Source of the DNA: Trichobilharzia regenti
Lineage: Eukaryota; Platyhelminthes; Trematoda; Strigeidida; Schistosomatidae
Direction: 5' to 3'
Length of the DNA: 64,000 bases
Assembly: GCA_944472135.2 (NCBI GenBank)
Contig: OX235266.1
Coordinates: 14,673,925 to 14,737,924, forward strand
The position numbers and the translations under genes are program-made. The notes beneath the pieces are model-generated. The model worked only from the letters and a program-made list of their open reading frames with translations, was not told the DNA's origin and did not search any database. Shown in pieces: positions 1 through 64,000 of this stretch. Positions within the stretch are counted from its first letter, which is position 1. Every line of letters starts with the position of its first letter.

Positions 1-305
1 CCAGTAGGATATCACGTCTACGTCAGAGATGGCGTAAACTGGCATATGCGAAACTAGCCCTCTGTATCCATGCTGAGATTTCGCCAGAGATCAACCCGCT
101 GGCGTTGGCCGATGGTACTTCCCAAATAAGTGAAGTGGTCAACGTGCTCTACCATTTCACTCCATATTTCTAAACTAGGAGTCAATATAGTCCAGTCCTG
201 TAACATCATCTTACATTTGACAAGGGGAGCGAATCGCATGCCAAACATTCGTAGATTGCAGCTCAATGAGTATCCTACCATTGGGCAATTAATGCATCGA
301 AAAAT
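1..305 (-). mobile_element. LINE-A fragment, reverse transcriptase C-terminal part
   Basis: Read on the minus strand, this matches the LINE copies at 1404-2565 and 59275-60473. It covers the region after the YADD box, including the peptides EHVDHFTYLGS and DEISARIQ. The reading frame is broken. The piece continues past the left edge of the window. It is a dead non-LTR retrotransposon relic, and its host gene intron context is unknown because the upstream exon is not visible. Confidence 0.75.
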
Positions 306-369
306 GGCTATCCTCAGGTAGAAAACTATTCATACCTCTGATAGTCGGTCAACAATTGCCTTATGCAAC

Positions 370-710
370 TTTTTTGTGGGCTGCTGCCAATTAGATGGTT
401 GGAGGCAATTGGCAAGAAGTCTTGAAAACCACCTAGGTTTCATGCTAGTCGGTAATCACCAGTCAGCAAGGAATATCTGCAACCTTGAAGGAACTCATGT
501 TGCCTTAGGCAAAGCTTCCTGCTGATTGTCTCGAACAATCTAATACCAAAAATTCTCAGTGAACCGTGCTGGTGAGCTACCCCTAGTGTCATGGGTAGCT
601 ACATTGCAAACTTGACTGATAGAATTCAATCTGTACCTAAGACAGGACTAGACACATAAACACCCACACATTACACTAGTTAGTGACTAGTGTCCAATCA
701 AAAAAATTCA
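370..710. mobile_element. SINE-D composite, inverted halves
   Basis: A dispersed repeat that recurs near 4580, 23460, 48600 and 56220. The left part (to about 485) reads in minus orientation, with a core that reverse-complements the tRNA-derived segment seen at 23800-23883. The right part (from about 500) reads in plus orientation and ends at the family terminus actagtgtccaatc. The two halves meet head to head. No coding capacity was seen. Confidence 0.6.
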
Positions 711-904
711 TTTGTGTTTTTATAAGCTTATCAGTAGAAATGAATTCAACAGACGATTGAAATATCAGTTTCTGGGACTTCTGATGCTTAAAATTTCCTA
801 ATTATTAATAAGAATTCTGTTTCAAACACATTACAATATGACTACTCTTCACGAAGAATAATATAAATACATTGGCTGTTAGTTAACGCATTCTTTAAAT
901 ACAA

Positions 905-1403
905 ATATATCCTTGATGAATTACACACTGTTATACAGTAATATTAACTGATACGACCACGTTTCTAGCACAAATTATTGCTCATAATCCTATCAAGTCA
1001 CTCTAAAGCCAACGCATTCTAATATTGGATATTTAGACTTTATTTAATTCATCTCATCCGTTGTCTGTCTATAAAGACTGACTTAGTAAAGTGTCTGCAA
1101 AACCGAGCAATAGCACCAAGTAGTACAACAAAAAATCGAAATGATGAAATGAAACATATAGAGGGAGAAGCGTTGGTGTTAAATAACTAACTATCCTATA
1201 AAATTCATTAGGAAGATCAAAAAACGGTCGAAAGAAAAATAAAAATTAATGATGAAACTAATAATGAAAACATAATTAAGAGAGAATATAAAGCATCTAA
1301 AATGGTATTACCATGTAAGGAGGGAGAGGAAAACTGAAACCCTGTTTAGGATTCTTAATACAGCAAAAATTAGGGTGGCATTTAAACCTACAAACTCACT
1401 CAG
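905..1403 (+). mobile_element. Penelope-like element P1, 5' part with inverted terminal arm
   Basis: The first half of a short Penelope-like element, later split by a LINE. Positions 910-1001 are an inverted repeat of 3205-3302. Just before the split the translation gives TETLFRILNTAKIRVAF and FKPTNSL, the linker that leads into the GIY-YIG domain. The frame resumes after the LINE at 2580 with RDKLCRLKNP. The reverse transcriptase core is absent. A sister copy with the same layout is at 9148-10410. Confidence 0.7.
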
Positions 1404-2565
1404 TGGTGTCCGATAGGGATGTCCACTCTCCCCATTTCTGTTTAACTTCATCATAGATATGCTGATGGAAGTATCCGTAACTGAACGTAACGACTTAGGA
1501 ATCGACTTGTTACCAGGGAATAGTCTTATGGACTTAGAATATGCAGATGACATAGTCCTGTTAGGGGAGGATGCTGACAAAATCCAACAGAGTCTTCTGA
1601 ACACCTTGAGCAGTAATCTTCGTATGTCTGGCAATGCGATTCGCCCCTGCAAAATGTGAGATGCTGCTGCAGGACTGGACTACGTCAACTCCTAGCTTAG
1701 TGATAGGGAGTGAAGTGATAGAACATGTTGACCACTTCACCTATTTGGGAAGTTGTACCAGCATCAACGGACTGATTATTGGCGACGAAATCTCAGCACG
1801 AATCCAAAACCCTCGAGCTGCTTTCGTTGACTTACAACATCTCTTGCGTAGGCGTGACATCCGGATATCAACCAAGGGACGTGTGTACTGCTCACCAGTT
1901 CTCTCCGTCCTTCTCTATGGCTCTGAAACATGGCCAATACGAGTTGAAGACATGAATAGGTTGACTGTTGTTTTTGATCATAGATGTCTGCGATCTCTGT
2001 CTCACGTTAGGTGGTATAACAAGCTAGTAAGTAATCTTGACGTTAGGCGTAGAGTGTTGGGCAGGCAAAGAGGGAAAACCGATCAACGAGGCTATAAAGT
2101 TACATAGACTGAGATGGCTAGGTCACGTGTTGCGCATGCCTAACCATCGCCTCCCCCGACGGGCATTACTAGCTGATATAGGTGCAGGTTGGAAAAGAGT
2201 AAGTCGTGGCCAAACAAACAATAACATGGCGTCAATCCATGAAATCCTTGACAGTTAAACTGAGTCAGGTAGGGAGATGCAGACTTCCGGGTTGGGGCCC
2301 TCGGGACTCTAAGAATCAATGGCTGCAGACAATAGGTGACATGGCTCAAAATCGTTGTCAATGGCTAGCGCAGATATAGTATACAGTCTCTGTAATCTTT
2401 CATATTCCTTTCCACCATTACCCATTCTGTTTCACTCTTGTACTTGTCAAATTCTATTGATTCTCTTCACTCATCTTCTTGTCTACCTTTGTGTGCTACT
2501 TGGAAGGTGGCAATTCGTAGTGCTGCACTTCGGTGCCAAGTTCTATGTTGAATCCAGAGAGACAG
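1404..2565 (+). mobile_element. LINE-A, 5'-truncated, inserted in Penelope-like P1
   Basis: A non-LTR retrotransposon fragment. It starts inside the reverse transcriptase at GVR.GCPLSPFLFNF, runs through the EYADDIVLLGEDAD box (YADD catalytic aspartates), then the LLYGSETW and [12 protein letters not shown] motifs of the C-terminal region, and ends near gttgaatccagagagacag. The 14-bp sequence acaaactcactcag occurs immediately before (1390-1403) and after (2566-2579) and is the target-site duplication. The frame carries several shifts and one stop, so the copy is inactive. It closely resembles the copy at 59275-60473. Confidence 0.88.
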
Positions 2566-3365
2566 ACAAACTCACTCAGGGATAAGCTCTGTAGATTAAA
2601 GAACCCGGCGGACCCAATTAAATAGAATAATATAATTTACTGAATACCTTGCAATGACTGAGAGTTAGGTGAACAAAATAGGTCAAACTAGTAGGTTAGG
2701 GGTAGTCAGACTGTCGGAACATAAGAATTTAGCTAAGGTTGAGTGGTTGACACCAATAATTTAAAAAAAACAGCTCACCAATTGTACTGCATGAATTCAC
2801 ACACAATACTGTGGATAAGACAGAGTCAAAATTCTAAGGGGTAATATAGGTAGGTGGAGATAGAGAGAGATTGATTACTGAATCCTGGATCGTCGAATCT
2901 ACATTCAGCATATGCAATAGAAGTGACTCAACGCAAATACCAGAGATATGGAAAATATTATCACTAATCAAGTAAAGGGGATGACAAATAACATTCATAT
3001 GTATTCAATTCACATACACTATGACACTCCAACAAGTTACGTATCTTGACTATAAAAACATTTTGTTTGCCATCTGATTGTATTTTATTGATAACACTCA
3101 TATTATTATTTCTGAATGGGCTTTATTTTAAATTGATTTTATTTAAATTTCTAATCATCAATTCCACTCATATAAATAAATGAAGCAAGAAAGTTGTGTG
3201 AGTAGTGCCTTGATATGATGAATATGAGCAGAAATAATTTGTTCTTGAAACATGACTTTCATTAAATATTACTGTATAACAACACTATATGATTTCATCA
3301 AAATAAAGTTTTATCCATAATGGAGTTATACTCCACCACAGTGGCTAAGTTTTATACTTATAACA
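2566..3365 (+). mobile_element. Penelope-like element P1, 3' part (GIY-YIG relic)
   Basis: Continues P1 after the LINE insertion. The translation in pieces gives IPCNDCE, IGQTSR, RLSEHKNLAK and RERLITESW, the pattern of a Penelope GIY-YIG endonuclease (an aromatic-IGQ..R core followed by an EH). Positions 3205-3302 form the inverted partner of 910-1001. Homology with the second copy (P2) extends to about 3365. It has stops and frameshifts. Confidence 0.72.
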
Positions 3366-3429
3366 AATATATCCTGTTTTGCAAGGATGATCGTAAAGTT
3401 CATAGGTGAGGATTTTGAATAATTTGCAA

Positions 3430-4280
3430 TCATCATGTCTTGTCGGAACACAAAGAAATCCACAAAGCTACATGGGTGTCACCACATGGGCGAACCAAAA
3501 ACCCAGTTGACTTCATCTCAATGCTGCTCAAGGAAGTGGAGGCGCGGCCTAATGGACACAAAAGTAAGAAGAGGAGCAGACGTTGGCTCAGTCCACTATC
3601 TCGTACAAGGGACAATCCAAATCAAATTAAAAGCTTTCAGAGAGTCAGGAGCTGCAGATAGACCACAAGCCAAGTTCAACACTCAAATACTGAAGGACCA
3701 GGCTACAAAAGACATCTTCATTGCAAACATAAGGGAAAAAGCCGAGACACAAATCAACACTTGGGAAGAGGCCGGCGTCGAAAAGCACTGGAACAACTTG
3801 AAAACGGTGTGGAGTCAAACCTGCATAGAAGTTCTAGGCAGAAAAAAGAGGCAGGACAAACAGTGACTCACTACGGACACTTGGAAACTAACAGAAGAGA
3901 GAAGGATAGTGAAACAAAAGATTATCCAGTGCACCGGCGAGCAACAAAAACAGGAGTTGAATGCAAGCTACAATACACTGAACAAAAGAGTAAAGAAGAG
4001 TGCCAAGGAAGACAAAAAAAAATATTATGAAGCCATGGCAAGTGAAGCAGAACAAGCTGCAGGCAAAGGAGACCTCGCCACACTCTACCAAACAACCAGG
4101 CATCTATCGGGCAAAAGTTCGACACAGATTAAGCCAGTAAAGGAAATAATAATAACCTAGAGACTATATGTTCAATTTCTGGTGGTGTCTTGGACATACA
4201 CTGTTGAAGAGTCTCAAATTGGGAAGAAGTGGCCATCCAGTTCTTCCAGATTTTCAATGATCTCTAACTGAGATTGGTTC
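3430..4280 (+). mobile_element. RTE (SR2-like) LINE, endonuclease end and linker
   Basis: Three overlapping open segments encode RGADVGSVHYLV (the end of an AP-type endonuclease, where RGADV.SDHHLV is usual) and then a lysine/glutamate-rich helical linker (KKYYEAMASEAEQAAGKGDL, then LYQTTRHLSGK) that precedes the reverse transcriptase in RTE elements. Frames change at about 3780 and 3900. The SDHH endonuclease motif is mutated (SVHY). It is not a host gene. Confidence 0.75.
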
Positions 4281-4296
4281 GGGACGAAATCAACAC

Positions 4297-4320
4297 TCAT
4301 ATATATATATATATATACTT
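4297..4320. repeat. (AT)n microsatellite
   Basis: A short AT dinucleotide run about 85 bp upstream of the first visible exon. Confidence 0.9.
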
Positions 4321-4402
4321 ATTTACTTCATGCATGTTGTAATCATTACAGGTTATTTTCATAAATTTTCTAATGATTTACACTTTGTTTTAATCTATTT
4401 AG

Positions 4403-4510
4403 AAGCTTATTTACGTGATGGTGATCATTGTGTAACAAAATGTGCACGTCCAGGTTATTTTGCATATCATGGTGAATGTCTCCCATGTCCAAATTCTATT
4501 TGTCCTAAGA
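4403..4510 (+). CDS. EGFR: EGFR-like receptor, exon a (end of cysteine-rich domain 1)
   Basis: First visible exon (108 nt) of the receptor tyrosine kinase gene. The acceptor is tctatttag at 4394-4402 and the donor is gtaagt at 4511. It begins at codon position 2 and ends after codon position 1, and joins exon b in frame. It encodes AYLRDGDHCVTKCARPGYF and then ECLPCPNSICPK, with six cysteines in the spacing of the last furin-like repeat of the EGFR first cysteine-rich domain, just before the second L domain. The signal peptide, L1 domain and most of CR1 must lie upstream of this window, because nothing in 1-4402 resembles them. The fit to the family rests on this exon together with the later kinase exons. 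Confidence 0.9.
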
Positions 4511-4579
4511 GTAAGTGTTCATATTACTTTTCATTAAAAGACTTATAAAAGCTGTTAAACAAGCATTTCACTTGATGGT

Positions 4580-4916
4580 ATTAGATGGTTGTAGGCTATC
4601 GGCCTCAGGAAGCATTGCTTGACTTAGGTCTCGTGCTAGTTGGCACTCATCAACAGGGTGTATCTGCAGCCTTGAAGGACACTCAGATCCCTTCTGAGAA
4701 TTTAACCTGCGTCACCCAGTGCACGAAACCTAGGTCTAAAGCTTCCTGCCGATTGCCTCCCACTATCTAAAATCATCAGATCAATGTGCACCGTGATTGT
4801 GAGCCACCTAGTGGCATGGTGGCCACATTGCAAACCTGAATGATAGAACTCAGTCTGCACTAAATAAAGGACTAGACACGTCACACTAGTTACTAGCGTA
4901 CAATCAAACATTTCGT
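4580..4916. mobile_element. SINE-D composite, inverted halves
   Basis: The left part (4580-4725) is minus-oriented and shares gttg.aggc.atcgg..aggaagc and ctgcagcc.tgaagga with 23460. The right part (4726-4916) is plus-oriented and ends at actagcgtacaatcaaac. The halves join head to head, as at 370-710. It interrupts nothing coding. Confidence 0.62.
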
Positions 4917-5140
4917 TTGCTCATCAGTCGTTGATTTAATCGTAGAAAGCTCAGTAATTATGAGTGTAAGAGCTCCAGGTATGGTTCCCTGTCAATGAAC
5001 TACTAAACTTCGTCAAGCCAGCGGTAAACTTGCAAAAGAGAGAAAGTTAAGCGTGAGAGACTATTATCTTTATTAACTGAAAATTCAAAGCCTAGGGCCT
5101 TTTTTTTCTGTCCGGAACACAAAAGAATCACTCAAAATTT

Positions 5141-5650
5141 TCAAGTATTGGTTTGTAGGGACTTTTGTTTGATTGGCTGGTTGAAGGATTCCATCATGAG
5201 TTGACATCAGTTAGAGAACCACTGGAAAACTAACAGAGAGTACTGGATGGCTGTTTTGTCCAAGGTTGGGGCTCTTCGAACCCCGAAGGTTGCTTACTGC
5301 TGAAGGGTCCCAAACTAGACCGACGAAACAGCTTTCTAGTACTCCCAGATGGTTTTCCAATGGTTCTCCAACTGATGTCGCGCTATATCATGGATTGGCA
5401 GAAGTTGGAATTCACGGACTGGCCATTGGATTGGGTCCCAGCGAGTGGCTTAGTGGTCTACTAGCTAGCTAGCCAGCCTTGTAACCATAAGGTCCTGGGT
5501 TCGAACCATGGGGGTAGGTGGGTGTGTACTGATAAGGAGCCCCAGACTAGGCTTGTGTAACAGCTGTCCACTACTCCCAAATTGGTTTTCCAATGGTTCT
5601 GTAATTGATGTAAACTCATATTGAAATCATACAGTCAGTCACTCAGAATA
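5141..5650. mobile_element. SINE-A composite: one minus and two plus pieces
   Basis: Positions 5141-5280 are minus-oriented SINE-A (3' end outward, containing gagttgacatcagttagaga). Positions 5281-5380 are a plus-oriented piece with a hammerhead-like core (ctgctgaagggtccc, then gacgaaacagct). Positions 5381-5650 are a second plus piece with tRNA-like boxes (tggcttagtggtc, ggttcgaacc) and a decayed ribozyme-like stretch. Copies are old and diverged. Confidence 0.75.
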
Positions 5651-5667
5651 TTTTAAAAATCAGTACT

Positions 5668-5862
5668 TATGTGCATCGGTGGCACACTGGTTAGAACTCT
5701 CATCGACCATGCACATGATCCGAGGTTAGATTCCCTGCCGACGCACACATGGCATCTATGGTCGGCCTGCAAAATTTGGACTACCGATATTCATGCTGAA
5801 ACTTCCATACTCGTACCAAAAATACGGTGTGAAATCAAGCTTTAATCAGAAATAAAAATAAA
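5668..5862 (+). mobile_element. SINE-C, tRNA-derived
   Basis: About 190 bp starting cggtggcacactggttag (A-box-like), with a degenerate B box at ggttagattcc, a common body (ggtcggcctgcaaaattt, then aaaaatacggtgtg) and an A-rich tail. The same unit is at 22768, 26932, 30243, 36190 (minus) and 46214. Confidence 0.8.
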
Positions 5863-6369
5863 ATGAAGATAAGAGCTCTTCAAATTGTATAAATTATAAT
5901 CCATTCCTATTTACATTCCACATTTTAGTTAGTAGTAATAATAATAATAGCTTCATTCTAAACAGTACTTTTTGATACACACATAGAATTTTTCAATATT
6001 GCATCTGATTTTCTCATTATATAATAAATGACGTGACAATAATTAAAACAGATGATTTACTTTGAAAAATATTATTAAATAAGAATATGAACATAAAATC
6101 AAATAGATCAATAAAAGAAAGAGAGAATAGAAAGCGCCATTTACTTGGTGTTTCGCTGTAAGTTATTAGTGCCTTGCCTTGCCATACACTCTTCTTATTA
6201 CCAAAAATGTGTCCCGGCTAAATAAGGTATGTTAGAGTTTTCTTTGTACTTAGTCGTTAGAGCGTATTGCCTTCTATAATTGCTTCTAGTTCTATCTGAT
6301 GGAATGCAAGGAAAGCGATTTGTGTTCAAAAAAGAAGGGGTGCTCAGGGCAAGACAAGATCATATTTGC
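5863..6369. other. AT-rich intron, nothing recognised
   Basis: About 500 bp of low-complexity AT-rich intron with an AAT run near 5938. No open frame, known repeat or RNA gene was seen. Confidence 0.6.
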
Positions 6370-6785
6370 TAATTTGGTTGGGAGATTTCATCATGAGCTG
6401 ACATCAGTTAGAGAACCATTGAAAAACCACCACTGGAATACTGGACAGCTGTTTCACAAGCCAAGTTTAGGACTCTTCATCAGTAGGCAACCACCCACCT
6501 CCAGGGTTCGAACCCAGGACCTTCTGATTACAAGGCTGGCTAGCTAGCTGGTAGACCATTAAGCCAGTCACTGAGACCCGATCCAATGGCCAGTCCATGA
6601 ATTCTAACTTCTGTCAATTTATGACCACCCTGGTGGATGCGCATTGGTGAAGAAACCCAAACTAGGGGAAGGAAATATATGTCGAGTACTCCCTTCAGGT
6701 TTTCCAGTGGTTCTCTAACTGATGTCGGCTCATAATGAAATCTTGTCACCAATCAAACAAAATCTCTTAAAAAAAACCAATACTT
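6370..6785. mobile_element. SINE-A composite, head to head
   Basis: The minus copy (about 6370-6620) carries catcatgagctgacatcagt, a decayed ribozyme-like segment, a B box read as ggttcgaaccc on the minus strand, and the A box. The plus copy (about 6625-6785) carries tggatgcgcattggtgaag, then ggttctctaactgatgtc. The 5' parts face each other and both 3' ends face outward. Confidence 0.75.
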
Positions 6786-6789
6786 GAAT

Positions 6790-7770
6790 ATTTGCTAATT
6801 TTTTTGGCAGGAGTCTATGCGGCTATCTACAGCAGTATTGACGTGTTGGTTTAGCAACACCCCATCACCCTACTGAAAGCCTTCAGTGCCTTTCGCATTG
6901 TAACAGTGCCTTTCTTAAGTAGCCACGGAAAAAATTAAGGTAGAGCAGCTGATAAGGATTGGCAGAATACAACAATTAACAAACTTAGGAACTGGAGACT
7001 GAATGATGTCAAATTGTCTTAACTTTCTTAAGTAGAACGTTACATGAAGCAACATCTTTCTAGAAACTTACCTGATGTAGAAGACCAGGAAAGACAGTAG
7101 GAAAGACAATCCGACATTTTGGAAATTTGACTTAGTTTCAACCTCTGTAACATCTATGATAGCATAGTCATGTTAACCAACCAGTTCATGTAAGTCACCA
7201 CTGCGTATGAAAGTGACATTAACGACCTGACATTTTGGGGGGATTTAACATAAGATCATTTGACACGGACCATTAACTTATTTCTGATAGAAAATTATTC
7301 ATTTTGGAACAAACCGACTGAGAATTAACAGGCATAGAAGCAATCAGATCATTGGCAAAATTAACACACTTGACTTAGTCAGAATGCGGCAAGTAAGTCA
7401 TGTAAGAAGAAAGAAAACCGAAAATGAGAAAGAACAGCTTCTTGAGGAACACCAACTAGAGTAAGTAAAACCGTGGAGGACTTCCCATTGTAAACAGTGT
7501 ACGGCTTCCTATCAGGAAATTAAGAATACAACCACTTATTAGTCCTTCATCCTACTTGTGTCTCAACAAGCTTGTTTAATAAGAGAGGCCTAGGTAAAGG
7601 TCAAAGGCAGGTGAACAATGAAGGAAGACACTCAGATAAAAGGTGGTATTATGAAGTAAGACAATAGTAGCGTCTAAAGTACACCTGCTATGTTTAAAAG
7701 AAAATTTCTTAGGGTCATTTAAGACCTTCAGTGAATGTTCAGAGTTAAGTAAAAGCACTTTTTCCATTAT
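6790..7770 (-). mobile_element. CR1-like LINE reverse transcriptase relic
   Basis: On the minus strand, from 7767 down, the translation gives a helix with SEHSLKVLNDPKKFSF, then LVGVPQEAVLSHF (compare SGVPQGSVLGP, the RT motif B region), FFLHDLLAAF and VNFANDLIASMPVNSQS, where the catalytic FADD/YADD box has become FAND. Stops and shifts are many. The same peptide style (DDLTVSTPVNSQS) recurs on the plus strand near 50000. Of the clades I know it fits CR1/Jockey-type LINEs best. Confidence 0.65.
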
Positions 7771-7839
7771 TTTTAAAACCTGTGATTCATTAGAAAAAAG
7801 GGAAGTCTATTGCACAGATAACTTACGAGATTTTCAAAA

Positions 7840-8240
7840 GTTAGTTTTCAGGGATTTCGTTGATTTTAAAGTTGATCATGAACGGGTTTCAGTTTGACGG
7901 AGCACCGGAGAGCCATCAGGCTGTCCTTTGGGACTCTTCAACAATGTGCATCCAACACTTCCCCCTTTCACCATCATGGATAGAACCCAGGACCTTCAAA
8001 TTACAAGACACACAAGTTAATGGATCTCAATAGTCACGATTTCTCACTAAAACTACAGTCAACTTCGTCCTGTAGCCAGTCACTAGCAAGCATTAGATTC
8101 ATTTTAGCGCTCAAATCACAAATTTAGTAATGGCCTGTGTAGATTTAATTCGTTGAGCACAAATACTTGCCGATCATTTTGGCTAGTGGTCGCGTTATGC
8201 AGGTCACGAATTGACAGAAGTTAGGATTCAAGCGCTATTG
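7840..8240. mobile_element. SINE-A, strongly decayed pieces
   Basis: Positions 7840-8030 resemble the minus-oriented family (gggatttcgttgatt, then aacccaggaccttcaaatta). Positions 8165-8235 resemble the plus body (ggctagtggtcgcg, then aattgacagaagttagga). Divergence is high and the ends cannot be fixed. Confidence 0.45.
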
Positions 8241-8327
8241 GATGTATGTTTCCTCTTTTATAACCTTTCCATTCCTATTCTCAGCGAACTATTTTAAATT
8301 TTAAAATTTTAAAAAGTTTCTCGTCTT

Positions 8328-8470
8328 CGTTGTGGCTAACAGTGGAGTTCAATACACACATTTCATCTTATTTGGAGTTTATCAGCTAGATGTATCCGCA
8401 TCCTCAATAATTTATGGCGTTCACAGAGGTACTCGAACCCAACACCTATCACTTTTAACGTTATACCCTT
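8328..8470 (-). mobile_element. Sm-alpha-like SINE with inactivated hammerhead
   Basis: The reverse complement aligns along its length with the ribozyme SINE at 55039-55260: B box gggttcgag, then a segment corresponding to the hammerhead. The catalytic core reads ctgataaac instead of ctgacgag, while the gaaa box is kept, so self-cleavage is not expected. The tRNA-derived part lies at 8420-8470. Confidence 0.65.
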
Positions 8471-8577
8471 TAGTAATAATAAATCTTGTATAGTATTAAA
8501 TTCAGTTATATTTCATGAGGATTTAAACAATTTTTCGGATAATAATTTTTACAAGTGATCGGATTCTTTATTTTCAG

Positions 8578-8704
8578 TTTGTACACTAAAAGAAATCGAA
8601 TCAATAAAAGGAGTTGATTATTTACGGCGTAAATCACTTCGTGCAATGGAAAATTGTACATTATTTGAAGGTGATATCAAATTATCAATGCAATCATTTA
8701 TTGG
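8578..8704 (+). CDS. EGFR: EGFR-like receptor, exon b (start of L2 domain)
   Basis: 127 nt between acceptor tattttcag and donor gtaggt. It starts at codon position 2 (completing an Ile split with exon a) and ends after position 2. It encodes CTLKEIESIKGVDYLRRKSL, then RAMENCTLFEGDIKLSMQSF. The pattern C-x-x-[LI].EI....VDYLRR...L..NCT...G.[IL] matches the opening of the second receptor L domain, where the ..F.NCT.I.G.L.I strand begins the leucine-rich beta helix that contacts ligand. NCT is a potential N-glycosylation site. The donor gtaggt is slightly off consensus, but the join to exon c keeps the frame and the conserved GDPF. Confidence 0.9.
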
Positions 8705-8999
8705 GTAGGTTATGCACTTTCTTTCTGAAACGCTTTGTTAGTCAAATTAAATGTTTAGAGTTTCTTTAAATATGGCATGCTTCAGTCATTTTTACCACTG
8801 TTAGTTGTGAAGTAATTCATGGCCTTCAAAGAGTTTGGGACGGGCTGTTATTTTGAAATTCATGTCCAGTATACACTGGCTTTTTGATGTCATTACAAGG
8901 TTCATATCCCTATCGGATTGCAAATAATTATCTATGGACGGAATTCTACTCTTCCGCACTAATAATGATATTTCTTATTTCAACGTGAAAAATATTACT

Positions 9000-9147
9000 A
9001 CCTTCAGTGAGAATTTTGTTGAGATTCTGGAGATCACTTAAAATACCAAGGAGCACTGGATAACTGTTTCATCACAGTGTAGAACTTTTGGGTAATGCTC
9101 ACTGAGGACACCATTTAGGATCGAATCTACGACTTTCAAATTATAGG
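9000..9147 (-). mobile_element. SINE-A, decayed, truncated by Penelope-like P2
   Basis: Minus-oriented remnants (gagcactggataactgtttc, then atttaggatcgaat). It stops where the left arm of the Penelope-like copy begins. Confidence 0.45.
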
Positions 9148-10410
9148 GTAAGTAATTCCATATTAGTTTGCTTATTGGATGTATCACACAGTGAGTGAAA
9201 CAGTATTATTTACTGGATGACAAGGTTTCGAACACAATTTATTATTGTTCATAATCACTTCATCAATTATAATCACACAACTTAGTAACTTCAGTTTTAT
9301 AGTTTTCACCAATCCTGTGTTTTTGCTGACATAGGATGGGATGATCAGAAGTTCAAATATCTGTTTGAATGTGTGGGTTTCCTGTTGTGTTTCCTGAAAT
9401 GTCTAAGTGACAGAGCACAAACACTAAGTAGTACCAAGGAAAATCTAGTACAGATAGTGAGGCATATAAGAGAAGCTTTGAAACTTAATAATTACCCTGA
9501 TAAATTAGTCGGAAAGTATGTAGGGTAATGAAAAAAGTAAAATAAATTATGATAGTATTGATAGTGATAATAATAATAATAGTCATACTAACGACGATAT
9601 GCATGTCAAACATGCGCAGGATAATGACAACACCAACAATAAGGAATCTAAGTCATCAGTAGTAATTCCATACAATGAAGGAACCTAGGAAATTTTATGC
9701 AGAATTCTTAACAAAGCAGGAATAAAAGTGGTTGGCATTCAAACTAACCTCAAACTCATTTAGAAACAAGCTTTGTCGGTTACAGGATCAATCCTGTGGA
9801 GCCAATGAAACAAAACAACATAGTTTATCTAATACCCTGCCTGCAATGATTGTCAGGTCAAATGCATAAAGTCATAGTGATAGAACAGGTGCAGTCATTC
9901 AGACTAGTAGAACGTAAAAACCTGGCAAAATCTAGATTAGCTGACCGGAATAAGATAAGAAATCTAGAGAATAGTTAGCCCAGCTATAGTACTCACCACA
10001 TGCCATTACACACGATCATACAATAAGATATGATAGGATTAGATGACAGTTTGAAAATCTAATATGACTAACAGGGTGAAGGGAGAGATTGATAACAGAA
10101 GCTTTGTTTATTGAATTCACTGAGGTGAATACATGTAACAGGAATGTTTCAGCACCTGTTCACCCAGATATCTGGAAAATTCCGCTACTCCAATGACGAC
10201 AAATAGGAGAGAACAGAGAAAACTATGAAACTCAAGTTTCAAAGTCGTGTGATTATAATTGATGTGATTGTGATTAGCAATAAATTTTGTTCGAAACTTT
10301 GTCATCCAGTAAATAGTAATACTGTTTAACTCACTGTGAGTGATATATCTAATAAACAAACTAGTATGGAATTGCTTACTACCACAGTGCCCAAGGTTTA
10401 CACACATATA
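9148..10410 (+). mobile_element. Penelope-like element P2 with inverted terminal repeats
   Basis: Positions 9148-9309 and 10218-10379 are inverted copies of each other. Between them, broken frames encode LSDRAQTLSSTKENLV, NNYPDKLV (the thumb region after the reverse transcriptase), a piece VIPYNEGT then ILCRILNKAGIKVVG, and RLITEALFIEFTEVN at the GIY-YIG end. No YxDD reverse transcriptase core is present. The layout and size (about 1.24 kb) match P1 at 905-3365 once the LINE is removed, so this is a recurrent short form rather than a random truncation. Confidence 0.72.
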
Positions 10411-11600
10411 TTAATAATAGGGCAAGCCAATTGAAATCGTATAAACCCTGAGTTCTAAATTCTGTTAATTCGTTATACAGTACCACTGCTAACCTATGAC
10501 ATTGACAATAACCCGCTTCATATCACAAATGACAGTCCCTCTCTCCGGGACTGTTTCTTTTCAACAGAACTTCTCCAAATCCATCGTGTAGTCCCTAATC
10601 ATCAGTAGGGCCTTTCAAATTTGCTGAATCAACTAGACGCGTATTTCACTAAAAATTAATTACTCGTTGATACATACTCATCCGTTATGTCATTTTGGGT
10701 TAACTTTGGATCTAATTCCAGCTAACTAAGTGGTCATATTCAAATATCTGTGAACCTGGACGACTGATAACAGCATATAAGGATATGGGCTTTAAACTGA
10801 TCCTCTGTTAGAGAACTGAGTTAAAATCTCTGGCATTCTTTATTGACCGTACCCAAATGAGTTTGAAAATCATCATTTTCATTCATCACTAGTTTAGGAC
10901 ATCACTATCATATGTTGAACAGTGAAGAATAGTCTCCAGACTGCTAACCAAGCCATTTGACTGTATTATCAGTACATCTGTCACGTGCACTTTGAAAGGA
11001 ATTCAAATTTACAATATTTTTTATATTCAGCTGGACCCTGCTTAAATAGCAGCAGCCGTACATCCCAACCGTTGTCTTGTGGGCGAAATCAACTCTTAAA
11101 TAAGTCTTTACAACACAGATATCATGTATAAAAAGTGGCATTTGTATAGTTGAGTTGAGATCACGTATTAACAGATAGTGCAATTTTAGAAGGTGGTACG
11201 CTTGGTGGTAAAGCTGAACCAATTTTTGTTCTAATAAGCATCTCCATCAATTTCATCTGTTGTACAACTATTGATCCAACATTTTAGGATCCATAGTTTC
11301 CAGCGTGCTGAAAATACTATGTTATAAGAATGAGGTTAACAGTAATGCACGTTTGATAATTTCTTAGTAGACTTTCCTTGAGGTGAACTGGTTATTTTAA
11401 GAAGACTCATACATTAATGCTGAGATTGTGTACTTCCAAACGGGCGAGTGAGGGGAAGTCTAGTTACAAATATATAAATACAACAGTCATATCACTTAGC
11501 TAATTATATGCTGCAACGTTGAGTCGATTAGTGAGTGGCTGCTACTGTTGTGAAATCTGATCAGTTGGTTATCTAGTTCACGCACAGAAAATCAATATTT
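10411..11600. other. Intron, nothing recognised
   Basis: About 1.2 kb of moderately AT-rich intron. The longest open frame here (minus strand, 10944-11222) has no domain I recognise and no splice context, and is probably chance. Confidence 0.55.
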
Positions 11601-11639
11601 GTATAATTTAAATTATGACTGACAGAATATCAGGCAGGC

Positions 11640-11961
11640 ACACAAGCCAGTCAAATCATGTAATCCGACATTGTGCGAACCAAAATACCCAACAACAAAA
11701 ACGATAGAATTAGTACCATTTACAAAATAAATTGTATGAACTGTAACAGGCATTACATCGGCCAAAGTAGGCAGCCAGGAACACAAATCAGCCATGTTTT
11801 TACATGATATATATTCTTTCATATCAATGCATATAGACAGTTATGGATATCAGTTTGATTGGGGTAATGTCGAAATCTTAGAGAGAAGAAACACCAAAAG
11901 TGTAGTCAGGGAATTCCTACAAGCCTGGTACTCAAACGAATATGCAATTAACAAACACGTT
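11640..11961 (+). mobile_element. Penelope-like element P3, GIY-YIG domain, left part
   Basis: Encodes IYKINCMNCNRHYIGQSRQ, then in another frame SYGYQFDWGNVEILERR and REFLQAWYSNEYAINKHV. This is the GIY-YIG endonuclease of a Penelope-like element with HYIGQ..R as its core, followed by the family C-terminal block. A SINE-A sits exactly after the INKHV codons. One frameshift and one stop are seen. Confidence 0.8.
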
Positions 11962-12435
11962 CAAGTGTTGCTTTGTAGGGATTTGATTGGTTTCAGGATT
12001 TCATCATGAGCTGACATTAGTTAGAGAACCATTGGAAAACAAACTGGGAGTACTGGACAGCTGTTTCGTCCTAGTTTGGGACTCTTCATCAGTACGCACC
12101 CACCGCCATCGTTCGAACCCAGGACCTTCCGGTTACAAGGCGACCTCGTATACCATTAAGCCACTGGGACCCGATCCAATGGCCAGTCCATGAATTCTAA
12201 CTTTTGCCAATTTTCGACATAGCGCGACCACTAGCCAATGTCTTCGGTGGCGAGTATTTGTCCTCACAACCGACCAGCTGCACCCTACTGGTCACGACTT
12301 CCCACTGGAACCCAGGTAACTACCTATCTGAATAGGGCCAGTCGCCAGTGAGCATCTCATTGGTATTCAAGTGTTGCTTTGTAGGGATTTGATTGGTTTC
12401 AGGATTTCATGATGAGTTGACATTAGTTAGAGAAC
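11962..12435 (-). mobile_element. SINE-A, 406-bp unit with terminal redundancy
   Basis: The best-kept SINE-A. The 10-bp sequence caaacacgtt stands on both sides (11952-11961 and 12436-12445) as a target duplication inside the Penelope-like P3. The first 68 bp (from ttcaagtgttgctttgtagg) are repeated 406 bp further on, at 12366, so the insertion is one full unit plus a partial second. On the minus strand it has A box tggcttaatgg and B box ggttcgaacg, followed at about 12050-12100 by a hammerhead-like segment: stem I gtactg/cagtac, gaagag, stem II gtcc/ggac, gaaa, stem III cagctg, cleavage-type gtc. The core starts atgaagag where ctgaagag would be expected, so activity is doubtful. Confidence 0.85.
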
Positions 12436-12700
12436 CAAACACGTTAATATATAGACCAAATATACCGACTAATAAAATGTAAATCAGCTAGGTGACCAGA
12501 AAGTTTAAAATCTAAGTCAATAGTAAAAATGATCAATACATATGTAAAGGTGGCTACCGGGGGACGCAATTATATCAATCATGGAAAGTTTAAATCATTT
12601 AACTTAATGCTATAAACTGTGATGAAAAGGGATGTTGTCCAGAAGGACGACGAAATCTCAGCCTCAACTAAACCAACCGGCTCAGAGAACACTACTAATT
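12436..12700 (+). mobile_element. Penelope-like element P3, right part
   Basis: Resumes after the SINE. It shares its 3' tail with the element at 26480-26900: gaagatgtc/gatgttgtc, then gacgaaatctcagcctcaa and aaccaaccggctcagagaac. Non-coding. Confidence 0.6.
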
Positions 12701-12829
12701 GGAAATCATCCACCTTAGCTATAAATCTTCTCTATTATTTCAGAATATTAGTCTAGTCTGTGGTTCCACATAACAAATCTTGGGTCGCTTGTGGATTTTG
12801 ACTGAATTAAATGTAAAATTTTGTCACGC

Positions 12830-13040
12830 ATTTGCGGTAGAGAAGTTAGAATTCATGGGTTATCGTATTTCAGTCGGCTAAATGGCCAACGGGTTCGCCT
12901 TGTAACTTGAAGATTCTGATTTAGATCATTGATACTGTCATGAATGCTTAGTGTTCAAGATTCTAGAAGTTGGATACATTGGCCGTCTAGCTCTCCTCAA
13001 TTTCCAATAGTCCCGTGACTGATATTGATTTGAGAAGAAT
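12830..13040 (+). mobile_element. SINE-A, decayed
   Basis: Weak plus-orientation match: agaagttagaattcatggg, a tRNA-like stretch with ggctaaatggccaacgggtt, cgccttgtaactt.aag, and a degenerate end with cccgtgactgatattgat. Confidence 0.45.
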
Positions 13041-13950
13041 TCTACGTAGAAGTAATTTTAAAGTCCTACGGAACCCAAAAGTATTTATCAAATGACTCCC
13101 GACAATCGTTGTCTGAAATATGTGACAAAACAATTTCGATGTGATTTCCATTCTTCATCTTGTTATACTGATATGTTACTGAATTCAATAGTGTTGGGAT
13201 ATTTGAGCAGAAAAAGAACAAACATTGGTGCAGAATAGCATGGATGCATTCGATTTCGTTGGTTCTCATCAGCTGCATACAGCCTATGATCTTTAATAAG
13301 TAAAAGCCAGCGTAAAATTTTAACATACTTTTGCCATCAACAAGCATATTATAAGCGTGTCATAGTGAAGTAAGACACTAGGAAGACCAGATAGTTGAAG
13401 TATAATTGTGGTGGGAGCTGTCTGTTAGCTAAAATTGGTAGAAAGCCCTTTTGGCGTCAATGTTTACTTCTCAAATCTTAGTCATGAGAAAAATAAGAAC
13501 AAAGACTTTTCCTTGGGCGGATACGATCAGCAGATATATCGTCTGACCTTCAAAGAAACAGCCACAAATAGATGATAGAATAATTGTCAGTGATAAAACA
13601 ATCAATCAGAAGACGCTGTTTCTCTGCTTATAATAAACAATAATAATAAACATAAAAATATATAAATATCTGTCGATTTCCTCAATAAACGACTTGTTGC
13701 TTGACTCTTGTCTTCTGTCGTTACATAAATATACATCTATATGTATATATATATCTTGTTAGAAAGAAGTTTCTAGAAAACGAATTGACAAGTCTGCTGT
13801 TAGAGTGGTAACAAAGAAAATTAGTAACAGTTATATAGTTAGATAAGAGAAGATCAAAATTTGGTATGCAAGAGGTCAGATGAAAAGACTATAATGATGT
13901 AATATGGTGAGTTGAACTCATAAGATCAAGAAAAATTATCTCCTATGGAA
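13041..13950. other. Intron, nothing recognised
   Basis: About 900 bp. A minus-strand open frame at 13066-13347 has no recognised domain. A short TA-rich tract lies near 13740. Confidence 0.5.
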
Positions 13951-13951
13951 G

Positions 13952-14341
13952 TCAGACGAGAAAAACCGAGCCTAAGAGAAGAGAGGTATTGAAAAGATGA
14001 GTTAATGAAATTAGAAAGTAAAGACTTATTAAGAGATGCTTCACCAGGGTAACTGGAGTCCAATGACAGATTACTTTTATTGCGATAGCTTCAGCAAACC
14101 AAAGAAGAATTGAGCTGTTTTGTCTTTTAATTATGTTGAATGATGCCAGTGCATCTAGTTGGAGTCCAGTGTCTATTAGGTGTTTGGTAATTGAAGAGCT
14201 TAAACTGCTTTGCCGCTTTAACTGGAAGCTCCTTGACACATGTTCACAGAATCTGATGGAGGCCCTTCTTTCATTTCTTACAATGTAACTGCTCCCACGG
14301 ATACATGTGAATCGGTATTTACAGTTCGAGGTAATATTCAT
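13952..14341 (-). mobile_element. Penelope-like element, GIY-YIG domain fragment
   Basis: A 129-codon open frame on the minus strand. It begins CKYRFTCIRGSSYIVRN (aligned to YxFTC.CG.SYIGRT), then RRASIRFCEH, SSSITKHLIDTG and ILLWFAEAIAIKV. The spacing from the YI..R core to the EH and the H.ID/TGH blocks is that of Penelope GIY-YIG domains. The usual CG of the first strand is changed to RG. Confidence 0.7.
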
Positions 14342-14454
14342 GATATTTAACCAATAAAAATTAGATAAAACCTCCGTTTAATTGGAATAATGTTTCCACT
14401 CTGACGTAGGACAACTTTAAACTACCCACGTACTTTGGTGGATATTAATATTAT

Positions 14455-15050
14455 TGCTCCCCTGGGTGTCCTAGTGGAACATAGGGCTTCAAGTGCACGC
14501 TGTACTTTTCGCCTGCATCCATGTTAATCCATCTTCTTTCAACTCCTCTTCACACGATCTCCTCCATGTCACCCTTGGACGTCCCACACGCCGCTTCCCT
14601 TTCGGGTTCCACTCGAGGGCTTGACGCGCGATGTCACCCAGCGGTCTCCTCAGCGATTGTCCGATCCATCTCCACTTTCTCCTGCATATTTGTTGTTTGG
14701 CGATTGGTTCTTGTTTTGTTTGTTCCCATAGTTCCTTGTTGGTGATTCTTTCCGGTCCGGCCATCTGATCTTCAGTATAGACCGAAGACAGTTGTTAATA
14801 AAGGTCTGCAACCTTTTGGAGATATTCTTTGTGAACCACTCGCCAAGTTTCTGATCCGTATAGAAGGACTGACTTTACGTTTGTATTGAAAATCCGAATT
14901 TTGTTGGTGATGCTGAGTGACGAAGATTTCCAGATTGATTTCAGCTTGATGAATGTGTTTCTCGCCTTCCCGATTCTCGATTTGACATCCTCGTCCGTTC
15001 CTCCTGTAGTTGAGACAATACTCCCTAGATAAGTGAATGAATGGTGCATA
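14455..15050 (-). mobile_element. RTE (SR2-like) LINE, 3' end
   Basis: Minus strand: FTYLGSIVSTTGGTDEDV, then SRIGKARNTF, VLLYGSETW, ITNKELWEQTKQEP and KWRWIGQSLRRPLGD, then GRPRVTWRRSCEEEL, the C-terminal region of RTE reverse transcriptases. The 3' end is marked by agccctatgttccactagga on the minus strand. Two open segments are joined by a frameshift near 14790. This is one of the better-kept RTE pieces here. Confidence 0.82.
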
Positions 15051-15060
15051 ATTCCACAAT

Positions 15061-15477
15061 AATCCGTTAGTCAGTCAGTCAGTCACAAGGAGATTGAACA
15101 ATATGATGTTGTGTTACATCTCTTGGATGACTTTTGAGATAGTACTTATTTGTGATATGATTTCATTTATATCTTTTTCAGAAGGATTATACCAAAACAG
15201 AAAAGGATTGAGCAAAGAATATTCATATCTTCAATAACTTTCTCATCTACCTCCACAGTTATATATATATATGCACATGATATTTAAGGCATTATTGTTA
15301 TTGACTGCAATAATATTTGCTTAAGATAATAAGGAGTTATTAAAATCAACAGAATTACAGTTTATAAGCACAAGTGTTAGGTATAATGTTTATAAAAATA
15401 GAATACTTAATTGAACGTCAGATGGATTTAAGTAGAAAATTTGTGCAACAATGAAACATATTTGAAACAATGATGTC
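15061..15477. other. Intron, nothing recognised
   Basis: AT-rich, with a short AT repeat at 15257-15271. A gtca tetranucleotide repeat lies at the RTE boundary (about 15068-15085). Confidence 0.55.
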
Positions 15478-15805
15478 TTTTTGTACCTCGGTGGCACAGC
15501 AGCAGAATGCTTGTCAACCCCACATTTGGTCCAGGGTTAGATCCCCTGCCGCCAACTCACTCCTCCTTTACCCTGCTAAGCCAATAATAAGACTGATAAA
15601 AAGAGGGAAGGGTTCAATCTCTGCCCGACTGACGTACTCCTTTACCTCGCTAAGCTAGCAATAAGACTGGTAAGAAGGGAAGACTGGGTATGAAGCTACC
15701 AACCCCATCCCGTAAAAATAAATACTACAGGCACCGAAACTTCAAAGCTCTAGCTTGAAGGTGCCCTATGTTCCACTGGGAACGTGAAGGAATAAAGAAT
15801 AAAAA
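15478..15805 (+). mobile_element. SINE-E, tRNA-derived, RTE-like 3' tail
   Basis: Starts with the tRNA-like head cggtggcacagcagcagaat and a B-box region ggttagatcccc, then ctcctttaccctgctaagcc in a partial duplication, and ends with tgccctatgttccactggga followed by acgtgaaggaataaag. The last segment matches the 3' end of the RTE LINE copies here, as expected if RTE machinery mobilised it. Confidence 0.75.
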
Positions 15806-15814
15806 ACAATGATG

Positions 15815-16140
15815 GCAGAGGTAGGGAGAGAGTCTTAGTGATCTTCTTCTGAACACATAAGTTAGCCTACTTCAGGGGAATTTCAACAGCCCCAGTAGAA
15901 AATGAACTGCGTAAGCAAAATTTAGATTACTGAGAATACGGTAGATACCTTTAAATATCTTGTTGACATCGACTTTATGCTCATTATCTGTGAGGTTTGC
16001 TAAAACTCAGTCAAGAATAAAGCTTGTCTATCCTTTGCTTAACGACGCAGAGTTGTATTCACAAACCCGATGACAAACATGTCTAATTCCACGAGCAATG
16101 TAACTGATTCCACAGGAACACTAAGTACTATTTACCACTT
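15815..16140 (-). mobile_element. Penelope-like element, GIY-YIG relic
   Basis: On the minus strand from 16140: CSCGISYIARGIRHVCHR, VCEYNSASLSKG, a stop, then DNEHKVDVNKIFKGIYR. It aligns with the C-CG.SYIGRT.R...R..EH core and the HLVDTGH.VDV..AF.VIYR block of the copy at 49131-49770. The arginine-rich core is recognisable but the frame has stops. Confidence 0.65.
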
Positions 16141-16152
16141 TTGTTGGTCTGT

Positions 16153-16265
16153 GTTATGTTCTAGTTTCCCCGTCGCCAAATTGTTATGTTCTAGTTTCCC
16201 CGTCGCCAAATTGTTATGTACTAGTTTTCCCCGTCACCAAATTGTTATGTACTCGTCGCTGAATT
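16153..16265. repeat. 30-bp minisatellite, about 3.7 copies
   Basis: The unit starts gttatgttctagtttccccg and ends tcgccaaatt. Units start at 16153, 16183, 16213 (31 bp, one extra t) and 16244 (partial). The first two are identical and later ones diverge. It lies in an intron and happens to be open in one frame. Confidence 0.9.
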
Positions 16266-16811
16266 ATTATTATGGACTGGTCGAGAAACTAATAGTCCTG
16301 ACGCGAGAAGGCGGAAATCAGAAGACCACTAGGTTTGCGATGATACTTCTATTGTCCAAACACAAGGAGACGAAAATAAATGGTCTCACACCAAAGTGGT
16401 AAGTAAGTAAAGTAGTTGTAAAGTAAAGTAGTTCACACAAATTGTGAATGCGAATATATATAAATAATTCAGACAAGCGTGGGAAAAATCATTGGACAGT
16501 CTTAACATGAATGGCTAATTATAATGGAGTGTCGATCCAATTATACATAGCGAATATAGCAGACATGCCAACAAACATATATGGATATATGTCACCAAGC
16601 AACGGACTGTCAACAGAACACTCATATTATATATAATATAATATAAGGAGAATACACATTATTAAAGGAGACAAGTCCATACAAGTGAAGTGGTCACAGA
16701 CTAACCGAGCAAACAGAAAGAGAGACCAACATGCACACACACACATAAATATATATATGTGGATACATATCAGTCTGTTTAAAATCCTTGCTGTTTTCTC
16801 CTTCTTTTCAG
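16266..16811. other. Intron with AAGT-rich tract
   Basis: Positions 16395-16430 hold a gtaagtaagtaaagtag tract like the tail of the 443-bp element at 23884-24326, possibly the end of a lost copy. The rest is AT-rich, with TA runs near 16625 and 16748. No gene was seen. Confidence 0.5.
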
Positions 16812-16984
16812 CGATCCATTTTATAATTTATCCCAAGCTGATGAAGGTGTACAATGGAAAGATCTTGTGATTGGTTTATCCAAGCTAGAGCATATAACAG
16901 GTTCACTTTATATCAGTGCTGGATCACATGCCCCATGGTTGACTAATCTGACTTTTCTTTCAAATGTTAAAATAATTAGCGGAG
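16812..16984 (+). CDS. EGFR: EGFR-like receptor, exon c (L2 domain, middle)
   Basis: 173 nt between acceptor cttcttttcag and donor gtaagt, entering at codon position 3 and leaving after position 1. Joined to exon b it gives G-DPFYNLSQADEGVQWKDLV, then IGLSKLEHITGSLYISAGSH and NLTFLSNVKIISG. This is the L2 beta-helix: DPF.N, a 'V.EITGYL.I' type strand (here LEHITGSLYI), and the 'F.NLEIIRG' type strand (here LSNVKIISG), all in family order. NLS and NLT are potential glycosylation sites. The match is strong enough to fix the domain without a search. Confidence 0.93.
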
Positions 16985-17044
16985 GTAAGTCGAATACTAT
17001 TGTAGTGTTGTTATTATTATTTGTCCTTGGTATTCTAAATAGAA

Positions 17045-17440
17045 CATAAGATCTCAGCAGTACACCTCTATTCCACTCGCGCATCTGTTATCCCTATTGT
17101 TGGACTCCACAATAAACATTTATTTCTTCCATGTCACTCTCGGAATCGCACAAAATCAGTCACTTCTCATTCTGGTTCCACTGAAAGGTCTGATTTGTGA
17201 TGCCATTCAAATGTCACTTTGGTGAATGTCCAACTCATCTACATTTCCTTGTGGAAATACGTGTTGGTTTGGCGACAGGTTCTTGGTTGGTTCGTCGACA
17301 GAATCACTGGCTGCTCATCCTTTCCGACCTGCTGCCCATCTTACTTTCAATACCAAACGAAGGTATCTGGTAATGAAAGTTTGTACCCTGTTGAAAATAC
17401 TTCTGTAACAACAGAAGACAAGGGCCGGCAACAGATCGTT
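17045..17440 (-). mobile_element. RTE (SR2-like) LINE, decayed
   Basis: Nucleotide resemblance on the minus strand to 14500-14790: ggttccactgaaaggtctga, gatgccattcaaatgtcac, ggcgacaggttcttggttgg and cgacctgctgcccat. No usable frame. Confidence 0.6.
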
Positions 17441-17865
17441 TTATTACGGAAATCAACACGTATTTATATATATATATATTTCCTGTACATTACTATAGCT
17501 TATGCAAGTAGACAAACGCAGTCTTCTGATTGGTTGTTTCTCGAAAGTTAAGCAGAAAAACGCAGGCTACTGACTGGTTGTCTCGGGTAACATCGAAAAG
17601 TAGAGCCATCTATCTGCGAATCATATTTGCCCACGTTTAAGTCTGCTGTGATTGGTTATTGAATCAGTCTTGTTCATATTTTTTCACGGCCAATATTAGT
17701 GACCTTGGACATTAACGCAGATTAATGTCTACCAATTGGCTAGCAGCCTGCTCTCACCACACCCCTGGTAGACCATACGCCAAGTCTCTACACCACACAG
17801 AAGCACGGGATTCAAAGCCTGAAAGAAAAAAGAAGAAGAATATAGTCACTTTGATAATTATGCAT
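17441..17865. other. Intron, nothing firm
   Basis: A short AT run at 17462-17482. The motif tgaccttggacatt near 17700 faintly recalls the reverse of the Penelope-like tail at 26755, too short to call. Confidence 0.4.
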
Positions 17866-17869
17866 GTTA

Positions 17870-17960
17870 TTCAAGTATTGATTAATAGGGATTTGACTGA
17901 CTGGTTACGGGATTTCATCATGAGCTGACATCATCGGTTAGACAGAGCTACCAGTGAATT
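17870..17960 (-). mobile_element. SINE-A 3' fragment
   Basis: Contains ttcaagtattgattaatagg, then gggatttcatcatgagctga, the outermost 90 bp of the minus-oriented family. Confidence 0.7.
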
Positions 17961-17964
17961 ATGT

Positions 17965-18800
17965 TCGTCTCCTGTCTAATTAATCATGCGAGATGATATT
18001 CAGAAATACGATGATGAACCTGCCTAATTGTAAACCAAATGTAGCTGGCTTCAAAGACGCAGTCAAACTGGTAGCTACACATGGAAGAGGAGGTGAAGTC
18101 AGATAGTTTGTCCCGATTTATCGAACGTAAAACAGGGGTGGTAATTATGAGACAACGTACCGCTGCTGCAATGAAATCCCTTGTAACCGTATTCTTCAGG
18201 CGCTGTGTTACTCTATCGCTGGTGTTATCGCAGAGGAAGTTTTGTGAACAGGGGTATTTTGGAGTTGTTCCCCTTCTGGTTTGTTCTGGTGCTAAATTCA
18301 TATTTTTCTCAATGAAATTGTCTGGATGTCTATTTTTACCAAGTAATTCTCTGATAATCTTAAGCTCCTCATTGAGGCAGTCGTTTGAGCAGATTATCCT
18401 AGCTCTATGAATCACACACTTTCCAAGTTACGTTTATATTTCAAAGGTGCAAACTTCAGAGGGCAAGTCTACTGATCTGTTGTGGTAGGTTTCCTATACA
18501 CACTACTTCTTAATGTGCCATCCCCTTGCCTGATCAGCAATGTGTCTAGGAATGAGATACTATCATTGCTTTCTTTCTCGATTGAATTCGCATCATTGAA
18601 GCCACTGAGGATATTCGTTGCTTCGTCCTCATTTTTCATAATCACAAATTTATCATCTATATATCGATGGTAGAATTCCAATTCATTAATTACTCCTTTC
18701 AATGATCCATTCTCTATCTTAGCGAGGAAAACAATCAGCTAGGACTGGACCTAGCGGGAACCCTATAACAACATCACCAGTTTATCTGTAGCATTCCTTA
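17965..18800 (-). mobile_element. Penelope-like element, RT C-terminus and GIY-YIG
   Basis: From 18780 down on the minus strand: GDVVIGFPLGPVLAD (a PLGPVLA block), then HRYIDDKFVIM with the catalytic YxDD box, ISFLDTLLIRQGDGTLRSSV, YRKPTT, then after a break CSNDCLNEELKIIRELLGKN and a GIY-YIG remnant SYIWFTIRQVHHRISEY. This order (RT palm, thumb, GIY-YIG) is diagnostic of Penelope-like elements. The G of YIG is lost and two frameshifts are present. Confidence 0.82.
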
Positions 18801-18849
18801 TTGAATAAGAAATGAACATTCATCATACATATTATAATAATTCCCCTCA

Positions 18850-19715
18850 TGAATAATGTCTGGTGTCACACAAACTCGTAGACTTGCAGGCAAAAAGCAA
18901 CAAATTGGTTGAAAAAGCATCAAAGACAGGATTCCAGGTGAACATAGAGAAGATAGAGGTGATAAAGATAACGAACCACCACCACCACACCCCGCAGTAA
19001 CAACAACAACCAGTACTAATCCCCATCAGCAGGAGAGATTTGAAAAAGGTAACCTCCCTCACTTATTTGGGAAGCTTAGATTCAATCATGGGCAGTTGGA
19101 ACGGATAACAGTGTTACAGTTGGTGAGAATTGGAAAGGCAGGATACACCATCATCAACTGGAAACCAGTTTGGAAATTTTCTGCACTAACTCAGCTAGCA
19201 TAAACAGCAAGATTAGGATTTTTAACACTAATGTCAATTGGGTACTTCTATACGGGTCAGAAACTTGCACTGCATGTCACGAAAAGGATTTCTAACAGTC
19301 TATTACAGGCTTTTATTAATAGCTGCCTCCTTAGCTGGCTTCATAATGAAGATCAAATGGCCAGCTTGCCGGCGAGAAAGAATCAGTAACAAGAAACTCT
19401 GGTGGGGAACAAAACAATCAAGAACCTATTGCTCAGCAAATATGTTGGGAAAATGGAGACGGATTAGGCATGCGATGAGGAGACCGTAGAATGACATCGC
19501 GCTCAGTGCAGGCCATCACTCGAATAGAATCCCAATGGGAAACGATGAGTGGGTTGTCACTGCGAGAGTGACCCAGAGGAGATCATGTGGGGAAAAGGAG
19601 ATGGGAGATTTTTGGGAATTGTGGATCCAACTGAATAGGACAACAGAAAATAGAACAAAGCGGAGATGTGTTGTTGAAGCCCTGTGCTCCACTCAGAACT
19701 CAATGGCATAATAAT
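18850..19715 (+). mobile_element. RTE (SR2-like) LINE, decayed 3' half
   Basis: Plus strand: a linker with gacaggattccaggtgaaca and a CAC-rich stretch, then IRIFNTNVNWVLLYGSET, then RISNKKLWWGTKQSRTY and KWRRIRHAMRRP. It ends at gccctgtgctccactcagaa followed by an ATA-rich tail (about 19707-19725). Many stops. Confidence 0.72.
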
Positions 19716-20310
19716 AATAATAAAAAATACAGAAATCCTAATGCCTGTATGTCAATGGTGCATTTGTGAACAAAGAGGATACATCAAAAGATATCATGAA
19801 CTTGTCATTCACATTTAAATCTCTTATTCCATTTTTCTGTTGCATGAAATGTGAGATTAGAAGTACTTATTAAACATTGGTCAAAGTGGCCGCAAACCAA
19901 TTTTACGCACTTTTTGGTAGCTTTGTTCTGTCTTAAACGCCAGGAATAAACTAGGCGGAAGTCATTGCTTATCCTGAATTGTAACTGTCATTTTGGCAGT
20001 CACAAAGAAGAAGACATTTCTTCAAATTTCTAAAAATCTCTTTAAATAAACACTCCAAAGCATCAGCTTGGAAAAAGTTCAGAAAAATAAAACTGAGACT
20101 AAGGAGTGGCTATGTGTTATAATTTTTTTTTTGGTATTTGCCAACTACTACTGATATTTCTCAACTTTAGCACGGATGTTTCAGTATTACTATAATTGCT
20201 AACTTCAAATTACCTGTTTTTCAGTGACTAAGATGCTCATTTCGCAGTCCTCCATAACTCGTCAACTGAGTGCACCTTCTTCGCGGTAAGTCATAGGGTT
20301 CTTAAAGACA
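19716..20310. other. Intron, nothing recognised
   Basis: About 600 bp with a poly-T at 20129. No frame, RNA or repeat family was identified. Confidence 0.5.
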
Positions 20311-20314
20311 AATC

Positions 20315-20580
20315 AAAACCAACACTTGAATATCGATGAGATGCTCACCAGCGACTGGCCCTATTCAGATAGGTAGTTACCTGAGGTTCTAGTGGGAATT
20401 CGTGACCAGTAGAGTGCAGCAGGTCGGTTGTGAGGACAAATACTCGCCGAAGACATAGGCTTTTGAAACAGCTGTCCACTCCTCTCAGCTGGTTTTCCAA
20501 TGGTTCTCTAACTAATGTCAGCTCATGATGAAATCCTGTACTCAATCAATCAAATCCCTACAAACCAACACTTGAAAATC
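20315..20580 (+). mobile_element. SINE-A, internally deleted
   Basis: The plus copy starts at aaccaacacttgaatatcga and runs to gccgaagacatagg, then jumps to gaaacagctgtccactcct, losing both tRNA boxes and the first half of the ribozyme-like segment. It ends with ccctacaaaccaacacttga, so it starts and ends with the same sequence, like the copy at 11962-12435. Confidence 0.75.
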
Positions 20581-20732
20581 AAATCAAATTGATGAGTCCT
20601 GGATAAATTCAGACGTGTATCTTGGATTCCAGCAGTAGCTCTGAACAATTATTAGAGATATTCGTGTTTTAATGCATAAAAATAATCATTGCCTTTCGTC
20701 TTCTCCTCTTTCTTTTTTTTGCCCTTCAACAG

Positions 20733-21107
20733 TAAGCCCAAATATTCAAAAGACACGAACAATCAATATAAATCTAAATCATCATCTGGAATTTTTAGGT
20801 ATGACATCATTACGTAAACTTGGTCATCCAAGTTTACTAATCACTGGAAATCCTCGCCTATGCTATGTCGACACAATTGACTGGACAAGTCTAATGACTG
20901 ATGAATTGATTTCACCACAAGCTAGTTTATATGACAATGGGGATAGACGATTATTATTATTTAAAAAATCTTTAAAATCCGACGTGACAACTGATAATTA
21001 TTGGTCAACTCAAATTTCATTGCCAAACAGAAAAACACTCAGGAGAAGAAGACCATTGAAAGATTCCGCTATTTTTGTTGGTGGAAATGCTCATTTTGAA
21101 TTTTGCA
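20733..21107 (+). CDS. EGFR: EGFR-like receptor, exon d (end of L2 into CR2)
   Basis: 375 nt. The acceptor is a strong pyrimidine tract ending cccttcaacag; the donor is gtaagt. It enters at codon position 2 and leaves after position 1. It encodes VSPNIQKTRTININLNHH, LEFLGMTSLRKLGHPSLLIT, GNPRLCYVDTIDW, then a low-conservation stretch with RKTLRRRRPLK, ending AHFEFC. The pattern 'I..LGM.SL..[IL]....[LI].I.GN..LCY..TI.W' is the closing turn of the L2 domain. A second possible acceptor (aatttttag, exon from 20799) keeps the same frame but would remove 22 residues including conserved positions, so I prefer 20733. The arginine run suggests a local basic loop or cleavage site. Confidence 0.9.
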
Positions 21108-21149
21108 GTAAGTTGCTTTCTCCGTGTTTCATTTATTTGTAAGTGTTGG

Positions 21150-21260
21150 TATTGGATAAATGTTTCGTCATAATTTAAGACTCTTCAACAGTACACAACC
21201 ACTGAGTTTAAAGTCGAGGATCTAACGGTTACAGGGGAGGAGGCTGGCTAAATACAGGGA
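21150..21260 (-). mobile_element. SINE-A, decayed fragment
   Basis: Minus orientation: gataaatgtttcgtcataat, then agactcttcaacagtacac, then a B-box remnant. Low similarity. Confidence 0.45.
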
Positions 21261-21429
21261 CTTATATGTAAGAAGTAGTAGTCAGTGTGATCCGCCAAGT
21301 AAAGTGATGGGACGGTTACTTGCTGCGATGATATGGGTTGGTGGTTTCGTTATGTATTTCGCTCAATGGGAGTAGATAGAATTTATCGAGCTGTTGGATC
21401 TGATCTCAATGGCTGAACCATGTCTTTGC

Positions 21430-21600
21430 TTTCTAATAGGAACATTAAACCTTATGCCAGACCTTCCTCTATTCTCAAGCTTACTGATCGCTAGTAGACT
21501 AAATGAGACTAAGAGTACGTCGGTTGGAAATCAAACCTGGATCACGTAAGTAACTTTGAACCATGGTACCACTGAACCGTGGACACTTAAAAAGGTAACT
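21430..21600 (-). mobile_element. SINE-E, decayed
   Basis: Matches the minus-oriented SINE-E at 42555: ccttatgccagaccttcct, gagtacgtcggttggaaatc, and an inverted B-box region. Confidence 0.5.
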
Positions 21601-21827
21601 GCACACCTTTTAGGTAAAGATGCTGAACGAAAGTGGAGTCTAATGAACTCTGAGATCAAAAATCTGAGTATATTCCCATGTATATTACCTCTGTCAGCTC
21701 TAAAATGACTCTGAAGCTAGTCTACAAGAAGTGAGTAAATGAACTAGTGGCTTCCCTTATTTGTTAAGTTATATCAGTCATAATTTACTATTTTGCTGAT
21801 GGAATTTTAGCACATATACAGAAGGAC

Positions 21828-22350
21828 AGATTATTATTATTTACTTCAATTCATAGAGGAACATAGGGCTTCAGCTGCACATCTTTATTGCGTTTGGTCC
21901 TCTGCTAAAGTTTTCACCTAGCTCCAGGTCTGTCCACATGCTTTCATCTCCTCTTCACATGACCTCCTCCAAGTCACCCCGCCCTCGGAAGACCAACTCG
22001 CCGCTTCCATTTCGGGTTCCACTCGAGCAATGGCTTGTCTAGTGATGTCACTTGATGGTTTCCTCAGAGTATGGCCAATCCATCTCCATTTCTTCCTGCA
22101 GATTTGTTGCACAATCGGTTCCTGGTTGGTTTGCTCATTGGCAGAGATCCCTGTTGCTGGTCTTTTCTGGCCGGCCATCTGATCTTGAGTATTGAGCGAA
22201 GACAGTTAGCTGTTGATGAAGGTTTGCAGTTTGTTTGATGTGCTCTTTATGACGCGCTGGCCAAGTCTCTATTCCGTATAGTAAGTAGCACTGACTGACT
22301 TCACACTGGAGTTGAAAATCCGGATCTTATTTATCATGCAGCTCTCAGGA
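21828..22350 (-). mobile_element. RTE (SR2-like) LINE, 3' end
   Basis: Minus strand: a frame with [38 protein letters not shown] and [18 protein letters not shown], and the 3' terminus near tagaggaacatagggcttca (read in reverse as agccctatgttcctcta). Close to the copies at 43215 and 57615. Confidence 0.8.
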
Positions 22351-22767
22351 TCATTTATCATTGTGCTGTAATCGCGTCACTTTTGGTCTACTGTACTGCA
22401 GTTTACTCCATATCTCTTTACATTTATGACAATAACATAAATAATAGTAATATTAATAATGAAAAATAACTTTATTGTAAACAGAATGTTTACACAGTGG
22501 ACGGAATTTCCAGTCTACTTTATTGCGTAACATTCCCTCTTCATCCAAAATCTGCAAGTAAAATACTAGTCAATAATATCTCACGTGATGTATTGCTGTT
22601 AGATCCGGAGCATAGACTAATCCTTTATGATATTTTTCCTTCCTCTCTATCAAAATATGCACTAGTAGTTTGAAAGCCAATTGAAAATCTGCATGAGTAC
22701 ATTTCGTGACCCAAGCATATAGCTGGATGGTTAAGACCATAAGAATTAAAGAAAATATGGTGTATTG
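22351..22767. other. Intron, nothing recognised
   Basis: AT-rich, with ATA/AAT runs near 22440. A minus-strand open frame (22570-22854) has no recognised domain and overlaps the SINE-C. Confidence 0.5.
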
Positions 22768-22945
22768 TGCTTTGGTGGCACAGTGGTAAGGACGTTCATC
22801 GAGCATGCATGTGGTCTGGAGTTCGATCCCCAGCCAATGCACATCTGATATCAATGGTCAACCTGCTAAATTTGGGCTACCGATATCACTACTTGTACCA
22901 AAAATACGGTGTGGAATCAAGCTGCAATAGAAAAAACAAATTAAA
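22768..22945 (+). mobile_element. SINE-C, tRNA-derived
   Basis: Head tggtggcacagtggtaagg, B box gttcgatccc, body gctaaatttgggctaccga, end aaaatacggtgtggaatcaa with an A-rich tail. Confidence 0.82.
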
Positions 22946-23459
22946 TTACAGATAAATTGTGTCAGATGAAAATTCAAATAGCCCAGTAATTCAAACAAGG
23001 CTGTTGTGGTCAATGAAGTTGGGAAATGTGAAAATACCAGCGGTTTTTGACTATTCATGGATGAATATAGTCAGTACCGATCAGATTAAGTGTACAATGC
23101 TACCAGGTAAGGAGGAAGATCAGTTGATGTAGTTGTGTGGCTCCCTTGATAAAGATAGTCAAGGCACGTTTCACGAATGCCCAGCCGCAGCCTTTGTCAG
23201 GGATGATTATTAGCTGAATCTAGAGAGAGAGAAGAATTAGGGGTAGACAGATGAGAGAACATGGCACCAACACATGAAGTCTCACACTGTTCGTCTGGGC
23301 CACATAGTCAATTGTTCAAGTGTTAAATGTCCGCTTGAATTGCCATAAAACGTCATATCAGTAATGCATATAATTGAGATAAGTAAAGATTTTAAAATAT
23401 CCCCATTTTTTCTGTTGTGATTAACGGGTGAAATGTGGTCTAGTCTGATAGACACACAT
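22946..23459. other. Intron, nothing recognised
   Basis: About 510 bp of mixed composition with a short GA run near 23223. No family match that I can make by eye. Confidence 0.45.
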
Positions 23460-23883
23460 TTGATGATGATTAGATGGTTGGAGGCAATCGACAGGAAGCT
23501 CTGCCTGATCTAGGTTTCGTGCTGGCTAGCACTCCTCAGCCAGCCAGTAAGGAGTATCTGCAGCCCTGAAGGAACTCATGTCCCTTCTGAGATTCGAACA
23601 CGCATCACCCAGTGAGTATTGGAGCCAGAGATGTTACCCCTGAGGTATTCAGACTCGTGATTGACCTCCCTCCTATAGGAATGTACTGGATACTTTTGAT
23701 TGGACACTAGTCAGTAACTAGCCTGGTGTGTCTAGTCTTCCGTTTGGTTCAGACTGAATTCTATCAGTCAATTAAAATATCGAATACAGTCCTACAGGAT
23801 GGAGGTCAATCGTGAGCTCAAACAGTTCAGTGTTAACGTCTCTGATTACAGTACTCACTGGGTGACGTGGGTTTAAATCTCAG
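23460..23883. mobile_element. SINE-D composite, left part
   Basis: The minus-oriented arm (23470-23780) and the start of a plus-oriented arm (23790-23883) meet head to head. The plus arm has tRNA-like boxes: cagttcagtgttaacgtctc and gtgggtttaaatctcag. The family ending appears reversed at 23697 (ttggacactagtcagtaac). The plus arm is interrupted by the 443-bp element. Confidence 0.65.
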
Positions 23884-24326
23884 TCCTACTCACTGCCTTC
23901 ACGTGGCGGAGGTGTTTTTCACCAAAGTGAGAGGGCAAAAGCGGATGCCCGGCGCTCTTCACCGGGTTGACTGTCCATTGGATGACAGTCTAGGGGAGAT
24001 GGCTAAACCCTGATTCCAAACCTCCAACGACTGGCGTATGAAGCTCACCGGCAGACGTATGGACAAAGGGCTTATTGGATGCCCTGGGTGACTGGCCCCA
24101 TTCAAAAAGGCGAATGAACCGGACTCCAGTCACCGGCTGCCAATGGATAGTGGACTCCCTACTCCACTCCTACTGCCTTGTAGGTCACACTTGGTTGTGT
24201 AAAGGCTAGAGCTGCACTCTCAAACAAAAGACCGAGCAATCCTGGGGACATCACTCGTACCCAACTTCATGGTTCATGAAGCCGGCTCATCCTCCCGTAG
24301 GAGATAGCCGAAGTAAAGTAAGTAAG
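23884..24326. mobile_element. 443-bp GC-rich retroposon with AAGT tail
   Basis: Inserted in SINE-D. The 12-bp sequence tttaaatctcag stands on both sides (23872-23883 and 24327-24338). The body is clearly richer in G and C than its surroundings and ends with agtaaagtaagtaag. No open frame of note and no tRNA boxes that I can defend. A tail-like tract recurs near 16395-16430. The structure is that of a short retroposon with a simple-sequence tail. I do not recognise the family. Confidence 0.8.
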
Positions 24327-24610
24327 TTTAAATCTCAGAAGGGATATGAATTCCTTCCAGGTTGCAGATACGCCTTGCTAACTGACTGATGAGTGCCAAC
24401 TAGCATGAAACCTAGGTGGTGTCTAAGGTTTCCTGCCCATTGATTGCTTCCAACCATCTAATATCATCAAATCAATGTGCACTGTAATGGTGAGCAGTCT
24501 ACAATCATCATGGCCACATTGCAAACCTGACTGATTCATAGAATTTAGTCAGCACCAAACAAAGGACAAGACACATCACACTAGTTACTAGTGTCCAACT
24601 GAAGACAGAC
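24327..24610 (+). mobile_element. SINE-D composite, right part
   Basis: Continues the plus arm after the insertion: agaagggatatgaattcctt, gatgagtgccaactagca, cttccaaccatctaatatca, ending at the family terminus actagtgtccaac. Together with 23460-23883 this is the longest SINE-D composite in the window. Confidence 0.65.
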
Positions 24611-24904
24611 ATTTATAACTTCAGATTTGATATCATCAAAATATGTGCCATAAGATAATTTTGTTCTATTCTCAAAGGCTGTTAATATAGTGTAGAGTGG
24701 GTGCTCAGCTGCATACTGGAAAACGCCTCACTGTTTGAAACAGTCAGTGAAAAGTTCCAGTCTCAGGGTGAACGTTATCACTTAGTGGTGATGCATTTGA
24801 AGGTTTCCACTGAGAGTAACCACCAAACAAAGGAATATCATGGCTTTTAATCAAAATTAAATGAAGAGAACAAGACAAATAGTTCAGTGAAGAGTCTCTT
24901 TTGG

Positions 24905-25420
24905 CGAACTCATTTAGGAGTTTGACCACGGATTGATATCAGTTAGGAAATCACTGAAAACCAGCTGGGAATAGTGGACAGATGTTTCATCAGCCTAGTT
25001 TGAGAATCATCGACTGTACGCACTTACATCATAGGGTTCAAACCCACAACCTTCTAGTTATGAGGAAAGCTCGTATACCATTCAGCCACTGAGACCCGAT
25101 TCAATGGCTGGATAGACTTTACTGGTCATGCATGACTTCTTACTTGAACTCACTACTGTGAAGATGAATTTCCCACTGATGACATTGGTTGGTGGCTGCA
25201 TCAAATCACGAATTCGTAGAAGTTAGAATTCATGGGGTGGTCATGGAACTGAATCTCAGTAACGGAAGGTCACGGGTTCGAACCCCGTAGTGTGGGTGCG
25301 TACTGACGACGACTCCCAAACTAGACTGATGAACTGGTTGTTTAGGACTTTTAGCTGGATTCCAATGGTTCTCTAACCGATATCAGTCCTTACAAATCAA
25401 CTCGTGGGAATCATTTTCCA
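24905..25420. mobile_element. SINE-A composite, head to head
   Basis: Minus copy 24905-25160 (decayed ribozyme-like region with gtggacagatgtttcatcag; inverted B box ggttcaaaccc). Plus copy 25161-25420 (B box ggttcgaacccc, ribozyme-like cgtactgacgacgactccc, then gttctctaaccgatatcag). Both 3' ends face outward. Confidence 0.75.
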
Positions 25421-25639
25421 CTTTAGCTGCATAACCACATTTATATACAATTTTTTTTCACCAAATAGGACATTAACAAAAGTGATAAGTTGTCACAAAT
25501 GAAGCTGTTAATAATACCTAATACACAAGAGGAGATGAATAAGCATTTTAGATTGCTGTAGTGAGGTGAATAATTTAATGAATGAGTTGTATTCCTGATC
25601 CGCATAAAAACAGAAGAAAATGTGATATTCCACAAGAAG

Positions 25640-26310
25640 TGGAAAATAATACAAGACTTATCAAAAGTTAGAAACCAAACGAAATCAAGTTAGCATAAAT
25701 CACTGACTTTTAATATGCAGAGGTTTGGCTCCTCTATACCAATGCCGAAGAGATGAAAACGTATTGTCTTTGAAATGCAGATTATTCTTTACTCTGTAGA
25801 TTACTTTGGAGAAAATAGCTTGTTAAGATAGCATAGCGAGTGTCCACAAGCTTTTCACTTATCATACTCCTTATAGAGCCATTGCTAACTTTTCCTAACC
25901 ATACAGAGTAGTATTCTTGAACCGTTTCAGACGAGATATGCATCGAACGACTGGCTTCACAGAAAGTGATATATATATCCACACAGAAGTGATCGGATGG
26001 AAGATCGTGTCTTTCAAGCTTGTTTAGACCAGTGGATGACTGCGGGATACCATTCTTAGCGTTTCTGCGAAGAATGTACCTCTCAAAGGGAAAGAAATTT
26101 TGCTCTTCAGCATATCACCTCATTAGGTTTCTTATGAAATCCAGGTTCATATAAAATTTCTTCTTTTGTTATTGCAAACATTGCTCCATTTCTCTTAACT
26201 TTTGATTGAATGCTCTTGTCAATGAATCTTGATTGATATCCATTATAAATGAAGATTTCTTTCAGAGGATCTACCTCCTCCCATTTTTTTAGGTCATCAT
26301 GGCCACAGAT
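25640..26310 (-). mobile_element. Penelope-like element, thumb and GIY-YIG relic
   Basis: Minus strand from 26290: KEIFIYNGYQSRFIDKSI (compare LVQNGYPPRFVAKNM in the copy at 33850), then DIYITFCEASRSMHISSET and SNGSIRSMISEKLVDTRYAI, equivalent to SIRSAILSHLVDTEH at 49131. The YIGR core is destroyed. Its 5' side faces the plus-oriented fragment at 26480. Confidence 0.65.
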
Positions 26311-26479
26311 TCGTCAGATGCATATGGCAAGAAATTATATTTCATTTTCGTTTAACAGGCATCTAACCTATTTTAATTACCTGCTTATGAAACGTGTTAT
26401 TTAACGGGATACATATTTTGCAGTGATATTCACAATGCAAACCTTATAATTAATGATCGCTTTTTTCAAGACTTAAGTA

Positions 26480-26900
26480 TAATTACACATCACTACACAC
26501 AGACAACCACGGACACCAATTCGACTGGGACAACGTTCAAATATTAGACAAAGGAAATAACAAGAATGCTAGGGAATTTTTAGAAACTTGGCATTTCACT
26601 GAATCATCAATCAATAGACACATCGAGATAGACAAAATTTATCAACCAATAAGAAAGAAACTTCACACACAAAGGGTCAAAGTTCAAGTCAAAGAAACAA
26701 TCAGTTCCAATACAAGTAACCTAGAAGGTGTGAAAACACACACAAACAACCAATCACGTCCAAGGTCACCGACCAGGAGAGATGATTAATAAACTCGTGG
26801 AGAAATCTAAAAGCTCACTTCAAATTGAAGTATGCGCTGAAGATGTCACCCAGTAAGGTGATGAAAGCTTCGCAAACTAACCATCCAGCTCAGAGAACAA
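26480..26900 (+). mobile_element. Penelope-like element, C-terminal end and 3' tail
   Basis: Encodes NHGHQFDWDNVQILDKGNN, then KNAREFLETWHFTESSINRH and IEIDKIYQPIRKKL, the end of a GIY-YIG domain as in P3. A stop is followed by a non-coding tail gaagatgtcacccagtaag, then gatgaaagcttcgcaaac, shared with 12640. Confidence 0.78.
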
Positions 26901-26931
26901 AACCACATCAAAAAAAGTCAGACGGAATATA

Positions 26932-27118
26932 TGCGTTGGTGGCACAGAGGTTAGCACTCTCTCCGACCATGCACATGGTTGAGGGCCCGATCCCCTGCCG
27001 ACGTACACCTGATATCAATAATCCGCCTGCGAAATTTGGGCTTCTAATATCACATGCTGAAAATTTCATACTAGTACCAAAATACAGTGTGGAATCAAGC
27101 TGTAATCAACAAAATATT
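26932..27118 (+). mobile_element. SINE-C, tRNA-derived
   Basis: Head ttggtggcacagaggttag, body aatccgcctgcgaaatttgg, end caaaatacagtgtggaatca. It directly follows the Penelope-like tail. Confidence 0.8.
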
Positions 27119-27129
27119 TGTCAATCATC

Positions 27130-27350
27130 AAGGAGTAACTAGTGTCATGTGTCTGCTCTTTGGTAAGTTGGTGCAGACTAAATTCTATCATAGCCACTAA
27201 TCTAGGTGACTCAATATAGTGGTGCTCTCAGGAGTAGTAGTGGAGTTAAAACGGTTGGAGGCAATGGTTAAACTTTTTGGGTCTAGCTTTCGTCCCTGTT
27301 GACACTCTTGAGGGCACTGATTATCCCTTAAAGATTCCAACCTACGTCAA
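27130..27350 (-). mobile_element. SINE-D fragment
   Basis: Partial minus match: agactaaattctatcatagc, then ggttggaggcaatggttaaa. Ends uncertain. Confidence 0.45.
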
Positions 27351-27360
27351 CCCGTACTGC

Positions 27361-27390
27361 AATCATATCATCATCATCATCATCATCATT
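27361..27390. repeat. (ATC)n microsatellite
   Basis: About nine ATC units starting at 27363. Confidence 0.9.
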
Positions 27391-27657
27391 GAGTACTGGT
27401 GACTACAAAATGACAAAGTTAAACTGTAGCATCTCCCCTTTCCCAAGAATAACCTCAAACAGCCAACTAGAATGAAGGAACCTAGAGTGCACAGCTATCC
27501 TAACCAACCATTTCTGTGGCACTAGCAATCCTTCATGATCCACCTAATGTTCAATAAATACACAATGATAAATAAAATATTACAGAATTTTCCTATAAAT
27601 GAATGGAGATTAGTAGTCATATGTCTTATTTTTCCCTCACATCTTATTCTACTACAG

Positions 27658-28115
27658 GAGGACGTGGTGCTATGTGTGATGAAGTTTGTCAGTCAGATAC
27701 TGGTTGTTGGGGTCCAGGTATACAATTCTGTTTTCATTGTAAATATTGGTCTGTTGAACACGTCGGGGGACAGCTATGTGTTCAAAAATGTGATGATGTA
27801 CCTGGATTTTATACTCCGTTTGGAAAAGGAATAGAAAATGGTACTGATATAGTCAATCAAGAAGAAGTGTTAAATGTAGAATCCAACACACTGACTACTT
27901 TAGAATCTACAAGTACTACGAATATTTTATCGAATGAAATCACTGAAACTACTGAAATCAGTAGTAGACCTCAGAATATTGAAAATAAACCGTCAAATCA
28001 TCATATTTTACCATCAATGCAATGTCAGAAATGTTCACCGATGTGTCAGTTACAAAAGAATACATGTTATGGACCAAATGATGATCAGTGTGTTGGTGGC
28101 TGTCAAGAAGTACAG
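27658..28115 (+). CDS. EGFR: EGFR-like receptor, exon e (CR2, first part with spacer)
   Basis: 458 nt, acceptor attctactacag, donor gtaaat, entering at codon position 2 and ending on a whole codon. It opens the second cysteine-rich domain: AMCDEVCQSDTGCWGPG, FCFHCKYW, GGQLCVQKCDDVPGFY, the family's 'C....C....CWGPG...C..C......G..CV..C' module. Residues ~57-118 are a Ser/Thr/Asn-rich spacer with no cysteine, then QCQKCSPMCQLQKNTCYGP and QCVGGC start the next furin-like repeat. Human EGFR lacks such a spacer here. It may be an O-glycosylated linker (inference). Phase agrees with exon f. Confidence 0.95.
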
Positions 28116-28154
28116 GTAAATTCAATGTGCTTCTTTTAACTAATGCGATGCTGC

Positions 28155-28215
28155 TATTATTGTTATTCCTTTGGGTTCGGCGTGGAACATAGGGCTTCAA
28201 CAACACATCTCAACT
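28155..28215 (-). mobile_element. RTE (SR2-like) LINE, 3' tip
   Basis: gtggaacatagggcttcaac is the RTE 3' end on the minus strand. The element continues beyond the SINE-A at 28762, as the target sequence aactttg.ttctatttt is split between the two sides. Confidence 0.7.
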
Positions 28216-28755
28216 TTGGATAGAAGATCATTGGGAAACCCGGGAGTACTGGACAGCTGTTTTCGTAGTCCTATTCTGGGACTCTTGATCAGTACGCACC
28301 CACACCACAGGGGGTTCGAACCCAGGGCCTTCTGGTTACAAGGTGAGTTCGTATATCACTAAGCCACTCAGACCCGATTCAACGCCCCATGAATTCTAAC
28401 TTCTGCCAATTCACGACATAGCGCGACCACTAGCCAATGTTTTCGACGAATATTTGTCCTCACACCCGACCTGCTGCACCCTACTGGTCACGACTTCTCA
28501 TTAGAACCCCAGGTAACTACCTACCTGAATAGGGGAAGTCGTCAGTGGATTAAGTCCCAGTGGCTTGATGGTTTACGAGCTCACCTTGTAACCTGAAGGT
28601 CCTGGGTTCACAACCTTGCGATGGGTACGTACTGATGAAGAGTCCCAAACTAGGACGAAACAGCCGTCTAATACTCCCAAGTTACTTTCCAATGGTTCTC
28701 TAACCGATATCAGGTCATGATGAAATCTTGTAAAGAATCAATCGAATCCCTACAA
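28216..28755. mobile_element. SINE-A composite, head to head, inside RTE
   Basis: Minus copy 28216-28535, nearly a whole unit, with a ribozyme-like segment (gagtactggacagctgtttt reversed), B box and 5' body. Plus copy 28540-28755 starts just before the A box (gtcccagtggcttgatggtt), has tactgatgaagagtcccaaa and ggacgaaacagccgtc, and ends ccctacaaaccaacac. Both 3' ends are outward. Confidence 0.8.
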
Positions 28756-28761
28756 ACCAAC

Positions 28762-29590
28762 ACTTTGTTCTATTTTCTGTTGTCCTATTCAGCTGGATCC
28801 ACGATTTCCTATTATCTTCGATCTGTTTCTCACCACAAGATCTCATCCACGATCCACTCGTCGCTTCCTATTGGGATTCCACCCTAAGCAACGGTCCGTA
28901 TTCGGCGTGATTTTATTCGACAGCCTCCTCAACATGTACTTGATCAACATCCATTTTCTCCTACATATTTGTCGAACAATCGGCTCTTGGTTGATTTGTT
29001 CATTGCCAGGGTTTCTCGATGGTAATTCTTTCCTGTCAGCCGTTTGACCTTCATTATAGAGCGACGGCAGCTGCTGACAAAAGTCTGTAACTTGTTGGAA
29101 GTGCTTCTAGAGATGTGCACGCCAAGTTTTTGATCAACATAGAAGAAGCGCCTGACTTATCATTGGTGTTGAAAATCCGAATATTGTTCTTTGCGCTGAT
29201 TGAGTCATTGCAGAAGATTTCTAAACCGATTTCAGATTGATGAAGGCGTATCTTGCCTTCACGACACTGTCTGTCTTTGACATGTTCATCCGTTCCGACT
29301 ACCTGTGGTTGAAGTGCTTCTTCCTAGATGTGTGAAGGAAGTAACCTCTGTTAAATCTCTTCCTTTCACGGTGACTGGTGCTGGTTGCTATTGTTTGCAT
29401 TCATCACCTCTGTCTTCTCTATGTTCACCTGCAGTCCTGTCTTCACTGCTAGCCTCTTCAGCTAGTTTGTCGGTTCTCGTCTGCAAGTTTTCTAGTTTGT
29501 GTGACATTAAACATAAATCATCTGCGAGATCTAAATCCTCTAGAATCTTTAACGTTTCAGTAGCTGTGGTGCGTTTCTTATATCAGTGAT
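28762..29590 (-). mobile_element. RTE (SR2-like) LINE, 3' half
   Basis: Same element as 28155-28215. On the minus strand it has the TYLG..V, RIFNTN and LW..NKPRAD-type regions in fragments, plus the upstream linker (gatttagatctcgcagatga read in reverse). Strongly mutated. Confidence 0.7.
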
Positions 29591-30242
29591 TTCATTTTTT
29601 TATTAAAGATCACACTGAGTGCCTGTAAATAAGAAAAAATCAAAGGTCAAATTGACAAATTACATTCGTATAACTTGATATCCAACATGTATTCTCTTCT
29701 GGTCAATCTGACGTACCAAATGACTGCATTAGCTTGGCTATAACATGATACCAAAAGAAATAAGTAAGTTCGTCCAACTATGCATTCGGCACGTGATGTA
29801 GATTTGAAGAATAGAACGGCAAGTAGGGATATCAGTTCCAATTGCTAGATTGAGAGCTTTGCACCAGTATCTTTTCCACTGCATATATATATATATATAT
29901 ATATATATACTATTGCCGATTTGACCCCCATTTACGTTAGATATGTAATTCATGTTCATCGATGGCCGTGGTTTACGTTTGAACTATTTTGACCACTAAT
30001 GGCCCACTAGATTGCAGCTTAGTGAATCAATGACATGCGTTCAATCCTTGATGTTGTTGTGTGTTTGTATCACTGAAGAGTTCTAAATTAGTAGGAAATA
30101 AATTCCCAGATCTATTAATTAATTTACTTTAAAACGATTCTAAAATCTATGCTGATTCAAAAATTAGGACCTCTGATGTTTATTCCCTTGGTTTACTAAC
30201 ACACTTAAATGTCTTTACGAGTTGATAATGGATTAATATCAG
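29591..30242. other. Intron with (AT)n microsatellite
   Basis: An AT dinucleotide run occupies 29882-29911. The rest shows no family or frame that I recognise. Confidence 0.6.
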
Positions 30243-30438
30243 TTGTGCGTCGGTGGCACAGTGGTTAGGACTCTCGCCGACCATGCACATGGTTCGGGGT
30301 TCGAGCACGCAGCGACGCACACTTGATATCTATGGTCGGCCTGCAAAATTTGGGCTACCGATATCCATGCTGAAAATTCCATACTTGTACCAAAAATACA
30401 GTGTGGAATCAAGCTGTAAATCAAAAATCAAAAAAAAA
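30243..30438 (+). mobile_element. SINE-C, tRNA-derived, with A-rich tail
   Basis: The most regular SINE-C: gtcggtggcacagtggttag, ggggttcgagc (B-box-like), ggtcggcctgcaaaatttgg, aaaatacagtgtggaatcaa and a tail with ten A residues at about 30430. Confidence 0.85.
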
Positions 30439-30444
30439 ACAGAA

Positions 30445-30905
30445 ACCTATTGAAAACCATGGAGTACTGGACAGCTGTTTAATCCTAGTTTTGGGAATCA
30501 ACCGCAGTACGCGTCCGCTGGGATTCGAACCCGGGACCTTCCGGTTAAAATGTTACCGACCTCGTAAACCATTGAGCCACTGGGACCCGAAATAATGGCC
30601 CATGAAGGATGGATGTTCCACCAACGACATTGGTTAGAGTCGGTCTAAATCACGAATTGGTAGAAGTTAGAATTCACAGACTGGTCACTAAATTGGGTCC
30701 CAGTCGCTGAATAGTATACGACCTTTCCCTGTAACGGGAAGGTCGTGGGTTTCAACCCCCCTGGTGGATGCGTACTGTTGTGATGAGTCTAAACTAGTCT
30801 GATGAAACAGCTGTCCAGTACTCCTAGCTGGTTTTCAAAGATTCTCTAACTGATATCAACCCGTGATCAACTCCTAAAAACATAACCAACCCTTACAAAC
30901 CAAAC
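30445..30905. mobile_element. SINE-A composite, head to head
   Basis: Minus copy 30445-30610 with gagtactggacagctgttta and inverted B box ggattcgaaccc. Plus copy 30611-30905 with A/B-box remnants and gaaacagctgtccagtactc. The minus ribozyme-like core has taaa in place of gaaa. Confidence 0.78.
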
Positions 30906-31290
30906 TAGAGACAATTAAATGTCACCTACTTTCTGTTATTTGTAACTGAAATAATACTATCATGTGACTTCTCATTTAGTCTTGCGTACATGTCCAGTAC
31001 CACCCCAAGCAGCCGATCACCTAAACCGCCAAAGTGTTATCCACCACGACCCAAAAACATTCGTTAGTAGATATCAGGAAGGCATGTACTAACAGACAAC
31101 CGCACAGAGAATTAAAAGATATCAGTATGAACCGTTTCAGGTTAGCTTGTTCAAAAAGATTTCAACTGAATAGTTCATCTTTTGGATTCGTCGTACCGTA
31201 TGACTAGCGTATTTACTTTCAATGAGTAAAATGACGGCTTCATATCACAGTTATGTTGTCCATGAATACAGCTGTATTTTTCAATAAACT
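30906..31290. other. Intron, nothing recognised
   Basis: About 385 bp without a recognised repeat, frame or RNA. Confidence 0.5.
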
Positions 31291-31294
31291 AGAA

Positions 31295-31690
31295 GAGATA
31301 TTGGAATATAAGGCTTCAGCAGCATATCACCATATCTCCAAGTTCTCTATAGTTCTTTAAATCTGGCTGCACTAATGTCTCTAAGCTTTCGTTTTCTCTT
31401 CACCACACGACTTCTTCCATGCTGCCCGTAGAGAGACTTTCAACTCGTCGTTTCCTACACAAGGACATAGCTCGTGAATTCGAGCATATATTCATCAATC
31501 CATTTCCATTTCTTCTGCATATTCTTCGGGAGACAGGTCCTATATAAATTCACTACCAGAGTTCCTTATTGCATAGCCTTTCTACTCAACCGGTCAACTA
31601 ATCTTCAGAATTGAGGTGGCTAAGTAGCAGATTTTTACCAAGGTCTACAGTGGCTTGTTAAAAAGGCTTCTGGTGACGAGACAAGTTTCT
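31295..31690 (-). mobile_element. RTE (SR2-like) LINE, decayed
   Basis: Minus orientation: 3' tip ggaatataaggcttcagcag, then cttcaccacacgacttcttc and ccatttccatttcttctgca, parallel to 21880-22110. Confidence 0.65.
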
Positions 31691-31827
31691 CAAACGCAAC
31701 AATAATTCCGATTAAAAAGGTCAACGACTCAACGTTTTAAAATACTTGTAAGCTAATTATGTCTGGCACACCGTTAAACAACATTTAAAACTTGTTATTT
31801 ACACCCTCTTACACTTCACTTTTCTAG

Positions 31828-32109
31828 GATGGTCCATTCTGTAGAGCTTATTGTCCGCCTAATAAATATGCAGATTCTACAAGTAAACAATGCATGGAAT
31901 GTTCTACAGCATGTACACCGCCAATAGATACAGGAGAAGATAATGTATCGATAAACGGTAAACATTTCAACCAGATAAATGGTCTTACAATGCAACATCA
32001 TTGTTCAGGTAGCGGAGATTGGCCAGGAATTGGTGGGTGTTATTTTTGTAAACGAACAGTTTTAAACTTGGAGCCAAAAGATTCCCATCATCATTTAAAA
32101 TGTGTAAAT
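31828..32109 (+). CDS. EGFR: EGFR-like receptor, exon f (CR2, middle)
   Basis: 282 nt (94 codons), acceptor cacttttctag, donor gtaagt, whole codons at both ends. It encodes DGPFCRAYCPPNKYADSTSK, QCMECSTACTPP, then GLTMQHHCSGSGDWPGIGGC and YFCKRTVLNLEPK, ending LKCVN. Nine cysteines in 'C...CP..KYAD......C..C...C' spacing are furin-like repeats of the second cysteine-rich domain ('GP.C...CP...Y.D....C..C...C'). A histidine run (HHH) is near the end. Human EGFR has fewer repeats here, so the domain is enlarged by this and the next exon. Confidence 0.94.
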
Positions 32110-32394
32110 GTAAGTTGAATGCGATTCTTTTTCATTGTAACTGATGCCATTAGAAGAGAAATAGACAGACAGACACACACACACAACGTAACACGATTGA
32201 TTTGTCTTAATCTTGAATTGTTCATCTGGTCTCACTTTTAATGCTTTGCAGAAATGAAATTAGATACTACCATAAGAATTTCACGGTTGGGATCAATAGT
32301 CAGTTAAATAATACTACTACAATTTCGTGTGCACTCTTATCTTTACTGCCAGTGTCGCCGATCCCACTGGTGACTTAATCCTTTCTTTTCCTTC

Positions 32395-32620
32395 ACATTT
32401 TCAGTGGAGCATAGGGCCTCAAGCTAGTAGCTTGAAGTTTCTGTAACAGTGTTTAATTTTACAGGATGGGGTTGCTAGCCACCTCATGCCCAACTTTTCC
32501 TCTTTACCAGCATTATTTCTGGCGTAGCGGGATAAAGGAGTGCGTTGGCGGCCGGGGATCGAACCCCGGACTATGTGCATGGTCGGCAAGCGTCCTAACC
32601 GCTGTGCCACCGACGCGACT
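32395..32620 (-). mobile_element. SINE-E, tRNA-derived
   Basis: Minus strand: tRNA-like head ggtggcacagcggttagga, B box gttcgatcccc, cctttatcccgctacgcc, ggttgctagccacctcatgc (reversed), and 3' tail ccctatgctccactg. Good copy. Confidence 0.82.
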
Positions 32621-32659
32621 TAATTCCAGTCATCGGTAAATAGCTTATCTATTGCCTTA

Positions 32660-32900
32660 AGTTTAGCAGCGGTCGCTTAGAAGCGCTGAACGTATGTCTT
32701 ATGATGGTAGACACTCTTTAGTAAGGCATATCTAGAAGTGATGTCCCATATGAGATTATCCAGCTTCCAGTAGATTGCTTCTGACTATCTAATATCAATC
32801 TACAGTCCACTGCCAAGGCAAGTCACCGACGTTGGTGACCACAATGTGAACTTGACTAAGATCGAATTCTGTTCACATCAATACCAAGGCGTAGATGCAT
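32660..32900 (+). mobile_element. SINE-D fragment
   Basis: Plus match to the second half of SINE-D: cagcttccagtagattgctt, gactatctaatatcaatcta, and gaccacaatgtgaacttgac. Diverged. Confidence 0.5.
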
Positions 32901-33059
32901 TTCTTTCGTGATTCCTTAGTAAATAATTTGCTTGAATGTCCTTGAATCGTAGTATCTAACCTTTAAGGTTCACTGTACTGTGCGTCATTCGGGAGTCAAA
33001 TATTTCATCAAGACATGTATCACAGACAACAATCAGCATAAATAGGAGAAGTCTGAAAG

Positions 33060-33595
33060 AAGTCACCTCTTTTCCCTATCTATTCTGGAAACATCGTTTC
33101 AACTACAGGCGAACGAAACTGACGAGGATATCAAAGCAAAGACCGGAAAAGCAAGAAAAGCCTTCATTACTCTCAAGTGTGTGTGGAGGTCAGCAGCACT
33201 CTGCATCAAAAATAAGATCCGGATTTTCAACTCCAATGTGAAGTCAGTGCTACTCACCATTTGGATCAGAGACTTGGCTCGTTATAAAGAGTGCCTCAAA
33301 CAAACTGTAGACCTTCGTCAACAGCTACCTTCACTCAGTACTCAAGATCAGGTGGCTGGTTAGAAAATATCAGCAACAAGGAGGAAACTCTGACAACGAG
33401 CAAACCAACCAGGAACCGATTATGCAACAAATCTGCAGGAAGAAGTGGAGATGGATTGGCCATACTCTGAGGAAACTATCAAGTGATATCACTGGGCAGA
33501 CTTGGAGACAGGTGAAAAAGTTGGCAGAGGACAGAAGGCGATGGAGTTGCGCAGCTGAAGCCCTATGTTCCTCTAGGAATTAAAGGAAATAATAA
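33060..33595 (+). mobile_element. RTE (SR2-like) LINE, 3' end
   Basis: Plus strand: ETDEDIKAKTGKARKAF, KNKIRIFNSNVKSVLL, then cagcaacaaggaggaaactc, [18 protein letters not shown] and 3' terminus gccctatgttcctctaggaa with an AAT-rich tail. A deletion near 33500 removes the RRSCEEE block. Confidence 0.78.
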
Positions 33596-33849
33596 TAATG
33601 TATTTCATAGCATGACTACTTTCTAATATGTTTGTACTTGGTGCACATGTCAAAGAAAAACATTTCCATCAGGTTTCTGTAGAAATTTATCAACATGCTC
33701 CTCAGCTATATACTGAAGACTGAATGGCTAGATGACCAGAAAGGATAAACAAAAAAGAACACTACGGTATGCAGCCTACTAACCAACACAATTTATTACT
33801 CAACAAATGTGTGCAAGGATGTGCAAATCTATGGAGCATGTGTACTGAA

Positions 33850-35540
33850 GAGACATTCAAATGACATCAAGTGTCAAACCCGTTAATGGAACACGAATTG
33901 GAAGCCGCAGTTTTAGCGTGTCTTCAGCAGCACATCTTCATTCTAGGGAAAAGAACAAGTTCAGCAGAAATATCTTTTCGGTGATTTCATTCTTAAAAGA
34001 AATACAAACTATAAAAAATATCATCGACGTTTGTCAGGATGATTCCGATTTAAATTGTATCTTACAAGAGTTTAATAACTGCCATCCTTCAATTAAATTC
34101 ACAATAGAATTTGAAAAAGTTGAAAATTCTATTCCTGGATGTCGAATTGACAAGAAGAGATGACGGAACTCTGAAAAGATCTATCCATAGAAAACCAACA
34201 TGGAATGGCCAACTGACAAACTTCTACAGTTGGATACCTATTAGCCTTAAACGAACTCTCATCACCTCGCTATCCCACTGTACCAGAGGAATTTGCAGCG
34301 GTGACTGTTTAGAAGAAGAGCTCCTATTTCTTAAAAGCATCCTGGTTCAGAATGGATACCCACCGCGTTTCGTGGCGAAGAACATGAAACCAAGGCCAAA
34401 AAGAGAAGAATACGCTTCAGTGCAGAAGAAGGCACTCTATTTGAATTTGGAATTCAGGGGAGACTTAGCATCAGATATCCTTAAAAGGAGAATCTCCAAT
34501 TCGCTGAAGAAGACATTTCCGGCAGCAACTCTAAGAGTCATATTCTCTAGCCGCCAACTACTTCGGACCAACGGGAAGGACAGACTTCTGCATATAACCA
34601 CTTCAATGCGCATATATCAGTTCACCTACTCTTGCGGAGTTAGGTTCATAGGTCGTTCTATGCGGGTCTTATCAAAACGTGTTGGAGAACGTCATCCAGC
34701 ATGGCTGCAAAGAGGAGGCACTGGTTCAGTCGAAAGTGCCATAAGTGGACACCTCGTCAATACCTATCACAGAATCTTGACTGACTCATTCATCATTCAG
34801 TGTCATTTACAAAATAAACAAAAATCTACCAAAGACAGTGTGTTTTCGACTTCTTTGTACTGTGGAAGCTCTCGCCATATGCATCGAAAAGCCGTAGCTA
34901 TGTGTTCAAAAGAAACCAGTCCAACCTTTACAACTACCATGGACCTAGTTCGGTATGTTTCCTTATCCTTGAGCTTTTTTGTTTTGTTCTCTGTGTGTGT
35001 AATTTCCTCTCTTTGTCTTCATTCAATTCATCCCATTTTTTCAGTTATAAAATCAGTTATTTTAAGTTTGTTTCCATGCTCCACCTGACCACACTTGTAA
35101 TCCATTTAGGATAACCACCTTATAATTATATTCTAATCCTGTGTAATTTTTTTGTTTCTGTGCCTCTTGTAACCTATTTTTCACACCTCCTAACTTACAT
35201 TCCAAGTTGAAAATTTGGACTTTAGTTTGTGTCGTTGCTCATTTTGTTCACACCTGTAATTCATTTTATCCCTGCGTAACTTTTGTTTCTAGGTCTCTTG
35301 TAATTTAGATCAAGCTGAAAATAATTATCACCTTTTATTCGCCTTTAAAATTATTATTTCTGCAGTTATCAAATATTAATTTTGCATGCGTTGTAATTGT
35401 TTTTTAATCCTACGCAATCTTGCCTCTAAGTTCCTTGTAATCTATATTTGTACCTTCAAACTTTCATATCAAGTTGAAAATTATTATCAGCTTCGTTACT
35501 ATGTGGAATTAAACAAATAATAATAATTGTATCCATATAA
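33850..35540 (+). mobile_element. Penelope-like element, best-preserved copy
   Basis: Two frames joined by one shift near 34128 encode the RT end and thumb (IKFTIEFEKVENSIP, then FLDVELTRRDDGTLKRSI, HRKPTWNGQLTNFYSW), a thumb block (EEELLFLKSILVQNGYPP, RFVAKNM) and an intact GIY-YIG endonuclease: IYQFTYSCGVRFIGRSMRVL, SKRVGERHPAW, SAISGHLVNTYHRIL. The FIG core and following arginines are present. A T-rich, non-coding 3' region follows to about 35540. The 325-codon open frame is the longest in the window and is not a host gene. The RT catalytic YxDD lies upstream and is missing (5' truncation). Confidence 0.85.
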
Positions 35541-35609
35541 ACTAATCTATATAAATGTGATTAAACAGCCTTTGAGAATAAAATGGCCGAAAAGATCACC
35601 ATCTTTGCT

Positions 35610-36189
35610 GAACTTCTTGTTCTTCTCCCTCTAATATCCCGATGGGTATTTTCCACATCTTCATCTCACCTCGTTTCCTGTTATTACTTTCAAACGGTTC
35701 CACAACTGCTCACAGACTTTCACTTCCGCTCCGTTCGCCTTTCAGGCTACACTTGAGAACTTGACACGTAATATCAATGCATAATCTCCTAAGTGTGTCC
35801 GATTTACCTCCATTACTGTTGGCGTATTCTTTGGAATATAGGTTTTTGGTTGGTGTGTTGTCGTCAGAGACTGTTGTTATTTATCTTTTTTCTGGCCGGT
35901 GACTGTCTGTTCTTCAAAATGGAACCAGAGAGGTTGACTGTTGATGAAAGTGTACACCAGCCTATAATAAATGCTTCCATGATGTGATATTTAGTTTCAG
36001 AATTACAAGTCTGGTTTCTTATTCCTTGCGGAACAGATTCCCTCACTGGTTTCATATTATTGTAGGTCTATCTTGCCTTTTCGATACTGATTAGCTTCAG
36101 CATTCTCATGTATGCTGCCTGCCTGTAGTTGAAACGATGCTACGTAGACAAGTGAAAGAGGCGATTTCCTTGATATTTCATCTTTTGAT
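35610..36189 (-). mobile_element. RTE (SR2-like) LINE, part 1 (split by SINE-C)
   Basis: Minus orientation: ttcgcctttcaggctacact and ggtttttggttggtgtgttg, ttttctggccggtgactg and gcctgcctgtagttgaaacg match the intact copies (14580-15010). It resumes at 36416. Confidence 0.72.
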
Positions 36190-36415
36190 TGTGAATGATA
36201 CTTGTTGTTTTTTTTTTATTTATTTTTTATTTTTATTTTTGATTACAGCTTGATTCCACACCGTATTTTTGGTACATGTATGGAATTTTCAGCGTGGATA
36301 TCGGTAGCCCAGAATTCGCAGGCCGACCATAAATATCAGGTGTGCATCGGCGAGGGCTCGAACCCCGGACCATATGCATGGTCGGCGGGAGTCCTAACCA
36401 CTGTGCCACCGACTG
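36190..36415 (-). mobile_element. SINE-C inserted in RTE
   Basis: Minus orientation with a T-rich tail at 36209-36240, then ttccacaccgtatttttggt, B-box complement gggctcgaaccccgg, and ccactgtgccaccga. RTE sequence continues on both sides. Confidence 0.82.
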
Positions 36416-36690
36416 TTGGTGGGTTGGTTATCTTCATCACCTCTGCCCTTTTCTATTATTTGCTTGAAGTTTTATTTCCTCTACCTTCGTCTTCTGTCAA
36501 ATTGTTGAGTTCCACTTGTACATCTTCGAGTCTGTCTGACACTAAACATAACTTGTCCTCAAAGTCAAAATTGTATACGGTGTTTTTTTGTCGGTCTGAA
36601 GCACACCCTTCTTCTCGCTCGCCATGATCTATTATCTGATCCAGCTCACGGAAATCAGGAATATTATCGATGCTATCTACTCTAACTTAT
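36416..36690 (-). mobile_element. RTE (SR2-like) LINE, part 2
   Basis: ggttatcttcatcacctctg, then cactaaacataacttgtcct, equivalent to 29395-29530 and 63740-63870. This is the linker region between RT and C-terminal domain in reverse. Confidence 0.7.
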
Positions 36691-36726
36691 AATTTCACAT
36701 ACTTTCTTTCTTCTTTTTTTTTATAG

Positions 36727-37192
36727 AGTTGCCCATTTGGTACTTATTTACACGTCATCAATTTACATCATCGAGGTGGATCAAGTGTCTATCCACAATC
36801 GACAGTTAATCTTCACATGAAGAAAAAAGGCATAAATGAATCGACAGAAACAACCACAACAACACCCACAACAACAAAAACAACTGACTTACTATTCACA
36901 CATTTTCCATGGAGTCAAACTGATGCAGGCCTATTTCATAAATTCTCAACAAAAATTATTGAAGAATTAGCTAATTGGTTAGTTAACCATACACAACCCA
37001 AGTTATACGGGTTAGCACAAATCTGTCTCCCGTGTAATGAACAATGTTATAAAGAGATGAGTATATCAATGAGAAAATCAATTCATCAAATAGGATTATC
37101 ATCTGTAGCGTGTTATGGACCTAGTCCAGAACAATGTGTACGTTGTGCAAATGCAAATTATCAAGGTCGTTGTGTTTCAGCCTGTCCAATCG
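36727..37192 (+). CDS. EGFR: EGFR-like receptor, exon g (CR2, with Thr-rich spacer)
   Basis: 466 nt, acceptor ctttttttttttatag, donor gtaaga, starting on a whole codon and ending after position 1. It encodes SCPFGTYLHVINLHHRGG, a spacer with the run ETTTTTPTTTKTT, then LFTHFPWSQTD, then GLAQICLPCNEQCYKEMS, VACYGPSPEQCVRCANANY, QGRCVSACPI. The tail 'ACYGP.P.QC..CANA.Y.G.CV.ACP.G' matches the family's 'C.G.GPDNC..CA....G..CV..CP.G'. The Thr-rich stretch is a likely O-glycosylation region (inference). Phase 1 exit joins exon h to rebuild Gly. Confidence 0.95.
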
Positions 37193-37504
37193 GTAAGAAC
37201 ATGACACTTTTATTGGGTGTGATTGTTGTTATTGTTTTTGATTGTTAGTTTGGGAAAGGATATAACTTTTGGCGCTTTCATTTTAGGTATACTTGTGTAT
37301 ACTTGAATTTCCTCAGGTAGTTGATTCTGTTTTTAAGGCTTGAAGAAATCCCGTAATCACTATATCAAGTGCGTTATATTTAACTGTTTTAAAGGTGTTT
37401 TGTTGACGTTTTCATGCAGCTAGAATGACTGTAGTGACGTTTGCTATACTATACCGATGGCTTTTATCCTCATTGTTAGTTTCTAATCTTTTTTTATTCC
37501 TTTA

Positions 37505-37735
37505 CATTCCCAGTGGAACATAGGGCACCTTCAAGCTAGAGGCTTGACGTTTTTGTGGCAGTGGTGATTATTTTTTACAGGATGGGGTTGCTAGCCAGCC
37601 TCATGCCCAACCTTCCCTCTTTAACAGTCTTATTACTGGCTTAGCGAGGTATAGGAGTGCGTTGGCGGCCGGGAATCGAACACTGGACCACCTGCGTGGT
37701 TGGCGAGCACTCTACCTCTGTGCCACCGATGCACT
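37505..37735 (-). mobile_element. SINE-E, tRNA-derived
   Basis: Minus strand copy: 3' tail in reverse ccagtggaacatagggcacc at the left, then tgctagccagcctcatgcc, gtgcgttggcggccggga, and ctctgtgccaccgatgca at the right (head). Near full length. Confidence 0.82.
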
Positions 37736-38039
37736 GTTTATTTTCTATGGTGATTTTCAAATGTGTGATAAGGTTAGTGTAGAGTGATATTAAATCACAC
37801 CACTAAATTCACTAGTTTTAATGGACAGCAAATGTTGAATAAAACTGATGATCTCCAAATTAATTCTCATTTTGCACAGTTCGAGGAGGTGAAATTTTAT
37901 CACAACTCAAATTATTCAAATCGCCAGAATATGTGATCACCTCTTGATTGATTGATTGAATGAGCAGTCCTATAGTATTCTCATCAACAATTAGGAGGCT
38001 ATAACCTATACTAGCGTGATGATGAAATTTTATACGGTT
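37736..38039. other. Intron, nothing recognised
   Basis: About 300 bp with a short ATTG repeat (37946-37960). No feature. Confidence 0.5.
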
Positions 38040-38665
38040 GGAAGGTCTCATCATGAGCTGACATCAGTTAGAGAACCATTGGAAAACCACCACTGGAGTA
38101 GTGAACAGATGCTTCGTTCCCCTAGTTGGAGACTCTTCAGCAGTACACACGCACAACCACGACCTTCCGGTTACAAGGCTGGCTAGCTAGCTCATAGAAA
38201 ATTAAACCATTGGGACCTGGCCAATCCAATGGCCAACCCATGAATCCCAATTTCTGCCAAATCACGACATAGCGCGACCACTTTGCAATGTCTTCTTCGA
38301 TGAGTTACTGTCTCACCTTCGACCTGCTGTACCCTCCCGGTCATGGCTTCCCACTAGAACCCCAGGTAGCTAGCTGCCTAAATACGGCCAGCCGCCAGTA
38401 ATCATAAAAACAATTTTTAAGTACTGATTTTGTTGGGATTGTGTATGATTTGTTGGAGGGTTCCATCATTCCCAGTGGCTTAATGGTCTACGAGTTCGTA
38501 TTGTAATGGGATGGTATTGGGTTCGAACCCTGACGGTGGGTGAGTGCTGCTGAAGAGTTCAAAACTAGGACAATGGAAACAGCTGTCCATTATCCCCAGG
38601 TTCTCTAACTGGTCACAGTGGAATCCTCCAACCAATCAAACAAAAAATCCCCACAAAACCAATGT
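38040..38665. mobile_element. SINE-A composite, head to head
   Basis: Minus copy 38040-38405: catcatgagctgacatcagt, ribozyme-like cttcagcagtacacac (read back as ctgctgaag), decayed B box, 5' body to gccagccgccagtaat. Plus copy 38455-38665: cccagtggcttaatggtcta, B box gggttcgaaccc, gctgctgaagagttc, gaaacagctgtcc, 3' end outward. Confidence 0.8.
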
Positions 38666-39330
38666 TTAAAATTTTATATTTTCAAATCTGAAGCCTTCTA
38701 CCTAGATGTGACGGCGAAAAACAAAAATTCCTGTCTAAAAATATATACTACTTATTGACTGAGATCAGTAGTTGCATACCTTATCACATCAACAAGTAGT
38801 ACTTGCTAGCCAGAATGAAGTAATCTAAGCACTGAAAGGTTGTTTCGATTGTTTGAAGCGATTTTCATCACCGGTGTACCCGGTTTGACTTGGATCACAT
38901 ATTTTGATGTGAATAATTTCGATTTTCCCAGTGAAACGGTGGTGTAGTCTGGCTTCAAACTGGGTAAATTGAAAAAATTAATTTGCAAACTGTTAATGAG
39001 ATTTATGGTATCACTAGTTGGCCCAAGCGGTGAGCCAGAAATCGGGTGGTTCGAACTGTTTGGCTATCTGAGCTCAGTTGAGAGGAGTACACTGGCAATA
39101 ATCTTGGCCCCAAACTAGTGAAATAGCTGTCAATTGGTGTTTAGACCACTTCGATCTGGCTAGTAAGCAAACACTATTGGTTGATGTAAGTGGTATACAG
39201 AAACTACTTATTTCAAACAATCAGTAGTACATATTTTTGAGCAGTAATTGTTGTTTTTGAATAAAGCAAGAACAACAGTGTAGTTTATTTCGTTGGCTTT
39301 CCATCATCTGCTCACAGTCCAAAATTATTC
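38666..39330. other. Intron; decayed SINE-A at about 39010-39150
   Basis: Positions 39010-39150 keep plus-oriented SINE-A traces (gtggttcgaactg, then ggccccaaactag and gaaatagctgtc). The remainder is unassigned. Confidence 0.45.
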
Positions 39331-39339
39331 ATTATTAAG

Positions 39340-40190
39340 CATATCTGCAGAAACAATTCTAACATACTTGTCCATACATGTCCAGCCTTGAAAGAACAAA
39401 GTTGAAGCATACAATCGACGAAACAACTTCTTATTGTCGATATGTCACAGATGACACATTTATAGTGTGCAACAATGAAAGTCATGCTTCACACCTACTA
39501 TACCAATACTGAATTTACTATGAAACATGAAAGTGATGGAAAGTTCCACTTCCTGGACATTGCCATGCAACGCCTAGAAGACGGTAGTCTTCAGAAGTCA
39601 ATTTATCAAAAGCCTACCTGCAAAGGACAATACCTACATTTTAATAGTTTTTGTCCAAATCGCTTTAAACGAGCACCAGTCAAGACTCTGTACTATAGAG
39701 CTAGAAGATTATGATCTATAGAAAAATTAGAGGAAGAATTTATGTTTCGTGAAAAGATGTTGAAAAGCAACGGTTACCCTCAAAGGTTCATTAACAAGTA
39801 TGGAAGACCTAAAGGCTCAAATGTCATACAAATTACATTGGAAAAAAACCACCTACGCTCAACTTGATTTTAAAGATGAAAATACAGCAACTGTCAACAG
39901 AATATTGAGGTCGTTAATAACCAGATCCTATCCTACAGCTAAGCTGGTTCCCGTCTATCGAACAACTTGCTCTTCTTTGGTGCAATCGAAAATTGACAGA
40001 TATCCTTCTCATGTTAACATCTTCAACTATATATATACAAATTTACGTGTATCTGCGGGAGCAGTTACATTGGAAGGACAGAAAGAAGAAAGGCATATCT
40101 GCGATTTTCTTAACATGTGCCAAAAAGCTTATGTCTAAAGGGAACAAATACTTTAAACAGTGCCATCACCAGATAACTTCTTAACACAGG
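39340..40190 (+). mobile_element. Penelope-like element, RT motif to GIY-YIG relic
   Basis: Encodes SYCRYVTDDTFIVCNNE, in which the catalytic YVDD box carries an inserted or changed residue (YVTDD), then FHFLDIAMQRLEDGSLQKSI, YQKPTCKGQYLHFNSF, MLKSNGYPQRFINKYGR, and shifted frames into the GIY-YIG region. At least three frame changes. A different subfamily from the copy at 33850. Confidence 0.75.
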
Positions 40191-41440
40191 TAATGAGGTG
40201 AATGTTGTAAGATAGTTCGAAATTATCAATAGGCAAAAGAGTTCGATTCTCTTCAATTTTGACGAAGCGATCTCCAACAAGCGCCTGAAAACCGATTTAT
40301 GTGTTCAGAAAGAAACAGTTATCAGTCTTTCTTTACCCTGCCTGGTAACTGGATATTTGCACGCTCTCTTTCATCTCAGTGTGGAATGCTGAAAAGTTTC
40401 CACTGTGTGTGTGATTATTATTGTTGTTTGGAATAGTGTTTAATGTTATTATATATAATTACTGTATGCATATATTGATTGATTTTTATTTAAAATGAAC
40501 TCTGTGGGTAAGTATGTTAAAAATGTTTCTGTAGACATATTTAATAATGACTTTGACCTGTAAGCAGTTGATGACAAGTCAGCGAAAGCAAAAACCACTG
40601 TTAATCTTGCTTCATTCAAATTCATTAAGGGGAATAAAGGTATGAAATTTTTGTTTTCAATGTCATATCTAGGTAGGAGGTTACAGATTTTAACATACAA
40701 AAATTTCATCGTAATGCTAGTTTATGCTATAGCCAGCTAATGTATCAGAAATACTTCACTTTTACTTGTATCCTGGTATTGACGCTCAGTCAGACTATTG
40801 CATTTTCGAAGGTTAGGCTCTGACATCAGTTGATAATAATACATCATATGTATATATATATATATATATACTTACTTATATGTATATATATATACTTGCT
40901 CAGGGTTAGTGGTTAAATAAGTCATTTCGGTTGGTTGTGTAAGGTCGAAGATTTGGTGTCCAACAAAAAATTATCATCCTCACGTGAACTGAAACAAGGA
41001 ATATTCTACGTCTGCAGGTAATGGTTTAATTCACCGATTTCAGTTTTAGTCACTTTCTTGTAATCAGTTAGTTACCAACGTAACTGTGACAATGTTGAAC
41101 TTTAGATAGCAAAAAGGCGCGAATGCTTCAATGTGATATTGAAACAGGAGTTGTGAAAAAAAAAATTTAAAAGAACAAATTTGTGTCCGCTATTCAATTC
41201 GAACTTTAATCTTTCTCTAGCTTAAAGCTAACCTGAAAATATACAGATATCTTGTTGAATATGATTGCACTTCATTCAACACCTTTTTTTCATGCGAATG
41301 GTGTTTTTTGCCGAGTTTCACTGCCTTGTTATGTCTGACTCAGGGTTCCGAGATCATTGATGCGTTCGCGTTTGTTGGGTGTTTAACTTTGCTGCAACCT
41401 TTCTTAAATATTCTCACAAACAGTTAAGAAGCTGACTAAC
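40191..41440. other. Intron with (AT)n runs, nothing recognised
   Basis: About 1.25 kb. An AT microsatellite with an interruption is at 40848-40893. A minus-strand open frame (40449-40709) has no recognised domain. Confidence 0.5.
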
Positions 41441-41444
41441 TAAC

Positions 41445-42165
41445 TGGTTTCAACATAGAACCTTGCACCGACATGTAGCAGTTCGAGTTGCCAAACTTCC
41501 TGCATGTAGAACATAAAGCAAGAGAAGAAGGTAAAAGGCAATGCAAAATAAAGACAGTAAACTGAGAAATGAGGCAAAAAGAATAGTAATATCGAAAAAC
41601 TATATAGTTTTATTGGAAATTATAAGTCATAAGGAGTGGATGCATCTGCGCCAGTCATTGAGAACGATGAGTTTGAGCCATACCACTGATTCTGTTCAGC
41701 CATTAGTTTTTACCGCCTAGAGGACCCCAACCAGGAAGTCTACACTTTCTTACATGGCCTTAACTAGGGAGGCGATGACTAGGTATGCGTAGCACATGTC
41801 CTAACCGTCTCAGACTCGTCTATTGATTTCTCCTCCAACTCAAACCAAACCTCAATACTGCTCACCCTATTACACCACTTCAAATGGGACATAGACCGCA
41901 GACACCTATGATCAAAGACAGCTAGCCGGCCATTTCATGTCTTCCACTTCCAATGGCCATGTATCGCACAGCCATATAGGGGGACGGAGCGAAGTGACTA
42001 CTGAGCAGTACACACACACCCTCTGGTCAACAACCAGCCGGATATCACGTCTAAGCCACAGGCGGCGTAAACTCACATATGTGAAACGAGCCTTCTGTAT
42101 CCGAGCTGAGATTTCGTCAGCGATCAACCCGTTGGGGCTAATCCAAACTGAGCATAAACGTTTGT
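41445..42165 (-). mobile_element. LINE-A fragment, 3' end
   Basis: Minus strand: SARIQKARFTYVSLRRLW, RRDIRL, WPLEVEDMK and the 3' non-coding end (ttcaacatagaaccttgcac at the left in reverse). A long deletion removes the [11 protein letters not shown] core partly. Closest to the copy at 54700-56165. Confidence 0.75.
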
Positions 42166-42554
42166 GAACCATAGCATGACCATAGTCTATGCATGTGTTC
42201 CAGAAGCAGCAGCAATCTTCTACTGACTCTCAGCAATGATAATTAAGAAGCTATCTTAATTTTATATTACCGTTGCATTATGATAACAACTGGGTGGAAA
42301 AGATCCAAAAGTGAATCTGCTGTTACCTGAACAGTCAGACTATGTCCTTGTGTGTAGATTGTGGTGAAATGGCTACCTGAGTACTAGTCTTGTCGCATAG
42401 ATCATTCAGTACACTAAATAATCATGGTGATTAAGAGGCTGTTTTCTTGAAATCTTCAATAATCCAAGTTTTCAGTTTTCCTTCAAAGACATCAGTTTTT
42501 TTTCACTCTTTTTCGTTCTAAATGAAACAGTGGAATTCAAGCTTTTAAAAATTA
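42166..42554. other. Intron, nothing recognised
   Basis: About 390 bp. No feature seen. Confidence 0.5.
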
Positions 42555-42735
42555 CAGTAGTAGTTATGTTATGTTTCATGGGGTAGGACTGGTAGCCTTA
42601 TGCCCAACCTCTTCTTCTTACCAGATTTAGTATTGCCTGAGCGATATTCAGGAGTACGTCGGCTGGGAATTGAACCTCTGACCATGTACGTGGCTGGTCA
42701 GAGCATTCAACCACTGAAATATCTACGCGCACGTA
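42555..42735 (-). mobile_element. SINE-E, decayed
   Basis: Minus copy: gtagccttatgcccaacctc, gagtacgtcggctgggaatt, ctgaccatgtacgtggctgg. The RTE-like tail is not clear. Confidence 0.6.
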
Positions 42736-43214
42736 ATGAGAAACGTTATCAGACTTTTATTCATCACTGTACCATGTATTTGACAGTGAGGCTGTCTGAG
42801 ACAACTTTTATTTAATAGTGATAACTGAAATTTATGAAATGAAAATCGAGGTTGCAGCAGGATTCGAACAAGCAGCTTCCGAATTACTTATCTGCAGCTC
42901 TACCAGGATGAGGGCTGAGATGCAACTGTTAACTTGGTTATCATCTCACTGTAATCACCATAGGTAACGCGAGTTGTCATTATACGACATAATAAAATCA
43001 TAAGAACCAAGCACGTGGTGAGGATTTTGATCCCCAGTCAATCGAATTTTTAACCTTACCCAGTTAACTAATGCATAGCTACTCTGGAAAAGGCGGATGG
43101 TTTTGCGTGTTAGGTTGGCAACCATACTCAGTAAAAATAACACCACGGCTAATAAAACTTCAAGGCTTCAAGCCGGAAGCCATCTGTTCCACGAGGATGG
43201 GAACCGATTATTAT
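42736..43214. other. Intron; SINE-E tail at 43148-43195
   Basis: A short plus fragment (cttcaaggcttcaagccgga, then ccatctgttccacgagga) resembles the SINE-E/RTE 3' tail. The rest shows nothing. Confidence 0.4.
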
Positions 43215-43695
43215 TATTATTAGTTCCTTTAATTCCTAGGGGAATATAGGGCTTCAGCCGCGCGTCTCCACTGCGTTCGGTTCTCTGTTAAAGTTTTCAC
43301 CTGTCTCCAGGCCTACCCACATGACCTCCTCCAAGTCACCCTTGGACGATCAACTCACCACTTCCTGTTCGTGTTCCACTTGACGGCTTCTCTAGTGATG
43401 TCACTTGATGGTTTCCTCAGAGTATGGCAAATCCATCTCCATTTCTTCCTTCAGATTTGTTGCAAAATCGGTCCCTGGTTGGTTCACCCCCAGAGATCAC
43501 TGTTGCTGATCTTTTCTGGCCAGCCATCTGATCTTGAGTATGGAGCGAAGACAGCTAGCTGTTGATGAAGGTTTGAATTTTTTTTAGGTGCTCTTTACGA
43601 CGCGCCAAATCTCTTATCCATATAGTAGCACTGACTGACTTCACATTGGAGTTGGCAATCCGGATCTTATTTTTCATGCTGAGTGCTGCAAGATG
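43215..43695 (-). mobile_element. RTE (SR2-like) LINE, 3' end
   Basis: 3' tip on the left (taggggaatatagggcttca), then gacctcctccaagtcaccct, cttgatggtttcctcagagt and gctgatcttttctggccag, as at 21828-22350, to which it is close. Frames broken. Confidence 0.78.
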
Positions 43696-43813
43696 GGAAC
43701 CAATGGGAAAAGAAGTAAAAATAAAAATGTCGCTTACTATTAGCTATAAAAGTAGGTTAACAGTAAAAACGTAAAAAATATACCCATGCATTTTATTATT
43801 TCCTTGTATATAG

Positions 43814-44034
43814 GTACATTTCCTCAGAAAAGATTCTTGAGTAATCTTGACTTCAGTCAACCAAATTATCTTCATACAAATCGACAGTCTCTTGATAGTG
43901 TTAAGTCATCAGTAAACTGGTCTGAATGTCTACCGTGTCATAAAGAATGTGAAAATGGTTGCACTGGGTCAACAGCTAAAGAATGTACACGTTGTCGACA
44001 TGTTAAAGTGTATCTTGATTCAGGAATGAATTCA
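43814..44034 (+). CDS. EGFR: EGFR-like receptor, exon h (end of CR2)
   Basis: 221 nt, acceptor cttgtatatag, donor gtaagt, entering at codon position 2 and ending on a whole codon. It encodes GTFPQKRFLSNLDFSQPN, SSVNWSECLPCHKECENGCT, GSTAKECTRCRHVKVYLDSG. 'C..CH.EC..GCTGST..EC..CR' is the final furin-like repeat of the receptor, equivalent to 'C..CHPNCTYGCTGPGLEGC' before the membrane. NWS is a potential glycosylation site. Confidence 0.94.
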
Positions 44035-44126
44035 GTAAGTTTATTTTTTTAAACTCTTTTTTCGTTAAAACTTTTAAGCTACTCCATTATTGGATTTCTG
44101 AACAAACAGTTATTCAGTGAAGATTC

Positions 44127-45165
44127 AAGTGTTGGCTTGGCGGGAGTTGAATTGATTTGATTTGGTTGTTTTTACAGGATTTCATCATTAGCTGAAATCG
44201 GTTAGAGAACCACTGGAAAACCACCTGGGAATACTAGACCGATGTTTGATCCTAGCTCAGGACTCCGCCTCAGCAGCAGGAACCCACACCGTAGGGTTTG
44301 AACCCAAGACCTTCTGGTTACAAGGCGAACTAGCTCGTAGACCATTAAGCCACTGGGACCCTATCCAATCGCCAGCCCATGAATTTCAACTTCTGCCAAT
44401 TCACCATGTAGCACGATTGTCACTAGTTAATGCCATCCATGGTGAGTATTAGTCATCACACCGACTCTGTTTACCTTACTGGTGACGACTTCCCACTAGA
44501 AATCCAGGTGACTAACTACCTGATTGGAGCCAGTCACTGGTGAGCATCAGATTAATATTGAAGTGTTGGTTTGCAGAAATTTCCTTGATTATGACCAGTG
44601 GGATACAAAGGTCGGGTGTGAAGAAAGATACTCGCCAAGTATGACATTGGTTAGTGGTCACGCTGTATGGTGAATTCACTCTTCAGTGAATTTTCGGCGA
44701 ATTCATTTACTTAGCTGTCCGATCGCAACCAATACTTGAATATCAATGAGATGCTCACTAGTGACCGGCCCTATTCAAGTAGGTAGTCATATGAATTCTT
44801 GTTGGAAGTCATGAACAGGAGGGTGCAGCAAGTCTGGTGTGAGGACAAATACTCGACGAAGACATTGGTTAGTGGTCACGCTATATCATGAATTGGCAGA
44901 GGTTAGAATTCATGGGCTAGCCATTGGACTGGGTCCCAGTGAGTGGCTTAAAGGTCTACGAGCTAGCTCGCCAGCCTTGTAAACAGAAGGTCGTGGATTC
45001 GAACCCCGGAGGTGGGCGTGTACTGATAAATAGTCAGAAACTTGGACGAGGTAACCATCCAGTATTCTCTGCTGGTTCCCCAGTGGTTCTCTAACCGTTG
45101 TCAGCTTATGATGAAATCCTGTAACCAATCAATCAAATTCCTACAAACCAATAATTGAATAGCAA
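44127..45165. mobile_element. SINE-A composite, long, head to head
   Basis: Minus copy 44127-44590 starts ttcaagtgttggcttggcgg and repeats that start near 44560 (ttgaagtgttggtttgcag), so it is terminally redundant like 11962-12435. Plus material follows from 44590: a partial 5' body, then a nearly complete plus unit 44725-45165 that begins accaatacttgaatatcaat and ends cctacaaaccaataattgaa. tRNA boxes are kept (ggtttgaaccc reversed; ggattcgaacccc). Ribozyme-like segments are decayed in both. Confidence 0.8.
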
Positions 45166-45654
45166 TTGTATGTATTTATTTCTGTACGTGTAAGCAAATA
45201 ACACAAGACCAAAGTATTAGTTCAGACTATTGCTGACATTATCAGAATATTTCGAAGCACTGATGAATACTCGAAATTGTCACTAGGGGTGGGTGTGTGT
45301 GTTTGAAAATTAGTAGGTTTAAACTAAGTTCGCATGATATGGAAAACTTTCAGAAAAATTGAATTTTAATAAAAGACCATGGAGGCAAATATCAAAACAA
45401 ATTACGTAATAAGCGAATACAATGATTAAAAGGTTAGTTGAGAAAAGGATGTCAATAAATGTCATATGAAAAGTGCACAAAATAATAATAATATTAATAC
45501 CGATTGAACCTTGAATGATACACAAGGCAGAAGTAGGGCATGGGAAAGTTTCTGCTTCTGTAAACGTAAATCACGATTTCCCATCCAAATCGTTAAGACC
45601 AAATCAAAACAAAGTCTTCGGAGGCATACCATTTCAAAGAGGCTTCTTCTGACG
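45166..45654. other. Intron, nothing recognised
   Basis: About 490 bp, AT-rich, with a gtgt run near 45292. A minus-strand open frame here has no recognised domain. Confidence 0.5.
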
Positions 45655-45912
45655 TTGTAGATTAGTTTGAATAAATTCGCCTGGCATACTGTCTGGCACC
45701 ATTGGGGGGTTTCGAGGTCCGATTCCCGGCCGACGCACTCCTCCTTTACCTCGCTAAGCCAGTAGTAATAAGACTGGTAAAGAAGGAAGGTTAGGCATAA
45801 GGCTAGCAAATCCATTCCGTAAAAAGATGGATACCACTGCTACTGAAGCTTTAAAGCTCTAGCTTGAAGGTGCCATATGTTCCACTGGGAACGTAAAGGA
45901 ATAAAAATAAGT
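45655..45912 (+). mobile_element. SINE-E, 5'-truncated
   Basis: Begins inside the tRNA-like head (ggtccgattcccggccgacg), then ctttacctcgctaagccagt, ggcataaggctagcaaatcc and 3' tail tgccatatgttccactggga with acgtaaaggaataaaaataa. Confidence 0.8.
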
Positions 45913-45914
45913 TT

Positions 45915-45984
45915 TAATCAAAAACTAACTTCAGTTAGAGAACTATTAAAAAAAGCAGGGAGTATTGATTTCGTCGTAGTATAG
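45915..45984 (-). mobile_element. SINE-A short fragment
   Basis: cttcagttagagaactatt, then agcagggagtattgatttcg: about 70 bp of the minus-oriented 3' end, placed between SINE-E and RTE. Confidence 0.55.
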
Positions 45985-46213
45985 GATGTACCCCAAATAT
46001 TCATCAACCTTATTCAACAGTTGTACGACAACGGCACATGTCAAGTGATCCACAACGGAAAACTCAGTGAGGCGTTTGGAGTAAACACAGGGGTCAGACA
46101 AGGGTGTTGCTTATTATCACCAATGATATTCCTAATTGTGGTGGACTGACTGGATTATGCGTCAGGCAGTGGGAAACAAGAAGACAGGGGTATCCTGGAC
46201 CGACGTGGAGAAC
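45985..46213 (+). mobile_element. RTE (SR2-like) LINE, RT core, part 1
   Basis: Encodes IFINLIQQLYDNGTCQVIHN, GKLSEAFGVNTGVRQGC, LIVVDWIMRQAVGNKKTG, VSWTDVENLEDLDFA, the RTE reverse transcriptase from the GVRQGC motif to the residues just before the ADD catalytic box. The SINE-C inserts exactly at that box. Confidence 0.82.
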
Positions 46214-46385
46214 CTAGAAGACCTGGATTTCGCGCGTGGGGTTCGATCCCCTGCCGACTCACACCTGATGTCTCTATGGTCGGCCTGTGAAATTTGGGCT
46301 ACCGATATCCATGCTGAAAATTCCATTCTAGTAGCAAAAATACAGTGTGGAATCAAGCTGTAACCAAAAATTAAAAAAATTATGT
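46214..46385 (+). mobile_element. SINE-C, 5'-truncated, inserted in RTE
   Basis: Starts inside the B-box region (tggggttcgatcccctgccg), then ggtcggcctgtgaaatttgg and aaaatacagtgtggaatcaa with an A-rich tail. LINE sequence is present on both sides. Confidence 0.82.
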
Positions 46386-47262
46386 TTGATGCCACAAAAA
46401 AATCGAAGTCTTACAAGTGAAAACTGACAAACTGGTCGAAGAAACAGGTAGTGAAGACAGGACTCCAGGTGAACATAGACAAGACGAAGGTTATGAAAAT
46501 AACCAAACCAACCACCACTAACAACAACACCAACATCCAGCGCCAATCACCACCAACGGGAGGGATTTGAAAGAGGTTAGTTACTTCATTCACTTATCTA
46601 GGGAGCATTGTCTCAATTACAGGCAGTCAGAACGGACGAGGATGTCAAATCGAGCGAGAATCGGGAAGGCGAGAAACCCATTCACTCATCAACCTGAAAC
46701 CAATCTGGAAATCTTCATCACTCAGCCAGAATCAACAACAAAATTCAGTCGAATTTTCAATACAAAGGTCAAGTCAGTCAGCTCTTCCATATGGATCTGA
46801 AACTTGGCGGGCGAGTCACAAAGAATATTTCCAACAGCCTGTTTCAGACCTTTATCAAAAACAACTGTCTTCGCTGGATCTATACTGAAGATCAGATTGC
46901 CGGGCTGGAAGGAATCACCAACAAGAAACTGTGGGAACAAACAAAACAAGAAGCAATCAATCGCAAACCTAGAAATATGCAGGAGAAAGTGGAGATGGAT
47001 TGGACACTTGCGGCTGAGGAGGCCACTGGGTGACATCGCGCGCGCGTCAGGCCATTGCTCGAGTGGAACCAAGCCGAAAGGAGAGCGGCAAGTGGGACGT
47101 CTGTGCAGGGTTGATATAGAGGAGATCGTGTGAAGAGAGAGGAGTTGAAACAGTATGGACTAACTAACATGGATGGTTCAGGTGAAAAGTACAACAGAAG
47201 GAAGTGAGAAGCAAGTGGAGACGTGCAGCCCTATGTTCCACTAGGAACCCAAGGTAACAATA
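46386..47262 (+). mobile_element. RTE (SR2-like) LINE, part 2 to 3' end
   Basis: Continues with LQVNIDKTKVMKITKPTTTN, SFTYLGSIVS, then in shifting frames LKPIWKSSSLSQ, YGSETW, ITNKKLWEQTKQE, KWRWIGHLRLRRPLGDIARA, and 3' terminus gccctatgttccactaggaa with acccaaggtaacaataatag. Longest RTE piece here, but with many frame changes. Confidence 0.8.
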
Positions 47263-47657
47263 ATAGTGTAGGACTCTTCTTCAATATGCAGCTAGGAACT
47301 CATCCACTAGTGATCGGACACAGAACCCTCAGATTACATATAATATATATATATATATATAGCTCAGCTGCCAGTCACTGTCATGGAACCTACTGGTCAC
47401 AACTTCCCAATAGAGCTTCAAGCAACTTCCTTGTGTCATTAGTCAGTAATCAACACTTTAATGCACTGACTCAAATCAGTCATCTCTAACAACATGGACT
47501 AGAGAAGTGACAATGTTTGCCCCCTAGAATAGCCGTTAGAAGCCATCATAAAAAGAAGACTTTGTCATTCTCTAAACGTCTAATCAGCTCTTTATTACCT
47601 ATACTTTTCTAAGAGATGTACTTGTGTTTATCTCTCTCTCTTTGTGTCCATTTTCAG
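47263..47657. other. Intron with (AT)n at 47340-47362
   Basis: Nothing else recognised before the next exon acceptor. Confidence 0.6.
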
Positions 47658-48332
47658 TGGTTATGCAATCACACTTGCCCTGAATTCAATCCATACAAAA
47701 TACAAGATATCAGGACAGGGGATATTGTCTGTTCAAATGATCCTTATAAGATTCACATAGTAGTAGTAGTATCAGCATATAACGATTCACAAGCTACAAG
47801 AGATTATCTCACTTCTACTGGGACTATTCCAATTCTTGTAGAGCAGTTGACTGATAACAACAGTGAAGCGATTTACCTGATTGGACAATTCTTACATAAT
47901 CGATATTTATCTACAGAAATGGCTGGTTTATTATCAGCTCTATCAGCTCTGTTGATCATGTTAGCACTAATCGCTTGTATTATATACTGGACAATACGTA
48001 CACGAATGAAATATATAAAAATAGATACAACAGAAATTGAACATGACGCAAGTAAAGATGAAAAAACGTCAGCTACATGCCTTATGAGATGCGAGAAATT
48101 TTGGACTCAAGGTCAACCTCGGCCAACAGTGGTAAAAAAGGCAAAAGAGGAAAGAAGAAGAACAAGAGGAAGAGATAACCAATCAGGTAGAAGTAAATTT
48201 TCATTCAAGGACAAATTGTTAAATACTTTGGAATGGAATAATAATGGATCACAGATACGAGGTGGTGGGGGTGGTATAAAATCGATGGAAACCAAAGAGA
48301 AAACAATGGAAGTTTTAAATGAAGAAATATCA
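47658..48332 (+). CDS. EGFR: EGFR-like receptor, exon i (stalk, membrane helix, juxtamembrane)
   Basis: 675 nt (225 codons), acceptor gtccattttcag, donor gtaagt, whole codons at both ends. It encodes the last cysteines (WLCNHTCPEFNPYKIQDI, DIVCSND), a cysteine-free stalk (residues ~31-86), a single membrane helix at residues ~88-111 (AGLLSALSALLIMLALIACI with IYW), the stop-transfer RTRMKY, and a juxtamembrane region of about 110 residues rich in Lys/Arg (KKAKEERRRTRGRDNQSGR) with a Gly run. Human EGFR has about 40 juxtamembrane residues. The basic stretch could bind lipid or act as a nuclear or trafficking signal (inference only). Confidence 0.95.
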
Positions 48333-48389
48333 GTAAGTGTTAATTTCATCATTGTGTTGATTCCTAATACTTATAAGATTTCATTCCGT

Positions 48390-48570
48390 CTGTGATTCAG
48401 TGTTAGGATGCTGAGGTAATAGGTTCAGGTTCAACTCCAGGTCGACGTCTTCCTAGAAGACTTGTCTTGTTTGTCAGCTAGCAGTAAGCTCTGAAAAGAA
48501 GGAAGGTTAGTTGAGAGGCTAGTAATCGAGTTCCATAAACATAACGCCATGGCTACTGAAACTTTGAATA
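48390..48570 (+). mobile_element. SINE-E, decayed
   Basis: gattcagtgttaggatgctg, ggttcaactccaggtcgac, aagaaggaaggttagttga, cataacgccatggctactga. Tail lost. Confidence 0.55.
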
Positions 48571-48599
48571 TGGTTCGTTTGATTCAGAATGAACTCTAA

Positions 48600-48770
48600 T
48601 TCGTCAAGTTTGCAATGTGCCCGTCATGCTAGGTGGCTTGCCATCAAGTTATACTTTGAATTATTATTCCTGTTAAATGGTTGGAGGTAAACGGCTGAAA
48701 GTCCTATATGACCTAGGTTTCGTACCTGTTTGCACTCGTCAGCACGGGGTATCTTCAATTATTATGATCT
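48600..48770 (-). mobile_element. SINE-D fragment
   Basis: gtttgcaatgtgcccgtcat (reversed end piece) and aaatggttggaggtaaacgg, then cctaggtttcgtacctgtt. Mixed orientation is possible. Confidence 0.5.
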
Positions 48771-49130
48771 ATGTCGCCACTTGAAATGAGCTCGGCGTCA
48801 GTCTGCTATGTATCTTCATTCAGACATCTATAAAACACAAAATAATTGAGTAAAGAATATACTTTTCGATAAATTCCTCCTCTTTTTGCTCTACAATTAT
48901 ATGCACATGTTTATATATATAGAATATTCTAGAACAGTAGTCAATAACAATACTAGTGTGTTTTTAAATAATATTGATTTGTTAAGTAAGATCACAATGA
49001 AATTACAGTTCATTAAAGATGCTTAAATTATAATAATAATAATAATAAAAATATAACAGCAAATAAAATATTAACTAAAATTAGGAAAACTCCACAAAAA
49101 TTGAGGATCATTCAAACCTAGATGGCCAAG
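48771..49130. other. Intron with (AAT)n at 49026-49048
   Basis: AT-rich, nothing else recognised. Confidence 0.5.
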
Positions 49131-49770
49131 GTAATGATAATATGTGAACTAACTTCTTTTGGATGCATAAATTAGGCTTGTTAATATGGGTCCTAACAGC
49201 CAGCCTCAGGAATATTTAGTAGCCTAATTCTGAAGGCGAAATTGAGATTGGTTGGTTGGTATGCGGTAAATGACCCTGAAAGCTGCCTGGTTAACGTCAG
49301 TCTTGTGTTCTGTATCCACAAGATGAGATAGAATAGCGCTGCGAATAGATTTTGTTTGTCCTTTGCTTAACCAACCATTATGCAGGATGATGTTCGGAAA
49401 TTCGACAAGAAACACGCCTAATTGTACGGCTTAAGCAGCTAACTGGCTCCACAGGAACAGTTAAATTGGTAGATACACACACATAGAAGAGGCGAAATTA
49501 GGCAGTTTGTCTTTTACTCCCGAACTCAAAAGAGGAGTGGTTTTGAAGACACAGCGTAAATCTGCAACAGGGAATCCTCTTTTTACCGCTGCATTTCTAA
49601 GGCACTGTGTTAGTATCTCGCTGATGCTGTCCCCAAGGAACTGAATTTGTGAGAATAAGAAGGACTCTTTAGGAATTTTCGGTACCTTGGGCTGCCTTGA
49701 TTTTAGATTCATATTCTTATCAAGAGTCAGCCACAAGAGGAATTTATTGAAAAGGATATTCTTTGCTCAA
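49131..49770 (-). mobile_element. Penelope-like element, thumb and GIY-YIG relic
   Basis: Minus strand: LDKNMNLKSRQPKVPK, FLGDSISEILTQCLRNAAVK, RGFPVADLRCVFKTTPLL, KDKLPNFASSMCVY, then after a break GVFLVEFPNIILHNGWLSKG, QTKSIRSAILSHLVDTEHKT and AAFRVIYRIPTNQSQF. The YIG core is lost in the break. Close to the element at 15815-16140. Confidence 0.78.
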
Positions 49771-49989
49771 TTACTTTGTGTTATGTATCTATCGTCAATT
49801 GACATGATCGAGTCAACAGTGAATATGACTGAGTAGACTTATGCGTGGGTTTAATAATGATGACGTAACGGACAACTCAACTGATATGCTATAGGTACAC
49901 CTATTCGTCTGTGGTACCTTCCGCTTCATGGAGTCACGTAAATATCGTAAAAGACAAAGACTGGAACTGTGACTGTCAGGATAGAATAT

Positions 49990-50880
49990 TTATTAGGAAA
50001 TCAACTTCGTCAAATACTCTGATGATCTAACTGTCTCTACTCCCGTCAATTCTCAATCTGACTTTTGCTAATTTAATTGCTTTCCGTCGGATATCATACC
50101 AGTGGTCTAAGCTGAATGGTTTTCGCTGGATCCCTCAAAATGTCTGGCTATTGACTTCTCCTTTAGACATAGAAGTAATCTGCAACGACTGGTTAATTCA
50201 TATGATGCTTTTAGCGTAGAGGGGACTGTAATAGCAACTAGGTCTAATACAAAATACCTTGGTATAGTTCTATCCTCTCACCTTACTTGGTCATCCCATA
50301 GTTTATCGATCTCCAAAGAGATGTCCTATCTAAACTACTAAATTAAAAAAGCTAAGGCAGTTTGGAATCACTCAACCTCTTCTTTTACAGCTTGACATTT
50401 CTTGTATTTTACCCCCTCTTAGTCTTTCCTGGTCTACTGAAAAAGGACAATGTCACTTTGAGAAGGGTATTAAAGGTTGTTATCAGGGCAAGTGGTGTGC
50501 AACTTAGTCAGCTTGTCACTACACTAGTTGGTCGTCATCAAAACTGATGGGGAAAATGGTTTAAATCTGCATTGTCTGACCCTCAACATCCAGCCCTTCT
50601 ATTTTTAACTCTCCCCGCCTTGTATCTCATATGGTAGAACTAGAAGTCAGTACAAAAGAGTATATGCTAGCACTACCAAGTATAGGAACTCAACAATACT
50701 ATATTTGGCCTGGATTCTACGTGATGGAGACGATGTAAAGCGAGAAATAATCCACCCTTTTAACATTTCCTATCTGTAATCTATGATGACACTACCCCAA
50801 TTAAAATCGGCCTTGGAAAGTGGAAATGGACTGTTATGATTAGTAGACAATACAGCTGGGTCCTCGAAAAATAAATATTC
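49990..50880 (+). mobile_element. CR1-like LINE reverse transcriptase relic
   Basis: KYSDDLTVSTPVNSQSDF contains the catalytic box (YSDD), then PSKCLAIDFSFRHR, TKYLGIVLSSHLTW and KAKAVWNHS, the post-catalytic K..LG motif region, and RTRSQYKRVYASTTKYRNS near the C-terminus. Many stops. Same family as the minus-strand relic at 6790-7770. Confidence 0.68.
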
Positions 50881-51264
50881 TGATTGGTCGGCGATTTGAT
50901 CAAGATCATGGTGGGAAAAAGATGATGTGGACGTTGTAATTTTATTTGACAGTTTTGAACCTTAAACCACCAGTCGTTTCATCGATAACCGGACACTGTT
51001 TCATGTGTGGGAGGTGTATGCACACGATGTGCTTTTGTTTACTCAAGTCCTCCTTAAAGCAGTCACAGGCTAATCATATTCTAGTAATATTTTTGTCACT
51101 CAGTGAAGCTGAAAGTACTGAGAGAGAGAGAGAGATAATAGACGTGTTTAGTATTCAGTTGATGTACCTGATTGCTGGCTTTATCATCTCCGTTACATCA
51201 AGTAGGCAGGTCACTAGATCACAGTCCTTTAAATAGCCATTATCTCAGGATTGTTAAAGGAAAC
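50881..51264. other. Intron, nothing recognised
   Basis: A GA run at 51120-51135. An open frame (50946-51236) shows a pair of cysteine clusters by chance and has no family match. Confidence 0.45.
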
Positions 51265-51795
51265 TTATTTCAGCATTTCATCACGGTTCTGACATCAGTG
51301 AGAGAACCACTAGAAAACCTGAAAGTACTCGACAGCTGTCTCGTCCTAGTTAGTGACTCCGCCTCTTCAGTATGCACCACCCACCGCCAGGGTTCAAACC
51401 CAGAACCTTTCAGTTACAAGGCAAGCTTGTAGACCATTCAGATACTGGGACCCGATCCACTTTCTAGTGGGACGTCTTTACCAGTAAGGTAAAGCAAGTC
51501 TGATGGGATAACAAATACTCGTTGATCATATTGGCTAATGGTCGCACTATGCCGTGAATTGGCAGAAGTTGAAATTCATGATCTAGCCATTGGATCGGGT
51601 CCCAGTGGCTTAATGGTCTACGAGTGTGCCTCGTAACCAGAAGGTCATGGTTTTGAACCCCGTTGCGGTGTGTGCGTACTGCTGAAGAGTCCCAAACTAG
51701 GCGGGCGAGACAGCTATTCAGTACTCCCAGCTAGTTTTCCAATCTTTCTCTAAATGATGTCAGCTCATGGTAAAATCTTATAACCATTCCGATAT
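51265..51795. mobile_element. SINE-A composite, head to head
   Basis: Minus copy 51265-51475: agtgagagaaccactagaaa, agtactcgacagctgtctcg, inverted B box ggttcaaaccc. Plus copy 51475-51795: agtgggacgtctttaccagt, ggtcccagtggcttaatggt, ggttttgaaccccg, cgtactgctgaagagtccca, then gagacagct in place of gaaacagct. Both 3' ends face outward. Confidence 0.8.
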
Positions 51796-52521
51796 TCGTC
51801 AGGAAATATTTTACACTTCTAATTCAACTCGTCTTCAATATTAACCAGCCAATAAAGATAGTTTGTTACTGTGACACAGATCTTTATTCACATTATTAAG
51901 ACCATATTTCTTCCATTTTGTTTTTTCGTCTACTTCAGAATGAAACTTATTAGTTTTAGGTGAAATGACGTTCAATCAATATTTCTAGGGGTTATAAGAT
52001 CCTCCTTTCCTTAGTTTAGACTATAATTGAGTACATGAATGAAGACAAGTATCCTGGTAAAACCCCAATTCAGAATTTTGTATTTCTTGGGGATTTTAAC
52101 TAATTTCAGTATGTATTTCACCATGAAATGACATCGTTTAGGGAATCACAGAAATTCAAGGCGTACCAAACAATTTTTAATCTCTACATTGGAATTCTTC
52201 ATCAGTGACTACCAAGCAAGACGAATTGGATGTTAATCCGCGCTAGCGGTTGGAACAACCTCTAAAGTTGAAATTCATTGAATTTACGGTTCTTTGGGTA
52301 ACTGAATTCCAACTCAGGATTTGAATTTTTGTGGGTTCTATCGCTAATGGGATCACGGGTGCCCATCACTGAAGAGTCGCAAATCGGGACGAAGCTTCTG
52401 TTCAATGGTCGTGATAGAATCTATATGATATCACTTCATTTGATTTCTTTTTCTTTTCGTTTTGTTAATTGATTTGCCCAAATCTTTTCATAATAATGTC
52501 TGTCTATTTGAATAATTACAG
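51796..52521. other. Intron; decayed SINE-A at 52080-52420
   Basis: Traces of a head-to-head SINE-A: caccatgaaatgacatcgtt on the left, then tcactgaagagtcgcaaatc with gggacgaagcttctg on the right. The 100 bp before the exon are T-rich and serve as its branch/acceptor region. Confidence 0.45.
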
Positions 52522-52944
52522 CCTATGCTGCTTTCCAATACCCTAAAGCCAAATATGGCCACATTACGTATAATTACTGAGTCGGAATTGATTCGTGGTC
52601 CATCCATTGGTTCTGGTGCATTTGGTACGGTCTACTGTGGTGTCTGGTGTCCAAAATTGAGCAAATCGAAAATTGATACATTGAATGATGCATGTAGTAC
52701 AGTGACGACAGCGACAACAGCGAATGGAGCCTCACCGTCAACACCATCAGCAGCTACAGCAGCAGGGACTCCCTGTTTATCAACATCATTCAGTTATGAT
52801 GTTAATAAACAAACAAACGATATGGAATCACTTTCAACTTCAACGGATGAGAATTATTTTAATCTGCATATACCAGTGGCTATTAAAGTACTGTCTGATT
52901 CAGCTGATCCACAAACGAATAAAGAATTATTAGAGGAAGCAAAG
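52522..52944 (+). CDS. EGFR: EGFR-like receptor, exon j (kinase N-lobe with insertion)
   Basis: 423 nt (141 codons), acceptor aataattacag, donor gtaatt, whole codons. It starts PMLLSNTLKPNMATLRIITE, the segment that precedes the kinase ('P....NQA.LRI..E.E'), then the glycine loop GSGAFGTVYCGVW (residues 30-42), the ATP-binding lysine in IPVAIKVL (Lys122) and the helix-C glutamate in NKELLEEAK (Glu139). Between CGVW and IPVAIK lie about 74 residues, rich in Ser, Thr and Ala (STVTTATTANGASPS), where human EGFR has about 8. The catalytic residues are intact. The insert should loop out between strands beta2 and beta3. Confidence 0.96.
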
Positions 52945-53061
52945 GTAATTTCTTTTAGAGGACTCCTTTTTTCATAATAAACTTCACGTGCACTGTAGCA
53001 CCCTTCATTAGTAGCTTAAATGATTAGTCATCAGTTTCAAGAGATATTCTTACTCGTTAGC

Positions 53062-53585
53062 CTGTGGGCTATTATACTGTGGTGAGGGCTGTTGCCTGGC
53101 CCCTGTCTTCTTTTGTTACATTTGGTGTCGCTGCCTACCGACAGATGGAAAGCATATGCCCTGCAATTTTTGATGGAGATATATGGATCTTCGGACAGGA
53201 CTTCGAGGCTTCTGCGCAGTTAACTGGTGTTCAGGATCTGTCAGCGATGAGGCTACTACTTGGGACGCTGCTGGGAGGTCAGGAGAAAGCAGCATATGAA
53301 AGTGTGAGGCGAAATACTGACGAATGTGTGACTGGGTCAGGTAAACAGTTTCCAAAGTGGGAAGGACCACATATGGTCACTTTGAGATGCGGTTATGCAG
53401 ACACAATCTCAGTGGTAAACAAAGAGAAACAGGTGAATACCAGCTAGCTCCGAGATTCCAGACAACAAGACAAACGAAAAATGCTCCTAGAACCCAGCAG
53501 ACCGAACTAACTTCAGTCGCAAGTCTTTGACTGGGTGACGAGTTCGGTGAGAGCTGTCGCCTGGCCCTTGTCTTCTGTTGTCACA
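53062..53585 (+). mobile_element. Internally deleted LTR retrotransposon (gag to integrase end)
   Basis: Two 40-bp direct repeats (53081-53120 and 53546-53585; both read cctggccc.tgtcttct and end ca) differ at five positions and look like LTR ends. After the first comes tttggtgtcgctgcc, a possible primer-binding site, then an open frame: RQMESICPAIFDGDIWIF, GQDFEASAQLTGVQDLSA and GGQEKAAYESVRRN resemble a Ty3-type Gag; KQFPKWEGPHMVTLRC resembles the end of an integrase (K..WEGP..V). So Gag and integrase ends are joined across a large deletion. Protease, RT and RNase H are absent. Confidence 0.6.
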
Positions 53586-53594
53586 ATACTAATA

Positions 53595-54480
53595 TTATTA
53601 CTCGTTTTTTACGTTCTAAGTGGAACACTGGGCTTCAAATGCACATGACCATTCTACTCGCTCTTCTGTCATCACTTTCAGATGGCTCCATCATTGACAG
53701 AGGCTTTCATCTCCTCTTCATATGATCTCCTCCATATCATCCTCGGAGCCACGCCGAGCCTGTCGCTTCTCATTCGGTATCTACTCGAGGGCTTGGAGTA
53801 GAGTGACACTTAAATGTCTCCATAGCCAACACCCAATCCTCCTTCATAGATTCTTGCTTGGTTTTCTGACTGCCAGATTTTCTTGCAGCTTACATTTTCT
53901 TGCCGGCCATCTGATCTTCAGTATGGTGTGAAGAATACGGTCATTGATAAAAGTTTGCATTTGTCTGTTGGGAATGCTTTGATGATGAGTACGCCAAATC
54001 TCTGAACCATATAGAAACAGTGACTTCATAGATGTGTAGGAAACTCGGATTTTGTTTCTCTGTGCAAAGTGCTGTAGATTTTCACTTAATCTTTAGGGTG
54101 GTAGATACTTCTCTTGTTTTTCCAATCGTCGCTGGCTTTGACACGCTAATTCTCTCTGTCTTTTTTTGAAAGGTTGATTCCCAGTAAATTGAGGGATGAT
54201 GTTTCCTTCAGATTTCTCCCACTGACGGTAGTCACCGTTTGTTACTGGTTGGGGATTTTCTAGGTTTGCCTGAAGTCCTGTCATTCGTACTACTTTTGCC
54301 AGCTTGTGAATCTTCCAGTTTTTACAGCATCAGACATAAATCATCCTCGGAGTCTAGATCTTCTGATATCCTTTTGTCATTCCAACATTGTCAGGTACCT
54401 CAAGTCACAGAGAGGAGGAAATGTGCATCCTGGATTCTGTTTCACCATGATACTGTTGAATAATAGGAAGTACTGAAGTC
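53595..54480 (-). mobile_element. RTE (SR2-like) LINE, 3' half
   Basis: Minus strand: 3' tip gtggaacactgggcttcaaa (reversed), tctcctccatatcatcctcg, cttgccggccatctgatctt, SLFLYGSEIWRTHHQS, RSILKIRWPARK. The left boundary abuts the LTR relic. Strongly mutated. Confidence 0.72.
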
Positions 54481-54699
54481 CATAATACATTCATCAGTTA
54501 ACTGTACCTCCAGGTCAATAACTTTTCATCTGATTTGTAAAATTTCCTGCTCTTAAAATTCCATCACTGTTAATGTGTTAACTTTACCTAATCCTTCGAT
54601 TTTTAACAGTAGATCAAAGGTGTTCAGCTGACTCAACTTTTGAGAGAGTACTCACATTTTTTAACTTTCCCTATCATACTGCTCTGCAAGCAATTTGAA

Positions 54700-55025
54700 T
54701 TCTGTCTGTCTGTTTTCGACATAGAACTTTGCATATATGTGCGGCACTTCAAGTCGCCACAGTACATGTAGCACACAACGCAAGAGAAGAAAGTAGAAGA
54801 AATGCATAATAGGGACAGTAAACAGAGATATGAGACAAAAGGAATAGTAGTAACGAAGAACAATATAGTTTCATTGGAAATCATACGTCACACGGAGTGG
54901 ATGCATCTGCGCTATGCATTGAGAACGATATTGAGCCATATCACCGATTGTTTCCAGCCTTCATTGATTTTTACCGTCCCGACGACCCCAACCAGGAAGT
55001 CTACACCTTCCTACGTGGCTTAGAC
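54700..55025 (-). mobile_element. LINE-A, 3' end (split by Sm-alpha composite)
   Basis: Minus strand: 3' non-coding end (gacatagaactttgcatata reversed), through ggagtggatgcatctgcg, to ggaagtctacaccttcctac. The sequence continues at 55552 after the 500-bp insertion. Compare 2260-2560 on the plus strand. Confidence 0.85.
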
Positions 55026-55038
55026 TAAGTGTTGTGGA
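55026..55038. repeat. Target-site duplication, left
   Basis: taagtgttgtgga, repeated exactly at 55539-55551. In the LINE this sequence is present once, so the 500 bp between are an insertion. Confidence 0.9.
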
Positions 55039-55058
55039 CAATTGGTGGATGGTGGCTA

Positions 55059-55119
55059 GCAGTGGAATCCAGGATGCGCATTTCGTCCTATTTGGGACTC
55101 GTCAGCTGGATGTACCTGC
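55059..55119 (-). ncRNA. Hammerhead ribozyme (Sm-alpha type), minus strand
   Basis: 61 nt, the exact reverse complement of the plus copy. Read on the minus strand: stem I gcaggtacatcc.agc, core ctgacga, stem II gtcc/ggac closed by caaata, core gaaa, stem III tgc/gca, cleavage site atc, stem I return ctggattccactgc with its tertiary-contact bulge. This is the well-studied schistosome full-length hammerhead, with all conserved core positions present. It is transcribed antisense to the receptor gene and can be driven by the tRNA-like promoter in the same unit. Confidence 0.93.
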
Positions 55120-55339
55120 ATTTCTCAGTGAGTGATGATGTTCCCACCGAGGCTCGAACCCAGTACCCATAGTTTCAAACGCCAAAGCGTTATCCACTAG
55201 ACCACTTGGGCCACGAGAGCCACCTCTTGTGCGACGGGTCATATTAATTATTGAATTGAATTTTTGATTTTCCCATCGATCGATTGGACCGAAGTGCTCG
55301 GTCTCAGGTTGACCGGAACATCATCACTCACTGAGAAAT

Positions 55340-55400
55340 GCAGGTACATCCAGCTGACGAGTCCCAAATAGGACGAAATGCGCATCCTGGATTCCACTGC
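55340..55400 (+). ncRNA. Hammerhead ribozyme (Sm-alpha type), plus strand
   Basis: 61 nt identical to the minus copy when reversed. Core elements: ctgacga, gaaa, and cleavage after atc; stem II gtcc/ggac; stem III tgc/gca; stem I/loop contact arms gcaggtacatcc and ggattccactgc. It lies sense to the receptor gene, inside the intron between exons j and k, so the pre-mRNA carries both a cleaving ribozyme and its inverted partner, which can pair over 107 bp and may mask it. Confidence 0.93.
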
Positions 55401-55538
55401 TAGCCACCATCCACCAATTGTATACTAACTAAATACCCAGACATCGTCGAAGCATCTGCACAAGAAGCCGACATGTCAACCTGAGACCGAGCACTTCGGT
55501 CCAATCGATCGATGGGAAAATCAAAAAATTCAATTCAA

Positions 55539-55551
55539 TAAGTGTTGTGGA
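55539..55551. repeat. Target-site duplication, right
   Basis: taagtgttgtgga, identical to 55026-55038. Confidence 0.9.
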
Positions 55552-56165
55552 TTTCATTGACTGGTGCCATGTTTTGGTTTGACCGCCGCTGGCTAACTCT
55601 TTTCCAGCCTGACCCTATATCAGCTAACATTGCCCGTTAGTCGAGGAAGGCGATGACTAAGCATACCTAACACATGTAAATTCACAGACTTGTCAATTGA
55701 TTTCCCCTCCTTATAGCACTCGACGGCTAACCTCAATATTGCTCACCTTATTATACCTCTTCACACGGGAGATAGAACGCAGGCACCTATGATCAAAGGC
55801 AGCTAATCTTTTCATGTCTTCCACTCTCAGTGGCCAGGTCTCACAACTAGCCATAAAGGAGGACTGAGCGGACTGCTGTAGTGCAGTACGCATGTCCTTT
55901 GGTCGATACCCAGATATCACGTCTACTAAGCCAGAGACGGCGTAAACTGGCATATGCGAAACTAGGCTCCTGTATCCGTGTTGGAATTTCTTCAGCGATC
56001 AACCCACCGGCGTTGGCTGATGGTAATTCCCGATTAAGTAAAGCGATCAACGTGCTCTACCACTTCACTTCTTATTTCTAATCTAGGAGTCAATGTAGTC
56101 CAGTCCTGTAACATCATCTTGCATTTGGCGGGAGCGGATTGCTGCATGCCAAACATTCGTGGATT
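55552..56165 (-). mobile_element. LINE-A, upstream part (split by Sm-alpha composite)
   Basis: Minus strand: DEISARIQ-type segment (AEEIPTRIQEPSFAYASLRR), CETWPLRVEDMKRLAAFDHR, CLRSISRVKRYNKVSNIEV, SRRVL, then ggcaatgttagctgatatag (reversed). Its frame has several breaks. It continues into 54700-55025. Confidence 0.85.
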
Positions 56166-56219
56166 GGTATAAAACCTGTTTAATGCATGTTTTCATCAAA
56201 TTCATGGTCATTACTAAGC

Positions 56220-56690
56220 ATCAGCATACGTCAGTCAATGTTAGTTGATTATAGTCAATTGGTAGGAAGTCCTGAACCAATTTCTCAGTAGAGCATATGT
56301 GTATCCTCAAAGAACTAATGTCACCTCTGTGGTTTGAACTGCATCGCTCATCCTTGAAGCCAGAAATGCTACTTTTGAGATATTCGGGCCTACAGTTGTC
56401 CTTCCGTAGGACTATGGTGCATACATTGATTGAGCACTAACGTGTGAGCAATACGATGTGTCTAGGTCCTAATATTGTGGCTGACTACGTTCTAGCAGAC
56501 AAGGTTGTAATTTAGTCATCAGTCACCATAGTTATGAACTTTGATCTAATGTGAGGTGGTTAGGGGCAGTCGGCAGGAAGCTACTGACCTTAAATCAATT
56601 CAAAGTGTACCACGATTTCAAGGCACCTAATTTGGTCACCACAGGGTAAACTTCGGCAACACTAATGGCTGGGCACATGATATTACTTTA
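56220..56690. mobile_element. SINE-D composite, decayed
   Basis: Minus-like gtcaattggtaggaagtcct and ttgattgagcactaacgtg at 56240-56440, then aggggcagtcggcaggaagc at 56566 and plus-like pieces to 56690. Order is unclear. Confidence 0.5.
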
Positions 56691-57060
56691 ACTCTAATGA
56701 TAAATCACTATATCAAGAAAACGGACATTCAGACAGGAAATAAAAAAGCAGAACATGGCCTCTACAAGAATGTATATTTAGTACAATTCTACAATTTAGG
56801 AGCACCCTTAAAGAGCATCGGTCTTTTTGTCTTCATTATTATCAGCTTCCGGCAGCTTTTGTTCCTCTTGGGTCACTGAAATCACTCGCAAGTACCTTCC
56901 CTGTTTACCATCGCATATACACAGGTTTTCAAGCTATTTCAAATTAAGCAGCGTAGTCACTATAGCAACTATTCCATGTGTAGATAAACAATTTCAATAT
57001 TCAATACTCAATTTAAGATCGAACAATTAATCATTGAATATCTTTTCTTTTGTTTATTAG
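56691..57060. other. Intron, nothing recognised
   Basis: About 370 bp leading to the acceptor tcttttgtttattag. A 60-codon open frame is not supported. Confidence 0.55.
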
Positions 57061-57318
57061 GTAATGGCAACTGTTGATCATCCATGCTGTGTCCGATTTC
57101 TAGCCTTATGTTTAACATCTAAACTACAATTGATTACACAATTTTTACCAATGGGTAGTCTGTTAGAATTTGTTAAAACACGCTGGGATACAATTGAAGT
57201 TAGTTCATTATTTCAATGGTCAGAACAAATTGCCTCTGGTATGGCATATTTATCAAGTCGTGGTATAATACATCGTGATCTAGCTGCAAGGAATGTATTG
57301 GTTCAGTCAAAAGATCAA
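57061..57318 (+). CDS. EGFR: EGFR-like receptor, exon k (kinase hinge and catalytic loop)
   Basis: 258 nt (86 codons), acceptor ttttgtttattag, donor gtaagt, whole codons. It encodes VMATVDHPCCVRFLALCLTS, then KLQLITQFLPMGSLLEFV, SSLFQWSEQIASGMAYLSSR, GIIHRDLAARNVLVQSKDQ. The gatekeeper Thr (residue 26, in LITQ) and hinge, the helix-E region W.EQIA.GM.YL, and the tyrosine-kinase catalytic loop HRDLAARN (71-78; catalytic Asp73, Arg76, Asn78) are all present. Match to EGFR 'V.RLLGICLTS..QLITQLMP.G.LL..V' is close. An intact, active-type loop. Confidence 0.97.
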
Positions 57319-57369
57319 GTAAGTGCAGCTGGTTGGTGAAATTATTATTATTATTTTTCAAGTGTTATT

Positions 57370-57605
57370 TTGCCAGGAATTTTTCGAAATCAGAACTAAT
57401 GATGGAGTAACTTCAGTTAGATAACTATTGAAAACTAGAAAGGAACACTTGACAGCTGTTTCAACGTAGTTAATTAACTATTTAATCTAATCCTTGCTAG
57501 TGACTGGCAACAGGAAGAAGTTGTCTCAATTTCTGGTGGAAAACAGTAACCGTTAGGTTACACCAAGGTGGATGTGAGGACAGATACTCCCTGAAGAGGT
57601 TTGCT
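57370..57605. mobile_element. SINE-A, decayed
   Basis: cttcagttagataactattg, acacttgacagctgtttcaa (minus-like) and gtggatgtgaggacagatac (plus-like 5' body): probably an old head-to-head composite. Confidence 0.5.
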
Positions 57606-57614
57606 TGGTATATT

Positions 57615-58020
57615 GTTATTATTATTATATTCTTTAATTCCTAGAGGAACATAGGGCTTCAGCTGCGCGTCTCCATTGCCTTCTGTTTTCTGCCAACTTT
57701 TTCACCTGTCTCCAAGTCTACCCACATGCTTTCATCTCCTCTTCACATGACCTCCCACAAGTCCCCCTTGCACTGACGACCAACTCGCCGCCTCCCTTTT
57801 GGGTTCCACTTGAGGGCTTGCCTAGTGATATCACTTGACAGTTTCCTCAGAGTATGGCCAATCCAATCCATCTCCATTTCTTTCTGTCTATTTGTTGCAC
57901 AATCGGTTCCTGGTTGGTTTGCTCATTGGCAGAGATCCCCGTTGCTGGTCTTTTCTGGTCGGCCATCTGATGTTGAGTATTGAGCGAAGACAACTGTTGA
58001 TGAAGGTCTGAAATTTACTT
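57615..58020 (-). mobile_element. RTE (SR2-like) LINE, 3' end
   Basis: 3' tip tagaggaacatagggcttca (reversed), cttcacatgacctcccacaa, gccaatccaatccatctcca, gctggtcttttctggtcggc. Close to 21828-22350. Confidence 0.78.
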
Positions 58021-58029
58021 GGTAATCGC

Positions 58030-58290
58030 GTTATAATCACTAATAGACAAGTGTTAAAGTTGATGGGTTATTGGATTCAGTCTCAGCAGCTGAATGGTCA
58101 AGGACTTTGACTTATGACCAGTAGGTCCAATAGGTTCGATTTCCAGCGATGCAGCCATCCACATGTACTGCTTATGCATCCACAACAAGGATGAAACAGC
58201 TACCAAGTACTCTTTGTTTTTTTTCTAATGCTTCTCTAAATGGTGTCAATCTGTGGTCAACCTTGAAATTATTACTTCTGAATTTTCTGT
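58030..58290 (+). mobile_element. SINE-A, decayed
   Basis: Plus: gacaagtgttaaagttgatg, attggattcagtctcagcag, B-box-like ggttcgatttcc, gatgaaacagctaccaagta, cttctctaaatggtgtcaat. Confidence 0.55.
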
Positions 58291-58304
58291 TAATTGATTA
58301 TTAC

Positions 58305-58505
58305 CGGCCCGAAGTGGTCAATCTCTCTCTTGACATATCGATTTGTAGTACAGATGTTTCAACGATCTCTGATAGTGGGTGGCCACATAGATATATCTTC
58401 GTCGCAGCCAGTGATAGTATTTCCACCGAGACCTGAATGATACATTCATATTCGTAATCGCCAAAACGCTATCCCCCGGATTAGTGAACCCAAACAACGA
58501 CCTAT
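58305..58505 (-). mobile_element. Sm-alpha-like SINE, no hammerhead
   Basis: The reverse complement aligns with the tRNA-like part (gggatagcgttttggcga, then ggtctcggtgg) and with the tail block (atatgtcaagagag, cacttcgggc) of the 55-kb unit, but the segment between them does not form the ctga/gaaa core. Confidence 0.55.
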
Positions 58506-59274
58506 TGTGCAAAGGATATCACTCGTTATTTGTTGAAATAATGATTTTTTGTGTTATGACTCCTATGCATTATCAATTCATCCAAGTAAATAGCTGAAAT
58601 TCGGGCACTTCCAAACGTTTTTGCCATCTGCCCTGATTCAGTCCAGGTACACCATTGATTAGTTCAATGCCAAAAGTTCACATTTCACTTAAATAATTGA
58701 AGGTAAACGACATGTTGTGGCCAAGCTATTGAAACATATTAGAATAAATGCTTCCAAAATGCTAGTTCATTCTTAATCTTAGTCTTGGGTCTCCTGAATT
58801 ACCTTGCAACATATCATCGTTAACTGGTAGTCCACTTAAATCTGATTAACGCGCATTACTAATTAACTTGAGTGATTTTCAACTACTTGCAACAATCAGT
58901 AAGTAGTATACAACATCATCGGTTTTTTGTTGGATTTATTCTCACTGTAGTGAATAGTTTCTCTATGTCTGACATGGTCAGCATCTGGATTTTGTAGCTG
59001 GTGCTGGTACGGCATGGGACTAGTAGTTTATAGGTAACTGGTTCACGTTCTACTAAAAGACGTAGAGATCTTTTCTCTAATTTCAATCATCACTACTGAG
59101 ATCAATAACAGTCTACTAAACTTAAGAAAAAAAACTTCAGATAGCCTCACCATTAACACGATGATAATTTTCTTTAAAAGATGTGATCAACTGTCCCCCA
59201 AAAACCTAAAGCCTGCCAAGAAAGTACATTGCACTAATCAAGGCACTTTATTCAAACTCACGTAGTCGTGTCAA
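58506..59274. other. Intron, nothing recognised
   Basis: About 770 bp of AT-rich sequence without a recognised repeat or frame. Confidence 0.5.
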
Positions 59275-60473
59275 GGCTTACGGGAATTGTCATCTGAATT
59301 GATAACAACCAGTGGTGGTGTCCGACAGGGATTTCCACTTTCCCCATTTCTGTTTAACTTCATCATAGACATGCTGATGGAAATATCCCTAACTGAACTT
59401 AACGACTTAGGAATCGACTTGTTACCAGGGTATAGTCTTTTGGACTTAGAATATGCAGATGACATAGTCCTGTTAGGGGAGGATGCTGACAAAATCCAGG
59501 AGAGTCTTCTGAACATCTTGAGCAGCAATCTTCGTATGTTTGGCATGCGATTAGCCCTTGCAAAATGTAAGATGCTGCTACAGGACTGGACTACGTCAAC
59601 TCCTAGCTTAGTGATAGCGAGTGAAGTGATATAACATGTTGACCACTTCACCTATTTGAGAAGTTGTATCAGCACCAACGGACTGATTATTGGCGACGAA
59701 ATCTCAGCAAGGATACGAAAAGTTCGAGCTGCTTTCGCTGACTTACACCATCTCTGGCGTGGGCGTGACATCCACCTATCAACCAAGGGACGTGTGTACT
59801 GCTCACCAGTTCGCTCCGTCCTTCTCTATGGCTCTGAAACATGGCCAATACGAGTTGAAGACATGAAAAGGTTGACTGTTGTTTTTGATCATAGATGCCT
59901 ACGATCTCTTTCTCATGTTAGGTGGTATAACAAGCTAGTAAGTAATGTTGACGTTAGGCGTAGAGTGTTGGGCAGGCAAAGAGGGAAAATCAATCAACGA
60001 GGCTATAAAGTTACATAGACTAAGATGGCTAGGTCACGTGCTGCGCATGCCTAACCACCGCCTCCCCCGACGGGCATTGCTAGCTGATGTAGGTTCAGGT
60101 TGGAAAAGAGTAAGTGGTGGTCAAACAAAAACATGGCTTCATCAATCCATGAAATCCTTGACAGTTAAACTGAGTCAGGTAGGTAGGGAGATGCAGACTT
60201 CCGGGTTGAGGCCCTCGGGACTCTAGGAATCAATGGCTGGAGACAATAGGTGACATGGCTCAAAATCGTTGTCAATGGCCAGCGCAGATGTATTCAGTCT
60301 CTGTAATCTTTGATATTCCTTTCTACCATCACCCATTCTGTTTCACTCTTATACTTGTGAAACTCTATTGATTCTCTTCACTCATCTTCTTGTCTACCTT
60401 TGTGCGCTACTTGGAAGATGGCAATTCGAACTGCTGCACTTCGGTGCCAAGTTCTATGTTGAATCCAGACAGA
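59275..60473 (+). mobile_element. LINE-A, second long copy
   Basis: Begins KAYG-like then LITTSGGVRQGFPLSPFLFN, FIIDMLMEISLTELNDLG, EYADDIVLLGEDADKIQESL (catalytic YADD), ALAKCKMLLQDWTT, one stop at about 59632, then [59 protein letters not shown]. The 3' end gttgaatccagacagacaag matches the end of the 1404-2565 copy. With only a few lesions this is the best-kept LINE-A coding stretch. The endonuclease and N-terminal RT are missing (5' truncation). Confidence 0.88.
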
Positions 60474-61080
60474 CAAGACTGTATTGGAAAGGCGAGATGC
60501 GGCTTCATCAACCTGTAACCAATTCGGAAACCTTCTGCACTAACTCAGCCAGCATAGAGAACAAGATTCGGAGGCTGTTAAACACAGATGTGAAGTCAAT
60601 CACTCAGTTCTTCTTCTAATATGAGTCAGGAACTTGGCGTATGATGAAAAGGATATCCAACAGATTGCAGACTTTTGTCAAAAACTGTCCATTTCGCTGG
60701 CTTCATTCTGACGACCAAAATGGTCAGCCAGAAAGAATAAGTAACATGAAACTGTGGCTGGGAACGAACCAACCAACCAAGAGCTGATCTCTCAACAAAT
60801 ATGTAGGCGAAAATGAAGATAGATTGGTCGGATACATACCTTCTTAAGAGGCCATCACACGAGTGAGAATCCAATGGAAGAAGCGACGAGTGGGTCGTCG
60901 GTGCGAGGAGTGAAATGGAAGAAATCAAGTGAGGAGGATGAGGAGGAGATGGGAGATTTATGGACACTAATAGGCCCAGTTGAAGAGGGGACGGTAGGAA
61001 ATGGAGAGAAGAAAGTGGTGATGTGTTGCTGAAGCCCTGTTTTTTTCCACTCAAAACCCAAGGAAATAACAATAACCATA
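60474..61080 (+). mobile_element. RTE (SR2-like) LINE, 3' end, first copy
   Basis: Plus: aaaggcgagatgcggcttca, ENKIRRLLNTDVKS, ggccatcacacgagtgagaa, gagtgggtcgtcggtgcgag, 3' tip gccctgtttttttccactca. Directly follows LINE-A. Broken frames. Confidence 0.72.
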
Positions 61081-61084
61081 CAGT

Positions 61085-61615
61085 TGGATGGAGTGAGAAT
61101 TTCAAAGCTGGACAGGATACGGAAGGCAAGCAAGATACGCCTTCATCAATCTGAAATCGGTTCGAAAATCTTCTGCAAAAAGATTCAAATTTTTAACACT
61201 AATATGAAATCAGCCAAAATTTCTATATGGTTCATATAACTGGCGCACGTATCATCGAAAAAATATTTTCACCAACAGCCTACTGCAAACTTATTGTCCA
61301 TTACTGTCTTTGCTCGATAGATAGACAGAATCAAATGGCCTGTAATAAAGTATAAGCAGCATGGAATTATAGAAGGGTAATGAGTCAATCAATAACCCGA
61401 TGCCGCATGAATATGCCTAAGGAGATAGAAACAGACTGGACACATACGTTAAGGAGAACGTTGGGTAACATTATGCTCTACGCTAGACACGTCTGTGGAA
61501 GCCAAATTTGAAACGATGAATTGGGTGTCACTTCGAGGGTGGTATAGAGGACACGCGGAGGAGGAGGAAGAGGAGAAGCCTTTGTTCTCATTTTTCCCAT
61601 GATCAATATTGGAGA
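61085..61615 (+). mobile_element. RTE (SR2-like) LINE, 3' end, second copy
   Basis: Plus, same region again: ggacaggatacggaaggcaa, catcaatctgaaatcggttc, acatacgttaaggagaacgt, cttcgagggtggtatagag. Lies in tandem with the previous copy, with its 3' tip lost near 61590. Confidence 0.65.
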
Positions 61616-61824
61616 TATAAACATTGACGTAAATTACTGTCCACCAATTTTGACTAACAACCAGCTCTCACCACAATAGTAATAAAAGTAATATAACAGG
61701 TTTCAACTAAAAAAGCGACAAATGATTGCAGTCATATAAAAACCTCTTATCCCATGATTTTATTTATTTCAAGTAATGCATATAACTATTATTTTCTTTT
61801 CCTGTCAAATTCTCCTTCCTACAG

Positions 61825-61975
61825 GTTCAAATAACTGATTTTGGATTAGCTAAATGTTTGGATACAAATAATAGTGAATATCATGCAAGTGGTGGACGTA
61901 TGCCTATCAAATGGTTAGCTATTGAATGTATTCATGACAGAATCTTTTCGAGTAAATCTGATGTATGGGCTTATG
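61825..61975 (+). CDS. EGFR: EGFR-like receptor, exon l (activation segment)
   Basis: 151 nt, acceptor ctccttcctacag, donor gtaagt, starting on a whole codon and ending after position 1, so the gene continues past the window. It encodes [54 protein letters not shown] (residues 5-7) binds the metal; the tyrosine in NSEYHA is the activation-loop tyrosine; MPIKWLAIE is the substrate-site/APE-equivalent; SDVWAYG is the subdomain IX motif. 'DFGLAK.L......YHA.GG..PIKW.A.E' is specific to EGFR-family kinases. The rest of the C-lobe and the tail lie to the right. Confidence 0.97.
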
Positions 61976-62334
61976 GTAAGTTAAGCTGATATGGAAAGAG
62001 AATTTCTACGTTGAATCCAGTTGAATAAGTAATATGCCTAATGTAGTTGTTTCTTTTATTTTTATTATGACTAAATGAAGATAAAAGTGGGCTATCAGAA
62101 TTGTATTATTTGTCGAAAGCTGCATAGTACTAAAGTAGGATATCTATAAGGGAACTAATCAGGGCTGTATTTGAGGTTACCAGCCTTCTTCTTCTTCTTC
62201 TCGTTAGGTAAGTTATTTCATCTTCAGCTTGACAGCTTTAACCCTGACCTGGGTTCTCTGAAGCCATAGGGTCCACCTTCATCCTTATATACAGCCTGTC
62301 TTTCAACGTAAAACTTACAATTTGTGGAAATTAA
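61976..62334. other. Intron start, nothing recognised
   Basis: About 360 bp with a ttc run near 62185. The next exon, expected to continue the kinase C-lobe with a VTVWE-like sequence, is not in this window. Confidence 0.55.
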
Positions 62335-62885
62335 TTTTCAAGTGTAGGTTTTGTAGGGATTTTTTTTTGATTGCATGGAGGATTTCATCATGAGCTGACA
62401 TCAGTTAGAGAACCACTGGAAAATCTGAGAATACTGGACAGCCACCATTGAGCCACGGAACCCAATCCAATGGCCAGTCCATGAATTCTAACTTCTGCCA
62501 ATTCACGACATAGCGTGACCATTTCGCAATGTTTTCTTCGATGAGTTACCGCCTCATCCTCAACCTACTGTACCCTACTGGTCACGGCTTTCCACTAGAA
62601 CCCCAGGTTAACATTGTGAAATGGTCGTGCTATGTCATGAATTGTCAGAAGTTAGAATTCATGGACTGGCTGGCCATTGGATTGGGTCTCAGTGGCTTAA
62701 TGGTCTACGAGCTAGCTCGCCAGGTTTGTAACTAGAAGGTCGTGGGTTCTAACCCTGGAGGTGGTTGGGTGCGTACTTCTGAAGAGTCTGAAAGTAGGAC
62801 AACAGGATCGGCTGTCAACTACTCCCAGGTTTTTCAGTGGCTCTCCAACTGATGTCAGCTAATGATGAAATCCTCCATGAAATGA
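62335..62885. mobile_element. SINE-A composite, head to head
   Basis: Minus copy 62335-62610: ttcaagtgtaggttttgtag, catcatgagctgacatcagt, the ribozyme-like part mostly deleted (jump after actggacagc), then 5' body. Plus copy 62615-62885: gtcatgaattgtcagaagtt, ggcttaatggtctacgagct, ggttctaaccctgg, acttctgaagagtctgaaag, gatgtcagctaatgatgaaa. Both 3' ends face outward. Confidence 0.78.
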
Positions 62886-63109
62886 TTTTTATTCACTGAA
62901 AAGGAAGTGAACTGCCGACTAGATCTTTAGCTGCTAAGATCGCTACAGTGATGATGTCTATAACGAAAGGTGTTAAAACAGAGGTGAATGGCTGAAACTT
63001 TCAGCTTTGACTAGAACTATGACACTGATGTCCTCTTTGTTGAATTTCTATGTTCAGTTTGCCACAGCTGGAACGTTTATATGTGGAATTACATAATTAT
63101 TAATATTCC

Positions 63110-64000
63110 CTTTGGTTTCTGGTGGAACACAGAGATTCGACAATTTATATCCACTTTGTTCTATTTTCAGCGGCCTCTTATCTCACCCCCTCACGATCTC
63201 CTTCATGTCACCCTAGGACACCCCACCTAAGCAATGGCCTGGCTGGCGCGCGACGTCATTTGACGGCCTTCTCAACACATACTCGATCCATCTCCATTTT
63301 TCTCCTACATATTTGTTGAGAAATCGGCTCTCGCCTGTTGCTTTGTTACTAATTCTTTCTGGCCAGCCGGTCGGCCATTTGATCTTCAATATAAAGCCAG
63401 TGAAGGCAGTTGTCGACAAAAGTTTGTAAGTTGTTGGGAATGCTTTTCTAGTGACGTGAACGCCAAGTTTTTGACCCAATTAGAAGAGATGACTGATTTA
63501 ACATCAGTGTCGGAATTCTGAATCTTGTTCTTTATGCTGGCTGAGTCAGTTCAGAAGATTGCCGAACAGGTTATAGTTTGATGAAGGCGTATAGCTTTCG
63601 TTCACAACACTGTCAGTCTTTGAGATCTTCATTCGTTCCACCTGTGATTAACACGGTACCTTCTAGATAAGTGAAAGAAGTAATCTCTGTCAAATGTTTT
63701 CCGTTGGTGATGATTTTTGCTGGTTGTTGTTGTTGAGTGGGTATCTTCACCATATCCGTCTTTTCTACTTTCCCCTGGAGTCCTTTCTTCACTGCATATC
63801 TGCCTCTCCTGCCAGTTTGTTCGTTTTTGTCCTCAAGTCTTCAAGTGCGTGAGATATTAGACATCTAGAAAATCCAGATCTTATAGAGTCTTCTTATCGA
63901 TGGTCCAACGTATTCCTGTCTTCTCACCCCACATTCACAGTCTAGCGCATAATCCAGTTCACCATAATCAGGAATATCATTGATGATAGTAGGTGGATGA
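63110..64000 (-). mobile_element. RTE (SR2-like) LINE, 3' half, open at right
   Basis: Minus strand: 3' tip ctggtggaacacagagattc (reversed), LLSTTAFTGFILKIKWPTG, WPERISNKATGESRFL, KWRWIEYVLRRPSND, linker with gatttttgctggttgttgtt. It runs to the right edge of the window. Frame shifts near 63350. Confidence 0.75.

What the first reader, a model, noticed from the sequence alone, without database searches (positions are those of the whole stretch)
55026..55551. Twin hammerhead ribozymes on a perfect 107-bp inverted repeat, one clean 500-bp insertion
The insertion sits inside a LINE, has an exact 13-bp target duplication (taagtgttgtgga), and carries two complete schistosome-type hammerheads in opposite orientation (55059-55119 minus, 55340-55400 plus). 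All core residues are intact. The arms 55038-55144 and 55315-55421 are perfect, so both units were made together and recently. The plus ribozyme is sense to the receptor pre-mRNA, and its inverted partner can pair with it. Hence the intron may self-cleave or be held in a long hairpin.
Basis: partly seen in the sequence, partly recalled or inferred. Interest (0 to 1): 0.88.

Follow-up and report, generated by a model that had tools for sequence, protein, structure and literature searches.

The report
Head-to-head hammerhead retrozyme insertion
A small ribozyme RNA, probably a circle, seems to have been copied into a fluke's genome from both cut DNA ends at once, leaving a mirror-image insertion; a sample of its relatives and of a Penelope-type jumping gene carries the same mark, which bears on how such ribozyme elements move.

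Summary
In detail: a 500-bp insertion with an exact 13-bp duplication and two opposed, complete type I hammerheads on a perfect 107-bp inverted repeat. It is not a special twin ribozyme but one copy of a 329-nt hammerhead retrozyme; its ribozyme pattern has 11,294 matches in this genome. The arms are permuted stretches of the monomer joined 5'-to-5', sense 3' ends outward.

Of 66 independent sampled loci, 52 are two-armed; 51 of these have one outer end at monomer site A (~27-49) and one at site B (~147-163), with scattered inner joints. TSDs are most often 13 nt, at a palindromic AAC|A...T|GTT target. A Penelope-like element (PLE) has the same paired ends in 12 of 12 two-armed copies examined, TSDs of 8-14 nt and an AAC preference.

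Best reading: a PLE enzyme cuts both strands and primes cDNA from each, at two fixed sites on circular (or multimeric) retrozyme RNA. PLEs were already suspected as movers (PMC7229834); this adds integration evidence. Intron cleavage is weakly supported: the predicted hairpin buries the ribozyme.

The parts
55026..55038 (.). left target site duplication taagtgttgtgga
   Evidence: empty site in 40 of 40 scored repeat copies
55539..55551 (.). right target site duplication; its first 3 nt (taa) also match the monomer after site B
55039..55313 (-). A arm: cDNA starting at monomer site A (~m34) and running through the ribozyme cleavage site to m89
55315..55538 (+). B arm: from m258 through the ribozyme cleavage site to site B (~m151)
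   Evidence: one extra A against the left arm
55313..55315 (.). 5'-to-5' joint of the two arms (1 nt between them); a 29-nt pattern across it occurs once in the genome at up to 3 mismatches
55059..55119 (-). type I hammerhead of the A arm (Rfam 55067-55111)
55340..55400 (+). type I hammerhead of the B arm (Rfam 55348-55392); cleavage expected at 55386/55387 (position of cleavage in the motif recalled)
55145..55247 (-). stretch present in the A arm only; sense strand has tRNA-like promoter words (GGTTCGAGCC and an A-box-like word), named from memory
   Evidence: by eye; not tested
55714..56135 (-). LINE-like reading frame pieces in the host repeat
52516..52977 (+). EGFR-like gene, start of kinase region (Pfam PK_Tyr_Ser-Thr E 1.3e-4, below its cut-off)
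57061..57336 (+). reading frame with HRDLAARN, next kinase piece, downstream of the insertion
   Evidence: by motif

Best explanation
The 500 bp is one copy of a non-autonomous hammerhead retrozyme (329-nt monomer) inserted by two-strand target-primed reverse transcription, most likely by a Penelope-like element (PLE) enzyme. The enzyme cuts both strands about 13 nt apart, leaving 3' overhangs. Each overhang primes one cDNA on retrozyme RNA, one starting at site A and the other at site B. Both cDNAs can run across the ribozyme cleavage site, so the template is continuous there: a circle, or less likely an uncleaved multimer. Some run more than one turn and leave perfect tandem arrays. The two cDNA ends are joined, giving a head-to-head insertion between copies of the filled-in overhang. 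Shown: architecture, A+B rule, TSDs, target symmetry, crossing of the cleavage site, the same paired ends in a PLE of this genome. Inferred: that the PLE protein acts in trans, that the template is a circle, that the enzyme is a dimer, and the order of steps.
For: 52 of 66 independent loci two-armed, each minus then plus, 51 of 52 with one A and one B end; 20 of 20 further loci chosen for similarity to the insert also A+B. 37 targets show the same half-site on both strands; AAC in 20 of 74 half-sites against 1.6% in distal flanks (P 2e-19). 50 of 52 A arms cross the ribozyme cleavage site; 18 of 102 arms exceed one turn; L010 has 9 of 9 compared units identical in an arm of about 3.2 kb. Arms of one insertion share non-consensus variants 0.0087 per nt against a re-paired mean of 0.0026, maximum 0.0055 in 200. 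PLE: 12 of 12 two-armed copies with one tailed and one untailed end, AAC in 4 of 22 half-sites (P 3.5e-4). Anolis PLE protein cuts and extends both strands from two internal sites (PMC11167929).
Against: No sequence similarity joins the PLE tail to the retrozyme A-B region (238 of 500 shuffles score as high). No hammerhead was found inside PLE copies in the 11 loci searched. In the Anolis assay start sites did not differ between strands in bulk. 13 of 66 loci are one-armed and one is A+A. The window's own target has GAC and AAA half-sites, not AAC. Only 38 of 68 loci gave a TSD of 10 nt or more by script. Discordance between arms (492 of 8,624 nt) and between turns in some loci (L078, 29 of 106) is read as age, not proved. 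PLE AAC enrichment rests on 22 half-sites.
Confidence: 0.75

Rival explanations
1. The same two-strand priming, but by an enzyme other than the PLE family examined (another PLE family or a different retrotransposon).
For: No sequence link between the examined PLE tail and the retrozyme; a second PLE group was seen but its ends were not worked out.
Against: Same head-to-head paired ends, TSD length range and AAC preference in the examined PLE.
Confidence: 0.12
2. LINE-type twin priming: a LINE enzyme inserts retrozyme RNA and inverts the 5' part in some events.
For: Inverted 5' part, TSD and short overlaps at the joint (32 of 51 joints overlap by at least 1 nt, 3 flush, 16 with 1-17 extra nt; alignment edges blur this).
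Against: Both outer ends are fixed and paired A+B, and two-armed copies are the majority; the target has the same half-site on both strands. That LINE inversions are a minority with one variable start is recalled.
Confidence: 0.05
3. Self-priming: a cDNA or antisense strand folds back and copies itself, as proposed for head-to-head rotifer PLEs (PMC3846280).
For: Explains head-to-head arms in print (passages).
Against: Inner coordinates of the arms should coincide; 2 of 51 lie within 10 nt (3.3 expected if uniform) and 5 of 51 within 20 (6.4 expected). It gives no reason for one A and one B end.
Confidence: 0.04
4. The 500-bp composite itself moves as a unit (fold-back element).
For: More than 20 other places match nearly the whole insert.
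Against: The exact joint is unique at up to 3 mismatches and inner joints differ between loci; only L063/L064 and L038/L074 share joints within 2 nt besides two segmental duplicates.
Confidence: 0.02
5. The plus ribozyme acts on the EGFR-like pre-mRNA, by cleavage or as a hairpin.
For: Sense orientation in the intron, intact ribozyme match, long hairpin.
Against: Its structure is fully explained by integration; the fold buries the ribozyme. No expression data.
Confidence: 0.04

Closest known systems
Animal non-LTR retrozymes with type I hammerheads (PMC7229834: part 1 of 6 and passages), including the schistosome SMalpha kind (named in passages of PMC8490949; sequence not compared)
   Same: Type I hammerhead, ~170-400-nt unit, tandem repeats, TSDs longer than 4 bp, proposed circular intermediate
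   Different: The passages seen do not describe head-to-head copies, two fixed outer ends or a symmetric target; they name LINEs or PLEs as movers, PLEs as strong candidate, without integration evidence in what I read
Head-to-head Penelope copies in Adineta vaga (PMC3846280, passages)
   Same: Inverted arms, optional tail on one arm, TSD of 8-10 bp
   Different: Autonomous elements; explained there by antisense self-priming, which the retrozyme joints do not fit
Anolis PLE protein in vitro (PMC11167929, parts 1-2 of 4)
   Same: Both strands cut and extended; two internal start sites that bound the tail; AT-rich target
   Different: In the parts read: no joined two-arm products, linear RNA templates, no per-event pairing of the two sites; no strand difference in bulk
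Circle-to-multimer model for retrozymes (PMC7761336, passages and Figure 2 legend)
   Same: Circular RNA reverse-transcribed into multimeric copies
   Different: No two-strand priming in the passages seen

Membership tests
animal non-LTR retrozyme | type I hammerhead | tested here: met
   RF00163 on both arms, 69.1 bits
animal non-LTR retrozyme | unit of about 170-400 nt found in tandem | tested here: met
   329-nt monomer; perfect arrays such as L010. The window copy itself has one ribozyme per arm
animal non-LTR retrozyme | no coding capacity | tested here: met
   no frame of 130 aa or more overlaps the 500-bp insertion
animal non-LTR retrozyme | TSD longer than 4 bp | tested here: met
   13 bp here; 10-15 bp in 38 of 68 loci by script
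animal non-LTR retrozyme | expressed as circular RNA | not testable with these tools
   no RNA data; only continuity across the cleavage site is seen
Penelope-like element (window insertion as a member) | encodes reverse transcriptase and endonuclease | tested here: not met
   non-coding; it is inserted like a PLE but is not one
Penelope-like element (partner family, L103) | reverse transcriptase domain | tested here: met
   RVT_1 30.8 bits, cut-off 29.6, E 3e-7
Penelope-like element (partner family, L103) | GIY-YIG endonuclease | tested here: inconclusive
   Pfam GIY-YIG not reported at E up to 1; a YIGQT motif seen by eye and recalled; 2 of 120 listed relatives carry PF01541
Penelope-like element (partner family, L103) | tandem or head-to-head copies, tail on one arm | tested here: met
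   18 opposite-strand pairs within 8 kb in the listing, all minus then plus (counted by eye); 12 of 12 chosen pairs with one tail
LINE twin-primed insertion | one fixed 3' end, other start variable, minority of copies (recalled) | tested here: not met
   both ends fixed; 52 of 66 two-armed

The most novel reading that the evidence does not exclude
PLE-type integration is an obligatorily paired reaction: the two halves of one enzyme dimer each take one target strand and one of two start sites on the same RNA, and on retrozyme circles they run as rolling-circle reverse transcriptases. This one mechanism makes the head-to-head copies, the PLE tail and long perfect satellite arrays, and only multi-turn arms with two ribozymes in tandem (5 of 118 arms, in 4 of 67 loci) can seed new circles.
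Probability: 0.5. Interest if true: 0.86.

Novelty: new variant of a known kind. Interest (0 to 1): 0.74.

Why it matters
How animal hammerhead retrozymes move has been open; PLEs were named as strong candidates without integration evidence in the text I read (PMC7229834). The paired A+B ends, the symmetric target and the shared PLE architecture supply such evidence, and they offer a different explanation of head-to-head PLE copies from the published self-priming one. They also link ribozyme RNA, probably circles, to the birth of satellite arrays. All of this is directly testable with the published in vitro PLE assay.

Tried and rejected
Self-priming was rejected on inner coordinates. LINE twin priming was rejected on the fixed paired ends. 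A composite moving as a unit was considered because more than 20 other places match nearly the whole insert, and rejected because inner joints differ and the window joint is unique. A sequence link between the PLE tail and the retrozyme A-B region was sought and not found. Pfam GIY-YIG as bait found one place, with 150 of 1,801 candidates scored. The solved-structure search gave no useful match. Searches for a prior description of paired ends: in an open-licence library only; Cervera 2014 is not held and was not read. A species search settled nothing.

Sampling and rows dropped. The listing shows exact matches only, so the sample leans to young copies with an intact ribozyme, and loci with two ribozymes are listed more easily; weighting by ribozyme number gives 76% two-armed. 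L036 and L095 were dropped as segmental duplicates from the 66, but were still and, with the 19 similarity-chosen loci. L095 was left out of the target logo. L059 (three segments) is its own class and was left out of the arm counts. L010 was skipped by the script. PLE copies for the end test were chosen because they are two-armed, so 12 of 12 speaks to the tail rule, not to how common two-armed PLEs are; one-direction PLE arrays also occur. L111 was not scored: its left arm ends inside the element. My note says 19 PLE pairs; a recount gives 18.

Full report
What is there. The insertion at 55039-55538 is flanked by an exact 13-nt duplication and carries two type I hammerheads in opposite orientation on a perfect 107-nt inverted repeat; a second perfect inverted pair of 53 nt has a different centre. 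Laid end to end, the unique parts give one 329-nt monomer, numbered here from the expected ribozyme cleavage site (its place in the motif is recalled). In the sense direction the left arm (minus strand) reads monomer 89 through 329/1 to 34-35, and the right arm (plus strand) reads 258 through 329/1 to 151-154. The arms are joined by their 5' sides, and both sense 3' ends face the flanks. Over the shared positions they differ by one A in an A-run.

Surroundings. 40 of 40 scored copies of the host repeat cross the joined flanks without an insert. The repeat is LINE-like by eye; Pfam gave no family for the window ORF used as its relative. The gene is EGFR-like: growth-factor-receptor domain IV at 27603 and furin-like at 36727 over their cut-offs, a kinase match at 52516 below its cut-off, and frames with HRDLAARN at 57061 and DFGLA at 61786 seen by motif. 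The insertion lies in the intron between the 52516 and 57061 frames.

The family. The 37-nt ribozyme pattern has 11,294 matches at up to 3 mismatches; the backwards control has 0. These are places, not loci. I took 68 loci in coordinate order from 0.5 to 22.7 Mb of C1 (8, 60). Mapping gives 51 two-armed, 16 one-armed and 1 complex. Three one-armed loci (L030, L054, L093) hold a B piece of about 10-18 nt inside their TSD, by eye. Two loci are segmental duplicates. Net: 66 loci, 52 two-armed, 13 one-armed, 1 complex; 76% two-armed when weighted by ribozyme number. The two-armed loci all run minus then plus. 51 of 52 have one A end and one B end; L034 has A+A. A further 20 loci chosen for similarity to the insert are 20 of 20 A+B.

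Target. The script found TSDs of 10-15 nt in 38 of 68 loci; 14 of these have 13 nt. With one duplicate removed and all turned so that the B arm is on the right, 37 targets show A, A, C before the TSD (27, 26 and 16 of 37), A at its start (24), T at its end (20) and G, T, T after it (18, 22 and 30): the same half-site on both strands. AAC is in 20 of 74 half-sites against 1.6% in distal flanks. The window's own target departs from this (GAC and AAA half-sites). The simplest reading is one enzyme cutting both strands with the same preference, leaving 3' overhangs that become primers and, once filled, the duplication.

Template. 50 of 52 A arms in the two-armed set run through the ribozyme cleavage site; a cleaved linear monomer would offer site A about 50 nt at most. 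Inner ends are scattered, 3 of 102 within 4 nt of the cleavage site, and 18 of 102 arms exceed one turn. L010 has an A arm of about 3.2 kb in which 9 of 9 compared units are identical to each other and to the window monomer. Arms of one insertion share non-consensus variants at 75 in 8,624 nt (0.0087 per nt; 55 loci) against 0.0026 when re-paired, maximum 0.0055 in 200; discordance is 0.057 against 0.076. This fits one RNA or sister RNAs. Turn-to-turn differences are few in young multi-turn loci (L081, 1 of 305 and 0 of 317) and many in others (L078, 29 of 106), which I read as age. A circle fits best; an uncleaved multimer is not excluded.

The machine. A typed PLE-like query finds 43,269 first-look candidates, of which 150 were scored, with frames up to 926 aa open; among the listed places I count by eye 18 opposite-strand pairs within 8 kb, all minus then plus. 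In 12 two-armed copies with both ends examined (L102, L112 and ten pairs of end pieces) 12 of 12 have one end with a tail of about 40 nt and one without. The script finds a TSD of 8-14 nt in 11 of 12; in L113/L114 a 14-nt repeat is seen by eye in the printed ends. AAC is in 4 of 22 half-sites of 11 of these copies (P 3.5e-4). Over residues 270-824 the best database relative of the PLE protein is a Trichobilharzia szidati protein, 89% identical, so the genome is probably from Trichobilharzia or a close relative; this is inference. No hammerhead lies inside PLE copies in the 11 loci searched, and no similarity joins the PLE tail to the retrozyme.

Fit with print. The Anolis PLE protein cuts and extends both strands and starts at two internal sites bounding the tail; in bulk it showed no strand difference in start site (PMC11167929, parts 1-2 of 4). 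Per-event pairing of the two sites is compatible with that but is not shown by it. Rotifer PLE copies are head-to-head with an optional tail on one arm and were explained by antisense self-priming (PMC3846280, passages). That explanation predicts matching inner coordinates, which are not seen: 2 of 51 within 10 nt, 3.3 expected. The animal-retrozyme paper names PLEs a strong candidate (PMC7229834). In the papers and searches listed under Tried and rejected I saw no statement of the one-A-one-B rule; the library holds open-licence papers only.

As a single strand the insertion is predicted to fold into a 107-bp hairpin with the plus ribozyme paired (MFE -304.6 kcal/mol, 0 of 100 shuffles as low). 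The minus arm would be transcribed first, so sequestration is likely (inference); cleavage in the intron is possible but unsupported. Each arm of the window copy has one ribozyme, so it should not release a unit-length RNA; 5 of 118 arms in the sample (4 of 67 loci) have two in tandem.

Noticed in passing
12050-12095 (-) and 28629-28674 (+): A second hammerhead subfamily: the first beside a 72-nt direct repeat spaced 406 nt, the second with inverted arms 28268-28302 / 28622-28656 and 28318-28373 / 28554-28609, probably an older head-to-head copy. L100 782-1202 holds one of this subfamily with a 16-nt repeat at its ends, by eye.
   Followed up: partly
34108-35088 (+) and 17984-18427 (-): Reading frames that look like PLE reverse-transcriptase fragments by recalled motif; Pfam gave no family.
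   Followed up: no
L063 and L064 (C1, about 23 kb apart); L038 and L074: Pairs of insertions with the same inner joint within 2 nt; L063/L064 match each other within the insert but not in the flanks shown. About 0.3 such pairs expected by my estimate. Unexplained.
   Followed up: partly
G000:C3:87068046-87081611: PLE array in which three minus-strand RT matches are followed by three plus-strand ones, period about 2,701 nt: a large head-to-head multi-turn structure.
   Followed up: no
L103, protein 682-3153 (-): PLE protein with an asparagine-rich run between the RT and the presumed endonuclease, like the N-rich inserts described for rotifer PLEs (PMC3846280).
   Followed up: no
L111 1062-1139 (-): Rfam mir-3492 match at 53.4 bits, over its cut-off of 44, beside a PLE copy; probably repeat-derived.
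   Followed up: no
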